Origin: Euzebya sp.
GTDB lineage: Bacteria; Actinomycetota; Nitriliruptoria; Euzebyales; Euzebyaceae
DNA: 64,000 nucleotides
Assembly: GCF_964222135.1 (NCBI RefSeq)
Contig: NZ_CAXQBR010000068.1
Span: forward strand, 1-64,000
Direction: 5' to 3'
Part shown: positions 1 through 64,000 of the stretch, piece after piece
Layout of the letters: every line of letters begins with the position of its first letter
Position numbering within the stretch: position 1 is the stretch's first letter
The notes under the pieces: generated by a model
The model's input: the letters and a program-made list of their open reading frames with translations, nothing else
Databases searched by the model: none
Told to the model about the DNA's origin: nothing
Program-made: the position numbers and the translations under genes

Positions 1-567
1 CGGCGCGCCGCCGCCGACCCCGCCGGGCTGCCGCCCCCCCGCCGCGCGCACGTCGCCCCGCACGCCGGCGTGCTGGCCGGGCTGCTGCCCGACCGCGAGC
101 CGACGATCCGCCGGATCGCCGAGGTCGCCCGATCCGCCGCCGGCGGGCCCGAGGGGGTGGTGCACGGCGACCTCTACGAGGGCCAGGTGCTCGTGGACCA
201 GAGGGGGGCGCTGTCGCTCATCGACCTCGACGGCGCCGGCACCGGCCCGGTCCTCGACGACTGCGCGACCGTCGTCGCCCACCTGTGGGCGCTGGCGCAG
301 TGGCGACCGGCCGCCGCCACGAGGATCACCCGCTGGGCGGACGCCTACGTGGCGGCCGCCACCGGCATCGTCGACCCGCACGCCCTCCGCCACCGGGCTG
401 CCGGGGTCCTCCTCGGCCTCGCCGCGGGCGGGTTCGCCGTGGGCGAGACGACGTGGCACGACACCGCCGTCGAGCGACTCGCCGCAGCGGCCCGCCTCGC
501 GGGGATCGCAGATGAGGAGGTCCTCATGGCCACCTCACCGCGGTCACATGCCCGACCGGCACGGTGA
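1..567 (+). CDS. Phosphotransferase-family kinase, C-terminal part
   Basis: Partial gene: the frame is open to the window edge, so the N-terminal lobe is missing and about 188 codons remain. HGDLYEGQ near codon 54 matches the catalytic loop of aminoglycoside-phosphotransferase/choline-kinase-like enzymes (HGDLxxxN), with Gln where the metal-binding Asn is usual. LIDLDGAG about 20 residues later corresponds to the DFG-like metal-binding Asp. The rest is alpha-helical, as in this lobe. The family transfers phosphate from ATP to small alcohols, sugars or antibiotics; the substrate cannot be told. The GTG at 70 is an internal candidate, but similarity should extend upstream of it. Confidence 0.6.
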   Translation, partial: RRAAADPAGLPPPRRAHVAPHAGVLAGLLPDREPTIRRIAEVARSAAGGPEGVVHGDLYEGQVLVDQRGALSLIDLDGAGTGPVLDDCATVVAHLWALAQWRPAAATRITRWADAYVAAATGIVDPHALRHRAAGVLLGLAAGGFAVGETTWHDTAVERLAAAARLAGIADEEVLMATSPRSHARPAR

Positions 568-605
568 CGTCATCGCACGCACCCCACGACCCAGGAGGTA
601 CTCCC

Positions 606-1232
606 GTGCACAACCGTTGGAAGCTCATCGCCGCCGGCTCGGCGGTCGCCGGCATGGCCGTCGGCGGACTCGTCGTCCAGGCGACCGGCAGCGACCTGCC
701 CCAGGCCATCCAGCTCGCGTCCGCCTCCCAGCAGCCCGCGCAGACCTCAGAGCCCTCCGCCACCGACCGCGTGGCGGCTCCCCCGGACCGGCCCACGGCC
801 TCACCGACGACCCCCGAGGCCCTGCGCGACCCGGCGGTCCGCGGCTACCTCGGCGTCGGCCCCCAGCTCGTCGACAGCGCCCCGTCGGCCGACTCGGTCA
901 CGTCGCCCGGCACCAGCCCGGTCAGCCTGGCCAGCGTGGACGACGCCGACAGCCCGATCAGCCCCGACAGCCCGAACACCCCCGTCAGCCCAGTCAGCGC
1001 CGCCAGCCCCGCCAGCGCGGCCACACCCGTGAGCGTCGACAGCCCCGTCGCGGCTGCCCCCGCGGTGGCCGCGCCCGCCCCACCGCCACCCCCCGCACCG
1101 GCACCGGCACCGGTCCAACCCCCGCCCCCCGCACCGGCACCAGCTCCGCCGGCCCCCGCGCCCCAGCCCGACAGCCCCGCGTCCCCCGACAGCCCCGCCT
1201 CGGCGGCCAGCCCGGCCTCGGTCGACTCCTGA
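606..1232 (+). CDS. Membrane-anchored or secreted Pro/Ala/Ser-rich repeat protein
   Basis: Not a recognised family. GTG at 606 is chosen because AGGAGG lies at 593-598, seven bases upstream; the longer frame from 564 has no such site. Of 208 residues, about 8-28 form a hydrophobic segment (LIAAGSAVAGMAVGGLVV) that could be a signal peptide or anchor. The rest is low complexity: a Thr/Ser-rich part, then many SP, DSP and SPAS units, then a PPPPAPAPAP block, ending again in DSPASPDSPAS. This looks like an extended wall-spanning or surface stalk. No catalytic domain is visible. It lies between a kinase-like gene and purB, which says nothing of its role. Confidence 0.6.
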   Translation: MHNRWKLIAAGSAVAGMAVGGLVVQATGSDLPQAIQLASASQQPAQTSEPSATDRVAAPPDRPTASPTTPEALRDPAVRGYLGVGPQLVDSAPSADSVTSPGTSPVSLASVDDADSPISPDSPNTPVSPVSAASPASAATPVSVDSPVAAAPAVAAPAPPPPPAPAPAPVQPPPPAPAPAPPAPAPQPDSPASPDSPASAASPASVDS

Positions 1233-1275
1233 CCGGCGTTGACGGTCGGCGGGGAGGATGTGCGAGCCTGCGCGC

Positions 1276-2706
1276 GTGACCACCTCCTCCCCGCTCCTGA
1301 ACGTCCTCGCCGCCCGCTACGCCTCGCCGGCGATGGCCGACATCTGGTCCGCCGAGGGCAAGGTCCGCCGCGAGCGGCAGCTGTGGATCGCCGTCCTGCG
1401 CGCCCAGGCCGAGCTCGGCGTCGACGTCGACGAGCAGGTGATCCGCGACCACGAGGCCGTCGTCGACGACGTCGACCTCGACTCGATCGCCGCGCGCGAG
1501 CGGGTCACCCGCCACGACGTGAAGGCCCGCATCGAGGAGTTCAGCGCCCTGGCGGGCCACGAGCAGGTCCACAAGGGCATGACGTCCCGCGACCTGACCG
1601 AGAACGTGGAGCAGCTGCAGGTCCGCTCGAGCCTGCTCCTCGTCCGGGACCGCTGCGTCGCCGCCCTGGTGCGCCTCGCCGACCTGGCGATCCAGCACCG
1701 GGACCTCGTGGTCGCGGGGCGCACCCACAACGTGCCCGCCCAGGCGGTCACCGTCGGCAAGCGCCTGGCCAACGCGGGGGAGGAGCTGCTCGCCGCCACC
1801 GAGCGCGTGGACCAGCTCATCGAGCGCTACCCGCTGCGCGGCATCAAGGGCCCCGTCGGCACCCAGCAGGACCAGCTCGACCTGCTCGGCGACGCCGATG
1901 CCGTGGTCGCCCTCGAGCGGGCGGTCGCCCGCCACCTCGGCTTCACCCGGGTCCTCGACAACGTCGGTCAGGTGTACCCGCGCTCGCTGGACCTGGACGT
2001 CGTCAGCGCCCTGGTGCAGGTCGCGGCGGGCCCCTCCAGCCTGGCGACGACCTTGCGGCTGATGGCCGGCCAGGAGCTCGCCACCGAGGGCTTCCAACCC
2101 GGCCAGGTCGGCTCGTCCGCCATGCCGCACAAGATGAACTCGCGGTCGTGCGAGCGCATCAACGGCTTCGCCGTGATCCTCTCGGGACACCTGGCGATGG
2201 CCGCGGGGCTGGCGGGCGACCAGTGGAACGAGGGCGACGTGTCCTGCTCGGTGGTCCGCCGGGTCATGTTGCCCGACGCGTTCCTCGCCGTCGACGGGCT
2301 GTTCGAGACCTTCCTGACCGTCCTCGACGACATGGGCGTCTACCCGGCGGTGATCGCCCGCGAGCTCCAGCGGTACCTGCCGTTCCTCGGCACCACCCGC
2401 ATCCTCGTCGCCGCCGTCCAGCGCGGCGTGGGCCGGGAGGTCGCCCACGACGTCGTCAAGGAGCACGCCGTCGCCGTCGCCCTCGCGATGCGGGAGCGGG
2501 GGCAGGTCGCCAACGACCTGGTCGAGCGCCTCGCCGCGGACGACCGCCTGCCCCTCGACCGCGAGGAGCTCACCGCGCTGCTGGCCGACGAGGCCGCCTT
2601 CGTGGGTCGGGCGCCCGCCCAGGTCGACGCGTTCGTCGAGGCCGTGCGGCCGTGGCGGGAGCGCGTCGGCGACGCCGCCACCTACACGCCGGCCGCCATC
2701 CTCTGA
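1276..2706 (+). CDS. purB: Adenylosuccinate lyase
   Basis: Cleaves SAICAR to AICAR, and adenylosuccinate to AMP, with release of fumarate, in cytosolic purine synthesis. The 476-residue length is normal for the family. The fumarase/aspartase-superfamily signature GSSAMPHKMN lies near residue 280 and holds the flexible catalytic loop. The N-terminus SPLLNVLAARYASPAM is typical of actinobacterial PurB, which favours GTG 1276. An ATG at 1258 is also in frame, but the GGGGAGG at 1251-1257 touches it directly. purD and purA also lie in this window but are not linked to purB. The next gene, on the minus strand, converges on it. Confidence 0.95.
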   Translation: MTTSSPLLNVLAARYASPAMADIWSAEGKVRRERQLWIAVLRAQAELGVDVDEQVIRDHEAVVDDVDLDSIAARERVTRHDVKARIEEFSALAGHEQVHKGMTSRDLTENVEQLQVRSSLLLVRDRCVAALVRLADLAIQHRDLVVAGRTHNVPAQAVTVGKRLANAGEELLAATERVDQLIERYPLRGIKGPVGTQQDQLDLLGDADAVVALERAVARHLGFTRVLDNVGQVYPRSLDLDVVSALVQVAAGPSSLATTLRLMAGQELATEGFQPGQVGSSAMPHKMNSRSCERINGFAVILSGHLAMAAGLAGDQWNEGDVSCSVVRRVMLPDAFLAVDGLFETFLTVLDDMGVYPAVIARELQRYLPFLGTTRILVAAVQRGVGREVAHDVVKEHAVAVALAMRERGQVANDLVERLAADDRLPLDREELTALLADEAAFVGRAPAQVDAFVEAVRPWRERVGDAATYTPAAIL

Positions 2707-2760
2707 TCCGGCCCGGCCGCCAGAGCCTTCAGCGAACCCCGGCCCTCAGCGAACCCGGCG
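2707..2760. repeat. Short direct repeats between convergent genes
   Basis: The 54-base gap between purB and the convergent lipoprotein gene contains TCAGCGAACCC twice (about 2729 and 2746). A third TCAGCGA overlaps the lipoprotein stop codon. No T-tract hairpin is visible. The function is unknown and this may be a decayed duplication. Confidence 0.35.
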
Positions 2761-4230
2761 TCAGCGACCGGTCGCGACCCACACCGGGCTGCGGCCGGTC
2801 GGCACCTCCACCCGGTCGCTCCCGTCGAGGGGCCCGACCAGCAGCGGGTGGCCCCCATCCCCGTCCACCGCGAGGGCGGCTGCGTCCCCGTCGGGGTGCA
2901 GCACGACGTCCTGCAACCCCGCCACGTCGTCGAGGGGTGCGGTCGTCCCGTCGGCGCGGAGCACGGCGGGCATCCCGTCGCCGGTGCGCACCACCACCGC
3001 GGCGCCGTCCGACGCGACGTGGCTGATCTCCTCGACGGGGGTGTGGGCCAGCAAGGTCCTGGCCTCCCCGCTGACCGCGTCGAGCACCACGACCCCACCC
3101 GCCTGGTCCGCGGGGACCCCCCAGATCCAGTCCGGCAGGGGGTGGTGGACGGGGCGTGCGCCGGCGGTCGGCTCGACCGGCTCGACCGTCCCCGCCGCGA
3201 CGTCGACGACCTGCCACCCCTCCTCGTGGGCCACGAGCACGACCTGGCCGCCGGCGCCCACCACGGTGGTCGCGCCCTGGACGTCGATCGCCGGGAGCTC
3301 CGTCACCGTCCCGTCGGTGGCGACCAGGACCGACGGGGAGCCGGCGACCAGCACGCGGCCGTCCGGCAGGGGGATCGGCGTCCCGGGCTGGGCCAGCAGC
3401 GCGCGCTCCCGCCGGTCCGAGCCGTCGACCTCCTCGACCGAGAGGAGGATCCGGTCGGCGTCGACCATGACGTCGGCGAGGACGCCGTGCGCGCCGAAGC
3501 CCCAGCGGCGGTCGGGTGCCAGACGGCGGTCATCGCCGGTGGCGGTGTCGATCACGTGCAGGTCGTCCGCCGCGACCAGGACGTGACCGCCGTCCGCGGT
3601 GGCGCTGACGACCTCCGCGTCCTCGCCGAGCCGGTCGGCCAGGCCGAGCGGCTCGCCGCCGTCCATGCGCACGAGCCACGCACCCCCCTCGGCGTTCCAC
3701 CAGGCCAGCGGGCCGACGACCACCGGGTCGCTCCGCGGCGCGTCCCCGGCGAAGGACAGCAACCGCAGCGACGTGGTCGTGGCGTCGAACAGCGCCCAGT
3801 CGCTGCCGAGCGTCTCCACCAGCGCCCAGCGGCCGCCGGGCTCTGCGTGGACGGCGATCGCGCCCGGCAGCCGGAAGCGGTCGAGCTCCACCCCCCGCTC
3901 GGTGCGGAGCACCACGTCGGTGGCGTCGGTCGCCGTCACCGGCCCCTCGCGGTCGACCAGGACGTGCGCGCCGGGGCGGGGGAGGGGTGCCGGCGCGCCC
4001 GGTGAGGCGGGGGCGACCGGGGTGGGCGCCTCCGCTCGGGGGATCTCGGGGGCGGGCTCCGCGCCGGCTGCGCCCTCGGTCGCGGTGACCACGGCATCCT
4101 CCGGGCCGGTGCACGCCGCGAGCAGCAGGAGGAGGGTGAGTGCCACCAGCCCGCACCCGGCGCGGACCGCGCGCTCGGCGACGACGCCCGCACGGTGCGC
4201 GGCACCGGCGCTCGGGGATGCGACGACCAC
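2761..4230 (-). CDS. Lipoprotein with WD40/propeller-like repeats
   Basis: About 489 residues. GTG 4230 is chosen because a TAGCGT hexamer at 4243-4238 ends seven bases before it, the leaderless layout seen elsewhere in the window; GTG 4236 lies too close. The N-terminus is basic, followed by LVALTLLLLLAAC, a lipobox with the lipidated Cys near residue 37. A Pro/Ala linker of about 40 residues follows. The body is a series of beta-rich segments with recurring 'VLVATDGTVTEL' and 'VVVLDAVSGEAR' patterns, consistent with a beta-propeller outside the membrane. The ligand is unknown. purD lies upstream on the same strand. Confidence 0.65.
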   Translation of the reverse strand: MVVASPSAGAAHRAGVVAERAVRAGCGLVALTLLLLLAACTGPEDAVVTATEGAAGAEPAPEIPRAEAPTPVAPASPGAPAPLPRPGAHVLVDREGPVTATDATDVVLRTERGVELDRFRLPGAIAVHAEPGGRWALVETLGSDWALFDATTTSLRLLSFAGDAPRSDPVVVGPLAWWNAEGGAWLVRMDGGEPLGLADRLGEDAEVVSATADGGHVLVAADDLHVIDTATGDDRRLAPDRRWGFGAHGVLADVMVDADRILLSVEEVDGSDRRERALLAQPGTPIPLPDGRVLVAGSPSVLVATDGTVTELPAIDVQGATTVVGAGGQVVLVAHEEGWQVVDVAAGTVEPVEPTAGARPVHHPLPDWIWGVPADQAGGVVVLDAVSGEARTLLAHTPVEEISHVASDGAAVVVRTGDGMPAVLRADGTTAPLDDVAGLQDVVLHPDGDAAALAVDGDGGHPLLVGPLDGSDRVEVPTGRSPVWVATGR

Positions 4231-4280
4231 GCGCACGACGCTACTGCGGTGACGACCCGGCCGGGGGTGGGGCCATCGGC

Positions 4281-5549
4281 TCAGGTCGGCGACGCCGCGA
4301 TGTCGGTTCGCAGGTGGACGCCCTCGAAGTCGATGGCGCCGGCCGCGGCGTACGCACGAGCCCTCGCCAGGGCGATGCCGGGCCCGGTGGCGCTGACCGC
4401 GAGGACACGGCCACCGGCGGTCACGACCTGCCCGTCGCGACGGGCGGTGCCGGCGTGGAACACGACCGTGCCGTCCATCGCGCCGGCCACGTCGAGGCCG
4501 GTGATGGGCCGACCCACCTCGTAGGGCCCCGGGTACCCGCCGCTGGCCAGCACCACGGTGACGCACGCGTCGTCGCTGAACGCGAGCGGCCCGACCTCCT
4601 CCAGGCACCCCTCCGCGCAGGCCGTGAGGACCTGGCCGAGGTCGCTCTCCAGGCGGGGCAGCACCACCTGGGTCTCCGGGTCGCCGAAGCGCGCGTTGAA
4701 CTCGATGACCCGCGGGCCGGCCGACGTCAGCGCCAGCCCGGCGTACAGGACGCCCACGAAGGGCGTGCCGCGACGTCGCATCTCGTCGATCACCGGCTGC
4801 AGCACGCGGACCCGGAGGTCCTCGACCACGTCGGCGTCGACGGCCGGCACGGGCGAGTAGGCGCCCATGCCACCGGTGTTGAGGCCCTCGTCGCCGTCGA
4901 GGGCGCGCTTGAAGTCCTGGGCCGGCGTCAGGGGGCGGACGGTCGTGCCGTCGCTCAGCCCGAACAGCGAGCACTCCGGCCCGTCGAGGTGCTCCTCGAT
5001 CACCAGGGAGTCCCCGGCGTCACCGAACACGCGGTCGACCAGCGCATCGGCGATGGCCCCCTCCGCCTCCGCCCGGTCCGCGCAGATCCGCACGCCCTTC
5101 CCCGCGGCCAGGCCGTCGGCCTTGATGACGTACGGCGGGGCGAAGTCGTCCAGGGCGCGGATCGCCGCGTCGGGGTCCGAGCCGTGCCAGTGCCGTGCGG
5201 TCGGGACGCCGGCGGCGGCCATGACCTCCTTCGCGAACGCCTTGGACCCCTCCAGCCGCGCGGCGGCGCGCGTGGGACCGAAGGTCGTGATGCCGGCGTC
5301 CGCGAGCGCGTCGACGACCCCCGCGACGAGGGGTGCCTCGGGCCCCACGACGACCAGGTCGGCGTCGACGTCGCGGGCCAGGGCCACGACGGACGCGGGG
5401 TCCTCGGCATCGACGTCGCGGACGTCCGCGATGTCCGCGATGCCGGGGTTGCCGGGCGCGCACAGCACCGCGTCGACCGACGCCGAGCGGGACAGCGCCC
5501 AGCAGAGGGCGTGCTCGCGGCCACCGCCGCCGATCACCAGGGCTCGCAT
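4281..5549 (-). CDS. purD: Phosphoribosylamine--glycine ligase (GAR synthetase)
   Basis: Joins phosphoribosylamine and glycine using ATP to make GAR, step two of de novo purine synthesis in the cytosol. The 422 residues are full length. The start MRALVIGGGGREHALCWAL is the classical PurD N-terminus. VVGPEAPLVAGVVDAL, the ATP-grasp segment VIKADGLAAGKGV and EFNARFGDPETQ (metal and ATP binding) are all intact. ATG 5549 fits the family exactly. The lipoprotein gene follows about 50 bases downstream on the same strand and may be co-transcribed. Confidence 0.96.
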   Translation of the reverse strand: MRALVIGGGGREHALCWALSRSASVDAVLCAPGNPGIADIADVRDVDAEDPASVVALARDVDADLVVVGPEAPLVAGVVDALADAGITTFGPTRAAARLEGSKAFAKEVMAAAGVPTARHWHGSDPDAAIRALDDFAPPYVIKADGLAAGKGVRICADRAEAEGAIADALVDRVFGDAGDSLVIEEHLDGPECSLFGLSDGTTVRPLTPAQDFKRALDGDEGLNTGGMGAYSPVPAVDADVVEDLRVRVLQPVIDEMRRRGTPFVGVLYAGLALTSAGPRVIEFNARFGDPETQVVLPRLESDLGQVLTACAEGCLEEVGPLAFSDDACVTVVLASGGYPGPYEVGRPITGLDVAGAMDGTVVFHAGTARRDGQVVTAGGRVLAVSATGPGIALARARAYAAAGAIDFEGVHLRTDIAASPT

Positions 5550-5659
5550 GCCGGCGATCCTCGCAGAGGTGCCGCGCGGCTGTCACACCGCCGCGCGTCT
5601 GGCGTGCACCAGCGGGTACCGTGCGGGCGATCCCGATCTGACCTCGACGGAGGCGTTGG

Positions 5660-6148
5660 ATGGTCGACTTCCACGAGACGCGGCTGCCCGGTGTGGGCGT
5701 CCGCCACGACTTCGTGACCGGCGATGGGCGGCGGGTGGGGGTGATCACCCACCACAACGGCCGGAAGGACCTGCTGGTCTACTCCGACGACGACCCCGAC
5801 GCGTGCAGCGAGGTCGTCAGCCTCGACACCGACGAGAGCGTCGGGTTGACCGAGTTGCTCGGCGGCTCGAAGGTCCACGCGACGCTGCAGGACCTGCAGC
5901 AGCAGGTCGAGGGGCTGACGATCGACTGGCTCCACGTCGCCGACGCGTGGTGGACGGCCGGCCGGACCATCACCGACACCCAGCTGCGACGCCGGACCGG
6001 GGTGTCGATCGTGGCGCTGATCCACCAGGGCGCGACCCTCCCCTCCCCGGAACCCGACCAGCCGCTGGCGGCCGACGACACCCTCGTCGTCGTGGGCACG
6101 CCCGAGGGGATCACCGCCGCGATCGAGCTCCTGCGACACGGCCCGTGA
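5660..6148 (+). CDS. KhtT-like regulatory subunit of cation/proton antiporter
   Basis: 162 residues. The N-terminal half is a small domain; the C-terminal half (about 95-160) is a TrkA-C/RCK-C fold ending in LAADDTLVVVGTPEGITAAIELL, as in KhtT. In Bacillus, KhtT is a cytoplasmic regulator of the antiporter KhtU and binds a nucleotide ligand. ATG 5660 has CGGAGG at 5648-5653. Its stop overlaps a GTG of the following antiporter gene by GTGA, so the two are probably translationally coupled and form one complex. The functional name rests on this pairing. Confidence 0.8.
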   Translation: MVDFHETRLPGVGVRHDFVTGDGRRVGVITHHNGRKDLLVYSDDDPDACSEVVSLDTDESVGLTELLGGSKVHATLQDLQQQVEGLTIDWLHVADAWWTAGRTITDTQLRRRTGVSIVALIHQGATLPSPEPDQPLAADDTLVVVGTPEGITAAIELLRHGP

Positions 6149-7359
6149 CGTTCGCCGCAGCCGTCGGCGAATCGGGGGAGATGACCCTCATCTTCGTCGA
6201 GCTCGGCGCGATCTTCGTCGTCCTGGCGCTCCTCGCCCGACTGGCGCACCGCTGGGGGATCTCGCCGATCCCCTTCTACCTGGTCGCCGGCCTCGCGTTC
6301 GGCGAGGGCGGCGTGGTGCCCCTCGAGGTCAGCGAGGAGTTCGTCGAGGTCGGCGCCGAGATCGGGGTCCTCCTGCTGCTGTTCATGCTGGGGCTCGAGT
6401 ACACCGCGGCCGAGCTGGGCGCCAGCGTCCGCAGCCAGGCGGCTGCCGGTCTGGTCGACCTGGTGGCCAACCTCTCGCCGGGCGTGCTGCTGGGGCTCGC
6501 GCTCGGGTGGGATCTCGGCGCCGCGGTGCTGCTCGGCGGGGTGACGTACATCTCCTCCTCGGGCGTGATCGCGAAGGTCCTGGCCGACCTCGACCGGCTG
6601 GGCAACCGGGAGACCCCCGTCGTGCTCGGGATCCTCGTGATCGAGGACCTGGTCATGGCGGTGTACCTGCCGCTCGTGGCGGTGGCGTTCCTCGGCGGGT
6701 CGGGTGGTGCGGCCACGCTGGTCACCGCCGTCGTCGCCCTCGCCGTCGTCCTCGCCGTGATCATGCGGTACGGCACCGGCATGACCCGCCTGATCGACAC
6801 CGGCTCGGCCGAGGGGCTGCTGCTGATGGTCTTCGGGCTGGTCCTGCTGATCGCCGGCGTGTCCCAGCGGGTCCAGATCTCGAGCGCCGTCGGGGCGTTC
6901 CTCGTCGGCATCGCCCTGTCCGGCGAGGTGGCCGAGCGCACCCGGGAGCTGCTCACCCCGCTGCGCGACCTGTTCGCCGCGACCTTCTTCCTCTTCTTCG
7001 CGCTGCAGGTCGACCCGAGCAGCATCCCGGCGGTCGCCTGGCAGGCCGTCGTCCTGGCCGTCGCCACCGCGGCGACGAAGGTGGCGACCGGGTGGTGGGC
7101 CGCGGCCCAGGCCGGCGTGCAGGTCCGCGGCCGGGTGCGCGCGGGCGCGACGCTGATCGCGCGCGGCGAGTTCTCGATCGTCATCGCCGGCTTGGGGGTG
7201 GCGGCGGGGATCGAGTCGCAGCTGGGCCCGCTCGCCGCGGCGTACGTGCTGCTGCTGGCCGTCCTCGGCCCCTTGGCCACGCGGTTCGCCGACGACGCGG
7301 GCCGGTGGCTGGTGCGGCGGCGTGCGGCCCCCGCGGGAGGTCAGCGCGCGGAGAGGTAG
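6145..7359 (+). CDS. Kef/KhtU-type monovalent cation/proton antiporter
   Basis: CPA2-family membrane antiporter with about 12 hydrophobic segments and no C-terminal RCK domain, as expected when the regulator is a separate protein. The early motif LARLAHRWGISPIPFYLVAGLAFGEGG is typical. Later ones are LGILVIEDL, with the acidic ion-binding residues, and ARGEFSIVIAGLG. The start could be GTG 6145, which overlaps the upstream stop as GTGA, or ATG 6181, which fits the family N-terminus but has a purine run directly against it. It probably exports K+ or other cations in exchange for H+. Its 3' end overlaps the convergent amidase gene by 19 bases. Confidence 0.85.
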   Translation: MTFAAAVGESGEMTLIFVELGAIFVVLALLARLAHRWGISPIPFYLVAGLAFGEGGVVPLEVSEEFVEVGAEIGVLLLLFMLGLEYTAAELGASVRSQAAAGLVDLVANLSPGVLLGLALGWDLGAAVLLGGVTYISSSGVIAKVLADLDRLGNRETPVVLGILVIEDLVMAVYLPLVAVAFLGGSGGAATLVTAVVALAVVLAVIMRYGTGMTRLIDTGSAEGLLLMVFGLVLLIAGVSQRVQISSAVGAFLVGIALSGEVAERTRELLTPLRDLFAATFFLFFALQVDPSSIPAVAWQAVVLAVATAATKVATGWWAAAQAGVQVRGRVRAGATLIARGEFSIVIAGLGVAAGIESQLGPLAAAYVLLLAVLGPLATRFADDAGRWLVRRRAAPAGGQRAER

Positions 7360-7976
7360 GCCACGGCCGTCACGGTGTCGACCACCTCGGCGTACTTGGC
7401 GGCCAGGTCGGCGAGGTTCGCCTCGTGGATCGTCGGCGAGCGGTCCCCGCAGGCATCGGCGACCACGACCGGGATGAACCCGTGGGACATCGCGTCGACG
7501 GCGCTGGCCCGGACGCACCCGGACGTCGACACCCCGCACAGGACGACCGTGTCGACGCCGCGCGCGGTGAGCGTCCCGGCGAGCGACGTGCCGAAGAACG
7601 CGCTGGGCATCTGCTTGGTGATCACCAGCTCACCGGGGAGGGGGGCGGTCTCGGGACGGAACCCGCCGGGGCCGTCGGGGTCGATCGGCCCCTCACCCGC
7701 GAAGGCCGCCAACCCGGCGACCTTCCGGAAGAACACCCCGCCGTCTGCGCCGTCGGGGGCGTAGCGGACGGCCGTGTGGACCACCGGGACGCCAGCGGTG
7801 CGGGCGGCCGCGAGCAGCTCGGCTGCGGCGTCCAGCGCGGCGGTCGACGGCAGCTGGAAGACCCCGCCGTCATCGAAGTAGGCCCGCACCACGTCGATCA
7901 CGACCAGGGCGGGGGAGGGGCCGGGGGTCAGCGCCCCTCCCCACCCGGACCGGTCGTGGCCGGCGTCGTGGGTCAT
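7341..7976 (-). CDS. Isochorismatase-fold amidohydrolase, N-carbamoylsarcosine amidase-like
   Basis: 211-residue cysteine hydrolase. The triad is visible: Asp in LVVIDVVRAYFDD (about 28), Lys in LVITKQMPSAFFGT (about 120) and Cys in VLCGVSTSGCVRASA (about 157). The family includes N-carbamoylsarcosine amidase, which releases CO2 and NH3 from N-carbamoyl amino acids, as well as nicotinamidases and isochorismatases. Its place downstream of hyuB on the same strand suggests it takes the carbamoyl product of the hydantoinase; this is inference. Two hairpins lie in the gap to hyuB, so it may have its own transcript. Confidence 0.75.
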   Translation of the reverse strand: MTHDAGHDRSGWGGALTPGPSPALVVIDVVRAYFDDGGVFQLPSTAALDAAAELLAAARTAGVPVVHTAVRYAPDGADGGVFFRKVAGLAAFAGEGPIDPDGPGGFRPETAPLPGELVITKQMPSAFFGTSLAGTLTARGVDTVVLCGVSTSGCVRASAVDAMSHGFIPVVVADACGDRSPTIHEANLADLAAKYAEVVDTVTAVAYLSAR

Positions 7977-7999
7977 CCCCCGCCTCGCGACCAGCGCCC

Positions 8000-8030
8000 A
8001 GGATCGCGCCGATCCTCGCCGTCAGGCGAG
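8000..8030 (-). terminator. Paired hairpins between hyuB and the amidase gene
   Basis: Two adjacent perfect inverted repeats: AGGATCG-CGC-CGATCCT (8000-8016) and CTCGCC-GTCA-GGCGAG (8015-8030). In the direction of transcription they follow the hyuB stop by about 35 bases and precede the amidase start by about 25. No U-tract follows, so this is not a classical intrinsic terminator. It could be an attenuator, an mRNA 3'-end stabiliser or an operator. Confidence 0.4.
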
Positions 8031-8064
8031 GGAGGCCCCGATCGCGCCCACCGTCGCCGCGGCA

Positions 8065-9939
8065 TCACAGCCTCGCCACCGGCGGCCTCGGGGCGGGCAG
8101 CCCGGTCTCGGCCTCGCAGTTGGCGAGGATCTCCTCGAGCGGCGGGCCCGAGTTCACGAGCGGCAGCTCCTCCGGACGGCCCTCGCGGATCTCGGTGCGC
8201 AGCGACTCCGTGGCCGCGGCGTCGACCGTCCCGTCGGCGTCGCAGACCACGCCGTAGCGGCGGGCGCCCTCGACGGTGACCAGGCCCCGCTTGACCTCGA
8301 GGCCGACGAGGTCGGGGTCCCGCTCCAGCGGGTCGCCCCACCCTCCCCCTCCCCAGGTGACGAAGTGCAGCAGGTCGCCGGCCTTCACCGGCACGTCGTG
8401 GCACTTGCTGGGCAGCACCTCGGTGGTGCCGTCGGCCCGCTCGAGCCACTTGCGCCCGCGCGCGCCGGGCTCGCCGCCGAGCACACCCCACGGGTAGGTC
8501 AGCCAGCGGTCGTCGTGGATCGCGATCTCGCCGTCGGAGAGGAACCGGTAGGCGACGTCGACGCCGTTGCCGCCGCGGTGCAGGCCGGCACCGCCGGTGT
8601 CGGCGACGGTCTCCCAGATCTCGATGCGCAGCGGGTAGTACGACTCGAGGTACTCGCTCGGGATGTTCATGAAGCTCGGCCACAGGCTGTGGCCGTCGGG
8701 GCCGTCGCCCATCGGCCGGCCGGGGATCCCGCCGAAGCCGATCGAGTACAGCTGGAACCACTCGCCCTTCCGGGGACCCTCGGAGTAGGTGCCCGAGTAC
8801 ATGAAGTGCGGGCTCGAGGAGAACCCGGCGGCGTTCATCAGGTCGGGGTTCTGCTGGCCGAGCAGGCCGCCGAGCAGGTCGAACACCCGCCCGATGCCGT
8901 GGTTGCGGCCGCTCAGCGGCGCGGGGAACCGCGGCTTCCAGAAGCTGTCGGTGGGGATCACCACGTCCACCAGCGGGTAGAAGCCGTCGTTCCACAGGAT
9001 CTGCGGGTCGGCGACGGTGATCATGTAGATCCCGAAGAACATCCGGATCAGGTTCTCGTTGATGAAGTAGTTGATCGGCCCGGCGGCCTGCGGGGAGGAC
9101 CCGGTGAAGTCGATCGTCACCTTCTCGCCGTGGCGGGTGATCGCCATCTTCAGCTCGTACGGCCCGAACCCGACGCCGTCGTCGCAGATGTAGTCGGTGA
9201 ACGAGACGGTCTTCCCCTCCTCGAAGACCATCTCGAGGAGCACCTTCATCGCGTCGTAGTTGCGCTGCAGCAGCGCGTCGAGCGCCGACAGGTACGTCTC
9301 GACGCCGAAGCGGTCGCACAGCTCGGTGATGCGCCTGCCCGCCGTCCGGCACGCGGCGACGATGCCGTTGAGGTCCGCCCGGTTCCAGTCGGGCTTGCGG
9401 ACCTGCCGGAGGATGATCTCGAGGGCCTCCTCCGCCAGCACGCCTTGGTCATACAGCTTGAAGGGCGGGATCAGCACGCCCTCCTCGTAGATCGTCCGGG
9501 CGTCGGTCGGCATCGACGCGGGCGTCTTGCCGCCGACGTCGGACATGTGCCCGAACATGCTGGCCCAGCCGACCACCCGGCCGGAGTGGTAGATCGGCAT
9601 GACGACCAGCCAGTCGTTGGCGTGGCTGATCGCCGCGCCGCAGGCGTAGGGGTCGGAGGTCAGCAGCACGTCGCCCTCGCGGATCTCCCCGTCGTAGCCG
9701 TCGAGGAAGTCCGGGATGGACAGGCCGAACTGGCCGACGACCATCTTCCCCTCGGGGTCGCCGATCAGGGGGAACTCGTCGTGCTGCTCGCGGATGCCGG
9801 GGGAGAGGGCGGTGCGGAACAGCACCTCGTCCATCTCGTAGCGGGCGTTGCGCAGCGCGTTCTCGACCAGGTCGAGGGTGACGGTGTCGACGTCGACGGG
9901 CTGCACCGGGTCGGTGGTCGATTCGATGATGGTGGCCAT
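8065..9939 (-). CDS. hyuB: Hydantoinase B / N-methylhydantoinase beta subunit
   Basis: 624 residues, full length for the HyuB family. It pairs with HyuA in ATP-dependent N-methylhydantoinases, 5-oxoprolinases and acetone/acetophenone carboxylases. LVENALRNARYEMDEVLFRTALSPGIREQ near residue 22 and SDPYACGAAISHANDW near 95 are family hallmarks; the C-terminal half carries GGxGxHRGGNGVDVAYR. ATG 9939 is preceded by GGAGG and lies five bases after the hyuA stop, so the pair is one operon. The reaction (hydantoin-type ring opening against oxoprolinase) cannot be settled from sequence; the neighbouring amidase favours hydantoins. Confidence 0.9.
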   Translation of the reverse strand: MATIIESTTDPVQPVDVDTVTLDLVENALRNARYEMDEVLFRTALSPGIREQHDEFPLIGDPEGKMVVGQFGLSIPDFLDGYDGEIREGDVLLTSDPYACGAAISHANDWLVVMPIYHSGRVVGWASMFGHMSDVGGKTPASMPTDARTIYEEGVLIPPFKLYDQGVLAEEALEIILRQVRKPDWNRADLNGIVAACRTAGRRITELCDRFGVETYLSALDALLQRNYDAMKVLLEMVFEEGKTVSFTDYICDDGVGFGPYELKMAITRHGEKVTIDFTGSSPQAAGPINYFINENLIRMFFGIYMITVADPQILWNDGFYPLVDVVIPTDSFWKPRFPAPLSGRNHGIGRVFDLLGGLLGQQNPDLMNAAGFSSSPHFMYSGTYSEGPRKGEWFQLYSIGFGGIPGRPMGDGPDGHSLWPSFMNIPSEYLESYYPLRIEIWETVADTGGAGLHRGGNGVDVAYRFLSDGEIAIHDDRWLTYPWGVLGGEPGARGRKWLERADGTTEVLPSKCHDVPVKAGDLLHFVTWGGGGWGDPLERDPDLVGLEVKRGLVTVEGARRYGVVCDADGTVDAAATESLRTEIREGRPEELPLVNSGPPLEEILANCEAETGLPAPRPPVARL

Positions 9940-9944
9940 GGCGT

Positions 9945-12041
9945 CTACGCCTCCGGGGTGTGGGTCGCGGGGGTGATCAGCAGCGAGCCGGAGGGGTGCA
10001 CCTCCGCGCGGTGGTCGGCGAGGACCAGGGTGGTCGAGTCCATCTCGGCGATGATCGCGGGGCCCGGCACGACGGTGCCGGCACCGAGCTTGTCGCGGTC
10101 GTAGACCGCCGCGGTGATCGTCTCGCCGTCCAGCCAGATGTCGGTGTCGGTCCGCTTCGCCGCCTCGAGGTCCCCGCCCTCGGGGACGGTCTCGGCGGCG
10201 ACGTTCGGGCGGGGGCCGGTGGCCGTGGCGCGGAGGGTCACGACCTCGTGGTCGTTGCGGAGCAGGAACCCGAAGAGGCGCTCGTGCTCGGCGTTGAACG
10301 TGGTGGCCATGGCCGTGAGACCGCCGGCGCTGCTCTCCAACCCGCCGCGGGCGCTGTCGAAGGCGTCGATGTCGACGGTGACGGGGATCTCGAAGCCCTG
10401 GCCGTGGTAGCGCAGGTCCGCGGCGTAGGTGACGGTGATGTCGGCGTCGTCGACGCCCTCTGACCGCAGCGTCGCCCGGGCGGTCGCCGCCAGTTCGCCG
10501 AGGGTCGTCGCGATCTCGTCGTCGGAGGTCTCGGGGAACGTCCGGATCCAGGTCCGCGCCGCCTCGTCGCGCAGGCTGGTCGTCGCGTCGCCGTAGGCGC
10601 ACAGCACGCCGGGCGACGGGGGGATGATGACCGGCCAGGAGCCGAGCAGCTTGCCGAGCGCGTTGGCGTGCAGCGGGCCTGCGCCGCCGAAGGCGACCAG
10701 GGCGAACTCCCGCGGGTCGAAGCCCTGCTGGACGCTGACCAGCCGCAGCGCGCCGAACATGTTCTCGTTGACGATGTCGATGATCCCGGCCGCCGCGGCC
10801 TCGACGCTGCCCAGGTCCGCGCCCTCGGCGATCGTGGCGACGGCCTCGCGCGCCGCGTCGACGTCGAGGGTGATCTCGCCGCCGGCCAGCTGGCTCGGCA
10901 GGTAGCCGAGGACGACGTTGGCGTCGGTCACGGTCGGGTCGGTCCCACCCGTCCCGTACGCCGCCGGGCCGGGGTCGGCGCCGGCGGACTGCGGGCCCAC
11001 CCGCAGGGCCTTCGTCAGGGGCGGCACGTGGGCGATCGACCCGCCACCCGCCCCGACGGTGCGGACGTCGACGCTGGCCGCCCGGACGTCGAGGTCGCCT
11101 ACGCGGGTCTGGCGGCCGATGCGCGGGACGAGGTCCTGGACCAGGGCGACGTCGGTGGACGTGCCGCCCATGTCGAAGGTGAGGAAGTCGCGGTGGCCGA
11201 CCTGCCCGGCGACCCACGCCGCACCGGCGACGCCACCCGCCGGTCCGCTGAGGAGCATGTTGACCGGGTTGGCGGTGGCCACCTCGGCGGACGCCAGCCC
11301 GCCGTCGCTGCGGAGGATGTAGAGGGGGCCGTCGACGCCGCTGTCGGCCAGCTGGCCGGCCAGGTTGGTGATGTACCGGCTGACCTGGGGCTGCACGTAG
11401 CCGTTCGCCACCGTGGTGACGGTCCGCTCGTACTCGCGCAGCTCTGGCAGCACGTTGGAGGAGAGCGACACGGGGACGTCCGGGCCGAAGACCTCCGCGG
11501 CGATCTGGCCGATGGCCTTCTCGTGGTCGTCGTTGGCGAAGGAGTTGATCAGCGACACGCACACCGCCTCGACGCCGGCGTCCCGCAGCCCCTCGAGCTT
11601 CCCGCGGATGTCGTCGACGTCGAGGGCGGTCACGACCGTGCCGTCCGAGCCGACCCGTTCGATGGCCTCGACGGTGTGCTCGAGCGCGGCGAGCGGCTCG
11701 GGCTTGGGCCAGATGATCCAGCCGGCCAGCCCGCCGGGGACGAAGGACCGGGCGATCTGGAGGACCTGGCGGAACCCCCTGGTGGTGACCAGCCCGACCC
11801 GTGCGCCCTTCTGCTCGAGGATCGCGTTGGTCGCGACGGTCGTGCCGTGCAGCACCTCGGTCACGTCGGCCATGGCGATGCCCGCCTCGGCGCAGACGCG
11901 CTCGATGCCCCGCAGCACGCCGACGGACTGGTCGCTCGGCGTCGACGCGGTCTTCGCCCGCCACGTCTGCCCGCTGTCGGTGTCGATGAGGAGGACGTCG
12001 GTGAACGTGCCACCGACGTCGACTCCGAGCCGATGTGCCAT
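9945..12041 (-). CDS. hyuA: Hydantoinase A / N-methylhydantoinase alpha subunit
   Basis: 698 residues with the actin-like ATPase fold: RLGVDVGGTFTDVLLID at the N-terminus binds phosphate, HGTTVATNAILEQKG near 65 is a family signature, and TFDMGGTSTDVALV near 290 and FGGAGPLHANALGKLLG near 460 are also typical. It couples ATP hydrolysis to ring opening together with HyuB. ATG 12041 has AGGAGG eight bases before it. It stands 39 bases downstream of the CoA-transferase gene in the same operon. Confidence 0.92.
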   Translation of the reverse strand: MAHRLGVDVGGTFTDVLLIDTDSGQTWRAKTASTPSDQSVGVLRGIERVCAEAGIAMADVTEVLHGTTVATNAILEQKGARVGLVTTRGFRQVLQIARSFVPGGLAGWIIWPKPEPLAALEHTVEAIERVGSDGTVVTALDVDDIRGKLEGLRDAGVEAVCVSLINSFANDDHEKAIGQIAAEVFGPDVPVSLSSNVLPELREYERTVTTVANGYVQPQVSRYITNLAGQLADSGVDGPLYILRSDGGLASAEVATANPVNMLLSGPAGGVAGAAWVAGQVGHRDFLTFDMGGTSTDVALVQDLVPRIGRQTRVGDLDVRAASVDVRTVGAGGGSIAHVPPLTKALRVGPQSAGADPGPAAYGTGGTDPTVTDANVVLGYLPSQLAGGEITLDVDAAREAVATIAEGADLGSVEAAAAGIIDIVNENMFGALRLVSVQQGFDPREFALVAFGGAGPLHANALGKLLGSWPVIIPPSPGVLCAYGDATTSLRDEAARTWIRTFPETSDDEIATTLGELAATARATLRSEGVDDADITVTYAADLRYHGQGFEIPVTVDIDAFDSARGGLESSAGGLTAMATTFNAEHERLFGFLLRNDHEVVTLRATATGPRPNVAAETVPEGGDLEAAKRTDTDIWLDGETITAAVYDRDKLGAGTVVPGPAIIAEMDSTTLVLADHRAEVHPSGSLLITPATHTPEA

Positions 12042-12080
12042 GTGTGCCTCCTGGTGGTGGGTGTGGGGGTGGTGGAGGGG

Positions 12081-13280
12081 TCAGATCACGCCGTCGGCGT
12101 GCAGCGCGGCGATCTGGTCGTCGTCGAGGTCGAGGAGCTCAGCGAGGACCGCGTCGGTGTGCTCGCCGAGCGCCGGTCCCGCGTGGCGGACCCGACCGGG
12201 CGTCGCGGACAGGCGGGGGAACACGTTCTGCATCGGCACCTCGCCGAAGGAGGGGTGGGCGATGCGGACGATCGCCTCGCGGGCGGCGAAGTGCGGGTCG
12301 GCCAGCATGTCGCGGGCCGTGTAGACGCGGCCGGCGGGGACGCTGCCCTCCTCCATCGCCGCCAGCACGTCGTCGGCGGACCGCTGCGCGGTCCATGCCG
12401 CGATCAGGTCGTCGAGGGCCGCGGCGTTCGCCCCACGGGCGGAGTGGGTGGCGTAGCGCTCGTCGTCGGCGAGCTCGGGCTGGCCCATCACCGCCGCGAG
12501 GCGCTTGAAGACCGTGTCCTGGTTCGCCGCCACCAGCACCATCTCGCCGTCGGCGGTCGGGTAGGCGTTCGACGGCGCGACGTTCGGCAGCACCGAGCCG
12601 GTCCGCTCGCGCTGGTAGCCGGCGATCTCCCACTCGGGGACCAGGGACTCCATCAGGGCGAAGACCGCCTCGTAGATGGCCGAGTCGACCACCTGCCCGC
12701 GACCGGTGGTCTGCCGCTGGTGCAGGGCGACGAGCGTGCCGAGGCAGGCGAACGTGGCGGCGAGCGAGTCGCCGAGGGAGATGCCCGCCCGCGCCGGCGG
12801 CCGGTCCGGCTCGCCGATCACGTGGCGGATGCCGCCCATCGCCTCACCGATCGACCCGTAGCCGGCCCGGGGGCTGTAGGGGCCGGTCTGGCCGAACCCG
12901 GTGACGCGGGTGACGACCAGTCCGGGGTTCGCCTCCCACAGCGACGCGGGGTCGAGCCCCCAGCGCTCGAGGGTGCCGGGCCGGAAGTTCTCGAGCAGCA
13001 CGTCGGCCTCGGTGGCGAGCCGCCGGACCAGGTCCTGGCCGGCCTCGGTCCGCAGGTCGACGGTGACCGACCGCTTGTTCCGGGCGAGCACCGGCCACCA
13101 CAGCGACTGGCCGTGCGGCTTCTCCCGCCCCCACTCGCGCATCGGGTCGCCGCGGCCGGGGTCCTCGACCTTGATCACGTCGGCGCCGAAGTCGCCGAGG
13201 AGCTGGCCGCAGAACGGCCCGGCGAGCAGCTGGCCGAGCTCGATGACGCGGATGTCGGCGAGGGGCAGGGCGGTGGTCAT
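12081..13280 (-). CDS. Family III (CaiB/BaiF) CoA-transferase
   Basis: 399 residues. Moves CoA between an acyl-CoA and a carboxylic acid. The N-terminus IRVIELGQLLAGPFCGQLLGDFGADVIKVE is the family signature, and LLENFRPGTLERWG carries the segment around the catalytic Asp region. The substrate is unknown. ATG 13280 overlaps the stop of the GntR gene by four bases (ATGA), so regulator and enzyme are coupled and the CoA-transferase is probably under that regulator. hyuAB follow. Linkage of a CoA-transferase with hydantoinase genes suggests the ring compound or its acid product is activated as a thioester, which is inference. Confidence 0.88.
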   Translation of the reverse strand: MTTALPLADIRVIELGQLLAGPFCGQLLGDFGADVIKVEDPGRGDPMREWGREKPHGQSLWWPVLARNKRSVTVDLRTEAGQDLVRRLATEADVLLENFRPGTLERWGLDPASLWEANPGLVVTRVTGFGQTGPYSPRAGYGSIGEAMGGIRHVIGEPDRPPARAGISLGDSLAATFACLGTLVALHQRQTTGRGQVVDSAIYEAVFALMESLVPEWEIAGYQRERTGSVLPNVAPSNAYPTADGEMVLVAANQDTVFKRLAAVMGQPELADDERYATHSARGANAAALDDLIAAWTAQRSADDVLAAMEEGSVPAGRVYTARDMLADPHFAAREAIVRIAHPSFGEVPMQNVFPRLSATPGRVRHAGPALGEHTDAVLAELLDLDDDQIAALHADGVI

Positions 13281-13963
13281 CGGTCGGATCGGCTCCGTGG
13301 GACGGCGGGGTCGGAGGTCGTGGGGCGCAGGGGGCCGAGCATCGAGGCGCGCGCGTTGAACAGGTGCGCGCGCATGACGCTCTCGGCCCACCGGCCGTCG
13401 CGGGCGCGCAGCGCCGCGACGATCTCGAGATGGTGGGCGACGCTGCGGCGGACCGAGTCGGCGTCGAAGCCGTTGAGGGTCCGCAGCGCCGCGACGGTGT
13501 TGAACAGCGAGTCGATCGTCGCGGTGAGGGTGCTCGATCGCGTGGCCACGGCGACGGCGGCGTGGAAGGCGGCGTTCAGCCCGTAGACGCGGTCGAGGTC
13601 CTGGGCGGGGCCGGGCAGGGCGTAGAGGGCGATCTCCTCGGCCAGCTGCTCGAGCCGGTCGAGCTCCTCGTCGGTGATCGTGGCGGCCGCCCGGCGGGCT
13701 GCCGTCCCCTCGACCTGGGCGCGGAGGTCGAAGATGTGCTCGAGCTCGTCGTCGGTGAACTCCACGACCCGTGCGCCCTTGTGGGGGACGATCTCGACCA
13801 GGCCGTCCGCAGCCAGTCGCCGGAGGGCCTCCCGGACGGGCGTGCGGCTGACGTCGAGGCGCTCGGCGAGCTCGACCTCGCCCAGCTTCTCCCCCGGTTT
13901 GTACACACCGCGGAGGATCAGCCCGCGCAGCGCCTCCAGCGTGCTGGGGGGATCCTCGTCCAC
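13277..13963 (-). CDS. GntR-family (FCD) transcriptional regulator
   Basis: 228 residues. N-terminal winged helix with ELAERLDVSRTPVREALRRLAADGLV (about 30-56), the GntR signature. The C-terminal all-helical FCD domain (about 75-215) keeps metal- or ligand-binding residues in the patterns FDLRAQVEG, NAAFHAAV and HHLEIVAAL. Such proteins bind an acid intermediate and release DNA. GTG 13963 has GAGGAGG four bases upstream. It is the first gene of the operon GntR, CoA-transferase, hyuA, hyuB. A perfect TGTATACA palindrome lies 23 bases upstream, a likely autoregulatory site. Confidence 0.9.
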   Translation of the reverse strand: MDEDPPSTLEALRGLILRGVYKPGEKLGEVELAERLDVSRTPVREALRRLAADGLVEIVPHKGARVVEFTDDELEHIFDLRAQVEGTAARRAAATITDEELDRLEQLAEEIALYALPGPAQDLDRVYGLNAAFHAAVAVATRSSTLTATIDSLFNTVAALRTLNGFDADSVRRSVAHHLEIVAALRARDGRWAESVMRAHLFNARASMLGPLRPTTSDPAVPRSRSDR

Positions 13964-13985
13964 ACCGCCTCCTCACCGATCGAGC

Positions 13986-13993
13986 TGTATACA
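13986..13993. promoter_or_regulatory. Candidate GntR operator
   Basis: TGTATACA is a perfect 8-base palindrome (CTGTATACAACC in context) 23 bases before the GntR start, and an AT-rich patch in very GC-rich DNA. FCD-type GntR regulators often use TGTATACA-like operators. The position fits control of the GntR/CoA-transferase/hyuAB operon. A weaker relative, TTGTACACA, lies inside the gene at 13899-13907. Confidence 0.55.
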
Positions 13994-14087
13994 ACCGATC
14001 GCAGGGAGGAGGGTGGTGTCAAGGGTTTTCTCGGCATGCCGCGACCCCGGGCGGCGGTGCGCCACCCGGGGTCGGGCCGTGGCTGGG

Positions 14088-15266
14088 TCAGCCGTCGATC
14101 GTGATCCAGCCACCGACGTCGGCAGATCGCTGGACGGCGTCCAGGACCCGCTGGACGTGCAGGCCGTCGGCGAAGCTCGGCGAGGGGTCGCGCCCCTCGG
14201 CGATGTCGCGGATGAGGTCGACGAACTCGTGGCTGAAGCTGTGCTCCCAGCCGATGATGTGGCCCGGCGGCCACCAGGCGCCGGCGTAGGGGTGGTCGCC
14301 CTCGGTCATCAGGATCCGGCGGAAGCCCTGCTCGGCCGCGGGCTGGTCGGTCGTGTGGAGCTCGAGCTCGTTGAGGCGCTCGAGGTCGAAGGCGATGCTC
14401 CCCGACGACCCGTTCACCTCGATGCGCAGCCCGTTCTTCCGGCCCACCGCGAAGCGGGTCGCCTCGAAGGTGGCCAGGGCCCCGCCGCTCAGCCGGGCCA
14501 GCGCCAACGCCGCGTCGTCGACGGTGACGGGTCCCCGCTCCGTGCCGCCGCCGGCGGCGGACAGCCCCTCGGACCCCTCGGTGAGCGGTCGCTCCGTCAC
14601 GAAGGTGTGCGTCAGCCCGGTGACCTCCGCGATCTGCTGGCCGGTGAGGTGCTCGGCCAGGTCGAGGATGTGCGCGCCGATGTCGCCGAGCGATCCGGAG
14701 CCGGCGTGCTCGGCCTGCAGGCGCCACACCAGCGGGAACTCGGGGTCGGCGATCCAGTCCTGCAGGTAGACGGCGCGGACGTGGTGGATCGTGCCGAGCC
14801 GCCCGTCGGCGATCAGCCGCCGGGCGTGGGCCAGGGCGGGGACGCGCCGGTAGTTGAACCCCACCATGGACCGGACGCCGTCGGCGCGGGCGCGCTCGGC
14901 CGCGACGGCCATCTCCTCGGCCTCCGCCACGGTGTTGGCGAGGGGCTTCTCGCAGAGGACGTGCTTGCCGGCGGCCAGGGCGGCGAGGGCGATGTCGTGG
15001 TGGCTGTCGCCGGGCGTGCAGATGTCGACCAGGTCGATGTCGTCGCGCTCGACGACCGCGCGCCAGTCGTCCGAGGCCTCGTCGTAGCCGAGGGTCTGCC
15101 GGGCGGCCTCGGCCTTGTCGGCGTCCCTGCCGCAGATCACGGCCATGACCGGGGTGAGCGGCAGGTCGAAGTGCCGCCCGATCGTCGCCCACGCCTGGGC
15201 GTGGGCACGACCCATGAAGCCGTAGCCGATCGTCGCGACGCGGAGGGTGTCGGCCACGGCGCTCAC
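14088..15266 (-). CDS. Gfo/Idh/MocA-family sugar dehydrogenase
   Basis: 392 residues. Rossmann NAD(P) motif [16 protein letters not shown] at the N-terminus, the catalytic-lysine motif [15 protein letters not shown] near 105, and [15 protein letters not shown] near 195 with the conserved Asp and His of the sugar site. The family oxidises inositols, sugars or sugar derivatives. GTG 15266 overlaps the isomerase stop as GTGA, so the two genes are coupled. The dehydrogenase/isomerase pair resembles inositol or rare-sugar catabolic pairs; the substrate is unknown. Confidence 0.88.
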
Positions 15267-16264
15267 TCGCTCGAGAACGCGGCGTCGAAGGCGGCGGTCG
15301 GGACGTCCCAGTCCAGCCGCTTGAGGTACTCGAGGGACTCCGGCGCGCCGACCAGGCGGTCCATCCCGGCGTCCTCCCACTCCACCGAGATCGGCCCGTC
15401 GTAGCCGATCGCGTGGAGCATCCGGAAGCAGTCCTCCCACGGCACGTCCCCGTGGCCGACGGACACGAAGTCCCAGCCGCGGCGCATGTCGGCCCATGGC
15501 AGGTGGCTGCCCATGCGGCCGTTGCGGCCGTTCAGGCGCTTCACCGACTCCTTGCAGTCGACGTGGTAGATCCTGTCCTTGAAGTCCCACAGGAACCCGA
15601 CCGGGTCGAGGTCCTGCCAGATGAAGTGCGACGGGTCGAAGTTGAGCCCGAACGCCTCGCGGTGGCCGATCGCGTCGAGCGTCCGGACCGTCGTCCAGTA
15701 GTCGTAGGCGATCTCCGAGGGGTGGACCTCGTGGGCGAAGCGGACGCCGACCTCGTCGAAGACGTCGAGGATCGGGTTCCAGCGGTCGGCGAAGTCGCGG
15801 TAGCCGTCCTCGATCATCGACTCGGGCACCGGCGGGAACATCGCGACGGTGTGCCAGATCTTCGAGCCGGTGAAGCCGACGACGGTGTCCACGCCCAGCT
15901 TGGCCGCCGCCCGGGCGGTGTCCTTCATCTCCTCGGCCGCCCGCTGCCGCACGCCCTCGGGTTCGCCGTCGCCCCAGATGCGCGCGGGGAGGATGCCCTT
16001 GTGGCGCTCGTCGATCGGGTGGTCGCAGACCGCCTGGCCGACCAGGTGGTTCGAGATGGTCCACACCTCGAGGCCGTGGCGGGCGAGGAGCTCCTTCCGG
16101 CCCTCGACGTAGCCGTCCTCGTTCACCGCCCGGTCGACCTCGAAGTGGTCGCCCCAGCAGGCGAGCTCGAGGCCGTCGTAGCCCCACCCCGCCGCGAGCT
16201 CGGCGACCTCCTCGAGCGGCAGATCCGCCCACTGGCCGGTGAAGAGCGTGAAGTTGCGTCCCAT
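15263..16264 (-). CDS. Sugar phosphate isomerase/epimerase (xylose-isomerase-like TIM barrel)
   Basis: 333 residues. AP-endonuclease-2/xylose-isomerase-like barrel with metal-binding residues in [32 protein letters not shown] and ISVEWEDAG. Members include IolE, tagatose epimerases and hydroxypyruvate isomerases. ATG 16264 is chosen for its GAGGAGG site about nine bases upstream; the frame extends further but without support. First gene of a two-gene unit with the Gfo/Idh dehydrogenase, with a promoter-like sequence about 65-95 bases upstream. Confidence 0.85.
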
Positions 16265-16328
16265 GGGCGTGTGCCTCCTCGGCAGGTCGTCGCCTGAGCG
16301 GGGTTCGGTGGGTGGCTCGGCCCCGCGG

Positions 16329-16359
16329 ATGCAATGGGAGAACTTCTGCATTGTCAATG
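16329..16359 (-). promoter_or_regulatory. Promoter with overlapping palindrome upstream of the sugar isomerase
   Basis: On the minus strand a perfect TTGACA (16357-16352) is followed after 17 bases by TTGCAT (16334-16329), a weak -10. The -35 box sits in the palindrome CATTG-T-CAATG (16349-16359), and another CAATG half lies at 16332-16336 across the -10. This is the layout of a repressible promoter. The regulator is unknown. Confidence 0.5.
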
Positions 16360-16437
16360 GCTCAAGGGGATTTGTTGTGTGGACGAAGGAATGTGACCCG
16401 TTGAGGCGGTCGCCGCCGGTGCGGCAGAGTGGGGCGC

Positions 16438-17352
16438 GTGGATGCACGTGCGACGGTCGAGATCGTGGAGGTGGGGCCGCGCGACGGCCTGCAGAACGAG
16501 TCGGCGGTGCTCGACCCGGAGGTCCGCGCGGCGTTCGTCGACCGCCTGGTCGCCACCGGGCTGCGCCGGGTCGAGACGGTCAGCTTCGTCCACCCGGGTC
16601 GCGTGCCCCAGATGGCCGGGGCGGAGGAGGTCATGGCCGCCGTCGCGCGCACCGGCCCCTCGGGCGAGCGGGTGTCCCACATCGGGCTGGTCCTGAACGA
16701 GCGAGGGCTCGAGCGGGCGGTGGCCGCCGGGGTGGACGAGGTGAACCTCGTCGCCATCACCACCGAGACGTTCAGCCAGCGCAACCAGGGCGCCGGCGTG
16801 GACGACGTGCTCGCGGCGACGGTGCGGATGCTGTCGGCGGCCAGGGCCGAGGGGCTGTCCACCACCGTCACCGTGTCGGCGGCGTTCGGGTGCCCGTTCG
16901 AGGGTGAGGTCTCGACCGAGCAGGTCATGCGCGTGGTCCGCGAGGTCCTGCCGGCCGAGCCGGACGAGATCGCCCTGGCCGACACCATCGGCGTCGGCGT
17001 GCCCGCGGACGTCCGCCGGCTGGTGGCAGCGGTCCGCGCCGAGTCCGACGTGAAGCTCCGCGCGCACTTCCACAACACGCGCAACACCGGGTACGCGAAC
17101 GCCCTCGCGGCGGTGGAGGAGGGTGTGGCGGCCCTCGACGCCTCGTCCGGCGGGTTCGGCGGCTGCCCGTTCGCCCCGGCCGCCACCGGCAACATCGCGA
17201 CCGAAGACCTGGTCTACGCGCTGTCGCGGTCGGGGATCGAGACCGGCGTGACCGTCGAGGACCTCATCCCGCCGGCGTCCTGGATCACCGAGCAGCTCGG
17301 GGCGTTCGAGGCGCCGGCGCTGCTGGGCCGGGCCGGCGGCTTCCCCAGCTGA
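16438..17352 (+). CDS. Hydroxymethylglutaryl-CoA lyase-like protein
   Basis: 304 residues of the HMGL/DRE-TIM metallolyase family. [12 protein letters not shown] at the N-terminus holds the catalytic Arg and metal-binding Asp, [12 protein letters not shown] supplies the metal-binding His pair, and [15 protein letters not shown] carries the active-site Cys loop. HMG-CoA lyase splits HMG-CoA into acetoacetate and acetyl-CoA in leucine breakdown. GTG 16438 gives the normal N-terminus; GTG 16429 is also in frame. No leucine-catabolism partner lies nearby, so the exact acyl-CoA is uncertain. Confidence 0.88.
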
Positions 17353-17354
17353 CC

Positions 17355-18500
17355 GTGGCCGGCCGTGCACGGATCCTGATCGACTTCGTCGACGCCCACA
17401 ACGTCGGCCACGTCGTCGAGGCGCTGCGCTACGCCGCCGGCCACCGCGCGGCCAACCCGGACGCCCACATCGGGCTCGTGCTGAACGCCGCCTCGCCGTC
17501 GGAGATGGCCACGTGGGCCGGGACGGTCGACGAGGTCTTCACGATCCCGCTGTACGAGGGCGTCGAGGCGATGGCCGGCGCCGCCGCGGGGATCCCGGCG
17601 GAGTGGGACTACGTCCTCGACGACCTGCGCAGGACCAACCCGGTGCAGCTCGACGTGGTGCCGGGCTTCGCCGACTGGTGGCCGATCGCCGACGCGCACT
17701 TCGAGGCAGCCGAGCACCGCGGGTACTGCGGCATCCCTCCCCAGCCGCCGGGCTACGTCCCGCACCAGACGGTGCGACTCGACCTGCCGGCGGCGGCGCG
17801 GGCGTCGGCGGGCGACCTCGTCCCCGGCGGCAGCCCGCGGATCGCCGTCGTCCCCGCGGGGTCCTCGGCGCGGGAGACCTACCCGTCGGCGGCGGCCTGG
17901 ACCGACGTGATCGGCGCGATCACCGACCGCTGGCCGGACGCGGTGGTGGCCCTGATCGGCAAGACGGCCGCCGACGGCCGGACGACCACCCAGGTGAGCG
18001 GCGACGAGCACGCCGCCCTGGCTGGCCTGCCCGGCGTCGTCGACGTCTTCGACCGGCCCCTCGCCGAGCAGCTCGCCGTGGTGGAGGGCTGCGACGCCTT
18101 CCTGTCCACCCACACGGGCTTCGGCCTGGCCGCGCTGGCCGTCGCCACGCCGTGGGTGTGCATCGCCGGGGGCGCCTGGCCCGAGTACTTCTTCAACGGC
18201 GTGCCGTTCCGCTCGGTGATGCCGCCGGCGGCGTTCGGCTCGTTCAGCCTGTACGAGCCGGTGCCGACCGTCGAGGACGACGAGGGGGAGGGGCGGCGCC
18301 AGCTCCACGTGACCCGCGGGCGGATCCGGGAGGACACCACGGCGATCCTCGACGCGATCGAGGCCCTGGCCGCCGGACAGGTCGGCTACGACGAGGCCGT
18401 GGCCGACCACTTCCGCCGCCTCTCCGACGTGCTGGGCGACCGGGCCGACCAGATCTTCAGCATCGACATGGTGCACCTCCGCCACCTGCCTGCGAGCTGA
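17355..18500 (+). CDS. Putative GT-B glycosyltransferase, family 9-like
   Basis: 381 residues. Two-domain pattern with the C-terminal motif LSTHTGFGLAALAVATPWVCIAGG, reminiscent of THxSGPxHxAxxxGxPxxxxFG in heptosyltransferase-like GT9 proteins. RIAVVPAGSSARETYPSAAAWTDVI matches the start of the GT9 C-terminal domain, where the nucleotide sugar binds. Only two bases separate it from the HMG-CoA lyase-like gene, so they share a transcript. The acceptor is unknown. Similarity is at the level of fold and motif only. Confidence 0.55.
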   Translation: MAGRARILIDFVDAHNVGHVVEALRYAAGHRAANPDAHIGLVLNAASPSEMATWAGTVDEVFTIPLYEGVEAMAGAAAGIPAEWDYVLDDLRRTNPVQLDVVPGFADWWPIADAHFEAAEHRGYCGIPPQPPGYVPHQTVRLDLPAAARASAGDLVPGGSPRIAVVPAGSSARETYPSAAAWTDVIGAITDRWPDAVVALIGKTAADGRTTTQVSGDEHAALAGLPGVVDVFDRPLAEQLAVVEGCDAFLSTHTGFGLAALAVATPWVCIAGGAWPEYFFNGVPFRSVMPPAAFGSFSLYEPVPTVEDDEGEGRRQLHVTRGRIREDTTAILDAIEALAAGQVGYDEAVADHFRRLSDVLGDRADQIFSIDMVHLRHLPAS

Positions 18501-18553
18501 GCGTCGCGGTGTGACCGGAGCGGCGGAGATCCCGTCGGGTGTAGCGTCCGGCT

Positions 18554-19507
18554 GTGCACGTCGCCGACTCCATGCTGGGGGCCATCGGCCGCACCCCGCT
18601 GCTGCGGATCGCCAGCGGGTCGGCCGCCACGATCGTCGTGAAGCTCGAGGCGGCCAACCCGACCGGGTCGTACAAGGACCGGATGGCCCTCGCGATGATC
18701 CGCGGCGCCGAGGCCGACGGCCGCCTCGCCCCCGGGCAACCGGTGATCGAGTACACCGGCGGGTCGACCGGCAGCTCACTCGCGTTCGTGTGCGCGCTGA
18801 CCGGCCACCCGCTGCACATCGTCAGCTCGACGGCCTTCGCGACGGAGAAGCTGGCCACGATGGCCGCGTTCGGGGCCCACGTCGAGGCGGTCGAGTCCCC
18901 CGAGGGCATCACCGGCGACCTGATCCGTCGTCTGCAGGATCGCGTGGCTGAGCGCGCCGAGGCGCTGGGCGCCTTCCGGACCGACCAGTTCGCCAACACC
19001 GACATGATCGCGGGCTACCGCACCCTGGGCGCCGAGCTGCTGGCCCAGGTCGGCGGCCCGGTGGACGCCTGGTGCAGCTACGTGGGCACCGCCGGGTGCT
19101 TCGTGGGCGTGTCCCAGGTGCTCGCCGCGGCGAACCCCGACCTGCTGCGCGTGGTGGCGGAGCCCGCCGAGTCCCCGGTCATCGGCGGCGGAGCCCCGGG
19201 GACCCACCGCATCGAGGGGGGCGGGGTCGGGTTCGTCCCCCCGCAGCTTCCGGCGGATGGCTGGGACCGGGTCATCGCGGTGTCGACGCCCGAGGCGGTC
19301 GCCCAGGCCCGGCGGTCGATCCGGGAGCTCGGGCTGTTCAGCGGCCCGTCGACCGGCGCGAACCTGGTCGCGGCCCAGCAGGTCGCCACCGAGCTCGGCC
19401 CGGGCCACGTGGTCGCGACGGTCCAGGTCGACAGCGGCCTCAAGTACCTGGTCGGCGCGACGTTCGAGACGGCCGGGCGCATCGAGGTCATCGGCGCCGA
19501 GGCGTGA
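18554..19507 (+). CDS. Cysteine-synthase-family PLP enzyme
   Basis: 317 residues, fold-type II. The PLP lysine is in NPTGSYKDRMALAM (about 37), the substrate loop is YTGGSTGSSLAFVCAL (about 75) and FSGPSTGANLVAA lies near 258. These are close to CysK/CBS, but the phosphate loop reads GTAGCFVG instead of GTGGTxxG and the usual TSGNTG is TGGSTG. It may use O-acetylserine or another beta-substituted alanine. GTG 18554 follows TAGCGT (18542-18547) by six bases with no Shine-Dalgarno, so the mRNA is probably leaderless. Confidence 0.82.
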   Translation: MHVADSMLGAIGRTPLLRIASGSAATIVVKLEAANPTGSYKDRMALAMIRGAEADGRLAPGQPVIEYTGGSTGSSLAFVCALTGHPLHIVSSTAFATEKLATMAAFGAHVEAVESPEGITGDLIRRLQDRVAERAEALGAFRTDQFANTDMIAGYRTLGAELLAQVGGPVDAWCSYVGTAGCFVGVSQVLAAANPDLLRVVAEPAESPVIGGGAPGTHRIEGGGVGFVPPQLPADGWDRVIAVSTPEAVAQARRSIRELGLFSGPSTGANLVAAQQVATELGPGHVVATVQVDSGLKYLVGATFETAGRIEVIGAEA

Positions 19508-19836
19508 TCGTCGCGGTGGTCGCCTGGCTCGAGGGCGAGGGGTGGGCGCTCGACCAGAGCCCGCACGACGGCGGGCCGGGCATCGTCGTGGCCCGTCGCG
19601 ATGGGCAGCGGCTCACGGCGCTCGTGTCGGCCGCCACCACGGCGGAGGGCGTGGACGCCGCGGTCGGCGCGCTGCTCAGGACGATCGACCCGGCTGAGGA
19701 GGGCACCGCGTACGCGCTGGTCGTGCCGGAGGCGGTCGTCAGGTACGCCGTGCGGGTCCACCCCGAGGTGCGCCACCGCCTCGGCATCGAGGTCCACGGC
19801 GTCGACGGATCGGGCCGGGTGCGCGGGCGCCGCTGA
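19504..19836 (+). CDS. Hypothetical protein
   Basis: 110 residues, no family recognised. GTG 19504 overlaps the stop of the PLP enzyme as GTGA, which strongly supports this start and coupling. Mixed alpha/beta composition (VAVVAWLEGEGWALDQ, GPGIVVARRDGQRLTALVSA) ends in VVPEAVVRYAVRVHPEVRHRLGI, a strand-helix pattern like a small restriction-endonuclease-like or DUF-type domain. No transmembrane segment or catalytic motif stands out. Context suggests a helper of the upstream enzyme at most. Confidence 0.5.
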   Translation: MIVAVVAWLEGEGWALDQSPHDGGPGIVVARRDGQRLTALVSAATTAEGVDAAVGALLRTIDPAEEGTAYALVVPEAVVRYAVRVHPEVRHRLGIEVHGVDGSGRVRGRR

Positions 19837-19859
19837 GCCGCGGTCACCGACCCCTCAGA

Positions 19860-20796
19860 TCATCGCGTGGGGGCCGGTGCGGCACCGACTCGGACCAGCT
19901 GCTTGCCGAGGTTCCGGCCGGTGAACAGCCCGGCGAGCGCTGCCGGAGCGTGCTCGAGCCCGTCGACGACGTGCTCCGCCACCACGATGTCACCGGCTTC
20001 GACCCAGCCGTGGAGGCGCTCGACGGCCTCGCCGAACGCGTCGAGGTGGTCGAGGACGACGAAGCCCTCCATGCGGGCGCGGCGGAGGCCGAGCTCGACG
20101 TGGTGGTGGATGCCGACGGTCGGGGTGCCGCCGTCGTAGCCGGTGGAGAGCGCACCGACCACCACGACGCGGGCACCCCGGGCCAGGTTCACGAGCGCCG
20201 CGTCGAGGACCGGCCCGCCGACGCCGTCGAGCACCACCGCAACCCCCTCTGGTGCCGCGGCTCGCAGTCGGCCGGGGAGATCGGCCTCGTGGTGGTCCAG
20301 GCACGCGTCGAGACCTGCCACGTCCGTCGCCCAGCGGCACTTCTCCGACCCGCCGGCCACGCCGATGACGCGGCAGCCGAGCGTCCGCGCGATCTGGGCC
20401 GCGACCGATCCGGTCGCCCCCGCGGCCGCCGTCACCAGGACGGTGTCGCCGGGTTCGGGCCGCCCGTAGCGGGTGACGCCGATGTACGCGGTGATGCCGG
20501 GGATCCCGTAGACGCCGAGCATGCGCCGTGGCTCGATGCCCGGCGGCACGACGGTCAGGCCGCCCACACCGTCCCCTGCGACGACGGCGTGCTCCTGCCA
20601 ACCGAGGTCACCGACCACGTGGGTGTCGACACCGACGTCAGAGCGGTGGGAGACGACCACGACCCCGGCGCCCGCCCCGCGCATCACCGCGCCCAGCGGC
20701 ACCGGCGCGGGGCCTGGCGCCCAGGACCAGGCACCCCGTGATCTCGGGTCCGTCCGGTCGGCGGGTCAGCGCCCAGGCGCGGTCCTGCGCGGTCAT
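19860..20796 (-). pseudogene. CurA-like NADP-dependent oxidoreductase, damaged N-terminus
   Basis: Medium-chain reductase of the curcumin/prostaglandin reductase type. The NADP domain is intact: YGIPGITAYIGV, VLVTAAAGATGSVAAQIA, GVAGGSEKCRWA. The natural start, ATG 20796, overlaps the MarR stop as ATGA and reads MTAQDRAWALTRRPDGPEI, the family N-terminus. That frame runs on without joining the rest. The remainder lies in another frame from about 20710, entering at VPLGAVMRGAGAG. Compared with E. coli CurA, roughly 40 residues of the GroES-like domain (the YLSLDPYMRGRM region) are absent. So a deletion with a frame change has occurred. A shorter product from ATG 20702 (280 aa) could still be made. 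Confidence 0.7.
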
Positions 20797-21206
20797 GCGA
20801 ACGGCACCAGGGCGGTGAGGAGCTCGGCCAGCGCCGCGCGGCCGTCGGGGTCGAGCACGCGGGTGAGGAGCGACTCGGCCCGCTCCTCGGCCTGGGCGAC
20901 GGCATCCCGGGTGCGGGCCCTCCCGGCGTCGGTCAGCACGACGAGCGCCAGCCGCGCGTCGCGGGGGTCGGAGGTCCGCGTCACGTACCCGAGCTTCTCG
21001 AGAGGGGCGAGGAGGCGGGTGACGCCGGAGGGGGTCATGCCGAGGACCTCGGCGAGGTCCTGGCGCCGGAGGGTCCCGTCGGGCGCGTCGGCGAGCCGGC
21101 GCAGCGCCGCGAGGTCGTTGAGGGACAGGCCCTGGACCTCGAGGCGCCGTCGCACCTCGGATTCGGCGCGGGAGAGCAGGAGGCAGGTGTCGAGCGCGGT
21201 CGCCAC
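20793..21206 (-). CDS. MarR-family transcriptional regulator
   Basis: 137 residues. Winged helix with LNDLAALRRLADAPDG, RQDLAEVLGMTPSGVTRLLAPLEKLGYV and the wing TSDPRDARLALVVLTDAGR, all standard for MarR. GTG 21206 is preceded by GGAAGG. It probably controls the reductase gene coupled to it (ATGA overlap) and itself, through the palindrome at 21224-21246. MarR proteins commonly sense phenolics, quinones or oxidants; the downstream enone reductase would fit a reactive-carbonyl response, by inference. Confidence 0.9.
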   Translation of the reverse strand: MATALDTCLLLSRAESEVRRRLEVQGLSLNDLAALRRLADAPDGTLRRQDLAEVLGMTPSGVTRLLAPLEKLGYVTRTSDPRDARLALVVLTDAGRARTRDAVAQAEERAESLLTRVLDPDGRAALAELLTALVPFA

Positions 21207-21223
21207 GACCGTCGATCCTTCCG

Positions 21224-21254
21224 TTGACAGATGTGTGATCAGTCAATGATCATA
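21224..21254 (-). promoter_or_regulatory. MarR operator and -10 box
   Basis: 21224-21246 is an imperfect 23-base palindrome of the form TTGACnGAT-n5-ATCnGTCAA. TATGAT at 21254-21249 (minus strand, five of six matches to TATAAT) lies just upstream in the direction of marR transcription. The operator would cover the start point and block transcription. It also stands 32 bases before the divergent hypothetical gene. Confidence 0.65.
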
Positions 21255-21277
21255 CACGAGCGTCGTCGGGTGGAAGG

Positions 21278-22540
21278 GTGGTCGTGGTGGAGGGATCGGC
21301 GGACATCGCCCCCGAGCAGCTCGCTGCCCGGGCGACGGAGGGGTGGTGGTTCCATCACCTGGACGTCCCGGCGCAGCTGGCGGCGCGCGGCCGTCCCGAC
21401 CTGGCCCTCGACGTCTGCCGGTCGCTGATCTCCAGGTGGGGAGACGATCCCCGCGGGGAGGAGGGCCACAGCCGGGCGGTGGTGGTCGACCAGGTCGCGG
21501 CGTTGCAGCCCCTCGACGGTGTGGTCGACCTCCTCCGTCGGCTGGCAGGGGGCCGCGACATCCCCGAGCTGGCGCGACGCCGTGCCGTCCACCACCTGGT
21601 GGAGGGAGGCCTGGTGGAGGGGGGACTGGTGGAGGCGGGGCCGATCGGCGCCGGCCCGGACGACCTCGACGGGGTGGCCGTCGTCGACGTCGCGCGAGCC
21701 CTGCACACCAGGGGCGACCACGAGCGGGCGCGCGAGCGGCTGGCGTCGGGGGGCACACCGGATGAGCGGGAGGTGTGGTGGTGGGGCGGCGTGGACGACG
21801 TGGCGAGCCAACCCACCGCCACCCTCCTCGCGTTGGCAGCAGGCAGCCGGTGGTGGTTCGAGCGGTCCTGGGCGGGACGGATCCTGGTCGTCCGCGGCCA
21901 CCTGGACGAGGGGCTCCGGGGGCTGGCCGGCGCCCTGGAGGCCATGACGACGGTCCCCGCCGCGCGGCGCGGAGACGCGGTGGTCCAGCGCGAGCCGTCG
22001 CTCGCGGTCGAGCTCGCAGCGGACCACCTGGACCACCCGACTGGACGCGACGCGATCACCGCGGGGATGGCCAACCCGTGGCACGTCGTCCACCGACCGG
22101 CGCTCGCCCGCGTCCTGGCCGCCGGCTCGGCGGCGGATCCGGCCGACCTGTGCGACCGGCTGGGCCGCCGAGGTCCCGACGGCTGGGTGGCGGCGATCGC
22201 GACCGCGGTCGGGGCGGGCGAGGTCGACATCGCCGCGGCGCATCTCGACGCCCTCGTCGCGCACGTCATCGCGGCTCCGGCCGCACCGCTCGTGTGGCGT
22301 CTGGCTGCCCTCGGCGCGACCGACCAGGCCGTGGCGGTCGGGGCGGCGGCGGTCCTCAGCGGGTGGGCGGCGCGCGACGACCACGACGCGCTGCAGCTCC
22401 TCCGGGAGCTGGCCGCCATCGGGGGTCCGGCGGCCGCAGACGCGCTGCGACGGGTGGCAGACGATCGCGCCCGGCTCCTCCCCGAGCTCGACCCCCGCCT
22501 CCGCGCCGCGGTCGACGACCTCCTGGGCGGCCTGGCCTGA
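21278..22540 (+). CDS. Hypothetical alpha-helical repeat protein
   Basis: Up to 420 residues, no family recognised. GTG codons at 21278, 21284 and 21287 are all in frame; GGAAGG at 21272-21277 best suits 21284 or 21287. The protein is rich in Ala, Leu, Trp and His with repeated helix-like segments (LAARGRPDLALDVCRSLI, LHTRGDHERARERLA, LVVRGHLDEGLRGLAGALEAM), reminiscent of TPR/SEL1-type helical pairs. VEGGL is repeated in tandem near residue 108. No signal peptide. It is divergent from the MarR gene. Confidence 0.6.
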   Translation: MVVVEGSADIAPEQLAARATEGWWFHHLDVPAQLAARGRPDLALDVCRSLISRWGDDPRGEEGHSRAVVVDQVAALQPLDGVVDLLRRLAGGRDIPELARRRAVHHLVEGGLVEGGLVEAGPIGAGPDDLDGVAVVDVARALHTRGDHERARERLASGGTPDEREVWWWGGVDDVASQPTATLLALAAGSRWWFERSWAGRILVVRGHLDEGLRGLAGALEAMTTVPAARRGDAVVQREPSLAVELAADHLDHPTGRDAITAGMANPWHVVHRPALARVLAAGSAADPADLCDRLGRRGPDGWVAAIATAVGAGEVDIAAAHLDALVAHVIAAPAAPLVWRLAALGATDQAVAVGAAAVLSGWAARDDHDALQLLRELAAIGGPAAADALRRVADDRARLLPELDPRLRAAVDDLLGGLA

Positions 22541-22565
22541 CCGCGAGCGGCCGCGACCCGGCCGG

Positions 22566-23048
22566 TCAGCGGCTGCGGCCCGGCGGTGGTGAGACCCCGA
22601 CGGGGACCGCACCTCCCTCCTTGACCGTCTTCATCGCGATCTGGCTGACGGCCCGCCGGATGCCGGGGAGCGCGGAGAGCGTCGTGGTGTAGAGGTGCTC
22701 GTAGGCCGTCGCGTCGCGGACCGCGACCCGCAGCAGGTAGTCGGGTTCACCGAAGAGACGGTGGGCCTCGAGGACGTCGTCGGCCTCGAGGACAGCCTCC
22801 TCGAAGGTCTCGATGTAGTCGGTCGTTGACGCCACGAGGTCCACCCAGACCAGCACCCGGAAGCCCCGGTCGACCGCATCGAGGTCCACGGCCGCGTGGT
22901 AGCCGGTGATGACGCCGGCGTCCTCGAGCGCGCGGACGCGCCGGAGGGTTGGCGTGGGGCTCAGGCGGATCCGCCGGGCCAGCTCGGCGTTGGACATCCG
23001 CCCGTCCCGCTGAAGGTGCGTGAGGATCTCACGGTCGAGGCGATCCAT
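22566..23048 (-). CDS. Lrp/AsnC-family transcriptional regulator
   Basis: 160 residues. N-terminal helix-turn-helix LDREILTHLQRDGRMSNAELARRIRLSPTPTLRRVRALEDAGVI is typical, and the C-terminal RAM ligand-binding domain (about 65-145) includes DYLLRVAVRDATAYEHL. Such proteins respond to amino acids. TAGCAT at 23062-23057 ends eight bases before ATG 23048 with no Shine-Dalgarno, suggesting a leaderless mRNA. It is divergent from the PQ-loop gene 81 bases away, a possible target. Confidence 0.92.
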   Translation of the reverse strand: MDRLDREILTHLQRDGRMSNAELARRIRLSPTPTLRRVRALEDAGVITGYHAAVDLDAVDRGFRVLVWVDLVASTTDYIETFEEAVLEADDVLEAHRLFGEPDYLLRVAVRDATAYEHLYTTTLSALPGIRRAVSQIAMKTVKEGGAVPVGVSPPPGRSR

Positions 23049-23129
23049 GGTGGATCATGCTACTCAGGGCGACCCTTCAGGTCCGATGTTGGTGATCAGC
23101 GTACGTCGCTGGTGGATAGCGTGGGTCGG

Positions 23130-23735
23130 GTGTCCCTGATCGACTTCCTGCCCCTGGCCGCCACCGCGTGCGCCGTGCCCCAGCTCGTCCCGCAGCTGGC
23201 CCGGCTCGTCCGCACGCGACGGCCCGACGGCGTGTCGCCGGCGTGGGCGAGCCTGACCGCGGCGAGCAACCTCGGGTGGTTGGCGTACTTCACCTCAACC
23301 GGGTTGTGGACGGCGGCGGTCCCGTCCACGACCTGCGCGCTGGTCGCGGGCGGGATCGTCGTGGCGCTGGGCCGCGCGGGGGCGCCGGTCCGGCGAGGCG
23401 TGGCGATCGGGACGACATGGCTGGCGGTGCTGATCGCGGCGGTGGCCCTGGCGGGGCCGACCGGCCTGGGCGGGGTGCTCGCGGGCGCCTTCGTCCTGCA
23501 GGTCGTCCCGTCGCTGCGGACGGCGTGGTCGACGACCGAGCCCGTCGGCGTCAGCCGTGCCACCTGGGTGCTGATCGGCGCCGAGGTCGTGTGCTGGGGG
23601 GCGATCGGCCTGCTCGACGCGCGGCCGCCCTTGATCGCCCTGGGTGTGACCGGGGTGACGGCTGCGGCCGCCATGCTGGTGCTGACCCGCGCGGGTCGGC
23701 TGCGGGCGGCACCAGCACCGGCTCCGGCGGCCTGA
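23130..23735 (+). CDS. PQ-loop/SWEET-like membrane protein
   Basis: 201 residues with about seven hydrophobic segments. Two PQ motifs appear, AVPQLVPQLARLVRTRRPDGVS (about 15) and VLQVVPSLRTAWSTTEPVGVS (about 118), each followed by a small loop and another helix: a tandem pair of SWEET/PQ-loop three-helix units. The family moves sugars or amino acids. GTG 23130 follows TAGCGT (23117-23122) by seven bases; GTG 23121 is also in frame but lies inside that box. The divergent Lrp regulator hints at control by an amino acid. Confidence 0.7.
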   Translation: MSLIDFLPLAATACAVPQLVPQLARLVRTRRPDGVSPAWASLTAASNLGWLAYFTSTGLWTAAVPSTTCALVAGGIVVALGRAGAPVRRGVAIGTTWLAVLIAAVALAGPTGLGGVLAGAFVLQVVPSLRTAWSTTEPVGVSRATWVLIGAEVVCWGAIGLLDARPPLIALGVTGVTAAAAMLVLTRAGRLRAAPAPAPAA

Positions 23736-23772
23736 CGCCCCGCCCGACCACAGGTGTGCCAGGCTTCGGCCG

Positions 23773-24414
23773 ATGGATGTGGGTCTTGCCGACGAGCCGG
23801 TGCAGCTCGCACTCGAGCTCGCCGGCGTCGTGGTGTTCGCGATCTCCGGCGCGCTGCTCGCGATCCGCAAGGGGTTCGACGTCGTCGGCATCGCCGTCCT
23901 CGCGGTGCTCACCGGTCTCGGGGGCGGGCTGATCCGGGACGTCCTGATCGGCGACATCCCGCCCGCCGCGTTCGAGGACACCCGGTACCTGGCCGCTCCC
24001 CTGGTCACCGCCGCCGTGGTCGCGCTGGTGCACCGCCCCCTCGAGCGGATCGAGCGGGCGGTGCTGGTCTTCGACGCCGCCGGCGTCGGGCTGTTCGCGG
24101 TCACCGGCGCGCTGAAGGCCGTCGATGCCGGTCTCGGGCCGCTGCAGTCGGTGTTGATGGGCGTCGTGACGGCGGTGGGCGGCGGGATGCTGCGCGACGT
24201 CGTGGCCCAGGAGGCCCCCGTCGTCGTCCGGTCGGACTCCACCCTGTACGCCGTCCCCGCGACCGCGGGCGCGGCCGCCGTGGTGGCGGTCGCCGAGCTC
24301 CAGGTCTTCAAGCCGGTCATCGGCATCGCCATCGTCGTCGCGGTGTTCGCGTGGCGGGTCGCCGCCATGCGGTTTGGCTGGACCGCCCCGACGGCGCTGG
24401 GGCGCCGGCGGTGA
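23773..24414 (+). CDS. TRIC-type cation channel family protein (YicG/UPF0126)
   Basis: 213 residues with about seven membrane segments in two inverted repeats. AGVVVFAISGALLAIRKGFDVVGI and LTGLGGGLIRDVLIG in the first half are matched by AAGVGLFAVTGALKAVDAG and TAVGGGMLRDVVAQE in the second. GGG(L/M)xRDV is the family hallmark. Prokaryotic TRIC proteins form trimeric monovalent-cation channels. ATG 23773 is the family start. Confidence 0.9.
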   Translation: MDVGLADEPVQLALELAGVVVFAISGALLAIRKGFDVVGIAVLAVLTGLGGGLIRDVLIGDIPPAAFEDTRYLAAPLVTAAVVALVHRPLERIERAVLVFDAAGVGLFAVTGALKAVDAGLGPLQSVLMGVVTAVGGGMLRDVVAQEAPVVVRSDSTLYAVPATAGAAAVVAVAELQVFKPVIGIAIVVAVFAWRVAAMRFGWTAPTALGRRR

Positions 24415-24450
24415 CGCCCGGGATGCCCGGGTTGTCCGGGTCATCGCCAC

Positions 24451-24492
24451 GATGTGCACATCGGCCAGGTCCATGGGCTACCTGCACATCGT
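24451..24492. promoter_or_regulatory. Palindrome and inverted half-site before the GNAT gene
   Basis: GATGTGCACATC (24451-24462) is a perfect 12-base palindrome. ACGATGTGCA (24449-24458) is also inversely repeated as TGCACATCGT (24483-24492) after 24 bases. The sites lie 38-80 bases before the acetyltransferase ATG and look like an operator pair, or an RNA hairpin if transcribed. Confidence 0.45.
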
Positions 24493-24529
24493 CGGGACCG
24501 GGGCGTGCCTCGGCCGGCCCCGACGACGC

Positions 24530-25069
24530 ATGACCGTGCCGCTCCCCCCGATGCCGTCCCTCTCCGACGGCGAGACGGGTCTGCGCGCGTGGCGGCTCGA
24601 CGACATCGACTGCGTGGCCCAGGCGGCGGAGGACGCTCGGATCCCCCGCGGCACGACCGTGCCGGAGGCGTTCACGACCGACGCCGGCCTGGCGTGGATC
24701 GAGCGGCAGTGGAGCCGCACGTCCGGTGGTGAGGGGTGGTCCTCGGCGATCGTCGACGCCCGCACCGACGTCGCGGTCGGATGCCTGGCGTTGCTCCTCC
24801 GCCGGCAGGAGGGTGTGGTCGGGATCGGCTACTGGCTGGTCCCGGAGGCGCGCGGGCACGGCCATGCCCGTCGAGCGGTCGCGCTCGCGGTGAGCTGGGC
24901 GCTCGGTGACGGGGCGTTCAGCCGGGTCGAGGCGTGGGTGGAACCCGGCAACCACCGCTCGGTCGCGGTCCTGACCGTCTGTGGCTTCGAGCTGGAGGGC
25001 CGGCTGCGGTCGTTCCTGAGCTTCGCCGACGGGAGGTCCGACGCGCTCGTCCTCTCACGCGTCCGCTAG
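24530..25069 (+). CDS. GNAT-family N-acetyltransferase, RimJ/RimL-like
   Basis: 179 residues. GLRAWRLDDIDCVAQAAED begins the fold. GIGYWLVPEARGHGHARRAVALAVSWAL is the acetyl-CoA pyrophosphate-binding motif (RGxGxA), and VEPGNHRSVAVLTVCGFELEGRLRSF is the C-terminal Asn-x-xS motif of RimJ/RimL-type enzymes. The substrate may be a protein N-terminus or a small amine. ATG 24530 gives the usual short N-terminus. Confidence 0.85.
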   Translation: MTVPLPPMPSLSDGETGLRAWRLDDIDCVAQAAEDARIPRGTTVPEAFTTDAGLAWIERQWSRTSGGEGWSSAIVDARTDVAVGCLALLLRRQEGVVGIGYWLVPEARGHGHARRAVALAVSWALGDGAFSRVEAWVEPGNHRSVAVLTVCGFELEGRLRSFLSFADGRSDALVLSRVR

Positions 25070-25392
25070 CTCTGATCCTCAGGCCGGGTGAGCCGCGTCC
25101 CCCAGGGCAACGTGGTGATGGTGCGGCCGCCCGGATGGGTCCAGGTGAGCCAGCCGCTGTCCGGGTCGACCTGTCCCGTCCAGCCGTGGCGGTGGATGAT
25201 CCGCAGGTGCCCGCGCCTGGAGACCGTCGCGAGCCGATCGGGATCGTGCAGGCCGTCACCGTCGAGGTGGTGGACGTCCGACAGGCCGACGGTGGTCCTG
25301 CCAGCCGGGTCGCGGGCGCCCAGATCCCGGGCGGTGACCGCCAGGCGGGTGTCGTCGGAGATGTCCTTGGCGGTCAACTTCCGGGTGACCAT
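25066..25392 (-). pseudogene. DUF222/HNH endonuclease-like protein, C-terminal fragment
   Basis: 108-codon open frame giving MVTRKLTAKDISDDTRLAVTARD, then SDVHHLDGDG and IIHRHGWTGQVDPDSGWLTWTHPGGR. This is the C-terminal HNH-like region that follows DUF222, here without the zinc-binding Cys residues of most members. Upstream of ATG 25392 the same frame continues with GHRPL, which matches the usual linker, so the fragment belongs to the protein encoded just upstream. The gene is split by a one-base deletion, or equivalent -1 shift, near 25400-25425. Confidence 0.7.
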
Positions 25393-26339
25393 GAGTGGTC
25401 GGTGGCCGTTGGAGGACGGCCGAAGGCCGCCACATCGCGGACCTCTGCGTCGGCCGCGAGCGCCTCGAGCGTACGCGCGGCCACGGTGGGCAGGAAGCTG
25501 GGGACGGGGACCTCGAGGTGGCCGGCGACGGACTCCGTCACCTGATCGGCCTGGACGTGGACGACCATCAGCGGCCGGGCCCGCTCACGGCCGTTGCGAT
25601 TCTCAACGCCGCCGCCGTCGAGGCTGTCCGAGCAGATCCCTGCGAGCGCCCGGGCGCGACGCTGCGCCCGCGTCATCGTGCGGCCGTCCGGTCGCCGGTC
25701 ACCCATGCGCTGGGTGTCGATCGCCGCGCGGGCGTCGATCGCGTTGAGGACCATTGCGCCGGTGGGCGGGTCGTACTCGCCGTGGAGCTCGACGGTGTCG
25801 GCGTCGCCGGCTCGACCGGCGAGGTACGCCTGCTCGGCCGTCCGGTCCTCCTCGTCGGCGACCGACTCGGGACTGCGCAGATCGAGGATCGCCTCGTCGA
25901 CCATCGAGGTGAACCGGTCGGGGTCGGCGAGTCCGATCACCTCCTCGGAGGCGGCGATCATGCCGTCCAGCTCCTCACGCAGACCGCGGCCGTAGCGGCG
26001 CAGCCGGGTGAGCATCCCGCGGACCTGCGACCCGGACAGCACACCGCGGGCCCACAGCACCGTGGTGGCGGGCATGTCCACGAGCATGTCCGCGGCGTCG
26101 AGCAGCATGTTCCGCTCCGCGGACGTGAAGTGCTGGTGCACCGCCAGGTACACGTCGATCGGGAGCGCCTCGAGGTCCTCGATCACCCCCGCCCGCGCCA
26201 GCCGGCCGAGCGTGCGGACCACCTCCACCTCCGCCGCATGTCGAGCAGCGGCGGCGGCGGTGAACGCCGCGATCAGATCGACCCCCTCGGTCATCGTCGG
26301 CGCCGAGTCGACTGGCGCCACCTCAGTCATCACCGTCAT
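25374..26339 (-). pseudogene. DUF222/HNH endonuclease-like protein, N-terminal fragment
   Basis: 321 codons carrying the DUF222 domain: AERNMLLDAADMLVDMPATTVLWARGVLSG, HGEYDPPTGAMVLNAIDARAA, DGRTMTRAQRRARALAGIC and the segment up to DVAAFGRP. The frame then closes at 25374, while the HNH part continues in the -1 frame and overlaps by 19 bases. DUF222/HNH (13E12-like) proteins occur in many copies in actinobacteria and are often decayed. ATG 26339 is a reasonable start. A run-on N-terminal product without nuclease is possible. Confidence 0.72.
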
Positions 26340-26456
26340 GTCGAACCCCCGTGTCAGATGGGACGTCTGCGCCCATCCTCGACCAGGGGTGTGACGCTCC
26401 CGACCGCTTCGTCCACACGACTTGGCCCTGCCGCCGACGTCGTGTAGGACGCACCC

Positions 26457-26843
26457 ATGCACCCCTTCAGAGCCGCCGTCGAGGCCCGCGACATCGAGGC
26501 AGCCATCGCGCTGCTCGCCGACGACGTCACCTTCTCCAGCCCCGTCGTCTTCACCCCGTACCAGGGCCGGGACGCCGTCGGCCAGATCCTGCGGGCCGTG
26601 ATCCAGGTCTTCGAGGACTTCCGCTACACGACCGAGATCGGCGGACCCGACGACGCGGACCACGCCCTGGTCTTCGCAGCGCACATCGGCGACGTCCAAC
26701 TGGAGGGCGTCGACCTCCTCCACCAGCGCGAGGACGGCACGATCGACCGGTTCACGGTCATGGTGCGGCCCCTGAAGGCCGCCCACGCGCTGGCCGAGGC
26801 TATGGCGGCGAAGCTCGGCGCGAAACCGCCTAAGGCGGGCTGA
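26457..26843 (+). CDS. SnoaL/NTF2-like protein
   Basis: 128 residues, the size of a single NTF2-like cone. MHPFRAAVEARDIEAAIALLADDVTFSSPVVFTPYQGRDAVGQIL is the classical start of this fold and FTVMVRPLKAAHALAEAM the last strand and helix. Members are small-molecule isomerases, hydrolases or binding proteins; no specific activity can be assigned. It is divergent from the DUF222 gene. Confidence 0.8.
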   Translation: MHPFRAAVEARDIEAAIALLADDVTFSSPVVFTPYQGRDAVGQILRAVIQVFEDFRYTTEIGGPDDADHALVFAAHIGDVQLEGVDLLHQREDGTIDRFTVMVRPLKAAHALAEAMAAKLGAKPPKAG

Positions 26844-26852
26844 TCGCGCCCG

Positions 26853-27749
26853 TCAGCGCGTGACCCCCTCCCCAGCCGACGGCACCCCCATGGCGTTCGG
26901 GTAGGGGATGATGTCGGCGCGCGCCAGGGCGTCCACCACCGGCCCCATGGCGTCCACCAGCGAGGACGCCACATCGACGCCGACCCGCCGGACCGGCTCG
27001 GCGGCCAGCGTGGACGTCTGCCGCTCCATCCGATCCCGCAGCGCCACCCCGTCCGCGGTCGCAGCGCCGCCGGCGTCCACCAGCCCACGGCCGCGCAGCG
27101 ACTCGACCGCGACATCCCACTCCTCGTCGGTCCACCACCGTGCCGGTTGGATCACCGACCGGGGCACCCGGCCGGTCGCGACCTGCAGCACCTGCGCCGC
27201 GCACCCGTCGAGTCCCGCGCCGACCAGGACCGCGACGTGGCCGTCCCCGCGGTGCTCGCGCAGCAGGGTCGCCGCGTGCCAGAGGACCATGTGCGGGGCG
27301 TCGGGCCACGGCAGCGACCGGTTCGCGGCGTGCATCGGCCTCCCCGCCAGCGCCGGGGCGGTCGCAAGGCGGCGGGCCAGGTCGGCGGCACGCATGACAC
27401 CCTCCCCCTCCACCTCCGCACCGAGCACCCGTCGCAGCGCGGTGTCGACACCCGCCGCCCGGGCGTCCAGCACCGCCGCGGGGGAGGCGTGTGTCCACGC
27501 GTCCGGCAGGGACCGGGCGACCATCGGCGGGCTGAACCCGTGGAACAACGCGGTGACGACCTCCGGCGCGACCGGCCCGAGCGGGGCGGCCCGCGACGCG
27601 AAGTACGCCATCCACCCGCCGCGGAGTCCGAGCGCATCGCACGCCTCGCGGTGCTCGGACGCGAAGTACGTCACCGCGTGGTAGGGCTCGAGCACCCTCC
27701 ACAGCGCGTCGGCGGCCCGCGCCCCACGATCGTCCGTCGCGACACCCAT
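26853..27749 (-). CDS. SCO6745-like (MarR/SalK-type) helical protein
   Basis: 298 residues. The pattern LWRVLEPYHAVTYFASEHREACDALGLRGGWMAYFASRAAPLGPV is characteristic of the actinobacterial SCO6745 family, distantly related to MarR folds. Conserved later parts are PHMVLWHAATLLREHRGDGHVAVLV and RWWTDEEWDVAVESLRGRGLV. The function is unknown. TACGCT (27762-27757) ends seven bases before ATG 27749, suggesting a leaderless mRNA. Confidence 0.8.
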   Translation of the reverse strand: MGVATDDRGARAADALWRVLEPYHAVTYFASEHREACDALGLRGGWMAYFASRAAPLGPVAPEVVTALFHGFSPPMVARSLPDAWTHASPAAVLDARAAGVDTALRRVLGAEVEGEGVMRAADLARRLATAPALAGRPMHAANRSLPWPDAPHMVLWHAATLLREHRGDGHVAVLVGAGLDGCAAQVLQVATGRVPRSVIQPARWWTDEEWDVAVESLRGRGLVDAGGAATADGVALRDRMERQTSTLAAEPVRRVGVDVASSLVDAMGPVVDALARADIIPYPNAMGVPSAGEGVTR

Positions 27750-27866
27750 CGCCGGCAGCGTAGGGCCGGGACCGGGGCGGGGTCCGCACCGGACCCGCTC
27801 CGGGGAGGGGTTGATCCCCACCGACCCCCGGGGGAGGATGACCCGGCGGACGACAGCGGAGGACCC

Positions 27867-28340
27867 ATGGGCGACGTCGTGTACACCTCATCCGTCTCGA
27901 TCGTGCGGGAACGAGGGCCCGTGCGGACCGCGCAGCTGCCCGGCCGGGACGAGCCCGTGACCTTCGGCGTGCACGGGGCGGTGGCCGAGCACTACGGCGT
28001 CGACCCCGAGGACTTCCCGCCCGACGCGACGACCCTCGACTACGTGGTCGCCGCCGCCGGCGGGTGACTGACCGGCACGTTCGGGGGTGCCCTGGAGGCA
28101 CGTGGCATCCCCGCCGGAGGCGGTCGTCTCCGATCCGACATCACCGGTGAGATCGAGCTCGAGGGCAGGACGCTCGTCATCCGGCGCATCCACGCCGCGT
28201 ACACCCTGCAGGTCGACGCGGCCGCCGATCGCGAGGCGATCGAGCGCGTGCACGGCTTCCACGCCGACCACTGCCCGGTCGCCCGCTCGATCCGCGACGC
28301 GATCGACGTGACGACCTCCTACGAACTGACGGGCGCATGA
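27867..28340 (+). CDS. OsmC-family protein with UGA at the first catalytic Cys (candidate selenoprotein)
   Basis: 158 codons including the stop, reading through TGA at 28065-28067 (codon 67). Before it stands TTLDYVVAAAGG and after it LTGTFGGALEARGIPAG, which together form the OsmC motif where the peroxidatic Cys is expected (AAxxCLxxT). The second redox Cys is intact in HCPVARSIRDA (codon 136). OsmC/Ohr proteins reduce organic hydroperoxides. ATG 27867 has GCGGAGGA upstream. Either the UGA encodes selenocysteine, or it is a recent TGC to TGA nonsense mutation that leaves a 66-residue fragment. Nothing else in the gene is damaged. Hairpins at 28084-28112 could act as a SECIS. Confidence 0.65.
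28084..28112 (+). other. Candidate SECIS-like hairpin after the OsmC UGA
   Basis: Two alternative folds start about 17-20 bases after the UGA. Fold A pairs GGGGUGCC (28084-28091) with GGCAUCCCC (28104-28112): eight pairs with one bulged U and a 12-base loop. Fold B pairs GUGCC (28087-28091) with GGCAC (28097-28101) around the loop CUGGA. The UGA-to-loop distance of 24 bases lies in the usual bacterial range. The loop lacks the typical early G/GU, so the evidence is weak. Confidence 0.3.
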
Positions 28341-28393
28341 CCCGACCCACCGGTCCCACACGACCGATGGGGATCTGTTACCGGACGTAGCGG

Positions 28394-28420
28394 TACACCT
28401 CGCGTGCGAGCTGCCGATGA
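28394..28420 (+). promoter_or_regulatory. Weak sigma-28-like promoter before the first GGDEF/EAL gene
   Basis: TACACCTC (28394-28401), 11 bases, then GCCGATGA (28413-28420). The -10 element agrees with the FliA/WhiG consensus GCCGATAA in seven of eight bases and the spacing is exact, but the -35 element matches TAAAGTTT only partly. Treated as tentative. Confidence 0.3.
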
Positions 28421-28435
28421 GTGGGCACCACCCCG

Positions 28436-30844
28436 ATGTCCACCACCCCGCACCTGGTCGCCTCTCGCGCGCAGCGGTCGTCGCGCGTCGCCTCGGCGTG
28501 CGCCGAGGTGCTGGGCCGCCACAGCGCCGTGGTGTCGACGGCGGTCCTGCTGCTCGGCGCGGTGGCGGCGACGGTGGTGGTCGTCGCCGACTCACCGTCG
28601 GTGGCCTCGACCACCTACACCGTGGCCGGTGCGGTGGCGCTGCTGTCCCTCCCCCTCGGGGTGTGGCTGCACCGTCCGCGAACGACCGCGCCGTGGATCG
28701 CCCTCGGGCTGGCGCCCGTCGGCTTCGTCATCGGCACCTCGCTGCGCGCCGCAGCGGCGAGCGCGGGACCGGCCGCCACCCCGAGCGGCGTGACGGTCGG
28801 GGTGCAGGACCTGTTCAGCTTCCTCGGCTACACCGCGCTGCTCGTCGGGGTCGCGGCCATGCTCCACGCCACCGGCGCCCGGCAGGACGTCGCCGCGTCC
28901 GCCGACGGGCTGATGGTCATGACGGGCGCGGCGATCCTGGCGTGGACGTTCCTGATCAGCCCCACCCTCGACGCCACGACGACGCAGCGCGAGCTCGGGG
29001 TCCGGGTCGTGATGGCCGCCTACCCGGTGCTCGACACCCTGCTGCTGTTCCTGATGGCGCGCCTCGCCCTCGCCGTCCGGCATCGCCAACCGGTGCTCGT
29101 CGTCGCGATGCTGGCGTTCGCGTTCCTGCTCGCCGGCGACACGGGCTACGTCATCGTCCACGCCGGCGTGGACGTCGGCGTCACGGTGACCCCGGCGCTG
29201 GTCGACGCGTTGCACCTCATGGCGTTCACGTGCCTCGCCGGCGCGGCGCTGCACCCGACCATGCGCGTCCTCACCGACCCGCAGCCGCTGCGCGCGGCCG
29301 TGTTGGAGCGCAGCCGCCTGACCGTCGTCGCGGTCAGCATGGCAAACCCCGCCGCGGTGATCCTCCTGCGGCCCCCCGACAGCCTGGCGGACCGTGTGGT
29401 CCTCGCGACCGGGATGGCCACGATCGCCGCGGCCGCGCTGTGGCGGACGTCGACGGCGGTGAACGATCGCGCACGTGACGCCGCGGCGATGGCCCACGCC
29501 GCCGCCCACGACGCGCTGACGGGGTTGCCGAACCGGACGACCGTGGTCCACACCGTCCGGCGCGCCCTCGCCGCCGCGAGAGGTGGTGACCACGTCGTGG
29601 CGGTCATCTCGATCGACCTGCACGGCCTGAAGCTGGTCAACGAGTCCTGGGGACGCGCCGCCGGCGACGAGCTGCTGGTGGCCGTCGCGGCCCGCCTGCG
29701 CCAGGCGACCCGACCGGGGACCCCGGTGGGCCGCATCGGCGCCGACGAGTTCGCCGTCGTCATCGAGGGTCGGACCGCGCACCTGGAGGCGTCGCACCTG
29801 GCGGACCACCTGCTCGGGGTCCTGGCCGACCCCGTCGCGTTGCGCGCCGGCCGTGCGCACGTGATCGCGAGCATCGGCGTCGCGCACTCCCACCGGGCGC
29901 ACGGGGCCGGTGAACGCCCGCCTGGCGACAGCCGGGAGGCCGAGGCCCTCGTGGACGACGCCTCCGCGGCGATGCACCACGCGAAGGCACGTGGCCGCAA
30001 CGTCGTCGTGACCTTCGACGACTGGATGGTCACCGCCTCGGCGGAGCGGATCGAGCTGCAGATCGCCCTCCGGGACGCCGTCGCCGACGGGGCGATCGAC
30101 GTGGCCTACCAGCCGCTGGTCGACCTGGGCACGGGCCGGCTGCTCGGCTTCGAGGCGCTGGCCCGCTGGCACCGACCCGACGTCGGACCGGTCCCGCCGG
30201 TCGAGTTCATCCCCCTGGCCGAGGAGACGGGGTTGATCGTCCCGCTCGGCGAGGTGGTGCTGTCCGCCGCCGTCGAGCAGCTCGCGCGGTGGCGCCGGCA
30301 GCCGGCCGGGTCGTCGGCGCACGTCAGCGTCAACGTCGCGGCGCGGCAGCTCGCCGACGGGACCTTCGCCGACGTCGTCGAGTCGCTCCTCGACCGCCAC
30401 GACCTGCCCGGCGACGCGCTGTGGCTGGAGATCACCGAATCGGTGCTGGTGGCCGACGACGCGACCACCGGCGAGACGCTCCGACGCCTGCACGACCGCG
30501 GCGTGGTGCTCGCCGTCGACGACTTCGGCACCGGCTACTCCTCCCTCGGCTACCTCCAGCGGTTCCCCATCAGCGCGCTGAAGATCGACCGGTCCTTCAT
30601 CGCCGACCTGGGGGTCGACCCCGACGCGGAGGCGATCGTCGCCGCGGTGGTCGCGATGGCCCGCGCGCTCGACCTCGAGGTGGTCGCCGAGGGGATCGAG
30701 ACCGCGACCCAGCACGCGACCCTCCGCGACCTCGGCTGCGCTGTCGGGCAGGGGTGGCTGTTCGGGCGCCCCGCCGACGCCGACGCCGCCACTCACGTCG
30801 TGGAGGTCGCCGGGCACGGCGTGCCGCCGCTGGCGCCCACCTGA
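28436..30844 (+). CDS. Membrane GGDEF/EAL protein (c-di-GMP turnover)
   Basis: About 802 residues. The N-terminal third has eight or nine hydrophobic segments resembling a membrane sensor. The GGDEF domain (about 345-510) has RIGADEFAVV instead of RxGGDEF, and ISIDLHGLKLVNESWG instead of the usual D-x-x-x-FKxxND, so cyclase activity is doubtful. The EAL domain (about 540-790) is intact: GFEALARW, LEITESVL, VDDFGTGYSSL, KIDRSFI, AEGIET. It is probably a phosphodiesterase that degrades c-di-GMP, with the GGDEF part regulatory. GTG 28421 is also in frame but overlaps the end of a promoter-like element, so ATG 28436 is preferred. Confidence 0.85.
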   Translation: MSTTPHLVASRAQRSSRVASACAEVLGRHSAVVSTAVLLLGAVAATVVVVADSPSVASTTYTVAGAVALLSLPLGVWLHRPRTTAPWIALGLAPVGFVIGTSLRAAAASAGPAATPSGVTVGVQDLFSFLGYTALLVGVAAMLHATGARQDVAASADGLMVMTGAAILAWTFLISPTLDATTTQRELGVRVVMAAYPVLDTLLLFLMARLALAVRHRQPVLVVAMLAFAFLLAGDTGYVIVHAGVDVGVTVTPALVDALHLMAFTCLAGAALHPTMRVLTDPQPLRAAVLERSRLTVVAVSMANPAAVILLRPPDSLADRVVLATGMATIAAAALWRTSTAVNDRARDAAAMAHAAAHDALTGLPNRTTVVHTVRRALAAARGGDHVVAVISIDLHGLKLVNESWGRAAGDELLVAVAARLRQATRPGTPVGRIGADEFAVVIEGRTAHLEASHLADHLLGVLADPVALRAGRAHVIASIGVAHSHRAHGAGERPPGDSREAEALVDDASAAMHHAKARGRNVVVTFDDWMVTASAERIELQIALRDAVADGAIDVAYQPLVDLGTGRLLGFEALARWHRPDVGPVPPVEFIPLAEETGLIVPLGEVVLSAAVEQLARWRRQPAGSSAHVSVNVAARQLADGTFADVVESLLDRHDLPGDALWLEITESVLVADDATTGETLRRLHDRGVVLAVDDFGTGYSSLGYLQRFPISALKIDRSFIADLGVDPDAEAIVAAVVAMARALDLEVVAEGIETATQHATLRDLGCAVGQGWLFGRPADADAATHVVEVAGHGVPPLAPT

Positions 30845-30848
30845 TCGG

Positions 30849-32051
30849 TCAGCTGTCGAGGAGCGCTCCGACCCGGCCGATCGCATCCTCCACCACGTCG
30901 GTCGGGTTGCTCGCGTAGCACAGACGGACGAACCCGGGCTCCGGTGCCCGCAGGGCCGAGCCCGGCGTGAGGTTCACCCCCGTGCGGTCGAGGATCTGGC
31001 GCCACAGCCGGTCCTCACCCTCCCACGTGGGGTCGGGCAGCCACTGCCGGAGGTCGCAGAGGGTGAAGAACCCCGCCTCCGGTCGGGTGTGGGGGATCCC
31101 GGCCGACGTGAGCGCCTCCGAAACTGCCTCGGCGGCCGCCGCCAGCCGGGCTCGCATCGTCGTGATGTACCCCTCCACCCACCCGTCGTCGTGGAGCATC
31201 GCCGCCAGGACGTGCTGGGTGTGGCCGCTGACCCCTGCCCAGCTGCCCTGCACCTCGAGTGCGCGGCGGAGGGGCTCGTGCTCGCTGACGACCACCCCGG
31301 TCCGGAGGCCGCTCATCGCGAAGTCCTTCGAGAACGCCCAGACGAGGTGGAGGCGCTCGCCGAGGGAGGGGCGGAGGCGCCCGACGCTCGCGAACGGCGT
31401 CTCACCGAACGTCGACAGCGCGTAGACCTCGTCGGCGATGACGTGCAGCCCGCGGGCGTCGGCCCAGTCGAGGACCGCCTCGACGTCGGCGGCGGGCACG
31501 ACCTGCCCGCGGGGGTTGTCCGGGTTGGTCAGCAGCAGGATCCTGACGTCCACGTCGGCACCGTCGGCGGCGCGGTCCAGCCGCTCGGGCGTCAGGGCGT
31601 ACCCCTCCTCCGGCACTGTGGGGACCGGCACGATCTCGAGACCAGGGCGGGCCTGCAGGTCCGGCCAGAACCCCGAGTACGACGGCGTCGGCACCAGCAC
31701 CCCGTCGCCGGGGTCCCCGAGGGCGTGGCCGAGCGCGTCGAGGACCCCACCGGCACCGCTCAGCACCTGCACCGTGGCCGGGTCGACGGGACGGCCGACG
31801 ACGTGGCGCTCGAGCAGGCCGGCGAGCGCCCGGCGGAGGTCGGCCCTGCCGGACATGTCGTCGTAGGCCAGCACGTGGTCGGGCACGGGCGGCGGCGACT
31901 CGATCCGCGGGATCAGCAGATCCGCCACCAGGTGGTTCTCCGCGACGCACAACCCGACGTACCCGGGATCGTGACGTCGCGCGAAGTGCTCGGCGATGTA
32001 CGGCGACAGGCCGCCGTCGGCCATCGCGTGCCCCCGCGCGGACAGCGTCAC
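30849..32051 (-). CDS. Class I/II aminotransferase, ACC-synthase-like
   Basis: 400 residues, fold-type I PLP enzyme. LLLTNPDNPRGQVV binds the substrate carboxylate and cofactor, VIADEVYALSTF holds the PLP-ring Asp and Tyr, and VWAFSKDFAMSGLRTG carries the Schiff-base Lys and phosphate Arg. GVNLTPGSALRAPEPGFVRLCYA holds the C-terminal carboxylate-binding Arg. The SKDFAMSGLR context is closer to ACC synthases and alanine-type aminotransferases than to AspC. GTG 32051 overlaps the stop of the upstream small gene as GTGA, so they are coupled. Confidence 0.88.
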   Translation of the reverse strand: MTLSARGHAMADGGLSPYIAEHFARRHDPGYVGLCVAENHLVADLLIPRIESPPPVPDHVLAYDDMSGRADLRRALAGLLERHVVGRPVDPATVQVLSGAGGVLDALGHALGDPGDGVLVPTPSYSGFWPDLQARPGLEIVPVPTVPEEGYALTPERLDRAADGADVDVRILLLTNPDNPRGQVVPAADVEAVLDWADARGLHVIADEVYALSTFGETPFASVGRLRPSLGERLHLVWAFSKDFAMSGLRTGVVVSEHEPLRRALEVQGSWAGVSGHTQHVLAAMLHDDGWVEGYITTMRARLAAAAEAVSEALTSAGIPHTRPEAGFFTLCDLRQWLPDPTWEGEDRLWRQILDRTGVNLTPGSALRAPEPGFVRLCYASNPTDVVEDAIGRVGALLDS

Positions 32052-32407
32052 CCCGAGAAGTCACCCTCGACGGTGTTGGTCTTCACGACGCGGACGTCGG
32101 CGGTGCGGGCCAGCAGCTGGACCTCGGCGAAGACCTCGTCCCGGCCGCGGTCCTCGTCGAAGGCGCCGCCGGCGCCGGACACCTCGATGCGCCGCCGCTC
32201 GCCGTCCCGGGGCGCGGCGGGGACCGCGTGGACCAGCAGGGTGTCGTTGCCGCCGCGCATCAGCGCGTCGTCGCCGACGAAGCGGATCTGGATCTCCCAC
32301 TCGACCTCGTCGTCACCGCGGTCCCAGTCGATCTCGACGTCGACCGCCATGATCAGCTCGGCACCGGATCCGGTGGCGGACAGCGAGGCGTCCTTCAGCG
32401 TGGCCAT
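32048..32407 (-). CDS. Hypothetical beta-rich protein
   Basis: 119 residues, no family recognised. Alternating hydrophobic stretches (ELIMAVDVEIDW, VEWEIQIRFVGDDALM, DTLLVHAVPAAP, RRRIEVSGAGGAFDE, VFAEVQLLARTADVRVVKTNTV) suggest an immunoglobulin-like beta sandwich. TAGGAT (32420-32415) ends seven bases before ATG 32407, a leaderless arrangement. It leads the operon with the aminotransferase. No signal peptide is seen. Confidence 0.6.
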   Translation of the reverse strand: MATLKDASLSATGSGAELIMAVDVEIDWDRGDDEVEWEIQIRFVGDDALMRGGNDTLLVHAVPAAPRDGERRRIEVSGAGGAFDEDRGRDEVFAEVQLLARTADVRVVKTNTVEGDFSG

Positions 32408-32504
32408 GCGCGGGATCCTACGACCGGGACCACCGGCCCGTGCGACCGATGAGGTGGCCGATCGCCGCACGTCTGAGGGGTGACCGCGCGAGGAGGAGAC
32501 CTGC

Positions 32505-33209
32505 ATGCCCACGTCCGTCCTGATCCACGGCGCCGGCTCGTCCGGCCGCTACTGGCACCGCGTCGCCCCGCTGCTCGAGGTGGCCGGCCACCGGGTCGTC
32601 GCCCCGGACCTGCCCGCCGAGGACGACGACGCCGACCTGACGGCCTACGTCGACGCGGTGCTCGCGGACGTCGACGCGGGCGGCTCGCTCGACCCGCCGG
32701 TCGTGGTCGTCGGCCAGTCCCTCGGCGGGTTCACCGCGCCGCTGGTCGCCGACGAGCTCGGCGCGGACCTGCTGGTGATCCTGGCCGGCATGGTGCCCCG
32801 GCCTGGCGAGCGGGGGGTCGACTGGTGGACCGCGACCGGGTGGGAGGCAGCCGTCCGGACGGCGGCGCGCGAGGGCGGACGGGATCCCGAGGACCTCGAC
32901 ACCGCGGCGCTCGTGCTCGCCGGGGTGCCCCACGAGCTGCTGGTCGAGCTGGGCCCGGAGCGTGCCCAGTCGATGACGCCGCTGCTCGAGCCGTGGCCGC
33001 TGACGACCTGGCCCGACGTCCCGACCCGGGTGGTCGCGGCCGCCGACGACCGGTTCTTCCCCCTCGACTTCCAGCGTCGGGTGGCCGCCGATCGGCTCGG
33101 GTTGGACGTCGTCGAGGTGCCCGGCGGCCACCTGCCGGCCGTGACGCACCCCGAGGCCGTCGCGGCGTGGCTCCTCGAGCTGTGCCGCGAGGTCGCCGTC
33201 CGCGCCTGA
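32505..33209 (+). CDS. Alpha/beta hydrolase
   Basis: 234 residues. VLIHGAGSSGRYWHRVAPLLEVAGHRVVAPDLP supplies the oxyanion region, VVVGQSLGGFTAPLVADEL holds the nucleophile (GQSLGG, Ser about 81), VVAAADDRFFP the acid and VPGGHLPAVTHP the catalytic His. It resembles salicylate-esterase/HNL-like small hydrolases. The substrate is unknown. AGGAGGAG ends seven bases before ATG 32505. The PolX-like gene starts 18 bases downstream. Confidence 0.88.
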   Translation: MPTSVLIHGAGSSGRYWHRVAPLLEVAGHRVVAPDLPAEDDDADLTAYVDAVLADVDAGGSLDPPVVVVGQSLGGFTAPLVADELGADLLVILAGMVPRPGERGVDWWTATGWEAAVRTAAREGGRDPEDLDTAALVLAGVPHELLVELGPERAQSMTPLLEPWPLTTWPDVPTRVVAAADDRFFPLDFQRRVAADRLGLDVVEVPGGHLPAVTHPEAVAAWLLELCREVAVRA

Positions 33210-33227
33210 GCGGCATGCTGGTCGCCG

Positions 33228-34973
33228 ATGGCGACCGGCGACCGAGGGCTGACGGGCAACGCGGACGTCGCGCGGCTGCTCTACGAGCTGGGCGCCCTGA
33301 CGGGCCGCAGCCGGCAGCGGGGGGACCGGTACCGGGCCGAGGCCTACCGCCGCGCCGCCGCGGCGGTGGCGGCCGCGCCCGTGGAGGTGCTGGCCCTGTC
33401 CGAGCGCGACCTGACGGCGATCCCCGGCGTCGGGGCGGGCACCGCCGCCCGGATCGCCGAGCTGCGCCGGACCGGGACGATCGCGGCGCTCGAGCGGCTC
33501 CGCGCCGCCGACCCGGCCGGGGTGGAGGGGCTGCTGGCGGTCCCCGGCATCGGGCCGGTGACCGCGGCGCGGTTGCGCGACGCGCTCGGGGTGCGGGACA
33601 TCGACGGGTTGCGGGTCGCCCTCGCCGCGGGACGGCTGGAGGCGGTGCGGGGCCTGGGCCCGGTCACGCGGGCACGGATCGCCGAGGGCCTCGAGCACCT
33701 CGGCCCTGACGACGGCCCGGTGCGGCTGCCGATCCTCGACGCGGTCGGGGTGGCCACGCGGTTCGAGGCGACGCTGCGGGCGCTCGACGGCGTGTCCGGG
33801 TTGGCCTGGTGCGGGGACCTCGGGCGGATGCGGGACACCGTCGGCCGGGTCGAGCTGCTGCTGGCCGCACCTGACCCCGCCGCCGTGCTCGCGCGGGCGG
33901 CGACGGCCCCGCCGGTGCGGGAGGTGGCGGGACGGTCCGCCGGCGGGGTCGAGCTCGCGACGTTCGACGGGCCGGTCGTCCACGTGGCCGCGGTCCCCCC
34001 GGCTGCTTTCGCCGTCGAGCGGATCCGGCGGACCGCCCACCCCTCCCACTGGCGGTCGCTGGTGCGCGTGGCGGCTGAGCGGGGGATCGAGGTGGACTCC
34101 GACGGCCTGCGGGACGCGACGGGGACGCTCGTCGAGGTCGCCGACGACGCCGCGGTGTACGCCGCGATCGGGCTGCAGCCGGTGCCGGCCGAGCAGCGCG
34201 ACGGCACCGACGAACTGGCCCTGGCCGCGGAGGGGCGACTGCCCTGCTGCGCGGAGGTGGCCGACCTCCGCGGCGACCTGCACGACCACTCCGACTGGTC
34301 CGGCGACGGGCGGATGACCCTGGCCGAGCTGCTCGACGGCGCGGTCGCCCGGGGCTGGGGGTACGTCGGCGTGACCGACCACGCCGAGGACCTGACCATC
34401 AACGGCCTGTCGCGTGCCGAGGTGCTGGCCCAGCGCGACGAGCTCGCGGCGCTGGCCGCCGAGCGGCCGCAGCTGGCGGTCCTGCACGGCGCCGAGCTGA
34501 ACATCGGGGCCGACGGGTCGGTCGACTACGACCCGGACTTCCTGGCCGGGTACGGCTGGGCCGTGGCGAGCGTCCACTCCCACTTCCGCATGGACGCCGC
34601 GACCCAGACGCGCCGGCTGACCACGGCGATCCAGAACCCGGCGGTGCGGGCGATCGGCCACCTCACCGGCCGGCGGGTCGGGCGCCGACAGGGGATCGAG
34701 CTGGACGTCGACGCGGTCCTGGACGCCTGCCTCGAGACCGGGACGGCGCTCGAGGTCAACTGCCACCTCGACCGCTTCGACGCGCCCGCCGAGGTGCTCG
34801 CCGAGGCCGCCGCCCGCGGGGTGCTGGTGGTCATCTCCACCGACGCGCACGGCGTCCGCGAGCTCGACAACCACCGCTGGGGCGTGGCGCTGGCCCGCCG
34901 GGGACGGGTGCCGGCCGAGCTGGTCACCAACACCTGGCCGGCCGAGCGGTTCCTCGACTGGGCGGCGCGGTGA
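33228..34973 (+). CDS. PolX-type protein with degenerate polymerase site and intact PHP domain
   Basis: 581 residues with the order of bacterial PolX: an 8-kDa-like domain and helix-hairpin-helix motifs (LTAIPGVGAGTAARI, LAVPGIGPVTAARL, VRGLGPVTRARI; about 60-165), a palm-like part, and a PHP domain (about 345-580). In the palm the catalytic signature GSxRRG...GDxD reads CGDLGRMRDTVGRVEL (about 195-210), with the metal-binding Asp pair lost. The PHP metal ligands are present: DLHDHSDWSG (His352, His354), VTDHAEDL, HGAELNI, VASVHSHF, NCHLDRF, STDAHG. It is likely a 3'-5' exonuclease or phosphoesterase in base-excision repair that cannot polymerise. Confidence 0.88.
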   Translation: MATGDRGLTGNADVARLLYELGALTGRSRQRGDRYRAEAYRRAAAAVAAAPVEVLALSERDLTAIPGVGAGTAARIAELRRTGTIAALERLRAADPAGVEGLLAVPGIGPVTAARLRDALGVRDIDGLRVALAAGRLEAVRGLGPVTRARIAEGLEHLGPDDGPVRLPILDAVGVATRFEATLRALDGVSGLAWCGDLGRMRDTVGRVELLLAAPDPAAVLARAATAPPVREVAGRSAGGVELATFDGPVVHVAAVPPAAFAVERIRRTAHPSHWRSLVRVAAERGIEVDSDGLRDATGTLVEVADDAAVYAAIGLQPVPAEQRDGTDELALAAEGRLPCCAEVADLRGDLHDHSDWSGDGRMTLAELLDGAVARGWGYVGVTDHAEDLTINGLSRAEVLAQRDELAALAAERPQLAVLHGAELNIGADGSVDYDPDFLAGYGWAVASVHSHFRMDAATQTRRLTTAIQNPAVRAIGHLTGRRVGRRQGIELDVDAVLDACLETGTALEVNCHLDRFDAPAEVLAEAAARGVLVVISTDAHGVRELDNHRWGVALARRGRVPAELVTNTWPAERFLDWAAR

Positions 34974-34985
34974 CTCCGCGGTCGG

Positions 34986-35483
34986 TCAGGCCAGGACGAT
35001 CGCGGCGTTCAGCACGGTCGCGAAGGACGTCCAGGCCAGGTAGGGGAGCTGTAGGAACCCGGCCGTCCGGTGGACCCGCCCGGCCTCGACCGCCCACCAC
35101 CCGGCGGACACCAGCACGGCGACGATCACGCCCAGCGCGGCCGCACGGGCCTGCAGCCCGAAGAACACCGGGGTCCAGGCGAAGTTGACGACGAGCTGGA
35201 CGGCGAAGGCGGTGAGTGCCCGCGCCCGGAAGGGGTGGTCGGTCCGCGCGACCAGCCACGCCGACACCGCCATGAGGGTGTACAGCACCGTCCAGACCGG
35301 ACCGAACCAGGACGACGGCGGCGCGAAGGACGGCAGGTCCAGCTGGCCGTACTGGCTCGTCGAGCTGGCCGACAGCACGCCGATGAGCGCGCCCCCTCCC
35401 ACGCAGAGCACGAGGAGGGCGAGGAGGAGGGGGATCCGCCGGTCGTCGTCCCGGGGGTGGGCGTCGGGGGTGGTGGCCGTCAT
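34986..35483 (-). CDS. TspO/MBR-family membrane protein
   Basis: 165 residues with five hydrophobic segments. The hallmarks LPSFAPPSSWFGPVWTVLYTLMAVSAWLV (cytoplasmic loop and helix II) and NFAWTPVFFGL (helix III) are intact, as is YLAWTSFATVLNAAIV in helix V. TspO binds porphyrins and affects oxidative-stress responses. ATG 35483 is the only good start. Convergent with the PolX gene; nothing suggests an operon. Confidence 0.92.
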   Translation of the reverse strand: MTATTPDAHPRDDDRRIPLLLALLVLCVGGGALIGVLSASSTSQYGQLDLPSFAPPSSWFGPVWTVLYTLMAVSAWLVARTDHPFRARALTAFAVQLVVNFAWTPVFFGLQARAAALGVIVAVLVSAGWWAVEAGRVHRTAGFLQLPYLAWTSFATVLNAAIVLA

Positions 35484-35512
35484 GCCCTGGACCTACCCGT
35501 CCGCGGCGCCGC

Positions 35513-35920
35513 CTATGACGCGTCTCCGCCGCTGATGCAGAACGGGTGGCCGGCGGGGTCGAGGTACACGGTCCAGCGGTCACCGCCGGGCTGGTCGTCC
35601 GGGACCGAGCCACCGAGCTCGCGGACGGTGTCGGCGTACGAGCCGGGATCGGCCCCGCGCAGGTCGAGGTGCATCTGCTTCGCGTCGCTCGGCCAGCCGG
35701 GCGGTTGGTAGCCGTCGAGCTCGCCGAAGTACATGGTCAGGCCGGGGGCCTCGACGGCAGCCACGCCGTCGGCCTCGTAGGTCACCTCGCCGTCGAGCAG
35801 ACCGGCCCAGAAGGCGGCGCTGGCCGAGGCGTCGTCGCAGTCGAGGCTCAGGGCGAGGACGGTGGGGGCGGGCACGGGTGGGCTCCTCTTCGTCGGGCGT
35901 TCGGGGTGGTCGGCGGTCAT
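35513..35920 (-). CDS. VOC-family protein
   Basis: 135 residues. One glyoxalase-like unit: VLALSLDCDDASASAAFWAGLLDGEVTYEADGVAAV, then MHLDLRGADPGSYADTVRELGGSVPDDQPGGDRWTVYLDPAGHPFCI. This is the actinobacterial 'VOC domain, glyoxalase-like' type with DPxGHPFC at the end. Members bind metals or small molecules such as antibiotics; the function is open. ATG 35920 is chosen because the fold starts just after it. It is divergent from the AraC gene 65 bases away. Confidence 0.8.
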   Translation of the reverse strand: MTADHPERPTKRSPPVPAPTVLALSLDCDDASASAAFWAGLLDGEVTYEADGVAAVEAPGLTMYFGELDGYQPPGWPSDAKQMHLDLRGADPGSYADTVRELGGSVPDDQPGGDRWTVYLDPAGHPFCISGGDAS

Positions 35921-35985
35921 GGTCCGTCGAGCCGGTCGCGCGGTCTTGCAGGAACGCGCCACCGGGCGTGCGATCCTCTGACGTG

Positions 35986-36804
35986 ATGCCCGAACCCCGC
36001 GGTCGCCCCCAGGCCATCGTCCGGCCCGGTGCGGTCGGGCGGACGTTCGACGTGGCGCGCCATGCGGTCCGCGACGCTCGCCTCGTGGGGCTGGTCGACT
36101 ACCTCTGGGTCGTGCGGTGGGACGTCGCGGAGCCGCACGACCAGCAGGTGGTGCCCCAGCCGGTGGTCCACGTGGTCGCCGAGCCGGTCGACGAGCAGCT
36201 CCGCGTGCTGGTGCACGGCGTCAGCCGTTCGCGGTTCACCCGCCGGTTGGAGGGGCGGGGGTGCGCCGTCGGTGCCGCCTTCCGCCCGGGCGGGTTCCGG
36301 CCGCTCCTCGGCCGAGCGGTGTCGACGCTGGCGGATGCGGTGGTGCCGCTGGGTGACCTGGTGGACGTCGACGACCGGGCGGTCGCCGCGCGGGCGGTCG
36401 CGGCGGACGACGACGAGGGGGCGGTCGCGGTCCTCGAGGCGGCGCTCGCCCCGCTCGTGGGCGCGCCGGACCCGGCGGTCGACCGCGTGGCCGGGTGGGT
36501 GGCGGCCGCCGAGCGGGACGTCGCCGTGGTCCGCGCCGAGCACCTGGCCGAGCGGGTCGGGGTCAGCCTCCGGACCCTCCAGCGGACCTTCGCCGAGTAC
36601 GTCGGCATCGGACCGAAGTGGGTCATCCAGCGGTTCCGCGTGCTCGAGGCGCTGGCCGCGGCCAACGACGGAGCGGTGACGGACTGGACCGCGCTGGCGG
36701 TTCAGCTGGGCTTCACCGACCAGTCACACCTCGTCAACGTGTTCGGCGACGTGATCGGGACCCCGCCGGACACCTACCAACGGGAGGTGGCGGGGGAGGG
36801 ATGA
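35986..36804 (+). CDS. AraC-family transcriptional regulator
   Basis: 272 residues. N-terminal domain with VDYLWVVRWDV and VGAAFRPGGFRPLLG, typical of DUF6597-type AraC proteins; C-terminal double helix-turn-helix with LAERVGVSLRTLQRTFAEYVGIGPKWVIQRFRVLEAL and ALAVQLGFTDQSHLVNVFGDVIGTPPDTYQRE. ATG 35986 (or GTG 35983) is the natural start. The stop overlaps the next gene by ATGA, so the small membrane protein downstream is probably co-expressed. The divergent VOC gene is a possible target. Confidence 0.9.
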   Translation: MPEPRGRPQAIVRPGAVGRTFDVARHAVRDARLVGLVDYLWVVRWDVAEPHDQQVVPQPVVHVVAEPVDEQLRVLVHGVSRSRFTRRLEGRGCAVGAAFRPGGFRPLLGRAVSTLADAVVPLGDLVDVDDRAVAARAVAADDDEGAVAVLEAALAPLVGAPDPAVDRVAGWVAAAERDVAVVRAEHLAERVGVSLRTLQRTFAEYVGIGPKWVIQRFRVLEALAAANDGAVTDWTALAVQLGFTDQSHLVNVFGDVIGTPPDTYQREVAGEG

Positions 36805-37232
36805 AGCAACCCCGTGAGCGAGGTACCCGGCGACGTGGGCTGTCGGCGGTCGGGGTGATCGTCACCCTGGCGGTCGCGGCCATCGTGGCGACGGGGGCGG
36901 GGTACGTGATCGACGGCGCAGGACGGCTCGTGTACGGGTTCTGGGCGGTGACGTGGGGCCTCGGCACGGTCGTGCTCGGCCTCGCCGCCACGTCCGCGGT
37001 CGCGAGGTGGCGGGCCGCGCCGCTGCTCGCCGTCGCCCTGGCGGTGGCGGCGACGATCGCGGGGGCCGGCGTGCTGGTCTTCACCGGTCCGTTCCAGGTG
37101 CCGCTGACGTCGCCGGAGGGGCTCTGGATGTACCCGGCGGCGCTGGCGCTGTTCGGGACCGCCGGTGCCGCGGTCCGCGTGCTCCTGCGCCGAGGATCGG
37201 GCGGGGACCACGACGTGCGGGGATCCCGCTGA
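36801..37232 (+). CDS. Small membrane protein, unknown function
   Basis: 143 residues with four predicted transmembrane segments (LSAVGVIVTLAVAAIVATGAGYVI; FWAVTWGLGTVVLGLAATSAV; APLLAVALAVAATIAGAGVLVF; MYPAALALFGTAGAAVRVLL) and charged ends. ATG 36801 overlaps the AraC stop and has GGGGAGGG directly before it. No family recognised. Confidence 0.65.
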   Translation: MKQPRERGTRRRGLSAVGVIVTLAVAAIVATGAGYVIDGAGRLVYGFWAVTWGLGTVVLGLAATSAVARWRAAPLLAVALAVAATIAGAGVLVFTGPFQVPLTSPEGLWMYPAALALFGTAGAAVRVLLRRGSGGDHDVRGSR

Positions 37233-37292
37233 CCGCTCCCGATGGCTCGGGATGAGCCACGTGGAACGTCCGCGCCGTTAGCCTCCGCGGTC

Positions 37293-38780
37293 GTGCAGGA
37301 CACCCCGCGCTCCGACGCCCCGACCTTCGACACGTTCGTGATGGTCGACTGGTCGGCCGCGAGCTCGCCGGGTCGGGAGGGCGGCCAGACCGGCGGGATC
37401 TGGGCAGCGGTCGCGCAGCCTGGACATCCCGACGAGGTGCGGCCGTTCCGGACCCGCTCGGAGGCGACCACGTGGCTGATCGCCACCTGCGCGCAGCTGG
37501 CCGACCGGGGTCGGCGGGTCCTGCTCGGGTTCGACTTCGCGTTCGGCTACCCGACGGGCACGGCCCGGGCGCTCGGCGCCCCACCGCGTGCGACGCCGTG
37601 GCGGTGGATGTGGGACCTGCTCGCCCTCGAGATCGCCGACGACGCGTCGAACGACAACGACCGGTTCGGCGCCGCATCAGGCTTGAACGAGCGGATGCAG
37701 GGCGGCGCCGGTCCGTTCTGGGGCCACCCGCCGAACCAGCTCCACGCCGACCTCGCCCCCACCAAGGGGACGTTCCCGCTGCGGATCCACGACCGGATCG
37801 TCCTCGAGGAGTACCGGCACACCGAGCGGGTGCTCCGCGAGGGGGGTCGCCAGCCCAAGTCGGTGTGGCAGCTGTCCGGTGCCGGCGCGGTCGGCTCGCA
37901 GAGCCTGCTCGGGATCCCCCGCCTGCGCCAGGTCCGCCGGGCACCGGCGCTCGCGCCGCGGACGGCGGTGTGGCCCCTCGAGACCGGGTTCGGTGATCCG
38001 CTCGAGGGCGCAGACGCCCGCCAGGTCGTGATCGCCGAGGTCTACCCCAGCCTGATCGAACCTACGGAGGGCACCCACCCCGTCCGGGACGCCGCGCAGG
38101 TCCTGGCCCTCGTCGCCGCGTACCGCGCGATGGCGGAGGCCGGGACCCTGGCCGAGGCGTTCGCCGCCCCGGACCAGCCCGCCGACGTGCTCGAGCAGGT
38201 CGTGGCGGAGGAGGGGTGGATCCTCGACGTGGTCGCGGCACCGCCACCCCCGCCGAGGGAGCGCCACCCGAGCGCGGCTCCCTTCGACTGGGAGGCCGAG
38301 GACGTCGTGGCCGGCGCTCCCGGCGCGTCGCCCGACGACGCCCCCGAGCCGTCCCCGCCGCACCCCGGCCCGACGACGCACGTGCGCATCGCCCGCCCCT
38401 CCCACGACCTGGCCGCGGCCGAGCGGTTCTACACCGACGGCCTCGGCATGGACGTGCTGTTCCGCACACCGGCACCCGACGACGAGTCCTCCGACGACCC
38501 ACCTGCCGACGGTGTCCACCGGCTCGTGATGGTGGGGTGGCCCGGTGCGGCGTGGCACATCGAGCTGGTCGGCGATCCCGCCACCGACCCGCGACCGACG
38601 GAGGAGGACCTGCTGGTCTGCTACCTCGACGGACCGGTCGACCCCGAGCTGATCGAGCGGCTGGTCGACGCCGGCGGCGAACGCGTCCCCTCAGCCAACC
38701 CGTACTGGGACGACCGCGGCGTCACGGTCGCCGACCCGGACGGCTACCGGCTGGTCCTCACCAGCCGATCCTGGGACTGA
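37293..38780 (+). CDS. DUF429-like nuclease-fold domain fused to a VOC domain
   Basis: 495 residues in two parts. Residues 1-310 contain FVMVDWSAASSPG, LLGFDFAFGYPTG and VIAEVYPSLIEPTEGTHPVRDAAQVLALVAAYRAM, the pattern of RNase-H-like DUF429 proteins often labelled as cobalamin or molybdopterin accessory proteins. After an acidic/Pro-rich linker (about 325-370), residues 375-495 form a VOC unit (VRIARPSHDLAAAERFYTDGLGMDVLF to VADPDGYRLVLTSRSWD) of the YycE type. GTG 37293 follows TAGCCT (37279-37284) by eight bases without Shine-Dalgarno; ATG 37242 is the alternative. The joint function is unknown. Confidence 0.7.
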   Translation: MQDTPRSDAPTFDTFVMVDWSAASSPGREGGQTGGIWAAVAQPGHPDEVRPFRTRSEATTWLIATCAQLADRGRRVLLGFDFAFGYPTGTARALGAPPRATPWRWMWDLLALEIADDASNDNDRFGAASGLNERMQGGAGPFWGHPPNQLHADLAPTKGTFPLRIHDRIVLEEYRHTERVLREGGRQPKSVWQLSGAGAVGSQSLLGIPRLRQVRRAPALAPRTAVWPLETGFGDPLEGADARQVVIAEVYPSLIEPTEGTHPVRDAAQVLALVAAYRAMAEAGTLAEAFAAPDQPADVLEQVVAEEGWILDVVAAPPPPPRERHPSAAPFDWEAEDVVAGAPGASPDDAPEPSPPHPGPTTHVRIARPSHDLAAAERFYTDGLGMDVLFRTPAPDDESSDDPPADGVHRLVMVGWPGAAWHIELVGDPATDPRPTEEDLLVCYLDGPVDPELIERLVDAGGERVPSANPYWDDRGVTVADPDGYRLVLTSRSWD

Positions 38781-38840
38781 CCGATGAGGTCGGGTCCGGC
38801 GCCACGTCACCACCGGTGACCGCGACGGACGGAGGACCCC

Positions 38841-39596
38841 ATGGCACTGCCCGAGATCGTCAGCCGGGAGGAGTGGCTGACCGCCCGCACCGCGCTGCTC
38901 GAGGAGGAGAAGGCCCTCACCCGCGCCCGGGACGCGCTGAACGCCCGGCGCCGTCGCCTCCCGATGGTGGAGGTGACCGCCGACCACCGGTTCACCGGGC
39001 CCGACGGTGAGATGTCCCTCGTCGACCTGTTCGACGGCCGCGCCCAGCTGATCGTCTACCACTTCATGTTCCAACCGGACTGGACCGAGGGCTGCCCGAG
39101 CTGCTCGGCCGACGCCGTCGAGACGTCCGAGGGGCTGCTCCGCCACCTGCACGACCGCGACACCACCCTCGTCTACACCTCACGTGCGCCATACGAGCGG
39201 CTCGCCGCCTGGCGGGAACGACTCGGCTACCCGGTGCCGCACCTCTCGACCGTCGGCGACGACTTCAACCTCGACCACGGCGTCACCTTCGACGCCACCC
39301 GCCGGCCGCTCGCGTACAACTACCGGTCGGCCGAGGGATGGGCATCGCAGCCCTGGAACCCCTTCGTGAACCCCGACGACCAGCCCTTCGACCTGCACGG
39401 GCACTCGGTCTTCCTCCGCGACGACGACCGGGTCTTCCACACCTACTCGACGTACGGCAGGGGTGCTGAGGGCATCGGGGGGTCGCCGTACTGGCTCGAC
39501 CTCACCCCTCTCGGCCGCCAAGAGGACTGGGAGGAGCCCTCGGATCGCTCAGATCGGCGTCTGCCCCCGACCCCCGGCATCACCGCGGACCGATGA
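38841..39596 (+). CDS. DUF899 thioredoxin-like protein
   Basis: 251 residues. IVSREEWLTARTALLEEEKALTRARDALNARRRRLPMV is the DUF899 start. LIVYHFMFQPDWTEGCPSCSADAV contains a CPSC site near residue 87 in a thioredoxin-like fold, and HSVFLRDDDRVFHTYSTYGRGAE is the conserved end. The family is thiol/disulfide-linked but not well studied. GACGGAGGA precedes ATG 38841. Its stop converges on purA. Confidence 0.9.
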   Translation: MALPEIVSREEWLTARTALLEEEKALTRARDALNARRRRLPMVEVTADHRFTGPDGEMSLVDLFDGRAQLIVYHFMFQPDWTEGCPSCSADAVETSEGLLRHLHDRDTTLVYTSRAPYERLAAWRERLGYPVPHLSTVGDDFNLDHGVTFDATRRPLAYNYRSAEGWASQPWNPFVNPDDQPFDLHGHSVFLRDDDRVFHTYSTYGRGAEGIGGSPYWLDLTPLGRQEDWEEPSDRSDRRLPPTPGITADR

Positions 39597-39605
39597 TGTC
39601 GTCGC

Positions 39606-40886
39606 TCAGGCCACTGAGCGGTCGAGCGTCTGGCTGCGCGCCGGTCCGACCGAGACCCAGCGGATCGGGACGCCGATCAACTCCTCGAGCCGCTCCACGT
39701 AGGCCTGGGCGTTCTTCGGCAGGTCCGCGTACCGGGTGATCTGGGTGATGTCCTCGGTCCACCCCTCCAGCTCCTCGTAGACCGGCTCGGCGTGGTGGAA
39801 GGCGGTCTGGTGGGGCGGGAAGTGCTCGTACTCCTCGCCCTGGTAGCGGTAGGCCCGGCAGACCTTGAGGGTCCCGAAGTCGCTCAGCACGTCGAGCTTG
39901 GTGAGGAAGTGCTCGGTCAGCCCGTTGACCCGGCCGGCGTAGCGGGCCAGGACCGCGTCGAACCACCCGACCCGCCGACGCCGTCCCGTCGTGGTGCCGT
40001 ACTCGTGGCCGACCTCGGTCATCCGCTCGCCGGTCGCGTCGAACAGCTCGGTGGGGAACGGGCCGGTGCCGACGCGGGTGACGTAGGCCTTGGTGATGCC
40101 GATGACCCGTTCGATGTGCTTGGGACCGAGCCCGGCGCCGGTCATCGCCCCGCCGGCCACCGGGTTGGAGGAGGTGACGAAGGGGTACGTGCCGTGGTCG
40201 AGGTCGAGCAGGGTGCCCTGGGCACCCTCGAGCAGGATGTTCTCACCCGCCTCGAGCCCCTCGTGCAGGAGGGACACCGTGTCGGCGATGTAGGGCTGCA
40301 GCCGCTCGGCGTAGACCGCGTACTCGGTCTCGATGTCACTGGCCTTCATCGGCATCCGGTTGTAGATCCGGGTCAGCACCGCGTTCTTCTGCTGCAGCGC
40401 CGCGTCGAGCTTCTGGCGGAAGATCTTCATGTCGTACAGGTCCTGCACGCGCAGGCCGACGCGGGCCGCCTTGTCGGCGTAGGTCGGCCCGATCCCGCGC
40501 TTGGTGGTGCCGAGCTTCTGACGGCCGAGGTGCCGCTCGGTCAGCGCGTCGATCTCGCGGTGGTACGGCATGATCAGGTGCGCGTTGCCGCTGATCTTCA
40601 GCCGCGAGACGTCGAGGCCCTGGGCGACCAACCCGTCGAGCTCGTCGAGCAGCACACCTGGGTCGACCACCACGCCGTCGCCGATGACCGGGGTGACGTG
40701 GGGGTACATCACGCCGGAGGGGACCAGGTGCAGCTTCAGGGTCCGGTCACCGACGATGATCGTGTGGCCGGCGTTGTTGCCGCCCTGGTAGCGGACGACG
40801 TACTGGACGTCGTCGGCCAGCAGATCGGTGGCCTTCCCCTTGCCCTCGTCCCCCCACTGGGTGCCGACGATCACGATGGCGGGCAT
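39606..40886 (-). CDS. purA: Adenylosuccinate synthetase
   Basis: Makes adenylosuccinate from IMP, aspartate and GTP, the first committed step to AMP; PurB then splits it. 426 residues, full length. [17 protein letters not shown] is the GTP-binding start with the catalytic Asp. [43 protein letters not shown] and [14 protein letters not shown] are all intact. ATG 40886 has a CAGGAG site, and TAGGAT at 40948-40943 is a probable -10 giving a leader of about 50 bases. Confidence 0.97.
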
Positions 40887-40942
40887 GTGAGCTCCTGAGT
40901 TCGAGCGTCCCGCGCGGCGTCGCAGCCGCCGGGGCGCGCGAC

Positions 40943-40948
40943 ATCCTA
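40943..40948 (-). promoter_or_regulatory. Probable purA -10 box
   Basis: TAGGAT on the minus strand, 56 bases before the purA ATG, matching the TAnnnT pattern seen before other genes here. In this case a Shine-Dalgarno sequence also exists, so the mRNA has a leader. Confidence 0.45.
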
Positions 40949-40958
40949 GCCGCCGGGC

Positions 40959-41534
40959 TCAGCGCCCCAGGACGATGTCGAGGTCGATCGTCAGGTCCAG
41001 GTCGCCGATCGGGTGGGCCCCGTCGCGCAGTCGGGTCACCCGCCCCCAGGTCCCGTCGGACCGCGGGTCGGTGTGGACGTGGACGGTGCGGCCGCCGAGG
41101 TCGATGACCCAGTAGACCGGCACGCCGGCCATCGCGTAGCGGCGGGCCTTCTCGCCGAGGTCGAAGCGGAGGGAGGAGTCGGCCACCTCGATGATCGCCA
41201 AGGCGGTGGCGGGGTCGGGGTTCGCCTGCCGGTAGTCGCGGGGGCTGAGGATCATGAAGTCCGGCATCGGCTGGGAGATCGGGTCGAGGTCCAGCCCGCC
41301 CTGGCAGGCGACGGCGTAGCGGTCGCCGGCGGCCTCGACGAGCAGCTTGGTGAGCAGGATCACCGTGCCGTTGTGCGGCGGGTTGATGGGCGGCATCTCG
41401 ACGATCACTCCCCCGACGAGCTCGACGCGCTGGCCGGCGAACACGCCCAGGTCGCCCAGCGCGAGGTACTCCTCGCGCGTGAGGGGGCGGAACCGTTCGG
41501 GGAGCTCGGTGATGGGCGCGCTCAACGTGGTCAC
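40959..41534 (-). CDS. Uma2-family (DUF820) endonuclease-like protein
   Basis: 191 residues. PD-(D/E)XK-like fold with LTREEYLALGDLGVFAGQRVELVGGVIVEMPP, PMPDFMILSPRDY (Asp), LAIIEVADSSLRFDLGEKARRYAMAGVPVYWVIDL (E-x-D/K core). Such proteins are abundant in some actinobacteria and cyanobacteria and have no clear role, though they share the nuclease core. GTG 41534 gives a normal N-terminus. Lies upstream of purA on the same strand but the purA promoter overlaps its start side, not an operon. Confidence 0.85.
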   Translation of the reverse strand: MTTLSAPITELPERFRPLTREEYLALGDLGVFAGQRVELVGGVIVEMPPINPPHNGTVILLTKLLVEAAGDRYAVACQGGLDLDPISQPMPDFMILSPRDYRQANPDPATALAIIEVADSSLRFDLGEKARRYAMAGVPVYWVIDLGGRTVHVHTDPRSDGTWGRVTRLRDGAHPIGDLDLTIDLDIVLGR

Positions 41535-41699
41535 CTCGCACAGGGTGCACGGTCGTCGGAGTCGGCCGCGGCGCGATCTCCCGCGGCTGTGGACGACGCT
41601 ACGCCGGGTCAGCGCCCCCGCGCCACCGCCATCGTGGTGCGCCGGGTGCCGGTGGGGGGTCGCCGAGCCACATCCTCCGCGGCTGCGGCCGCCGGGCGA

Positions 41700-42083
41700 T
41701 CAGGTCAAGGGGGCGAACAGGTCCACGTGGTTGCCGTCGGGGTCGAGCACGGTCGCGTAGCGCTGCCCCCAGGGGGCGTCGAACGGCGCGACGTGGCTGG
41801 CGAACCCCGCGTCCAGGACCGCCGCGTGGGTCGCGTCGACGTCGGCCGGGTCGTCGCACAGGAAGGCGAGGGCGGTCCGCGGGGTGCCGCCCGCCGGCGG
41901 GGTCCAGTCGCTGAAGGACTGCACGACCGCCTCGGTGTCCACCATCAGCCGCAGGCCGCCGTCGAGCTGCGCCTCGACGTGCCCCTCCCCCTCCTCGGGG
42001 AACGGCACGCCCAGCAGGCGGTAGAAGCGGAGGGTGGCCGCCAGGTCGGCGGCGACCAGGCCGATGGCGTCGAGTCGGGGCAT
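41700..42083 (-). CDS. VOC-family (glyoxalase-like) protein
   Basis: 127 residues. IGLVAADLAATLRFYRLLGVPFPEEGEGHVEAQL and ATHAAVLDAGFASHVAPFDAPWGQRYATVLDPDGNHVDLFAPL form one VOC unit; His/Glu ligands typical of bleomycin-resistance-like proteins are suggested by DPDGNHVDLF. TACGGT (42096-42091) ends seven bases before ATG 42083, a leaderless layout. It is divergent from the ketopantoate-reductase-like gene. Confidence 0.82.
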   Translation of the reverse strand: MPRLDAIGLVAADLAATLRFYRLLGVPFPEEGEGHVEAQLDGGLRLMVDTEAVVQSFSDWTPPAGGTPRTALAFLCDDPADVDATHAAVLDAGFASHVAPFDAPWGQRYATVLDPDGNHVDLFAPLT

Positions 42084-42144
42084 GGCGTGCACCGTACGCC
42101 TGGGATGCGACAGGAGCGTGCGACGGACGGGTATGCCTGGACGC

Positions 42145-43110
42145 ATGCGGTTCATCGTCGTCGGCGCCGGTGCCATCGGGGGCACCCTCGCCGCCCAGCT
42201 GCACGTCACCGGACAGGACGTCGAGGTCGTGGCGCGCGGAGACCACCTCGACGCGATCAGGTCCGGCGGCCTCGTCCGGGTGGCGCCGGACGGGCGCGCG
42301 GTCGCCCACGTCCGAGCCCACGCGCAGGTGTCGGACGCCGTCATCGACGACGACACCGTCGTCGTGCTCGCCACGAAGGTCCACCAGGTCGAGCCGGTCC
42401 TCGACGAGCTGCTGGCCCACGCCGGGCCGGACGTGCCCGTCGCCTGCGTCCACAACGGGGTGGAGGGCGAGCGGCTGGCGGCCCGCCGGTTCCGACGGGT
42501 CCACGGCGTGCTGATCAACGTCCCCGGCGTCCACCTGACCCCCGGCGAGGTGCAGGTCTTCGCCACCGCACCACGCGGTGTGCTCGACATCGGGCGCTGG
42601 CCGTCAGGGGTCGACGACACGACCCGCGCGATCGCGGACGCCTGGACCCGCGCGGAGTTCCTCTCCGAGGCGTGCGAGGACGTCATGGCCCGCAAGTGGG
42701 CGAAGCTGCTCGGCAACGTCGGCAATGTCCTGCAGGTGCTGTGCGGCACCGACCGGGAGGGGTGGGACCAGCTCTACGAGCGGGTCCGCGACGAGGCGGA
42801 GGCCGTGGTCGCGGCGGCCGGCATCACCGTCGACGCCGCGACCCAGCAGCACCGGGCACAGCTGGTCGCGCGGGCGGACATCGGCGACGTCCGGCGGCCG
42901 GGCGGCTCGACCTGGCAGAGCGCGGTGCGCGGGCAGCCGGTGGAGACGACGGCCCTGAACGGCGAGATCTGCCTGCTCGGACGGCTGCACGGCGTCCCGA
43001 CCCCGGCGAACGACCTGGTGCAGGCCGAGGCGCTGGCCCTCGTGGCCGCGGGCGACCCGATCGGCAGCCGCGACCAGGCAGCGCTGCTCGCACGCCTCGA
43101 CACCGGCTGA
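42145..43110 (+). CDS. Ketopantoate-reductase-family oxidoreductase
   Basis: 321 residues. MRFIVVGAGAIGGTLAAQLHVTGQDVEVVARGDHL is the NADPH-binding start; VLATKVHQVEP, ACVHNGVEGE and CEDVMARKWAKLLGNVGNVLQVLCG (catalytic Lys) follow, and QSAVRGQPVETTALNGEICLLGRLHGVPTPAND ends the substrate domain. PanE reduces 2-dehydropantoate to pantoate for CoA synthesis. The paralogous family is broad, and no pan genes are near, so no symbol is given. ATG 42145 has TATGCC seven to eight bases upstream. Confidence 0.82.
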   Translation: MRFIVVGAGAIGGTLAAQLHVTGQDVEVVARGDHLDAIRSGGLVRVAPDGRAVAHVRAHAQVSDAVIDDDTVVVLATKVHQVEPVLDELLAHAGPDVPVACVHNGVEGERLAARRFRRVHGVLINVPGVHLTPGEVQVFATAPRGVLDIGRWPSGVDDTTRAIADAWTRAEFLSEACEDVMARKWAKLLGNVGNVLQVLCGTDREGWDQLYERVRDEAEAVVAAAGITVDAATQQHRAQLVARADIGDVRRPGGSTWQSAVRGQPVETTALNGEICLLGRLHGVPTPANDLVQAEALALVAAGDPIGSRDQAALLARLDTG

Positions 43111-43166
43111 CGGGGATGCGTACGATCCGGCCTGGACGACCGGGTGGGCGACAGGCGGGACGGGCG

Positions 43167-43862
43167 ATGAGCGCAGGGTGGGACCCGAACGCGACGGACC
43201 GGATCGCCCCGGAGCTGCTCGGCACGCACGCTGCACCGCCCCAGCCGGCACCGCCCCAGCCAGCACCGCCCCAGCCGACGGGGCGTCCCTCGCCGTCCGA
43301 CCCCGTCCTGGACCGCTTCCCGAGACGCCAGGGTGGCGAGGTCCTCGTCTACCAGCAGGGGTTCGTCGACGTGCTGGCCGACGGGTCGGCCCGGTCGATC
43401 GGCTGGGACGAGGTGGGCGACTTCCGCGGTGTCAGCACCCGCAGCCGCGTGACGGTGGCCTTCGTCCCGATCGCGCAGACGACCAGCCACCGCTTCGAGA
43501 TCGGCATGGTGACCGGCGGCACCGTCGTCCTCGACCGCAGCGTCGACCGGGTCCAGGAGCTCGCCGACGCCCTCGAGCGCGCCACGGCCCGCCACCGGCT
43601 GCGCCACCGCCTGGCCGACATCCAGCAGACCGGCCGCACGGTGCTGTCCGACCGGTTCCCGGCGATCACGATCACGTCGCAGGCGGTGTTCGAGCGGGAC
43701 CGGCTGCAGTTCGTCCACAGCGCCGTGGAGGCGTTCGACCCCGCAAACGGGGGCGTACGGATCGCCTACCGCGACGAGCGGGGCAGGCGACGGTTCCTCC
43801 ACCTGCCCGCGGAGAAGCTCGACGTCCGGACCGCGCTGCGGCTGATCGAGGGGCTGCGCTGA
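43167..43862 (+). CDS. Hypothetical protein with Pro-rich repeat and PH-like body
   Basis: 231 residues, no named family. After MSAGWDPNATDRIAPELL come three APPQP repeats encoded by a 15-base tandem repeat, then a beta-rich body: VLVYQQGFVDVLADGSARSIGWDEVGDFRG and FEIGMVTGGTVVLDRSVDRVQELADAL resemble the DUF6585/PH-like modules of actinobacterial cytoplasmic proteins. No signal peptide. ATG 43167 has AGGCGGGA upstream. It converges on the exporter operon with a one-base gap. Confidence 0.6.
   Translation: MSAGWDPNATDRIAPELLGTHAAPPQPAPPQPAPPQPTGRPSPSDPVLDRFPRRQGGEVLVYQQGFVDVLADGSARSIGWDEVGDFRGVSTRSRVTVAFVPIAQTTSHRFEIGMVTGGTVVLDRSVDRVQELADALERATARHRLRHRLADIQQTGRTVLSDRFPAITITSQAVFERDRLQFVHSAVEAFDPANGGVRIAYRDERGRRRFLHLPAEKLDVRTALRLIEGLR
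43233..43277 (+). repeat. 15-base tandem repeat, three copies
   Basis: Three near-identical copies of GCACCGCCCCAGCCG in frame inside the preceding hypothetical gene, coding APPQP units. Only one base differs between copies, so copy number may vary among relatives. Confidence 0.85.
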
Positions 43863-44681
43863 TCAGGTGGCCTTGCGGTAGCCCCGGATCGCGAGCGGGA
43901 CGGTGATCGCCAGGATCCCGACGACCCAGGCCAGGCCGAACCACACGTCCCCTGCCGTCGGGCCGCCGTTGACGAGCGAGCGGACGCCGTTGACGACCGC
44001 CGTCACCGGGGAGTTGTTCGCGAAGGCCTGCAACCAGCCGGGCATGAAGTCGGTCGGCACGAACGCGCTCGACGCGAACACCAGCGGGAAGACCCAGATG
44101 AACCCGCCGACCTGCGCGGTCTCGGCGTCCGGGGCGCGCATGCCGATGTTGACGCTGATCCAGCTGAACGCGAACGCCGTCGCCACGGTCAGGCCGATCG
44201 CGCCGAGGGCGGCGCCGAACCCCGCCTGGAAGCGGAACCCCAGCAGGTAGCCGACGCCGATCATCAGCAGCACGGTCAGGAACGAGCGGAACGCGTCGGC
44301 GATGGTCCGGCCGGCGAGGACGGCGGAGCGGGCCATCGGGAGGGATCGGAAGCGGTCCACGATCCCGGCGCGCATGTCCTCGTTCAGGGCGATGCCCGAC
44401 TGGGTCGAGCCGAACAGCGCGGTCTGGGCGAACACGCCGGGGAGGAGGAAGTTGATGTAGTCGCCCTGGAAGCCCTCGGGGAGCTGGAGCGCGCCGCCGA
44501 ACACGTAGTTGAAGAGCAGCACGAACATGACGGGCTGGACGATCGAGAAGATCATCAGCTGCGGGGAGCGACGGATCTTCATCAGGTTCCGGCCGACGAT
44601 GACCAGGACGTCCTTGACGACCCAGCTCGGCCCGGTGGGCGCGGCCTCGAACTGGCGGGCGGGTGCGGTGGTGGTGCTCAT
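43863..44681 (-). CDS. ABC-2-type transporter permease, DrrB-like
   Basis: 272 residues with six membrane segments. VLVIVGRNLMKIRRSPQLMIFSIVQPVMFVLLFNYVFGGAL is the DrrB/ABC-2 N-terminal pattern, and NEDMRAGIVDRFRSLPMARSAVLAGRTIADAFRS the conserved loop after helix II/III. It forms an exporter with the ATPase encoded just upstream (overlap of four bases, ATGA). Daunorubicin-type exporters pump lipophilic drugs or lipids; the substrate is unknown. Confidence 0.9.
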   Translation of the reverse strand: MSTTTAPARQFEAAPTGPSWVVKDVLVIVGRNLMKIRRSPQLMIFSIVQPVMFVLLFNYVFGGALQLPEGFQGDYINFLLPGVFAQTALFGSTQSGIALNEDMRAGIVDRFRSLPMARSAVLAGRTIADAFRSFLTVLLMIGVGYLLGFRFQAGFGAALGAIGLTVATAFAFSWISVNIGMRAPDAETAQVGGFIWVFPLVFASSAFVPTDFMPGWLQAFANNSPVTAVVNGVRSLVNGGPTAGDVWFGLAWVVGILAITVPLAIRGYRKAT

Positions 44682-45709
44682 CGCGTCGCGGCCTCCGTAC
44701 GGCGGCGACCGCGGCCACGCCGGCCGGTCGCTGCGGGGTCGTCGGCGACGTCGCTGGCGGACTCGCCGGTCAAGGTCAGGAACACCTCGTCGAGGGTGGG
44801 GCGGCGCAGCGCGAGGTCGGCGACCTCGATGCCGGCGGTGTCCAGGCGGCGGACGGCCTGCACCAGCGCCTGGGCGCCGAGGCCCGTGGCGACGTGGACG
44901 TCGCCGGTGAACTCGTCGGTCCGCGGGGTCTCGGGGCCGAGGTCGGCCAGCGCCTCGGCGGCTTCGACGGTGCGGGTCCGGTCGGCGACGGTCAGCTGCA
45001 GGACGTCACCGCCGACGCGGGTCTTCAGCTCGTCCGCGGTCCCCTCGGCGATGATCCGTCCGCGGTCGATCACCGCGATCGAGTCCGCGAGGTGGTCCGC
45101 CTCCTCCAGGTACTGGGTGGTCAGCAGGAGCGTGGTCCCGTCGTCGACCAGCTCCTGCATGAGCCCCCACAGCTCGATCCGGCTGCGCGGGTCGAGGCCG
45201 GTCGTGGGCTCGTCCATGAACAGGACCTGCGGACGGCCGACCAGGGAGGCGGCGAGGTCGAGCCGACGGCGCATGCCGCCGGAGTAGGTCTTCACGGGCC
45301 GGTCGGCGGCCTCGGTCAGGCTGATGCGCTCGAGCACCTCGTCGGCGCGACGGCGCGCCTCGGGGGTCTGCAGGTGGTACAGCCGGCCGACCATGACGAG
45401 GTTCTCCCGCCCGGTCATGTCGGGTTCGACGGCCGCGTACTGACCGGCCAGGCCGATCACCGACCGGATGGCCATCGTGTCCCGCTCGACGTCGAGGCCG
45501 GCGACGGTGGCCCGGCCCTCGGTGGGGGCGAGGAGGGTCGCCAGGATCCGGACGAGGGTCGTCTTGCCGGCGCCGTTCGGGCCCAGCAGGCCCTGGACGG
45601 TCCCCTCGGGCACCTCCAGGTCCACGCCGTCCAGGGCGACGACCTGGTCCCGGCCGCGGTCGCCGAAGGTCCGCCGCACCCCCTGGACGCTGATCATCGG
45701 TTCGCTCAT
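44678..45709 (-). CDS. ABC transporter ATP-binding protein, DrrA-like
   Basis: 343 residues. GPNGAGKTTLVRIL is Walker A, YSGGMRRRLDLAASLVG the ABC signature and VLFMDEPTTGLDPRSR Walker B; the C-terminal extension (about 230-343) with RRPTLDEVFLTLTG is the DrrA regulatory domain. It drives export through the DrrB-like permease. TAGCGT (45723-45718) ends eight bases before ATG 45709, with TTGCCA as -35. The promoter lies back to back with that of the divergent MarR gene. Confidence 0.93.
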   Translation of the reverse strand: MSEPMISVQGVRRTFGDRGRDQVVALDGVDLEVPEGTVQGLLGPNGAGKTTLVRILATLLAPTEGRATVAGLDVERDTMAIRSVIGLAGQYAAVEPDMTGRENLVMVGRLYHLQTPEARRRADEVLERISLTEAADRPVKTYSGGMRRRLDLAASLVGRPQVLFMDEPTTGLDPRSRIELWGLMQELVDDGTTLLLTTQYLEEADHLADSIAVIDRGRIIAEGTADELKTRVGGDVLQLTVADRTRTVEAAEALADLGPETPRTDEFTGDVHVATGLGAQALVQAVRRLDTAGIEVADLALRRPTLDEVFLTLTGESASDVADDPAATGRRGRGRRRTEAATR

Positions 45710-45717
45710 GAGGCGAC

Positions 45718-45769
45718 ACGCTACGAGTGATACTTGAAGTTGGCAACCATTGAATTCTGCAAGTATTCT
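45718..45769. promoter_or_regulatory. Divergent promoters with shared -35 and MarR operator
   Basis: Minus strand: TTGCCA (45746-45741), 17 bases, TAGCGT (45723-45718). Plus strand: TTGGCA (45740-45745), 18 bases, TATTCT (45764-45769). The two -35 boxes lie on top of each other. They are flanked by the inverted repeat ATACTTGAAG (45730-45739) / CTGCAAGTAT (45757-45766), nine of ten bases symmetric, which would block both promoters when bound. Confidence 0.75.
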
Positions 45770-45777
45770 GTGACGCC

Positions 45778-46260
45778 ATGGAACAAGAGGGGCGAGGCGC
45801 GGTCGTCAAGGACGTCGTGCGGATGATGTTCGAGTTGACCGGGATGCTCAGAGCGCACATGGACCGGTCCGCCGCGGCCCTCGACCTGACGCCGATGCAG
45901 GCGCGTGCGCTGTTCGTGACCCACATCCCGGTGCCGATGCGCCAGGTCGCCGACGCGCTCCACTGCGACGCGAGCAACATCACCGGCATCGTCGACCGGC
46001 TGGAGGAGCGGGGGCTCATGCGCCGCGTCACCGATCCCGAGGACCGCCGCCGCCGCAACCTGCTGATCACCGACGAGGGGAAGGTCGTCAACGAGCGGCT
46101 GCGTGATCTGCTGCGAGACGGGAACCCGGTCCTCGCCCTCGACGACGACGAGATCGAGGTCCTGCACGGCCTGCTGCTGAAGGTGCTGGCGTCGGGGACG
46201 CCCGCCGACGTGGTCGACCGCCGGGCGGCGGCTGAGGAAGTCGCGGACCGAGCCCCCTGA
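45778..46260 (+). CDS. MarR-family transcriptional regulator
   Basis: 160 residues. [48 protein letters not shown] is the winged helix with its wing. ATG 45778 lies eight bases after TATTCT and has no Shine-Dalgarno, so the message is probably leaderless. It is divergent from the DrrAB-like exporter with shared operator sites. This is the arrangement of a repressor released by the exported compound. Confidence 0.93.
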
Positions 46261-46272
46261 TCACCAACCGCG

Positions 46273-46407
46273 ATCGCCCCACGGGCGACTCGCGGGCACC
46301 TCGACCACCCCGACATCCCCGCCATCGCCCCACGGGCGACTCACGGACACCACGACCACCCCGACATCCCCGCCATCGCCCCACGGGCGACTCACGGGCA
46401 TCCGCGC
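46273..46407. repeat. 51-base tandem repeat, about 2.6 copies
   Basis: Copies start at 46273, 46324 and 46375 with few mismatches. Each contains the inverted repeat TCGCCC-CAC-GGGCGA, so the transcript could form two or three equal hairpins. The array fills the gap between the MarR stop and the convergent threonine-dehydratase stop. Its role (bidirectional transcription end, mRNA stabiliser or neutral) is unknown. Confidence 0.85.
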
Positions 46408-46478
46408 CGTTGCCGGCCGACCGCCAGCGACCCACGGGCCCCGCGGGCACCGCCGCGCTGAGACCCGACTGCGGACCC

Positions 46479-47468
46479 TCAGAGCCGCTCGAGCGCCCGG
46501 ACCAGCACGCCGGGGTCGGCGTTCCCGCCGGAGCACACGACGGCGACGGTCCGCCCCTCCACCTCGACCCGGCCGGTCAGCGCGGCGGCCAGGGCGATCG
46601 CGCCGCCCGGCTCGACGACGACCTTCAGCTCGGTCATCGCGACGGCCATCGCCTCGAGCGCCTCGTCGTCGGTCACGGTGACGATCCCCGTCAGCAGGCG
46701 CTGGTTGATCCCGAACGTCAGCCGCCCCGGCGTCTCGGTCTGCACCGCGTCGCAGATGGACCGGGCCGCGGGGTCGTTGCGGACGCGCTCGCCGGCCTCG
46801 AGGGAGCGTCGGGTGTCGTCGAAGTCCACCGGCTCGGTGCCCCACAGCTCGGTGGCGGGGGACTCCGCCTCGAGCGCCAGCGCGCACCCGGCCGTCAGCC
46901 CGCCGCCCGATGTCGGCACGACGAAGGCATCGAGCGTCGCGCCCCGCTCCCGCGCCTGCTGGACGACCTCGAGGCCCAGGGTGCCCTGCCCCGCGATCAC
47001 GTGGGGGTCGTCGAAGGGCGGGACGACCACCATCCCGCGCTCGGCGGCGACGGCCATGCCGACGCCCTCGCGGTCCTCGGTGTAGCGGTCGTAGGTGACG
47101 ACCTCGGCGCCGTACTCTCGGGTGTTGCGCAGCTTGACCGCCGGCGCGTCCTCCGGCATCACGATGACGGCGCTGACCCCGAACAGCGCCGCCGCGTGGG
47201 CCACCGCCTGGGCGTGGTTGCCGGAGGAGAACGCGAGCACGCCGCGGGCGCGCTCCTCCTCGGTCAGGCGGCTGATCCGGTTGACCGCGCCGCGGAACTT
47301 GAACGCGCCGACGCGCTGCAGCGACTCGGCCTTGATCAGCAGCCGACCGCCGAGGCGGGCGTCCAGCCGCGGCGACGAAAGCAGCGGAGTCCGGACGGCG
47401 TGACCGGCGATGCGGTCGGCGGCCTCGCGGACGTCTGCGGCGGTCGGCAGCCGGACGTCCTCGGTCAC
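46479..47468 (-). CDS. Threonine/serine dehydratase-like PLP enzyme
   Basis: 329 residues, fold-type [19 protein letters not shown] carries the PLP Lys, [18 protein letters not shown] the substrate loop, [17 protein letters not shown] the phosphate cup and [12 protein letters not shown] the C-terminal motif with Ser or Cys near N1. It deaminates Thr or Ser to the keto acid and NH3. It lacks the ACT-like regulatory domain of IlvA, so it is the catabolic, shorter type. Its start overlaps the dodecin stop by four bases. Confidence 0.9.
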
Positions 47469-47671
47469 GAGCGCTCGATCCGGAAGCGGATGCGGACGTG
47501 GGAGTGGAACTCGGTGATCTCGGTCCCGTCGACCACGGCAGAGGTCTCGAGGACGTCGAAGCCCTGGATGCCGCGGAGGGTCTTCGCGGCTTCCTCGAGC
47601 GCCTTGACCGCGGCGTCCTGCCAGGAGTCGGTCGACACGCCGACCAGGTCGATGGTCTTGATGACTGCCAC
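47465..47671 (-). CDS. Dodecin-family flavin-binding protein
   Basis: 68 residues, exact family size. [42 protein letters not shown] matches dodecin; the binding Trp is Trp18 and Gln near 56 is replaced in HVRIRF context. Dodecins form dodecamers that store FMN, FAD or riboflavin. GTG 47671 is the natural start. It is the first gene of a pair with the dehydratase (ATGA-type overlap). A TAGCAT -10 (47732-47727) and two 15-base repeats lie in its leader. Confidence 0.9.
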
Positions 47672-47685
47672 GGCTCGTCCAGTCG

Positions 47686-47715
47686 CTCGAGGGTCACGTG
47701 CTCGAGGGTCACGTG
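47686..47715. repeat. 15-base direct repeat in the dodecin leader
   Basis: CTCGAGGGTCACGTG occurs twice without a gap. Each copy contains the palindromes CTCGAG and CACGTG. It stands between the candidate -10 (47732-47727) and the dodecin GTG. It may bind a regulator or merely be a small duplication. Confidence 0.75.
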
Positions 47716-47825
47716 GGGACGCGCAGATGCTAACGGCCCCACCCCGGTGTGCAGGAACCGACGTGAGCCGGGTAGAACCAGATCACCGCAGCACCGACAC
47801 CCCCACCGCCGGAGGCGACGCAGAC

Positions 47826-48899
<1,074 letters not shown>

Positions 48900-48950
48900 G
48901 AGGACACCACTGGACATCGCCTAGACCGACATAGCACCTGGGAACTGGTC

Positions 48951-48977
48951 TAAAGACATCAGGGGCGCTGCCGATCT
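48951..48977 (+). promoter_or_regulatory. Sigma-28 (FliA/WhiG)-type promoter before the second GGDEF/EAL gene
   Basis: TAAAGACA (48951-48958), 11 bases, GCCGATCT (48970-48977). The FliA/WhiG consensus is TAAAGTTT-N11-GCCGATAA: five of eight and six of eight bases agree with exact spacing. ATG follows seven bases after the -10, so the transcript would be leaderless. TAAA is very rare in this GC-rich sequence. Confidence 0.65.
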
Positions 48978-48984
48978 CCTCTCC

Positions 48985-51282
48985 ATGGCGGCACCCCTCG
49001 TGCCCGGTCGGCGTCACCTCCGGGACGGCATCTCCACGCTCATACCCCAGGGCGTGGGACTTCCCGATGCCGCGTTCAGCGCTCGCCACGGGCTGCTCCG
49101 GGTGGTCCTGGCCGGCCACCTCCCGGCGCTCGCGGTGTTCGGCATGGTCCGCGGCTACGACCCGTCCCACGTCCTGCTCGAGGTCTCGCCGATCCTCGCG
49201 ACGGTCCTCGCCGAGCGCCTGTCGCGCACCCAGCGGTGGCGCGCCCTGTGGGTCACCGGCGGGCTGGCGTGGTGCTCGACGGTCCTGGTCCACCTCAGCG
49301 GCGGCCAGATCGAAGCGCACTTCCACTACTTCGTCGTCGTCGGACTGATCGCGCTCTACCAGCGCTGGCTGCCGTTCGTCTGGGCGCTCGGGTTCACCGT
49401 CGCGAGCCACGGGATCGGCACGATGATCGCGCCGGCGTCGATGTTCAACCACCCCGCGGCGATCAACCGGCCGTGGCTCTGGGCGGGCATCCACGGGGGC
49501 GCGGTGCTGGCCGCCACGATCACCCAGATCGTGTTCTGGTCCGCCGCCGAGCGCGAGCAGCACCGGGTGGAGGAGCTGAGCGACGACCTGGTGGCGACCG
49601 CGCGGGAGAACGCGAGCCAGCGGGCGCGGTTCGAGTCGCTGGTCGCGAACGCCTTCGACGGCGTCGCGATCGTCTGCCCGGCGGGCGATGTCCGCTGGCA
49701 GAGCCCCGCCATGGCCCGGATCATGGGGACACGCCCCGGCGGGGCCCTGGTCGACGTGGTCCGGGAGGGGGACGCCGCCCGGCTGGAGGTCGCGCTCGCC
49801 GCGGCCGGCCGCGGGGACGCCTCCGAACGGCTGATGGTCCGCTGCGGCACCGACGACCCGCGCTGGATCGAGCTGTCGCTGGTCGACCTGACCGCCAACC
49901 CCGACGTCGGCGGCATCGTCGTCAACGCCCGCGACGTGACCGCGCACCGGAAGGCCGAGCACGACCTCGCCTGGCAGGCCCACCACGACGCGCTCACCGG
50001 CCTGCCGAACCGCGCGAAGCTGGACCAGCTCCTCGCCGACCTGGCGACCGGGCCGGACGCCGACCGCAACCTCGCGGTCATGTTCGTCGACGTCGACGAC
50101 TTCAAGCACGTCAACGACCGGCTCGGCCACAGCGTCGGCGACCAGCTGCTCCGCGACGTCGGCCGCCGGCTGCGGGAGGTCGTCCGCCACCAGGACGTCG
50201 TCGCCAGGCTCGGCGGCGACGAGTTCGTCGTCCTCTGCACCGACGCGGGCACGACCGAGGAGGTCCTCGTCGTCGCAGGCCGCATCGCCTCCGCCCTGGA
50301 CGACCCGTTCCAGATCGACGGTGCCACCGTCGCGGTCACCGCGTCGATCGGCGTGGCGCTGCACCACCCGGACCAGCCGGTCGAGGAGCTCCTCCGCCAC
50401 GCCGACCTGGCGATGTACGCCGCGAAGGACCAGGGCCGCGACCGCATCGAGGTCTTCGATCACACCCGGCACCTGACCGACCACCGCGCCGGCCTGCACG
50501 ACGAGCTGCAGGTCGCCATCGAGGTGGGGCAGCTCCGCGTCCACTACCAGCCGATCGTGTCGATCGAGAGCCGCGCCGTCCGCGGGCTCGAGGCCCTCGT
50601 CCGGTGGGAGCACCCGGAGCGCGGCATGGTGTCGCCGGCCGAGTTCATCCCGCTCGCCGAGGTCACCGGCCTGATCGTCCCGCTCGGCACGGTCGTGCTC
50701 GAGACGGCCTGCGCGGACCTGGTGCGCTGGGACCCGCACGGGGACACGACCGTCAGCGTGAACGTCTCCGGCGTCCAGCTGCAGCGGTCCTCCTTCGCCC
50801 CGACGGTCGAGCGCGTGCTCGCCCAGACGGGGCTCGACCCGCGCCGCCTGACCCTCGAGATCACCGAGACCGTCGTCGTCGGCGACGACGCGGTCGTCGG
50901 GACGAACATCGACCGGGTGACCGCACTGGGCGTGCGCCTGGCGATGGACGACTTCGGCACCGGCTACTCGGCCCTGGTGACGTTGAAGCGCTACGCCTTC
51001 GACATCGTGAAGGTCGACCGCGAGTTCGTCGCCGGGCTGAGCGAGCACTCGAGCGACGCGGCGATCGTCCGCGCCGTCATCGGCATGGCCCACGCCCTCG
51101 GCATGGAGGTGGTCGCCGAGGGGATCGAGCACGCCGACCAGCTGGCTGCCCTGGCGGCGATCGGCTCGGACTTCGGGCAGGGCTACGCGTTCGGCCGACC
51201 GGTCGCGCTGGAGGCCCTGCCGCCGGCCAGCGGCGTCGGCTGGGCCATCGCCCCCGCCCCCGCGGTCACGACCGCGAGCTGA
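48985..51282 (+). CDS. Membrane-PAS-GGDEF-EAL protein (c-di-GMP turnover)
   Basis: 765 residues. The N-terminal part (1-190) has about six membrane segments with the His-rich pattern IEAHFHYFVVVGLIALYQRW, seen in sensory MCP and GGDEF proteins. A PAS-like domain (about 205-320) follows, then GGDEF (about 325-485) with the intact site ARLGGDEFVVL and FVDVDDFKHVNDRLGHSVGD, and EAL (about 505-750) with GLEALVRW, LEITETVV, MDDFGTGYSAL and AEGIEH. Both activities are plausible. A sigma-28-type promoter precedes it, tying it to flagellar gene expression. Confidence 0.92.
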   Translation: MAAPLVPGRRHLRDGISTLIPQGVGLPDAAFSARHGLLRVVLAGHLPALAVFGMVRGYDPSHVLLEVSPILATVLAERLSRTQRWRALWVTGGLAWCSTVLVHLSGGQIEAHFHYFVVVGLIALYQRWLPFVWALGFTVASHGIGTMIAPASMFNHPAAINRPWLWAGIHGGAVLAATITQIVFWSAAEREQHRVEELSDDLVATARENASQRARFESLVANAFDGVAIVCPAGDVRWQSPAMARIMGTRPGGALVDVVREGDAARLEVALAAAGRGDASERLMVRCGTDDPRWIELSLVDLTANPDVGGIVVNARDVTAHRKAEHDLAWQAHHDALTGLPNRAKLDQLLADLATGPDADRNLAVMFVDVDDFKHVNDRLGHSVGDQLLRDVGRRLREVVRHQDVVARLGGDEFVVLCTDAGTTEEVLVVAGRIASALDDPFQIDGATVAVTASIGVALHHPDQPVEELLRHADLAMYAAKDQGRDRIEVFDHTRHLTDHRAGLHDELQVAIEVGQLRVHYQPIVSIESRAVRGLEALVRWEHPERGMVSPAEFIPLAEVTGLIVPLGTVVLETACADLVRWDPHGDTTVSVNVSGVQLQRSSFAPTVERVLAQTGLDPRRLTLEITETVVVGDDAVVGTNIDRVTALGVRLAMDDFGTGYSALVTLKRYAFDIVKVDREFVAGLSEHSSDAAIVRAVIGMAHALGMEVVAEGIEHADQLAALAAIGSDFGQGYAFGRPVALEALPPASGVGWAIAPAPAVTTAS

Positions 51283-52180
51283 CGGCCGGCCCCCGGGGCC
51301 GCACGTAGTGGGTGGGGGTGACGGTCGGGCCCTCGCACCCCTCGACGCAGGTGAAGGTCACCTCGACCATGACCGGCCACTCCTTGCCGGTCAGCAACCA
51401 GGTGCCGGTCTCGGGGTCGTGGGCGATCCCGTTCAGCACCGCCCCCTGCCGCGGCTCCTCGACGAAGCGGCCGGCGTCGTCGGCCAGCGCGGAGACGTCG
51501 ACCTCGCTGACCACGTCGCCGGTGTCGGGGTCGATCACGAGGATGGTGTTCGTGTTCCAGAGGTTGGCCCACACCAGCCCGTCGACGCACTCGAGCTCGT
51601 TCAGGTCGTCGTTGGGCTGGCCGGCCAGGTCCACGACGACGGAGTCGACCACCTCGAAGGTGTCCGGGTCGCGGAGGTCCAGGGTGTCGGTCCCGTCGGA
51701 CATCACGAGGCGATCGGGGAGGTCGCAGATCCCCCACCCCTCCCCCTCGTAGGCGAGCTCACCGGTCGGCTCGAGGGTGTCGACGTCGTAGGTGAAGGCG
51801 GTTCCCTCGCGCCAGGTGAGCTGGATGATCCGGTCGCCGACGACCGTCGCGCCCTCGCCGAAGAACGCGTCGTCGAGGTCGGTGCGGGCCAGGACCTCGC
51901 CGGTGGCGGGGTCGATCTCGGTCATGGCCGACTGCTCGTACAGCCCCCGGCTCTCGAACAACCGGCCCTCGTGGAACTCGAGGCCCTGGGTGAACGCCTC
52001 CGGGTCGTGCGGACGGCGGTCGACCTCGACGGCCTGCAGGACGTCACCGGCGGGCACCCCGGCCGCGGAGGCGGCGACCGCGGTGGAGGGGTCGGCGGTG
52101 ACCTCCACGGCCTGGTCCCCCGCGGGGGCGCAGGCGACGACGAGGAGGCAGAGGGACGTGAGCAGGGCGGGGGCGCGCAT
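51266..52180 (-). CDS. Glutaminyl-peptide cyclotransferase-like lipoprotein
   Basis: 304 residues. LLTSLCLLVVACAPAG is a signal sequence with lipobox (Cys about 18). The body matches plant/bacterial-type glutamine cyclotransferases: DPEAFTQGLEFHEGRLFESRGLYEQSAMTEIDPATG, FFGEGATVVGDRIIQLTWREGTAFTYDV, EGWGICDLPDRLVMSDG and ELECVDGLVWANLWNTNTI. It forms pyroglutamate at protein N-termini outside the membrane. ATG 52180 is chosen over GTG 52198 because the basic start MRAPALL fits a signal peptide. Its 3' end overlaps the GGDEF/EAL gene by 17 bases. Confidence 0.88.
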   Translation of the reverse strand: MRAPALLTSLCLLVVACAPAGDQAVEVTADPSTAVAASAAGVPAGDVLQAVEVDRRPHDPEAFTQGLEFHEGRLFESRGLYEQSAMTEIDPATGEVLARTDLDDAFFGEGATVVGDRIIQLTWREGTAFTYDVDTLEPTGELAYEGEGWGICDLPDRLVMSDGTDTLDLRDPDTFEVVDSVVVDLAGQPNDDLNELECVDGLVWANLWNTNTILVIDPDTGDVVSEVDVSALADDAGRFVEEPRQGAVLNGIAHDPETGTWLLTGKEWPVMVEVTFTCVEGCEGPTVTPTHYVRPRGPAVSSRS

Positions 52181-52230
52181 CACCCCCAAGGGTGACACCC
52201 CGACCGACGACGTGTGCTATCACTCCGGGG

Positions 52231-53910
52231 ATGCACGAGCCGCGCAGTCACCAGAGCGGCCCGCTGATCCGGGCTGCATCCACCGCCGCGACCGAGGCGG
52301 GCCGCTACGGCCACATCGCCGCGACGATCCTGCGGGCGGGGGTGGTCCCCTTCCCGCAGGTGCACCGCGGCATCGCCGAGCTGGTGCCGATGGCCCGCTA
52401 CGGCACGACGCTCGGCGGGCTGTTCGAGATGGCCGCGGCGGTCACGCCGCACCGGACGGCCGTGGTGGACGACGACCGCGCGGTCACCTACCGCCAGCTG
52501 CGCCGGCGGGTGGCCGCGCTGGCCGGCGGGCTCGCCGACACCTTCGGCATCGACGCGGGCGCGTCGGTCGGCGTGCTGGCCCGCAACCACATCGGGTTCG
52601 TCGAGGCGGTGCTCGCGTGCAACCGGCTGGGTGCCCACGCGGTCCTGCTCAACACCGGCATGAGCGCGTCGCAGGCGGCGACGGTCGCCACCGAGCAGGA
52701 GCTCCAGCTCCTGATCGCCGACGCGGAGCTGCTGGAGCTGGTCTCGAAGGCCCCCTCGACCATCCCGCGGGTCTGCGCCGACCGCCCGACGCCCGAGGTC
52801 GCCGACGCGGTCGAGTGCGGCCTCGCGGACCTCATCGGCGTCGCCGACCGGCGGACGGCCGCGCCGACGGAGCACGGGCGCACCGTGGTCATGACCTCCG
52901 GCACGACCGGCGCGCCCAAGGGGGCGAAGCGCCCCTCGTCAGCCGGTCCGGACGCCGCGGCGTCGATCCTGTCGAGGATCCCGTTCCGGGCCGAGGAGGC
53001 GACCCACATCGCCCCGCCGCTGTTCCACACCTGGGGTTTTGCGAACCTGCAGATCGCCGCCATGCTCCGGGCGACGATCGTGCTGCGGCGCCACTTCGAC
53101 CCGGCCGAGGCGCTCAGGACCCTGTCGGTGCACCGCTGCACGGCGATGGCGGTCGTGCCGGTGATGCTGCAGCGGATCCTCGAGCTCGAGGACGACGAGC
53201 GGCCCCCCGTCGACCTGTCCGCGCTCCGCGTCGTCGCGGCCAGCGGGTCGGCGCTGCCCGGTCCGCTCGCGACGCGGTGGATCGACGCCTACGGCCCGAC
53301 GCTCTACAACCTCTACGGGTCGACGGAGGTGTCCTGGGCGACGATCGCCACACCCGATGAGCTGGCCGACCACCCCGGCACGGCCGGCCGCGCGCCGAAG
53401 GGCACGCGCCTCGCGATCGTCGGCGACGACGACCAGGTCCTCGGGCCGGGTGAGGTCGGGCGGATCTTCGTCGGGAACGACCTGCAGTTCGAGGGGTACA
53501 CGGGCGACGCGGCGTCGAACGACGTGCTCGACGGGATGATGGCCACCGGCGACGTCGGACACCTCGACGAGGACGGCCTGCTGTTCGTCGCCGGCCGCGA
53601 CGACGACATGATCGTGTCGGGTGGCGAGAACGTGTACCCGAAGGAGGTCGAGGACCTCCTCGCCAGCCGCGACGACATCGTGGAGGTCGCGGTGATCGGC
53701 GTGGACGACGACGACTTCGGACAGCGGCTGGCGGCGTTCATCGTCCCCCGCGACCCCGATCAGGCGCCCGACGAGGACACCATCAAGGCGTTCGTCAAGG
53801 AGGAGCTCGCGAAGTTCAGCGTCCCCCGCGACGTCGTCGTGCTGGACGAGCTGCCCCGCAACCCCACCGGCAAGGTCATGAAGAAGGACCTGCACGATCG
53901 GCTGGGCTGA
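52231..53910 (+). CDS. Acyl-CoA synthetase (AMP-forming), FadD-like
   Basis: 559 residues. MTSGTTGAPKGAKRP is the P-loop (A3), LYNLYGSTEVSWA is A5, MMATGDVGHLDEDGLLFVAGRDDDMIVSGGENVYPKEVED covers A7-A8 and NPTGKVMKKDL holds the A10 catalytic Lys. The AKRPSSAG context is that of mycobacterial FadD-type ligases. It activates a fatty or aromatic acid to acyl-CoA. ATG 52231 follows TATCAC (52218-52223) by seven bases without Shine-Dalgarno. Confidence 0.92.
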   Translation: MHEPRSHQSGPLIRAASTAATEAGRYGHIAATILRAGVVPFPQVHRGIAELVPMARYGTTLGGLFEMAAAVTPHRTAVVDDDRAVTYRQLRRRVAALAGGLADTFGIDAGASVGVLARNHIGFVEAVLACNRLGAHAVLLNTGMSASQAATVATEQELQLLIADAELLELVSKAPSTIPRVCADRPTPEVADAVECGLADLIGVADRRTAAPTEHGRTVVMTSGTTGAPKGAKRPSSAGPDAAASILSRIPFRAEEATHIAPPLFHTWGFANLQIAAMLRATIVLRRHFDPAEALRTLSVHRCTAMAVVPVMLQRILELEDDERPPVDLSALRVVAASGSALPGPLATRWIDAYGPTLYNLYGSTEVSWATIATPDELADHPGTAGRAPKGTRLAIVGDDDQVLGPGEVGRIFVGNDLQFEGYTGDAASNDVLDGMMATGDVGHLDEDGLLFVAGRDDDMIVSGGENVYPKEVEDLLASRDDIVEVAVIGVDDDDFGQRLAAFIVPRDPDQAPDEDTIKAFVKEELAKFSVPRDVVVLDELPRNPTGKVMKKDLHDRLG

Positions 53911-53916
53911 TCGGCG

Positions 53917-54300
53917 TCAATCGCCGCCCCACGGCGTCAGGTCGCTCGGGACCTCCGTCCACACCCCGTCCCACCGGGTGATCCGCCCGCCGGCCTCGTG
54001 GGGGCCGTCGAGGGTCAGCAGGACCCGGCCGTGCTGGCCGTAGGCGTGCGCGTCGGCCCGGAACCACACCGCGTAGGACAGCGCGCCCCGGTCGGCGGCG
54101 AGGAGCACGTCGTCGACGCGGGCGACCTCGCGGCGACCGCCGTAGGCGCTGAACCAGGCGCGGATCGCCTCCGGTCCCTCCACCGCCGGCTCCCCCGGCT
54201 CGACCAGGACCGCGTCGTCGGCGAACGCGTCGTCGACAAGGTCGTCGGGGTCGCCGGTGAACGCCTGGACGACCAGGGCGGCGAGCTCGTCGGCGGTCAT
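53917..54300 (-). CDS. SnoaL/NTF2-like protein
   Basis: 127 residues. LAALVVQAFTGDPDDLVDDAFADDAVLVEPGEPAVEGPEAIRAWFSAYGG and RGALSYAVWFRADAHAYGQHGRVLLTLDGPHEAGGRITRW form an NTF2-like cone as in limonene-epoxide-hydrolase or SnoaL families. ATG 54300 overlaps the stop of the PLP enzyme by four bases, so they are coupled. The function is unknown. Confidence 0.78.
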   Translation of the reverse strand: MTADELAALVVQAFTGDPDDLVDDAFADDAVLVEPGEPAVEGPEAIRAWFSAYGGRREVARVDDVLLAADRGALSYAVWFRADAHAYGQHGRVLLTLDGPHEAGGRITRWDGVWTEVPSDLTPWGGD

Positions 54301-55448
54301 CGGGCCGTGCCCCCGCCACCCGCGCCGGCGCTCGCCGCGTCGATCGCCCGCGCGAGGTCGGTCCACAGGTCCTCGACGTGCTCGATGCCGACCGACATGC
54401 GGATCAGGCCCGGCGGGGTCCGCTCCTCGCCCGCCTGGCGGCCGCGGCGCTCCATCGACGTCTCCACCCCGCCGAGGCTGGTGGCGTGGACGACGAGCTC
54501 CACCCCGGCGCAGACCGCGTCGGCCGTGGCGGCGTCGGCGAGGACGAAGGACAGCAGCGCCCCGAACCCGTCCATCTGCCGGCTGGCGACCGCGTGGCCG
54601 GGGTCGGTGGGCAGACCCGGGTAGTGGACGCGCTCGACGGCGGGGTGGGCGGCGAGGCGCTCGGCCAGCACCTGGGCCGAGGCCATCGCCCGGCGCATCC
54701 GCACGTCGAGGGTGCGGATGCCGCGGAGGGCGAGGAAGCAGTCCATCGGACCGGGGATCGCGCCGTGGAGGCTGCGGTGGTCCACCAGCGCCCGGGCGAG
54801 GGACTCGTCGCGGGTGACGACGGCGCCCATCAGCAGGTCGGAGTGGCCGGACAGGTACTTCGTCACCGAGTGGACGACGACGTGGGCGCCGAGGTCGAGG
54901 GGGCGCTGGGCGATCGGGGTCGCGGCGGTGGAGTCGACGATCGCGATCGCGCCCTTCGCGGTGGCGGCGTCGGACAGCGCCTCGATGTCGGCGACGGTGA
55001 TCAGCGGGTTGGTCGGGCTCTCGAGCCACAGGACGCCGTGGGCCGGCAGCGCGTCGATGGTGGCCTGGACGTCGGCGACGTCGACCGACTCGGTGAACAG
55101 GCCCGTGGTGGAGTCGAACAGCGCCCGCGAGCCGTGGTAGCCGTCGAGGGGCTGGACCAGCCCGGGACGGCCCCGCACCGCCGTGGCCACGACGGCGGAC
55201 ACCGCGGCCATGCCAGAGGAGAACACGACCGCGGTGCCCCGCTCGAGGGCGCCGATGGCCTGCTCGACGGCGGCGGTGCTGGCACCGCCGTAGCGGGCGT
55301 ACTCGCCGTCGGCGGGTGCCCGCAGGACCGAGGCGAAGAGCGGCGGCTGGTTCAGCGGTTGCCCGGGTTCGGCCGGCGGACGTCCGGCCGCGACCGCCGT
55401 GGTGGCGGGGTGCAGCGGACCGGCGGCGGGGTGGGAGGTCTCGGCCAT
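54297..55448 (-). CDS. Cys/Met-metabolism PLP enzyme (cystathionine gamma-synthase/lyase family)
   Basis: 383 residues, fold-type I. FSSGMAAVSAVVATAV contributes the PLP-phosphate site, LESPTNPLITVADIEAL the Asp side, VVHSVTKYLSGHSDLLMGAVV the Schiff-base Lys, and VHATSLGGVETSMERRGRQAG with RMSVGIEHVEDLW the substrate carboxylate site. Members make or split cystathionine, methionine or homocysteine; the exact reaction cannot be told. ATG 55448 has TACCAT (55462-55457) eight bases upstream, a leaderless layout. Confidence 0.9.
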   Translation of the reverse strand: MAETSHPAAGPLHPATTAVAAGRPPAEPGQPLNQPPLFASVLRAPADGEYARYGGASTAAVEQAIGALERGTAVVFSSGMAAVSAVVATAVRGRPGLVQPLDGYHGSRALFDSTTGLFTESVDVADVQATIDALPAHGVLWLESPTNPLITVADIEALSDAATAKGAIAIVDSTAATPIAQRPLDLGAHVVVHSVTKYLSGHSDLLMGAVVTRDESLARALVDHRSLHGAIPGPMDCFLALRGIRTLDVRMRRAMASAQVLAERLAAHPAVERVHYPGLPTDPGHAVASRQMDGFGALLSFVLADAATADAVCAGVELVVHATSLGGVETSMERRGRQAGEERTPPGLIRMSVGIEHVEDLWTDLARAIDAASAGAGGGGTAR

Positions 55449-55549
55449 GGGGGCGGATGGTAGGCGCTCGAGCGCGGCCGTCGGGGCGGCTCCCGGCACC
55501 GCCCGCCCGACGTCGGCTGCACGCTGTCCGGCGTCCCCCGCGCCCAGCC

Positions 55550-55646
55550 GCACGTCCTCCCGTGCTGCACGTCCCCCGACTGCACGTCGTCCGGGACAGT
55601 GCCCGACGACGTGCGGTCAGCCCCCGCGTCGCACCCGACGACGTGC
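55550..55646. promoter_or_regulatory. Array of GCACGTC half-sites between the PLP enzyme and TetR genes
   Basis: GCACGTC occurs at 55550, 55567 and 55582, then as its inverse GACGTGC at 55608 and 55640. 55578-55595 and 55602-55618 form a near-perfect inverted repeat (one base bulge and one wobble) around ACAGTG. The unit CCGACGACGTGCnGTCAGCCCC is itself repeated at about 55604 and 55636. This is the layout of a multi-site operator. The adjacent TetR regulator is the obvious candidate binder. Confidence 0.6.
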
Positions 55647-55717
55647 AGTCAGCCCCTCGTCCGGCCCCGCCGAACCCGCTGGGGCGGTGGGGGGACCGGG
55701 GCCTATCGTGGGGGCCC

Positions 55718-56431
55718 GTGGTCCCGCGAACCGACGCCGACGCCGAGCCCGAGCGCCCCCGCGCCCCGCTCAGCCGCGATCGGGTGCTGCGCACGGCGGT
55801 GGCGCTGGCCGACGCCGAGGGGCTCGGCGCGTTGACGATGCGCCGGCTCGGCCAGGAGCTCGGTGCCGAGGCGATGTCGCTGTACCACCACGTCGCGGGC
55901 AAGGAGGCGGTCCTCGACGGCGTGGTCGAGGTGGTGGCCGCCGAGATCCTCGACGTGGCCTCCGAGGTGGAGGCCCCCGACCCGGCGGAGGACTGGCGGG
56001 GGGCGCTGCGGGCGCGGATCCTCGCCGCCCGGACCGTGCTGCTCCGCCACCCCTGGGCGCCCGCGGTCATCGAGACGCGGACGAGCCTGTCCGTAGGCGT
56101 CGTCACCTGGTACGACCAGCTGCTCGGGATCATGCGGGCGGGCGGGATGTCCTACGACCTCGCGCACCACGCGATGCACGCCCTGGGCAGCCGCGCGCTC
56201 GGGTTCACCCACGAGCTGTTCGAGCCCGACGACCCCGAGGTCGGCGACGAGGAGGCCGCCGCGATGCTCGAGGAGATGGCGGGCCGGTTGCCCCACCTCG
56301 TCGAGATGATGGGTGAGATCGCCCACGGCGACGAGGGCCAGCTCGGCTGGTGCGACGACCAGTTCGAGTTCGAGTTCGGGCTCGACCTGCTGCTCGACGG
56401 GTTGGAGCGGCGCCGCGCCGCGGAGGGGTAG
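55718..56431 (+). CDS. TetR-family transcriptional regulator
   Basis: 237 residues. LSRDRVLRTAVALADAEGLGALTMRRLGQELGAEAMSLYHHVAGKEAVLDGV is the DNA-binding domain, and the C-terminal half is of the TetR_C (tetracycline-repressor-like) type with RHPWAPAVIETR. GTG 55718 follows TATCGT (55704-55709) by eight bases, so it is probably leaderless. Divergent from the Cys/Met PLP enzyme, with an array of repeated half-sites in between. Confidence 0.92.
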   Translation: MVPRTDADAEPERPRAPLSRDRVLRTAVALADAEGLGALTMRRLGQELGAEAMSLYHHVAGKEAVLDGVVEVVAAEILDVASEVEAPDPAEDWRGALRARILAARTVLLRHPWAPAVIETRTSLSVGVVTWYDQLLGIMRAGGMSYDLAHHAMHALGSRALGFTHELFEPDDPEVGDEEAAAMLEEMAGRLPHLVEMMGEIAHGDEGQLGWCDDQFEFEFGLDLLLDGLERRRAAEG

Positions 56432-56496
56432 GGGCGAGCCGCACCGGCCGTCCGACCACTCCCGGCTGCTACGAGCGACGTAGGATGAGGCGCACT

Positions 56497-57426
56497 GTGT
56501 CTGGTGCAACCCCTCCTGCGCGCGCCGACCTGGACGTGACCGTCGTGCTGCCCGCCCTCAACGAGGTGGGCCACATCGGGGCGGAGGTCGAGCGCATCAC
56601 GAAGGCTCTCAAGGAGAGCCCGTACTCCTTCGAGATCCTGGTGATCGACGACGGGTCGACCGACGGGACCGGCGACGTCGTCGACGGGTTGCCGTTCGTG
56701 CGCCTGATGCGGTTCGCGGTGAACCGGGGGTCGGGCACCGCACGGCGCATCGGCAGCCAGGAGGCGTACGGCCGCTACGTCGTGTGGACCGACGCGGACA
56801 TGACGTACCCGAACGAGCGCATCCCCGAGCTGATCGACATCCTGCAGACGGGCCGCTGCCAGCAGGTCGTCGGTGCCCGGACCAGCGAGGAGGGGACCCA
56901 CAAGCTGCTGCGCGTCCCCGCGAAGTGGACGATCCGCAAGCTGGCCGAGTACCTGACGTCGACGGAGATCCCCGACCTCAACTCCGGCCTGCGCGCCTTC
57001 CGGCGGGCGGACGCGCTGCCCTACCTCGGGCTGCTGCCGACCGGGTTCAGCTGCGTCACGACGATAACGCTCGCGTTCCTCTCCAACGGGCTGGCCGTCG
57101 AGTACGTCCCGATCGACTACGCGAAGCGGGCCGGCAAGTCGCACTTCCACCCGATCCGCGACGCCTACCGGTACATGCTGCAGGTCGTGCGGATGGTCAC
57201 GTTCTTCGAGCCGCTGCGGGTCTTCGCGCCGCTCGCCTTCACCCTCCTCGGCCTCGGGACGGTGAAGTTCGTCTACGACGTGGCGGTCGGCGCGATCACC
57301 GACGGCGACCCGTTCCGGCTCAGCATCAACACGATCCTGCTGATCATCACCGGGCTGATCCTGTTCAGCCTCGGGTTGCTGGCGGACCTGATCGTCCGCA
57401 CCCACCGCCACACCTCGTCGGGCTGA
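56497..57426 (+). CDS. Glycosyltransferase family 2, dolichol-phosphate mannosyltransferase-like
   Basis: 309 residues. VTVVLPALNEVGHIGAEV, ILVIDDGSTDGT and VWTDADMTYP (DxD-type) make the GT-A fold; LNSGLRAFRRADALPYLGLLP is a typical later motif. Two C-terminal membrane helices (LAFTLLGLGTVKFVYDVAVG and NTILLIITGLILFSLGLLADLIV) anchor it. It probably moves a sugar from a nucleotide donor to a polyprenyl phosphate. GTG 56497 is used because TAGGAT (56481-56486) lies ten bases before it; ATG 56485 overlaps that box. Confidence 0.88.
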   Translation: MSGATPPARADLDVTVVLPALNEVGHIGAEVERITKALKESPYSFEILVIDDGSTDGTGDVVDGLPFVRLMRFAVNRGSGTARRIGSQEAYGRYVVWTDADMTYPNERIPELIDILQTGRCQQVVGARTSEEGTHKLLRVPAKWTIRKLAEYLTSTEIPDLNSGLRAFRRADALPYLGLLPTGFSCVTTITLAFLSNGLAVEYVPIDYAKRAGKSHFHPIRDAYRYMLQVVRMVTFFEPLRVFAPLAFTLLGLGTVKFVYDVAVGAITDGDPFRLSINTILLIITGLILFSLGLLADLIVRTHRHTSSG

Positions 57427-57462
57427 GGCGGACCGCCGCACCCCGGTCGACGGCCCGCTCCC

Positions 57463-58332
57463 TCACGCCGGGGGGACGGCGCCGAAGGGCAGGCAGGCCT
57501 GGGCGAAGCCCTGTCCGAACGGGGTGATCTGGATCGACCGCCGGATCGTCTTGGTGCGGCCCCGCCCCATCGCCTCGACCACCTCGGGCTGGGCCTCGAG
57601 GACCTGGTAGACCGACGGGTCGCGCAGCTCCTCGCGGCTGAACCACACCAGGCCGAGCCGCTCGAGGTTGTTCAGGTAGGCGGGCACCCGGTCCACGAAG
57701 TGCAGGCCCGCCTCCGCCCCGATCATGTTGAGGCCGGGCGCGACCAGCTGGGAGGAGCCGGGGAACGGCGATGCGGTGCGGACGTCGACGGCCGGCTGGG
57801 ACCCCTCGGTCGCCAGCAGCCGGAGGATGCGGGCCTCGTCCGGCGCGAGCTCGTCGAGGATGCGGGCATAGGCCGGGTGGAACGGCTCGTCGTACTCGAC
57901 GTCGGCGGAGGCCTCGAGCAGGGCGGCGCCCTTCTCCCGCAGCGCGCGGGCCGAGACCGTCGATGCGGCCTCCTCGTCCAGCTCCGGTCGGCCGTCCGGG
58001 TTGACCTCCGGCATCTGGAAGCCGACGACCTTCCCGGCCTCGTCGACGATGCCGAGGAGGTCCCTGGCCTGGTCGCGCAGCGCCTCGGCGGCGTCGTCGA
58101 TCAGGTGCGTCGCGGTCTCCCCGTCCATGGCGGCCTTCACGACCCGGCTGCCGATGCGGACCCCCGCCGTCACGCCCCAGCGCCCCAACCTGATGCTCGC
58201 ACCCGCCGTCAGGCGGGCGAGCCCGACGCCGGCGCTGAGGAGCGTCGGGCGCTCAGGCGGCGGGTCGGTCCGCGGGGTGCGGGCCGGCAGGTCGATCACG
58301 GCGTCGGGGGCGGGGCGGGGCTCATCGTGCAT
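57463..58332 (-). CDS. DUF4393 (Abi-alpha-like) protein
   Basis: 289 residues. The conserved part is FHPAYARILDELAPDEARILRLLATEGSQPAVDVRT (about 150-185), followed by LERLGLVWFSREELRDPSVYQVLEAQ and the final IQITPFGQGFAQACL, as in DUF4393. The name Abi-alpha comes from a link to phage abortive infection in some members; there is no such context here. It follows the DUF445 gene by seven bases, so they are co-transcribed. Confidence 0.82.
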   Translation of the reverse strand: MHDEPRPAPDAVIDLPARTPRTDPPPERPTLLSAGVGLARLTAGASIRLGRWGVTAGVRIGSRVVKAAMDGETATHLIDDAAEALRDQARDLLGIVDEAGKVVGFQMPEVNPDGRPELDEEAASTVSARALREKGAALLEASADVEYDEPFHPAYARILDELAPDEARILRLLATEGSQPAVDVRTASPFPGSSQLVAPGLNMIGAEAGLHFVDRVPAYLNNLERLGLVWFSREELRDPSVYQVLEAQPEVVEAMGRGRTKTIRRSIQITPFGQGFAQACLPFGAVPPA

Positions 58333-58339
58333 GGTGGCT

Positions 58340-59608
58340 CTAGATCACGGTCAGGAGGCTCTGGAGCAGCCCGGCGGTGAAGCCGAGGACGGCCCCGATG
58401 AACAGCAGCATCCACTCGTCCTCCTTCACCGCCGACCGCAGCAGCTCGGCGAAGTCGTCGGGGGCGAGCTGCTCCATCCGGACGGTGAGGAGCTCCTCGA
58501 GCGCCTCGGCCTGCCGGGCGTTGAACGCGGGGTCCTGCAGCGGGACGACGGTGTAGCCGAACGCCTCCTGGGCGACGCGCTCGCGGACCGCCTCGTAGGA
58601 GTCGCGGCCCTTCGTCAGGCGGACCGCACCGCGGAGGGGCCCGATGGCCCGGTCGATCGCCGGCTTCAGCGCGGTCGAGATCATCTTGCGGGTGCGGTCG
58701 GCCCGGCGGCCCGTCATGAACTCCCGGCCGATGTTCTCGAGGGTGACGATGTCGGTGGCGATCAGGCGGGCGTACTGGCGGGCGACCTCGGGTTGGCGGC
58801 GCATGAACAGCCCGTGGAGGGTGACGGGACCGATCTTCCTCGGGGTGATCGGGATGAAGATCTGCTTGATCGCGATGGCGTTGGTCGCGTAGCCGATCAG
58901 GACCCCGGCGAGGGGGAGGGTCCACCACTGGTCGACGGCGAGGAACAGCCCGATCGAAGGGAGGCCGAGCAGCACGCCGTAGTACAGGCCGGCGTTGACG
59001 ACGAAGTCGAGCTCCTTCTTCCCGACCTCGAGGAAGATCGAGTTCGCGAGCTCCGGCCGCGCCTCGATGTGGCGGATGACCATCAGCTTGATGTCGAGGA
59101 GCTGGTCGATGTTGGCCCCGATCTCGTCGGTGACGGTCCGCACCACGTCGGGCAGCTGGGCCTGCACCCGCTCGTGGACGACCTCGCGCACGGGGGTGGG
59201 GGTCTCGCGCCACAGCCGCGGGTACTCCCGCTCGAGGTTCCGCTCGACGAGCTGGCGGACGTCGCCGCGGGAGGTGTCGAGGATGTGCTGGGCGATGCGC
59301 TCGGGATCGAGCTTCTCGTAGAACTCCGACGGGCTGCCCAGCTTCGAGACGCCCTTGTCGACGGCGATCGACCCCATCTTCGCGGCGCGCGAGGGGATGA
59401 CGCCCTGCCAGCCGAGCTTGCCGTCGAGCACGCCGGGGACGGACTGGAGCTTGCGGGGGAGGAGGCGGCCGACCGCGGCGAGACCGGGCAGGCGGACGCC
59501 GACGAAGCTGACGGGGTAGAAGAGGAGCTTGATGCCGACGTAGTTGGTGACATAGCCGATGACCCCGGAGATGACCGGGATGCTCAGCAGGCGGTAGTCG
59601 ATGTCCAG
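58340..59608 (-). CDS. DUF445 membrane protein, probable CTG start
   Basis: 422 residues from CTG 59608. DYRLLSIPVISGVIGYVTNYVGIKLLFYPVSF at the N-terminus and its repeat PLAGVLIGYATNAIAIKQIFIPITPRKIGP (about 225) are the two DUF445 signatures; helices lie at both and at the C-terminus (WMLLFIGAVLGFTAGLLQSLLTV). No ATG, GTG or TTG in frame lies between the -10-like TAGGAT (59670-59665) and the first conserved residues. CTG 59608 has GGAGGA at 59623-59618 with a nine-base spacer. The function of the family is unknown. Confidence 0.85.
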   Translation of the reverse strand: MDIDYRLLSIPVISGVIGYVTNYVGIKLLFYPVSFVGVRLPGLAAVGRLLPRKLQSVPGVLDGKLGWQGVIPSRAAKMGSIAVDKGVSKLGSPSEFYEKLDPERIAQHILDTSRGDVRQLVERNLEREYPRLWRETPTPVREVVHERVQAQLPDVVRTVTDEIGANIDQLLDIKLMVIRHIEARPELANSIFLEVGKKELDFVVNAGLYYGVLLGLPSIGLFLAVDQWWTLPLAGVLIGYATNAIAIKQIFIPITPRKIGPVTLHGLFMRRQPEVARQYARLIATDIVTLENIGREFMTGRRADRTRKMISTALKPAIDRAIGPLRGAVRLTKGRDSYEAVRERVAQEAFGYTVVPLQDPAFNARQAEALEELLTVRMEQLAPDDFAELLRSAVKEDEWMLLFIGAVLGFTAGLLQSLLTVI

Positions 59609-59617
59609 GGTCGGGGC

Positions 59618-59670
59618 TCCTCCGACGTCGCCGTGGCCGGGGGGCCGCCGGGGACTGCGCCGGGATCCTA
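59618..59670 (-). promoter_or_regulatory. Promoter and Shine-Dalgarno of the DUF445 gene
   Basis: TAGGAT at 59670-59665 (minus) is a likely -10 and GGAGGA at 59623-59618 a strong ribosome-binding site. Together they define a leader of about 50 bases with no standard start codon in frame before the family's conserved region, forcing a CTG at 59608. Confidence 0.5.
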
Positions 59671-59751
59671 CGCCGGGCGGTGCCGGGCGTGCTGATCCGG
59701 CGTGCGGCACCGCCGGGCATGGCGATACCCGCCCGGGCTAGAGTCCATGCC

Positions 59752-60156
59752 ATGGGCGACGCCCCACATGACCCGGAGACGGGGGCCACGGCCGAGTGGA
59801 CCGCCGAGCAGCTGCGCTCGGCACCGCCGGATGTGCCGGGCCCGCCGCCCGCGGCTGGTCTGCCGGCGTTCCCCCCGGGCCCGCCGGCCGCCCCGGTCAC
59901 GCCCCTCGACGAGGTGGCGGGCACCGCGCCGGACGTCCCCCTCCACCCCCTCCTCCCAGGTGGGCCATCGGGTGCGGGCGGCCAGCCGCTGCACTCCCCC
60001 CCGCCGGACTTCTACGCCGCCCACCAGGCGCCGCACGCGGCGTCGGCCGGCCCCCAGGAGGGTGCCCGGGGGGCGTTGTGGTTCGCCGTCGTCGTGCTGC
60101 TCGTCGTCGTCGGCAGCGTGCTCGCGGCGCTCGCCCTGCTGGCCGGGTCGCTGTAG
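59752..60156 (+). CDS. Small tail-anchored Pro-rich protein
   Basis: 134 residues, no family recognised. A Pro/Ala/Gly-rich cytosolic part of about 105 residues is followed by one membrane helix at the C-terminus (LWFAVVVLLVVVGSVLAALALLAGSL). ATG 59752 follows TAGAGT (59739-59744) by seven bases; ATG 59747 is out of frame. Probably leaderless. May be an envelope scaffold; that is a guess. Confidence 0.6.
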   Translation: MGDAPHDPETGATAEWTAEQLRSAPPDVPGPPPAAGLPAFPPGPPAAPVTPLDEVAGTAPDVPLHPLLPGGPSGAGGQPLHSPPPDFYAAHQAPHAASAGPQEGARGALWFAVVVLLVVVGSVLAALALLAGSL

Positions 60157-60182
60157 CCCGGGCAGCTCGTACGCTGTCGCCC

Positions 60183-60854
60183 GTGAGCACCACGACCGAG
60201 CCCGCCGCGGCACCAGCCCCCGGCACGCACGCCCCCGAGACCCCCGACATCGTGATCGGGAACCACTACGACAAGTACGAGGGCGGCAACGTCCTGATCC
60301 GGTTCCTGACCCGGCGGTTCCTGGCGGCGCTCGACGGGATGCTCGACGCGGTCGCCGCCGAGGGCCCCGTGACGCGGGTGCTCGAGGTCGGCTGCGGCGA
60401 CGGGGAGATCGCCGAACGGCTGCGCGACCGCTTCGCCGATGCCGACGTCCTCGCCCTCGACCTGCCCGACGCCGGCCTGCGCGCGGACTGGCAGGGCCGC
60501 AGCGGGGTCGGCTTCGCGCACGGCGACGCCCACCGGCTGCCGTTCGCCGACGACACCTTCGACCTGGTCGTGGCCGTCGAGGTGTGCGAGCACCTCACCC
60601 ACCCGTGGTCGGGCCTGGCCGAGATGGCCCGCGTGTCCTCACGCCACCTGGTCCTGAGCGTCCCCCGCGAGCCGATGTTCCGCATGGGCAACTTCATGAC
60701 CGGCCGCCACGTCCGCGACCTCGGCAACACACCCGGCCACTTCAACCACTGGGGCACCCCCGGGTTCCTCCGGTTCGTGTCGGTGCAGGCGGCCGTGGCC
60801 GACGTGAAGCTCCCGGTGCCGTGGACGATGGTCCGCGCCCGCGTCGACGCCTGA
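60183..60854 (+). CDS. SAM-dependent methyltransferase
   Basis: 223 residues, class I. VLEVGCGDGEIAERLRDRF is motif I, LALDLPDAGL the acidic loop, HGDAHRLPFADDTFDLVVAVEVCEHLTHP motifs II-III. DKYEGGNVLIRFLTRRF and GTPGFLRFVS are typical of methyltransferases linked to glycolipid or polyprenyl loci. GTG 60183 follows TACGCT (60170-60175) by seven bases, so it is probably leaderless. Its stop abuts the flippase-like gene stop with no gap. Confidence 0.88.
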   Translation: MSTTTEPAAAPAPGTHAPETPDIVIGNHYDKYEGGNVLIRFLTRRFLAALDGMLDAVAAEGPVTRVLEVGCGDGEIAERLRDRFADADVLALDLPDAGLRADWQGRSGVGFAHGDAHRLPFADDTFDLVVAVEVCEHLTHPWSGLAEMARVSSRHLVLSVPREPMFRMGNFMTGRHVRDLGNTPGHFNHWGTPGFLRFVSVQAAVADVKLPVPWTMVRARVDA

Positions 60855-61823
60855 TCAGCGGGTCGGGTCCGGCGTCGCCCCGCGTCGACCGACCCCGGCC
60901 ACGAACCCGAACCCGCCCCAGAGCCCGTCCGCGAGTGTGAGGACGAGCCGGGACAGCAGCGTCACGGTGAACGCGACCTCCGACGTCACCACGAGCGACA
61001 GGCCCGCGACGAGCACGACCTCGCGCGCACCGGCCCCCGCGGGCGCGATCAGGAACAGGAAGCCGGCGGACCACGCGGCGGCGAACACGCCGACGGCGAC
61101 CGCGACCGGTCCGAGCACGCCGTCCGGGGTGGCGAGGGCGACCACGGCGAGGTGGACGTGGAGGCCGTAGCAGACCCACATCACCGCGGCCCACGCGCAG
61201 GCGACGGCCATGTCCCGGCCGCGTGGGCGCGCCGGCAGCGGCTCGCGGCCGAGCCGGCGCAGCAGCCCGTCCATCACCGCGCTGAGCGGGCCGGGGAACA
61301 GCAGGGGCACCCGCACGAGGGGGGCCAGGGCGGTCCACGCGGGCCCCCGCCCGATCGCCGCCACGGCCGGGACGCCGAGGATCGCGCCGGTCACCAGGTG
61401 GATCCACATGAACAGCGTCTGGCCCGCGACCGCGCTGCGGCGGGGGACGCCGTGGTCGCGGCCGAGCTCGGCCTGCGCCAGCACCGGCCAGACGCTGCCG
61501 GGGAGGTACTTGCCGAGCTGGGCCACGAAGAAGACCCGCATCGCGGGTCGGAGCGGCAGGACCGAGCCGAGCCCCGTCAGCATGCGCCGCCACACGAGGG
61601 CGCTGACACCCACGCCGGCGAGCCCGGCGACGGACGACAGGACCAGCGGCCAGACGGCGACGGACTGCAGCTCGGCCGCCAGCTCCTCGCGTCGCGCCAC
61701 GACGGCGACGCCGAAGGCCACCAGCACGCCGGCGACGTACACGCCGCGCAGGGCACGGCGCCACCGCGGGACGCGGGGGACGTCCTCCGGCGGCTGCGGC
61801 GGGGTGGTGGCGGGGTCGGGCAC
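60855..61823 (-). CDS. Lysylphosphatidylglycerol-synthase/UPF0104-type flippase-like membrane protein
   Basis: 322 residues with about eight membrane helices. FFVAQLGKYLPGSVWPVLAQAELGRDHGVPRRSAVAGQTLFMWIHLVTG is the family hallmark (KYxPGxxW), and FLFLIAPAGAGAREVVLVAGL the C-terminal motif (PxGxGxRE). Such domains are the membrane part of MprF and of small glycosyl-lipid flippase-like proteins near GT2 genes. GTG 61823 is preferred because the helix-rich part begins soon after. Tail-to-tail with the methyltransferase. Confidence 0.82.
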   Translation of the reverse strand: MPDPATTPPQPPEDVPRVPRWRRALRGVYVAGVLVAFGVAVVARREELAAELQSVAVWPLVLSSVAGLAGVGVSALVWRRMLTGLGSVLPLRPAMRVFFVAQLGKYLPGSVWPVLAQAELGRDHGVPRRSAVAGQTLFMWIHLVTGAILGVPAVAAIGRGPAWTALAPLVRVPLLFPGPLSAVMDGLLRRLGREPLPARPRGRDMAVACAWAAVMWVCYGLHVHLAVVALATPDGVLGPVAVAVGVFAAAWSAGFLFLIAPAGAGAREVVLVAGLSLVVTSEVAFTVTLLSRLVLTLADGLWGGFGFVAGVGRRGATPDPTR

Positions 61824-61876
61824 TCGCGCAAGGGTGCCAGCCCGTCGGCGGCGCACCCCTATCCTGTGCAGCGCCG

Positions 61877-63547
61877 ATGACCACCCTCGACGAGCTGGGC
61901 CCGACGTCGCTGGCGGACCGGCCCCCGCCGACGGCCCGGCAGGGCTGGGCGGCGCTCGGCGCGGTGGTCTCCGTGGCGCTGGTCCACCTCGCACCCGCCG
62001 CCGGCCTGGCACCGGGCGCGCTGGACGCCGACCTCGGCATCCAGTGGCACCTCGGGGCCGAGACGGCCCGCGGGGCGATCCCCCTGATCGACTTCGAGCA
62101 CACCTGGAACGTCGCGTCCTGGTACTTCAACGCGGCCCTCCACCGCGTCGCCGGCGGGGACCCGTCGACGTGGCTGTACCTGTGGGGACGGGTGTTCGGA
62201 CCTGCGCTGGCGGCCGTGACGGCGGTCGGGGTGCTGTGGCGGCTGCGGTTCCGGGCCGAGTGGATCCTGATCGGGGCCGGGTCCTGGCTGGCGCTCAGCC
62301 ACGTCATCCACTCCAAGTACACGATCCCGGTGGTGTGGGTCTTCGTCCTGGCGCCCACCGGCAGGGGCGCCTCGACGACCCGCGCGGTCGCGGTGCGCGC
62401 GGCCCTGGCCGGCCTGACGTTCCTCAGCCAGGTCGAGCTGGCCGTCCTGCTGGGTGCCGGTGTGGTCCTGTTCGACCTGATCGGCCGGGACCCGTGGTCG
62501 GCGGCGGCTGGCGAGCTGCGCGCGAGGGTGCTGCGGGCTGCGGCGGTGCCGGCCGGCATCGCGCTGGCCCTGGTGGCGGAGCTGGCCGTGTACCGGCTGC
62601 TGGGCCAGCCGCCCGGGGAGGTCCTGCGCCAGCTGTTCAGCAACGCCGCGGAGACCGCCGAGGGGTTCACCTACGGCTACCCGCTGCTGAGCGCCCCGTC
62701 CCTCCGCCCGAAGCTGTTCGTCGCCAGCCTGCTCGTCGCGTTCGTGCCGGCCGTGTGGCGCCGGCTGACGGCACCTGCCCGGCTGGTCGCCTGCCTGCAC
62801 CTCGCCCAGGCGCTCATCGCGATCCGCCGACCGGACCCCGCCCACGTCGACGCGGCCACCACCCTGCTCGGCCTGCTCGTGGTCCTCGTCGTCAACGACC
62901 TGGTCACCGACCCCCGCGGGGTCGGGCACCTGCGGTGGCCGCGCGGGCGCTGGGACGGCCGGCGGGTCGTCGCGGCGGTCGTGGGTGCCGTCGTGGTCGC
63001 CGCGGCGGTCGTCGCCGCCGTGTCCGTCGAGAGCCTGCTCGCGCTCGCGCTGCCGACCGTGCTGCTTGCGGGACTGGCGGTGGTGACGCCGCGCTGGCGG
63101 GCCGACGCCGGGGCGGTGTCGCTGGGGGCCGGGGCGGTCGTGGTCGCCGTGCTGCTCGCCTCCACCGCCGGGGGGATCGCCGCCTCGCTGCGGGCGGGGG
63201 ACGCCCTGGCCGTCGTCGAGGGCGTGGCAGCGGACATCGCCCCCGACCTCGACCGCTGCACCGGCGGGGACCGCGTCGTGTGGATCGTGCCGGGACCGCT
63301 CCCCCTCTACGACGCGCTGGAGGCGGAGAACCCCACCCCGTGGACGGTGTTCTGGTACGGCTTCACCGCCGAGCACGACCGGGTCCGCGACCGCCTGGCG
63401 GAGGGGTCGCTGCCCGGGGTGCTGCAGGTCGGGCACGGCTGGCCGCCGTCCTTCGGCGACCTGGGGGACGACCTGCAGGTCGCCCTGGAGCCGTGTGCCG
63501 AGGGGGTCAGCCGCGACGGCCAGCCCTACCGCATCTGGGTGGACTAG
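61877..63547 (+). CDS. Large polytopic membrane protein, glycosyltransferase-like
   Basis: 556 residues. About 11-12 hydrophobic segments are followed by a soluble C-terminus of about 110 residues. ALDADLGIQWHLGAETARGAIPLIDFEHTWNVASWYFNAALHRV has the Asp in the first loop and Trp-rich context seen in GT-C (ArnT/DPM-dependent) enzymes. VWIVPGPLPLYDALEAENPTPWTVFWYGF in the last part resembles their extracytoplasmic domain. TATCCT (61860-61865) lies 11 bases before ATG 61877. The polyprenyl-sugar donor from the nearby GT2 may be its substrate, by inference. Confidence 0.65.
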   Translation: MTTLDELGPTSLADRPPPTARQGWAALGAVVSVALVHLAPAAGLAPGALDADLGIQWHLGAETARGAIPLIDFEHTWNVASWYFNAALHRVAGGDPSTWLYLWGRVFGPALAAVTAVGVLWRLRFRAEWILIGAGSWLALSHVIHSKYTIPVVWVFVLAPTGRGASTTRAVAVRAALAGLTFLSQVELAVLLGAGVVLFDLIGRDPWSAAAGELRARVLRAAAVPAGIALALVAELAVYRLLGQPPGEVLRQLFSNAAETAEGFTYGYPLLSAPSLRPKLFVASLLVAFVPAVWRRLTAPARLVACLHLAQALIAIRRPDPAHVDAATTLLGLLVVLVVNDLVTDPRGVGHLRWPRGRWDGRRVVAAVVGAVVVAAAVVAAVSVESLLALALPTVLLAGLAVVTPRWRADAGAVSLGAGAVVVAVLLASTAGGIAASLRAGDALAVVEGVAADIAPDLDRCTGGDRVVWIVPGPLPLYDALEAENPTPWTVFWYGFTAEHDRVRDRLAEGSLPGVLQVGHGWPPSFGDLGDDLQVALEPCAEGVSRDGQPYRIWVD

Positions 63548-63649
63548 TCCCTTCGGATCGCCTCGAACCCCCCGGGTTGGCCATTCCCCTCAGGTGATCG
63601 GCGTACGACATTGCGGTGGGTAGTCGCAACGGTGCGGAGGAGCAGGCGG

Positions 63650-64000
63650 ATGGGCAGGGCCAGGAGGGCGTCGGCGGTGCTCGCCGTGCTGCTCGTCCTC
63701 GGCCTGGCCGCCCCGTCGCAGGCGTCGACCCCTCCCCTGGTGAACTGGGGGCAGGTCCTGCCCGGGTTCACGCCCGGCCTGGACCTCTCGTCGAGCAACA
63801 TCTGCACGAGCGGCGACCCGGCCTGCGTCGAGTCGGTCCTGCGGACCATGGCGCGCGACCTCCACCGGCTGGCGTCGACCTGCGACCACAACGCGGTCTT
63901 CCAGCTCGGCTACATGCGGACCACCGAGGCGTACTACGAGTCCTCGCAGATCCCCGGCTTCTACGACGACGTGGCGTGGATGCACCACTACGACGCGGTC
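63650..64000 (+). CDS. Secreted DUF5995-like protein, N-terminal part
   Basis: Cut by the window end; 117 codons are visible. MGRARRASAVLAVLLVLGLAAPSQASTP is a clear signal peptide with cleavage after SQA near residue 25. LVNWGQVLPGFTPGLD, then CVESVLRTMARDLHRLASTCDHNAVFQLGYMRTTEAYYES and FYDDVAWMHHYDAV match the pattern of actinobacterial DUF5995 proteins. Two or three Cys could form disulfides. GGAGG at 63637-63641 supports ATG 63650. The function is unknown. Confidence 0.7.
   Translation, partial: MGRARRASAVLAVLLVLGLAAPSQASTPPLVNWGQVLPGFTPGLDLSSSNICTSGDPACVESVLRTMARDLHRLASTCDHNAVFQLGYMRTTEAYYESSQIPGFYDDVAWMHHYDAV

What the first reader, a model, noticed from the sequence alone, without database searches (positions are those of the whole stretch)
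27867..28340. OsmC-family gene with UGA exactly at the first catalytic cysteine: candidate new selenoprotein
Reading through the TGA at 28065 joins TTLDYVVAAAGG to LTGTFGGALEARG, an unbroken OsmC protein of 157 residues with the second Cys (codon 136) intact. Chance nonsense mutations would rarely fall on the one codon where selenocysteine makes chemical sense. As I recall, OsmC-like selenoproteins have been reported from marine metagenome surveys. Two alternative hairpins lie downstream at a suitable distance, but the apical loop is not canonical, so a fresh TGC-to-TGA mutation remains possible.
Basis: partly seen in the sequence, partly recalled or inferred. Interest (0 to 1): 0.88.

Follow-up and report, generated by a model that had tools for sequence, protein, structure and literature searches.

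The report
Overlooked OsmC-type selenoprotein peroxidase family
The gene is a real selenoprotein gene: the apparent stop codon sits where related enzymes keep their catalytic cysteine and almost certainly encodes selenocysteine, and dozens of bacteria from at least six phyla carry the same arrangement in a branch of the OsmC peroxidase family that current catalogues appear to miss.

Summary
ORF 27867-28340 (+) is an OsmC protein with TGA at codon 67 (28065-28067) and Cys at 136. It is not a fresh mutation. All 68 fetched relatives of the TGA form have it at exactly this codon, although the peptide patterns of the first scan did not cover it; they come from MAGs of six phyla. Seven Cys orthologs (TGC/TGT) occur in one actinobacterial family whose five genomes have no SelB over cut-off. 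The host has SelA, SelB, SelD and tRNA-Sec, and uses TGA as its ordinary stop. Sequence after the TGA is under purifying selection, and synonymous sites just downstream are constrained. 62 of 69 TGA genes carry a hairpin meeting the published bacterial SECIS rules (36% expected by chance); the window's own hairpin is stable but fits only with one mismatch. The AlphaFold model is a clear OsmC/Ohr fold. An OsmC-like selenoprotein (motif UxxT) has been catalogued since 2005. This subfamily has UxxG, scores far below the NCBIfam OsmC selenoprotein model, and branches apart from the other OsmC proteins tested. Most likely function: selenocysteine-based hydroperoxide reductase. Sec insertion and activity remain untested.

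The parts
27858..27862 (+). GGAGG, Shine-Dalgarno-like sequence 4 nt before the ATG
   Evidence: sequence
27867..28340 (+). Sec-type OsmC gene, 157 residues with UGA67 read as Sec, own stop TGA at 28338-28340
28065..28067 (+). UGA codon for Sec67, at the position of the first (peroxidatic) Cys of OsmC/Ohr
   Evidence: TGA in 69 of 69 TGA-form genes, TGC/TGT in 7 orthologs
28082..28113 (+). Candidate SECIS, long form: 10-bp stem CGGGGGUGCC/GGCAUCCCCG, one mismatch, 2 bp, loop GAGGCA 27 nt from the UGA, -21.3 kcal/mol
   Evidence: form shared by the 7 genes of the window's clade
28087..28101 (+). Candidate SECIS, short form: GUGCC-CUGGA-GGCAC, overlapping the stem-loop position conserved in most relatives (GCGCGCU-GGA-GGCGCGC)
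   Evidence: synonymous constraint in codons 68-79
28272..28274 (+). TGC codon of Cys136, putative resolving Cys
   Evidence: invariant in alignment A1

Best explanation
The gene encodes a selenocysteine-containing OsmC/Ohr-fold enzyme. SelB with Sec-tRNA-Sec reads UGA67 as selenocysteine with the help of a hairpin just downstream. By analogy with Ohr, the selenolate of Sec67 attacks an organic hydroperoxide, Cys136 resolves the oxidised selenium as a Se-S bond, and a dithiol (a lipoylated protein or another thiol system) reduces it. Shown by sequence: codon position, conservation, Sec machinery, Sec/Cys exchange, selection after the UGA, predicted fold. Inferred: Sec insertion itself, peroxidase activity, substrate and reductant. 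It belongs to a distinct OsmC subfamily in which Sec is the usual state and Cys forms were found only in a lineage without SelB.
For: TGA at codon 67 in all 69 TGA-form genes examined. Cys at the same codon in seven orthologs from genomes without SelB over cut-off (p 0.0014). SelA, SelB, SelD and tRNA-Sec in the host. SelB enriched in class genomes with the gene, 16/19 against 20/47, and present in 18 of 22 MAGs from the first scan. dN/dS 0.22 after the TGA against 0.15 before. Synonymous constraint downstream of the TGA. Strict SECIS match in 62 of 69 against 36% expected. OsmC/Ohr fold, pLDDT 93.2, PDB hits at E below 1e-9. Sec67 and Cys136 align with the two Cys of 2onf.
Against: No protein-level evidence. 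The window's hairpin has no strict SECIS match and its exact pairing is ambiguous. Covariation is not formally significant. Some drafts with the TGA gene lack a SelB hit, including G020 and G233 which are given as at least 95% complete. Peroxidase activity rests on fold and residue pattern alone; the subfamily is distant from characterised Ohr and OsmC.
Confidence: 0.86

Rival explanations
1. A recent nonsense mutation: the gene is a pseudogene of a Cys-type OsmC, or the TGA is a sequencing error.
For: Decayed copies of this family exist elsewhere (L132, L133), and the window's SECIS is not strictly canonical.
Against: The same TGA in all 68 other TGA-form genes; no other lesion in the window copy; purifying selection after the TGA; close relatives are TGA too.
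Confidence: 0.02
2. The UGA is read through by Trp or another near-cognate tRNA, as regulated stop-codon readthrough, not as Sec.
For: No direct proof of Sec; a few genomes with the gene lack a SelB hit.
Against: The exchanging residue is Cys, never Trp, Arg or Gly, at the active-site position; presence follows SelB; a SECIS-like hairpin is over-represented; TGA ends neighbouring genes normally.
Confidence: 0.04
3. It is a selenoprotein, but not a hydroperoxide reductase: the Sec/Cys pair serves another redox reaction (thiol-disulfide exchange, reduction of another oxidised sulfur or selenium species).
For: The subfamily is far from Ohr and OsmC (10-21% identity to PDB hits; long separating branch). 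At least one protein linked to organic peroxide response, FTN_1133, was reported to lack thiol-dependent peroxidase activity (PMC4069020 title). The host keeps two other OsmC-domain genes without internal stops.
Against: The two redox residues, a nearly invariant Arg20 and an invariant Asp58 nine residues before Sec67 resemble the Arg/Glu/Cp/Cr set of Ohr (PMC5962072). This mapping is by inspection, not by structural superposition.
Confidence: 0.25

Closest known systems
OsmC-like selenoprotein, motif UxxT (Zhang, Fomenko and Gladyshev 2005; GOS 2008; NCBIfam NF041052 OsmC_like_Se, which I take to cover it)
   Same: OsmC domain with Sec at the first redox Cys, bacterial SECIS-like hairpin downstream (PMC1088965, PMC2398784)
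   Different: UxxG here (ULTGT, ULLGT or UMMGT) instead of UxxT; 21.4 bits against the cut-off of 95 on NF041052; separate branch from NF041052-matching Cys proteins. The original sequences could not be fetched for a direct comparison.
Ohr (organic hydroperoxide resistance protein)
   Same: Fold (1usp, 6ebg, 1zb9 among the hits); two redox residues; Arg and acidic residue that may correspond to Arg19 and Glu51 (PMC5962072)
   Different: Sec instead of the peroxidatic Cys; 10-18% identity to Ohr entries; activity and reductant untested
OsmC (TIGR03562) and SACOL1771-type (TIGR03563) peroxiredoxins
   Same: Weak profile matches for many members (17 and 11 of 22; best E 1.2e-4 and 3e-6) and same fold (1nye, 1qwi)
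   Different: Cys at both redox positions in those families (own knowledge); the window protein itself matched neither model at E 0.01
f18 Cys orthologs (L113-L119)
   Same: Same subfamily; Cys at codon 67 (CLIGTFGG or similar) and at codon 136
   Different: Cys instead of Sec; genomes without SelB over cut-off; hairpin A paired in 57% of cells against 90%

Membership tests
OsmC/Ohr superfamily (PF02566) | Profile match over the curated cut-off | tested here: met
   46.2 bits against 27.5; 22 of 22 members match at E 0.01 or better
OsmC/Ohr superfamily (PF02566) | OsmC/Ohr fold | tested here: met
   AlphaFold pLDDT 93.2; Foldseek 2onf E 8.4e-10, Ohr and OsmC entries throughout
OsmC/Ohr superfamily (PF02566) | Two redox-active residues at conserved positions | tested here: met
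   Sec67 and Cys136 align with the two Cys of 2onf; both invariant in A1
Bacterial selenoprotein | In-frame UGA at a Cys position of homologs | tested here: met
Bacterial selenoprotein | SelA, SelB, SelD and tRNA-Sec in the genome | tested here: met
[quoted passage not shown]
   62 of 69 family members strict; the window only with one mismatch
Bacterial selenoprotein | Selenium incorporated in the protein | not testable with these tools
   needs 75Se labelling or mass spectrometry
NCBIfam NF041052 OsmC_like_Se | Score over the curated cut-off of 95 bits | tested here: not met
   21.4 bits for the window; 9 of 22 members match at E 0.01, best E 2.1e-5
Sargasso/GOS OsmC-like selenoprotein | UxxT motif | tested here: not met
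   Gly at +3 is invariant in A1 (G70); published motif UxxT
Sargasso/GOS OsmC-like selenoprotein | Sequence clusters with the published members | not tested
   AACY01145085 and the two example accessions were not available in these collections
Ohr | Catalytic Arg and Glu near the peroxidatic residue | tested here: inconclusive
   Arg20 (at least 90%) and Asp58 (invariant) are candidates; no superposition done
Ohr | Dithiol-dependent hydroperoxide reductase activity | not testable with these tools
   needs an enzyme assay

The most novel reading that the evidence does not exclude
An undescribed OsmC subfamily in which selenocysteine, not cysteine, is the default and perhaps ancestral peroxidatic residue. 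It is widespread in several bacterial phyla, likely cut at the UGA by ordinary gene callers, and replaced by Cys in one lineage without SelB. It would be one of several separate uses of Sec on the OsmC fold.
Probability: 0.55. Interest if true: 0.65.

Novelty: new variant of a known kind. Interest (0 to 1): 0.57.

Why it matters
The 2026 catalogue of prokaryotic selenoproteins lists a single OsmC-like entry (UxxT, from the 2005 survey), while this subfamily is present in 19 of 66 genomes of the host's class and in MAGs of several other phyla. Its members would be split or cut at the TGA by ordinary annotation. It points to a selenium-dependent peroxide defence, and gives a natural set of Sec and Cys forms for testing what selenium adds to a hydroperoxide reductase.

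Tried and rejected
Rfam SECIS_1 search in the host genome: no match, but the model rang in none of the controls either, so uninformative. Covariation test of the hairpins: hairpin A is paired in 90% of cells but does not exceed column shuffles, because the columns hardly vary; hairpin B slightly exceeds shuffles (0.762 against at most 0.756), which I do not count as proof. Hairpin stability against synonymous shuffles is modest over the family (median z -0.8), although -2.4 for the window. Conserved operon partner: only lineage-specific neighbours. Reassigned genetic code: rejected, since TGA ends the gene itself and five nearby genes. The Haft 2023 and 2025 selenoprotein papers are not held, so mention of this subfamily there cannot be excluded.

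Full report
Observation. The ORF 27867-28340 (+) reads as 157 residues if the TGA at 28065-28067 is taken as a residue; the second redox Cys is codon 136 and the gene ends with an ordinary TGA. Pfam OsmC matches across the TGA with 46.2 bits against a cut-off of 27.5. A GGAGG sequence stands 4 nt before the ATG.

Not a mutation. A scan of 84,980 species genomes used six peptide patterns, none covering codon 67, and returned 22 relatives at 54-70% identity from MAGs labelled Actinomycetota/Acidimicrobiia, Acidobacteria, Chloroflexi, Poribacteria, Spirochaetaceae and Myxococcota. All 22 have TGA at codon 67 and TGC/TGT at codon 136. In the host's class 19 of 66 genomes have the gene, each with exactly one internal TGA, always at codon 67. 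In a sample of 396 genomes of the phylum (probably Actinomycetota: G108 and the Actinomycetota MAG of L002 have the same SelB coordinates) many more TGA copies appear, and each one fetched has the TGA at this codon. In all, 69 TGA-form genes including the window were examined; a few are near-duplicates (63 distinct rows in the hairpin analysis). MAG labels can be wrong, so the number of phyla is approximate.

Sec/Cys exchange. Full-length copies without an internal stop were found in one actinobacterial family only (f18). Seven of them have TGC or TGT at exactly codon 67; an eighth has lost both redox residues. None of the five f18 genomes has SelB over the model's cut-off, whereas 24 of 30 sampled phylum genomes with TGA copies do (Fisher p 0.0014). 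Within the class SelB is over the cut-off in 16 of 19 genomes with the gene and in 20 of 47 without (p 0.0025), and in 18 of 22 of the MAGs from the first scan. Related genomes are not independent, so these p-values are indicative. Absences are mostly in fragmented drafts, but two drafts without SelB (G020 and G233) are given as at least 95% complete.

Machinery in the host. SelA (C65:46330-47364), SelB (C65:43057-44892), SelD (C3:152979-153902) and tRNA-Sec (C65:119779-119870, anticodon TCA) are all over their cut-offs. SelA and SelB lie on one strand of one contig, about 1.4 kb apart, with another gene between them. TGA is the stop of five nearby genes, so UGA is not reassigned genome-wide.

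Selection and RNA structure. dN/dS in 139 pairs is 0.15 (median) before and 0.22 after the TGA: the part after the TGA evolves as translated sequence. Synonymous entropy is depressed in codons 68-79 (1.03 against 1.57 bits, p 2.2e-4), with Leu68 CTG in 59 of 63. Most relatives can form GCGCGCU-GGA-GGCGCGC or a shorter register of it. Under the published bacterial SECIS rules (PMC13188914) 62 of 69 genes have a strict match, against 36% under synonymous shuffling; 3 of 7 Cys orthologs also match, which shows that the rules alone are permissive in GC-rich DNA. The window's own clade has changed the stem: it can form GUGCC-CUGGA-GGCAC or a 10-bp CGGGGGUGCC/GGCAUCCCCG stem whose top, with one mismatch, ends in loop GAGGCA 27 nt from the UGA (-21.3 kcal/mol; z -2.4 for the region against synonymous shuffles). 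Which of these SelB binds is not settled. Formal covariation is weak because the columns hardly vary.

Fold and likely mechanism. AlphaFold with the 22-sequence alignment gives pLDDT 93.2, and the PDB hits listed are OsmC/Ohr-type proteins almost throughout. Profile search aligns Sec67 and Cys136 with the two Cys of PDB 2onf. In Ohr, the first Cys attacks the hydroperoxide with the help of Arg19 and Glu51, the second resolves it, and lipoylated proteins reduce the disulfide (PMC5962072). Sec67, Cys136, a nearly invariant Arg20 and an invariant Asp58 make the same scheme plausible here, with a selenolate as attacking group. That scheme, the substrate and the reductant are inference.

Placement. 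The literature records an OsmC-like selenoprotein since 2005 with motif UxxT, 3 sequences in the Sargasso Sea and 5 in GOS, still a single OsmC entry in the 2026 catalogue. The present proteins have UxxG; the window scores 21.4 bits against 95 on NCBIfam NF041052; 13 of 22 members do not match that model at E 0.01. In the tree all other OsmC proteins sampled, including NF041052-matching Cys forms, are one side of a branch with 99% SH-aLRT support, and Sec forms plus f18 Cys forms are the other (a quick tree with long branches among the outsiders). I therefore call it a new variant of a known kind. I could not fetch the original Sargasso sequences or two recent NCBI papers, so prior description of this subfamily is not excluded.

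Other Sec-OsmC candidates. In the NF041052 search two further OsmC-domain genes have TGA at the first Cys: L130 (ALCA-U-INVST) and L131 (ATIGL-U-MLTQ, a UxxT motif, with the frame lost soon after). The OsmC fold may have taken up Sec more than once.

Context. The neighbours are an HTH_67 protein on the opposite strand upstream and a GGDEF-EAL protein downstream; neither was found to recur near relatives. The host has two other OsmC-domain genes over the cut-off without internal stops.

Noticed in passing
L130 (G279:C45:3488-3844): Another OsmC-domain gene, of a different subfamily, with one TGA at the first Cys position (ALCA-U-INVSTARMAAKI) and Cys in a CPV motif later; a second candidate Sec-OsmC type.
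   Followed up: partly
L131 (G021:C176:5931-6101, - strand): OsmC-like fragment with TGA in a UxxT motif (ATIGL-U-MLTQIVRYGRM), resembling the published UxxT type; the frame ends soon after, so it may be decayed or frameshifted.
   Followed up: partly
L132 (G338:C346:3342-3796) and L133 (G281:C1:3821626-3822028): Decayed copies of the same Sec-OsmC subfamily, with extra stops or frame shifts; G338 also carries an intact TGA copy (L101).
   Followed up: partly
L054-L057, L060, L061: In this clade the Arg codon after the loop has changed from CGN to AGG and the neighbouring Ala codon to GCC, which breaks the common hairpin but could form CUGG-AGG-CCAG; a possible SECIS register switch.
   Followed up: no
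L121, L122 (G105, G235): Divergent Sec forms (UMMGT, TGAA context instead of TGAC) that group near the Cys forms in the tree.
   Followed up: no
L120 (G364:C43): A paralog in the SelB-less family f18 that has lost both redox residues (Asp at 67, Ser at 136).
   Followed up: no
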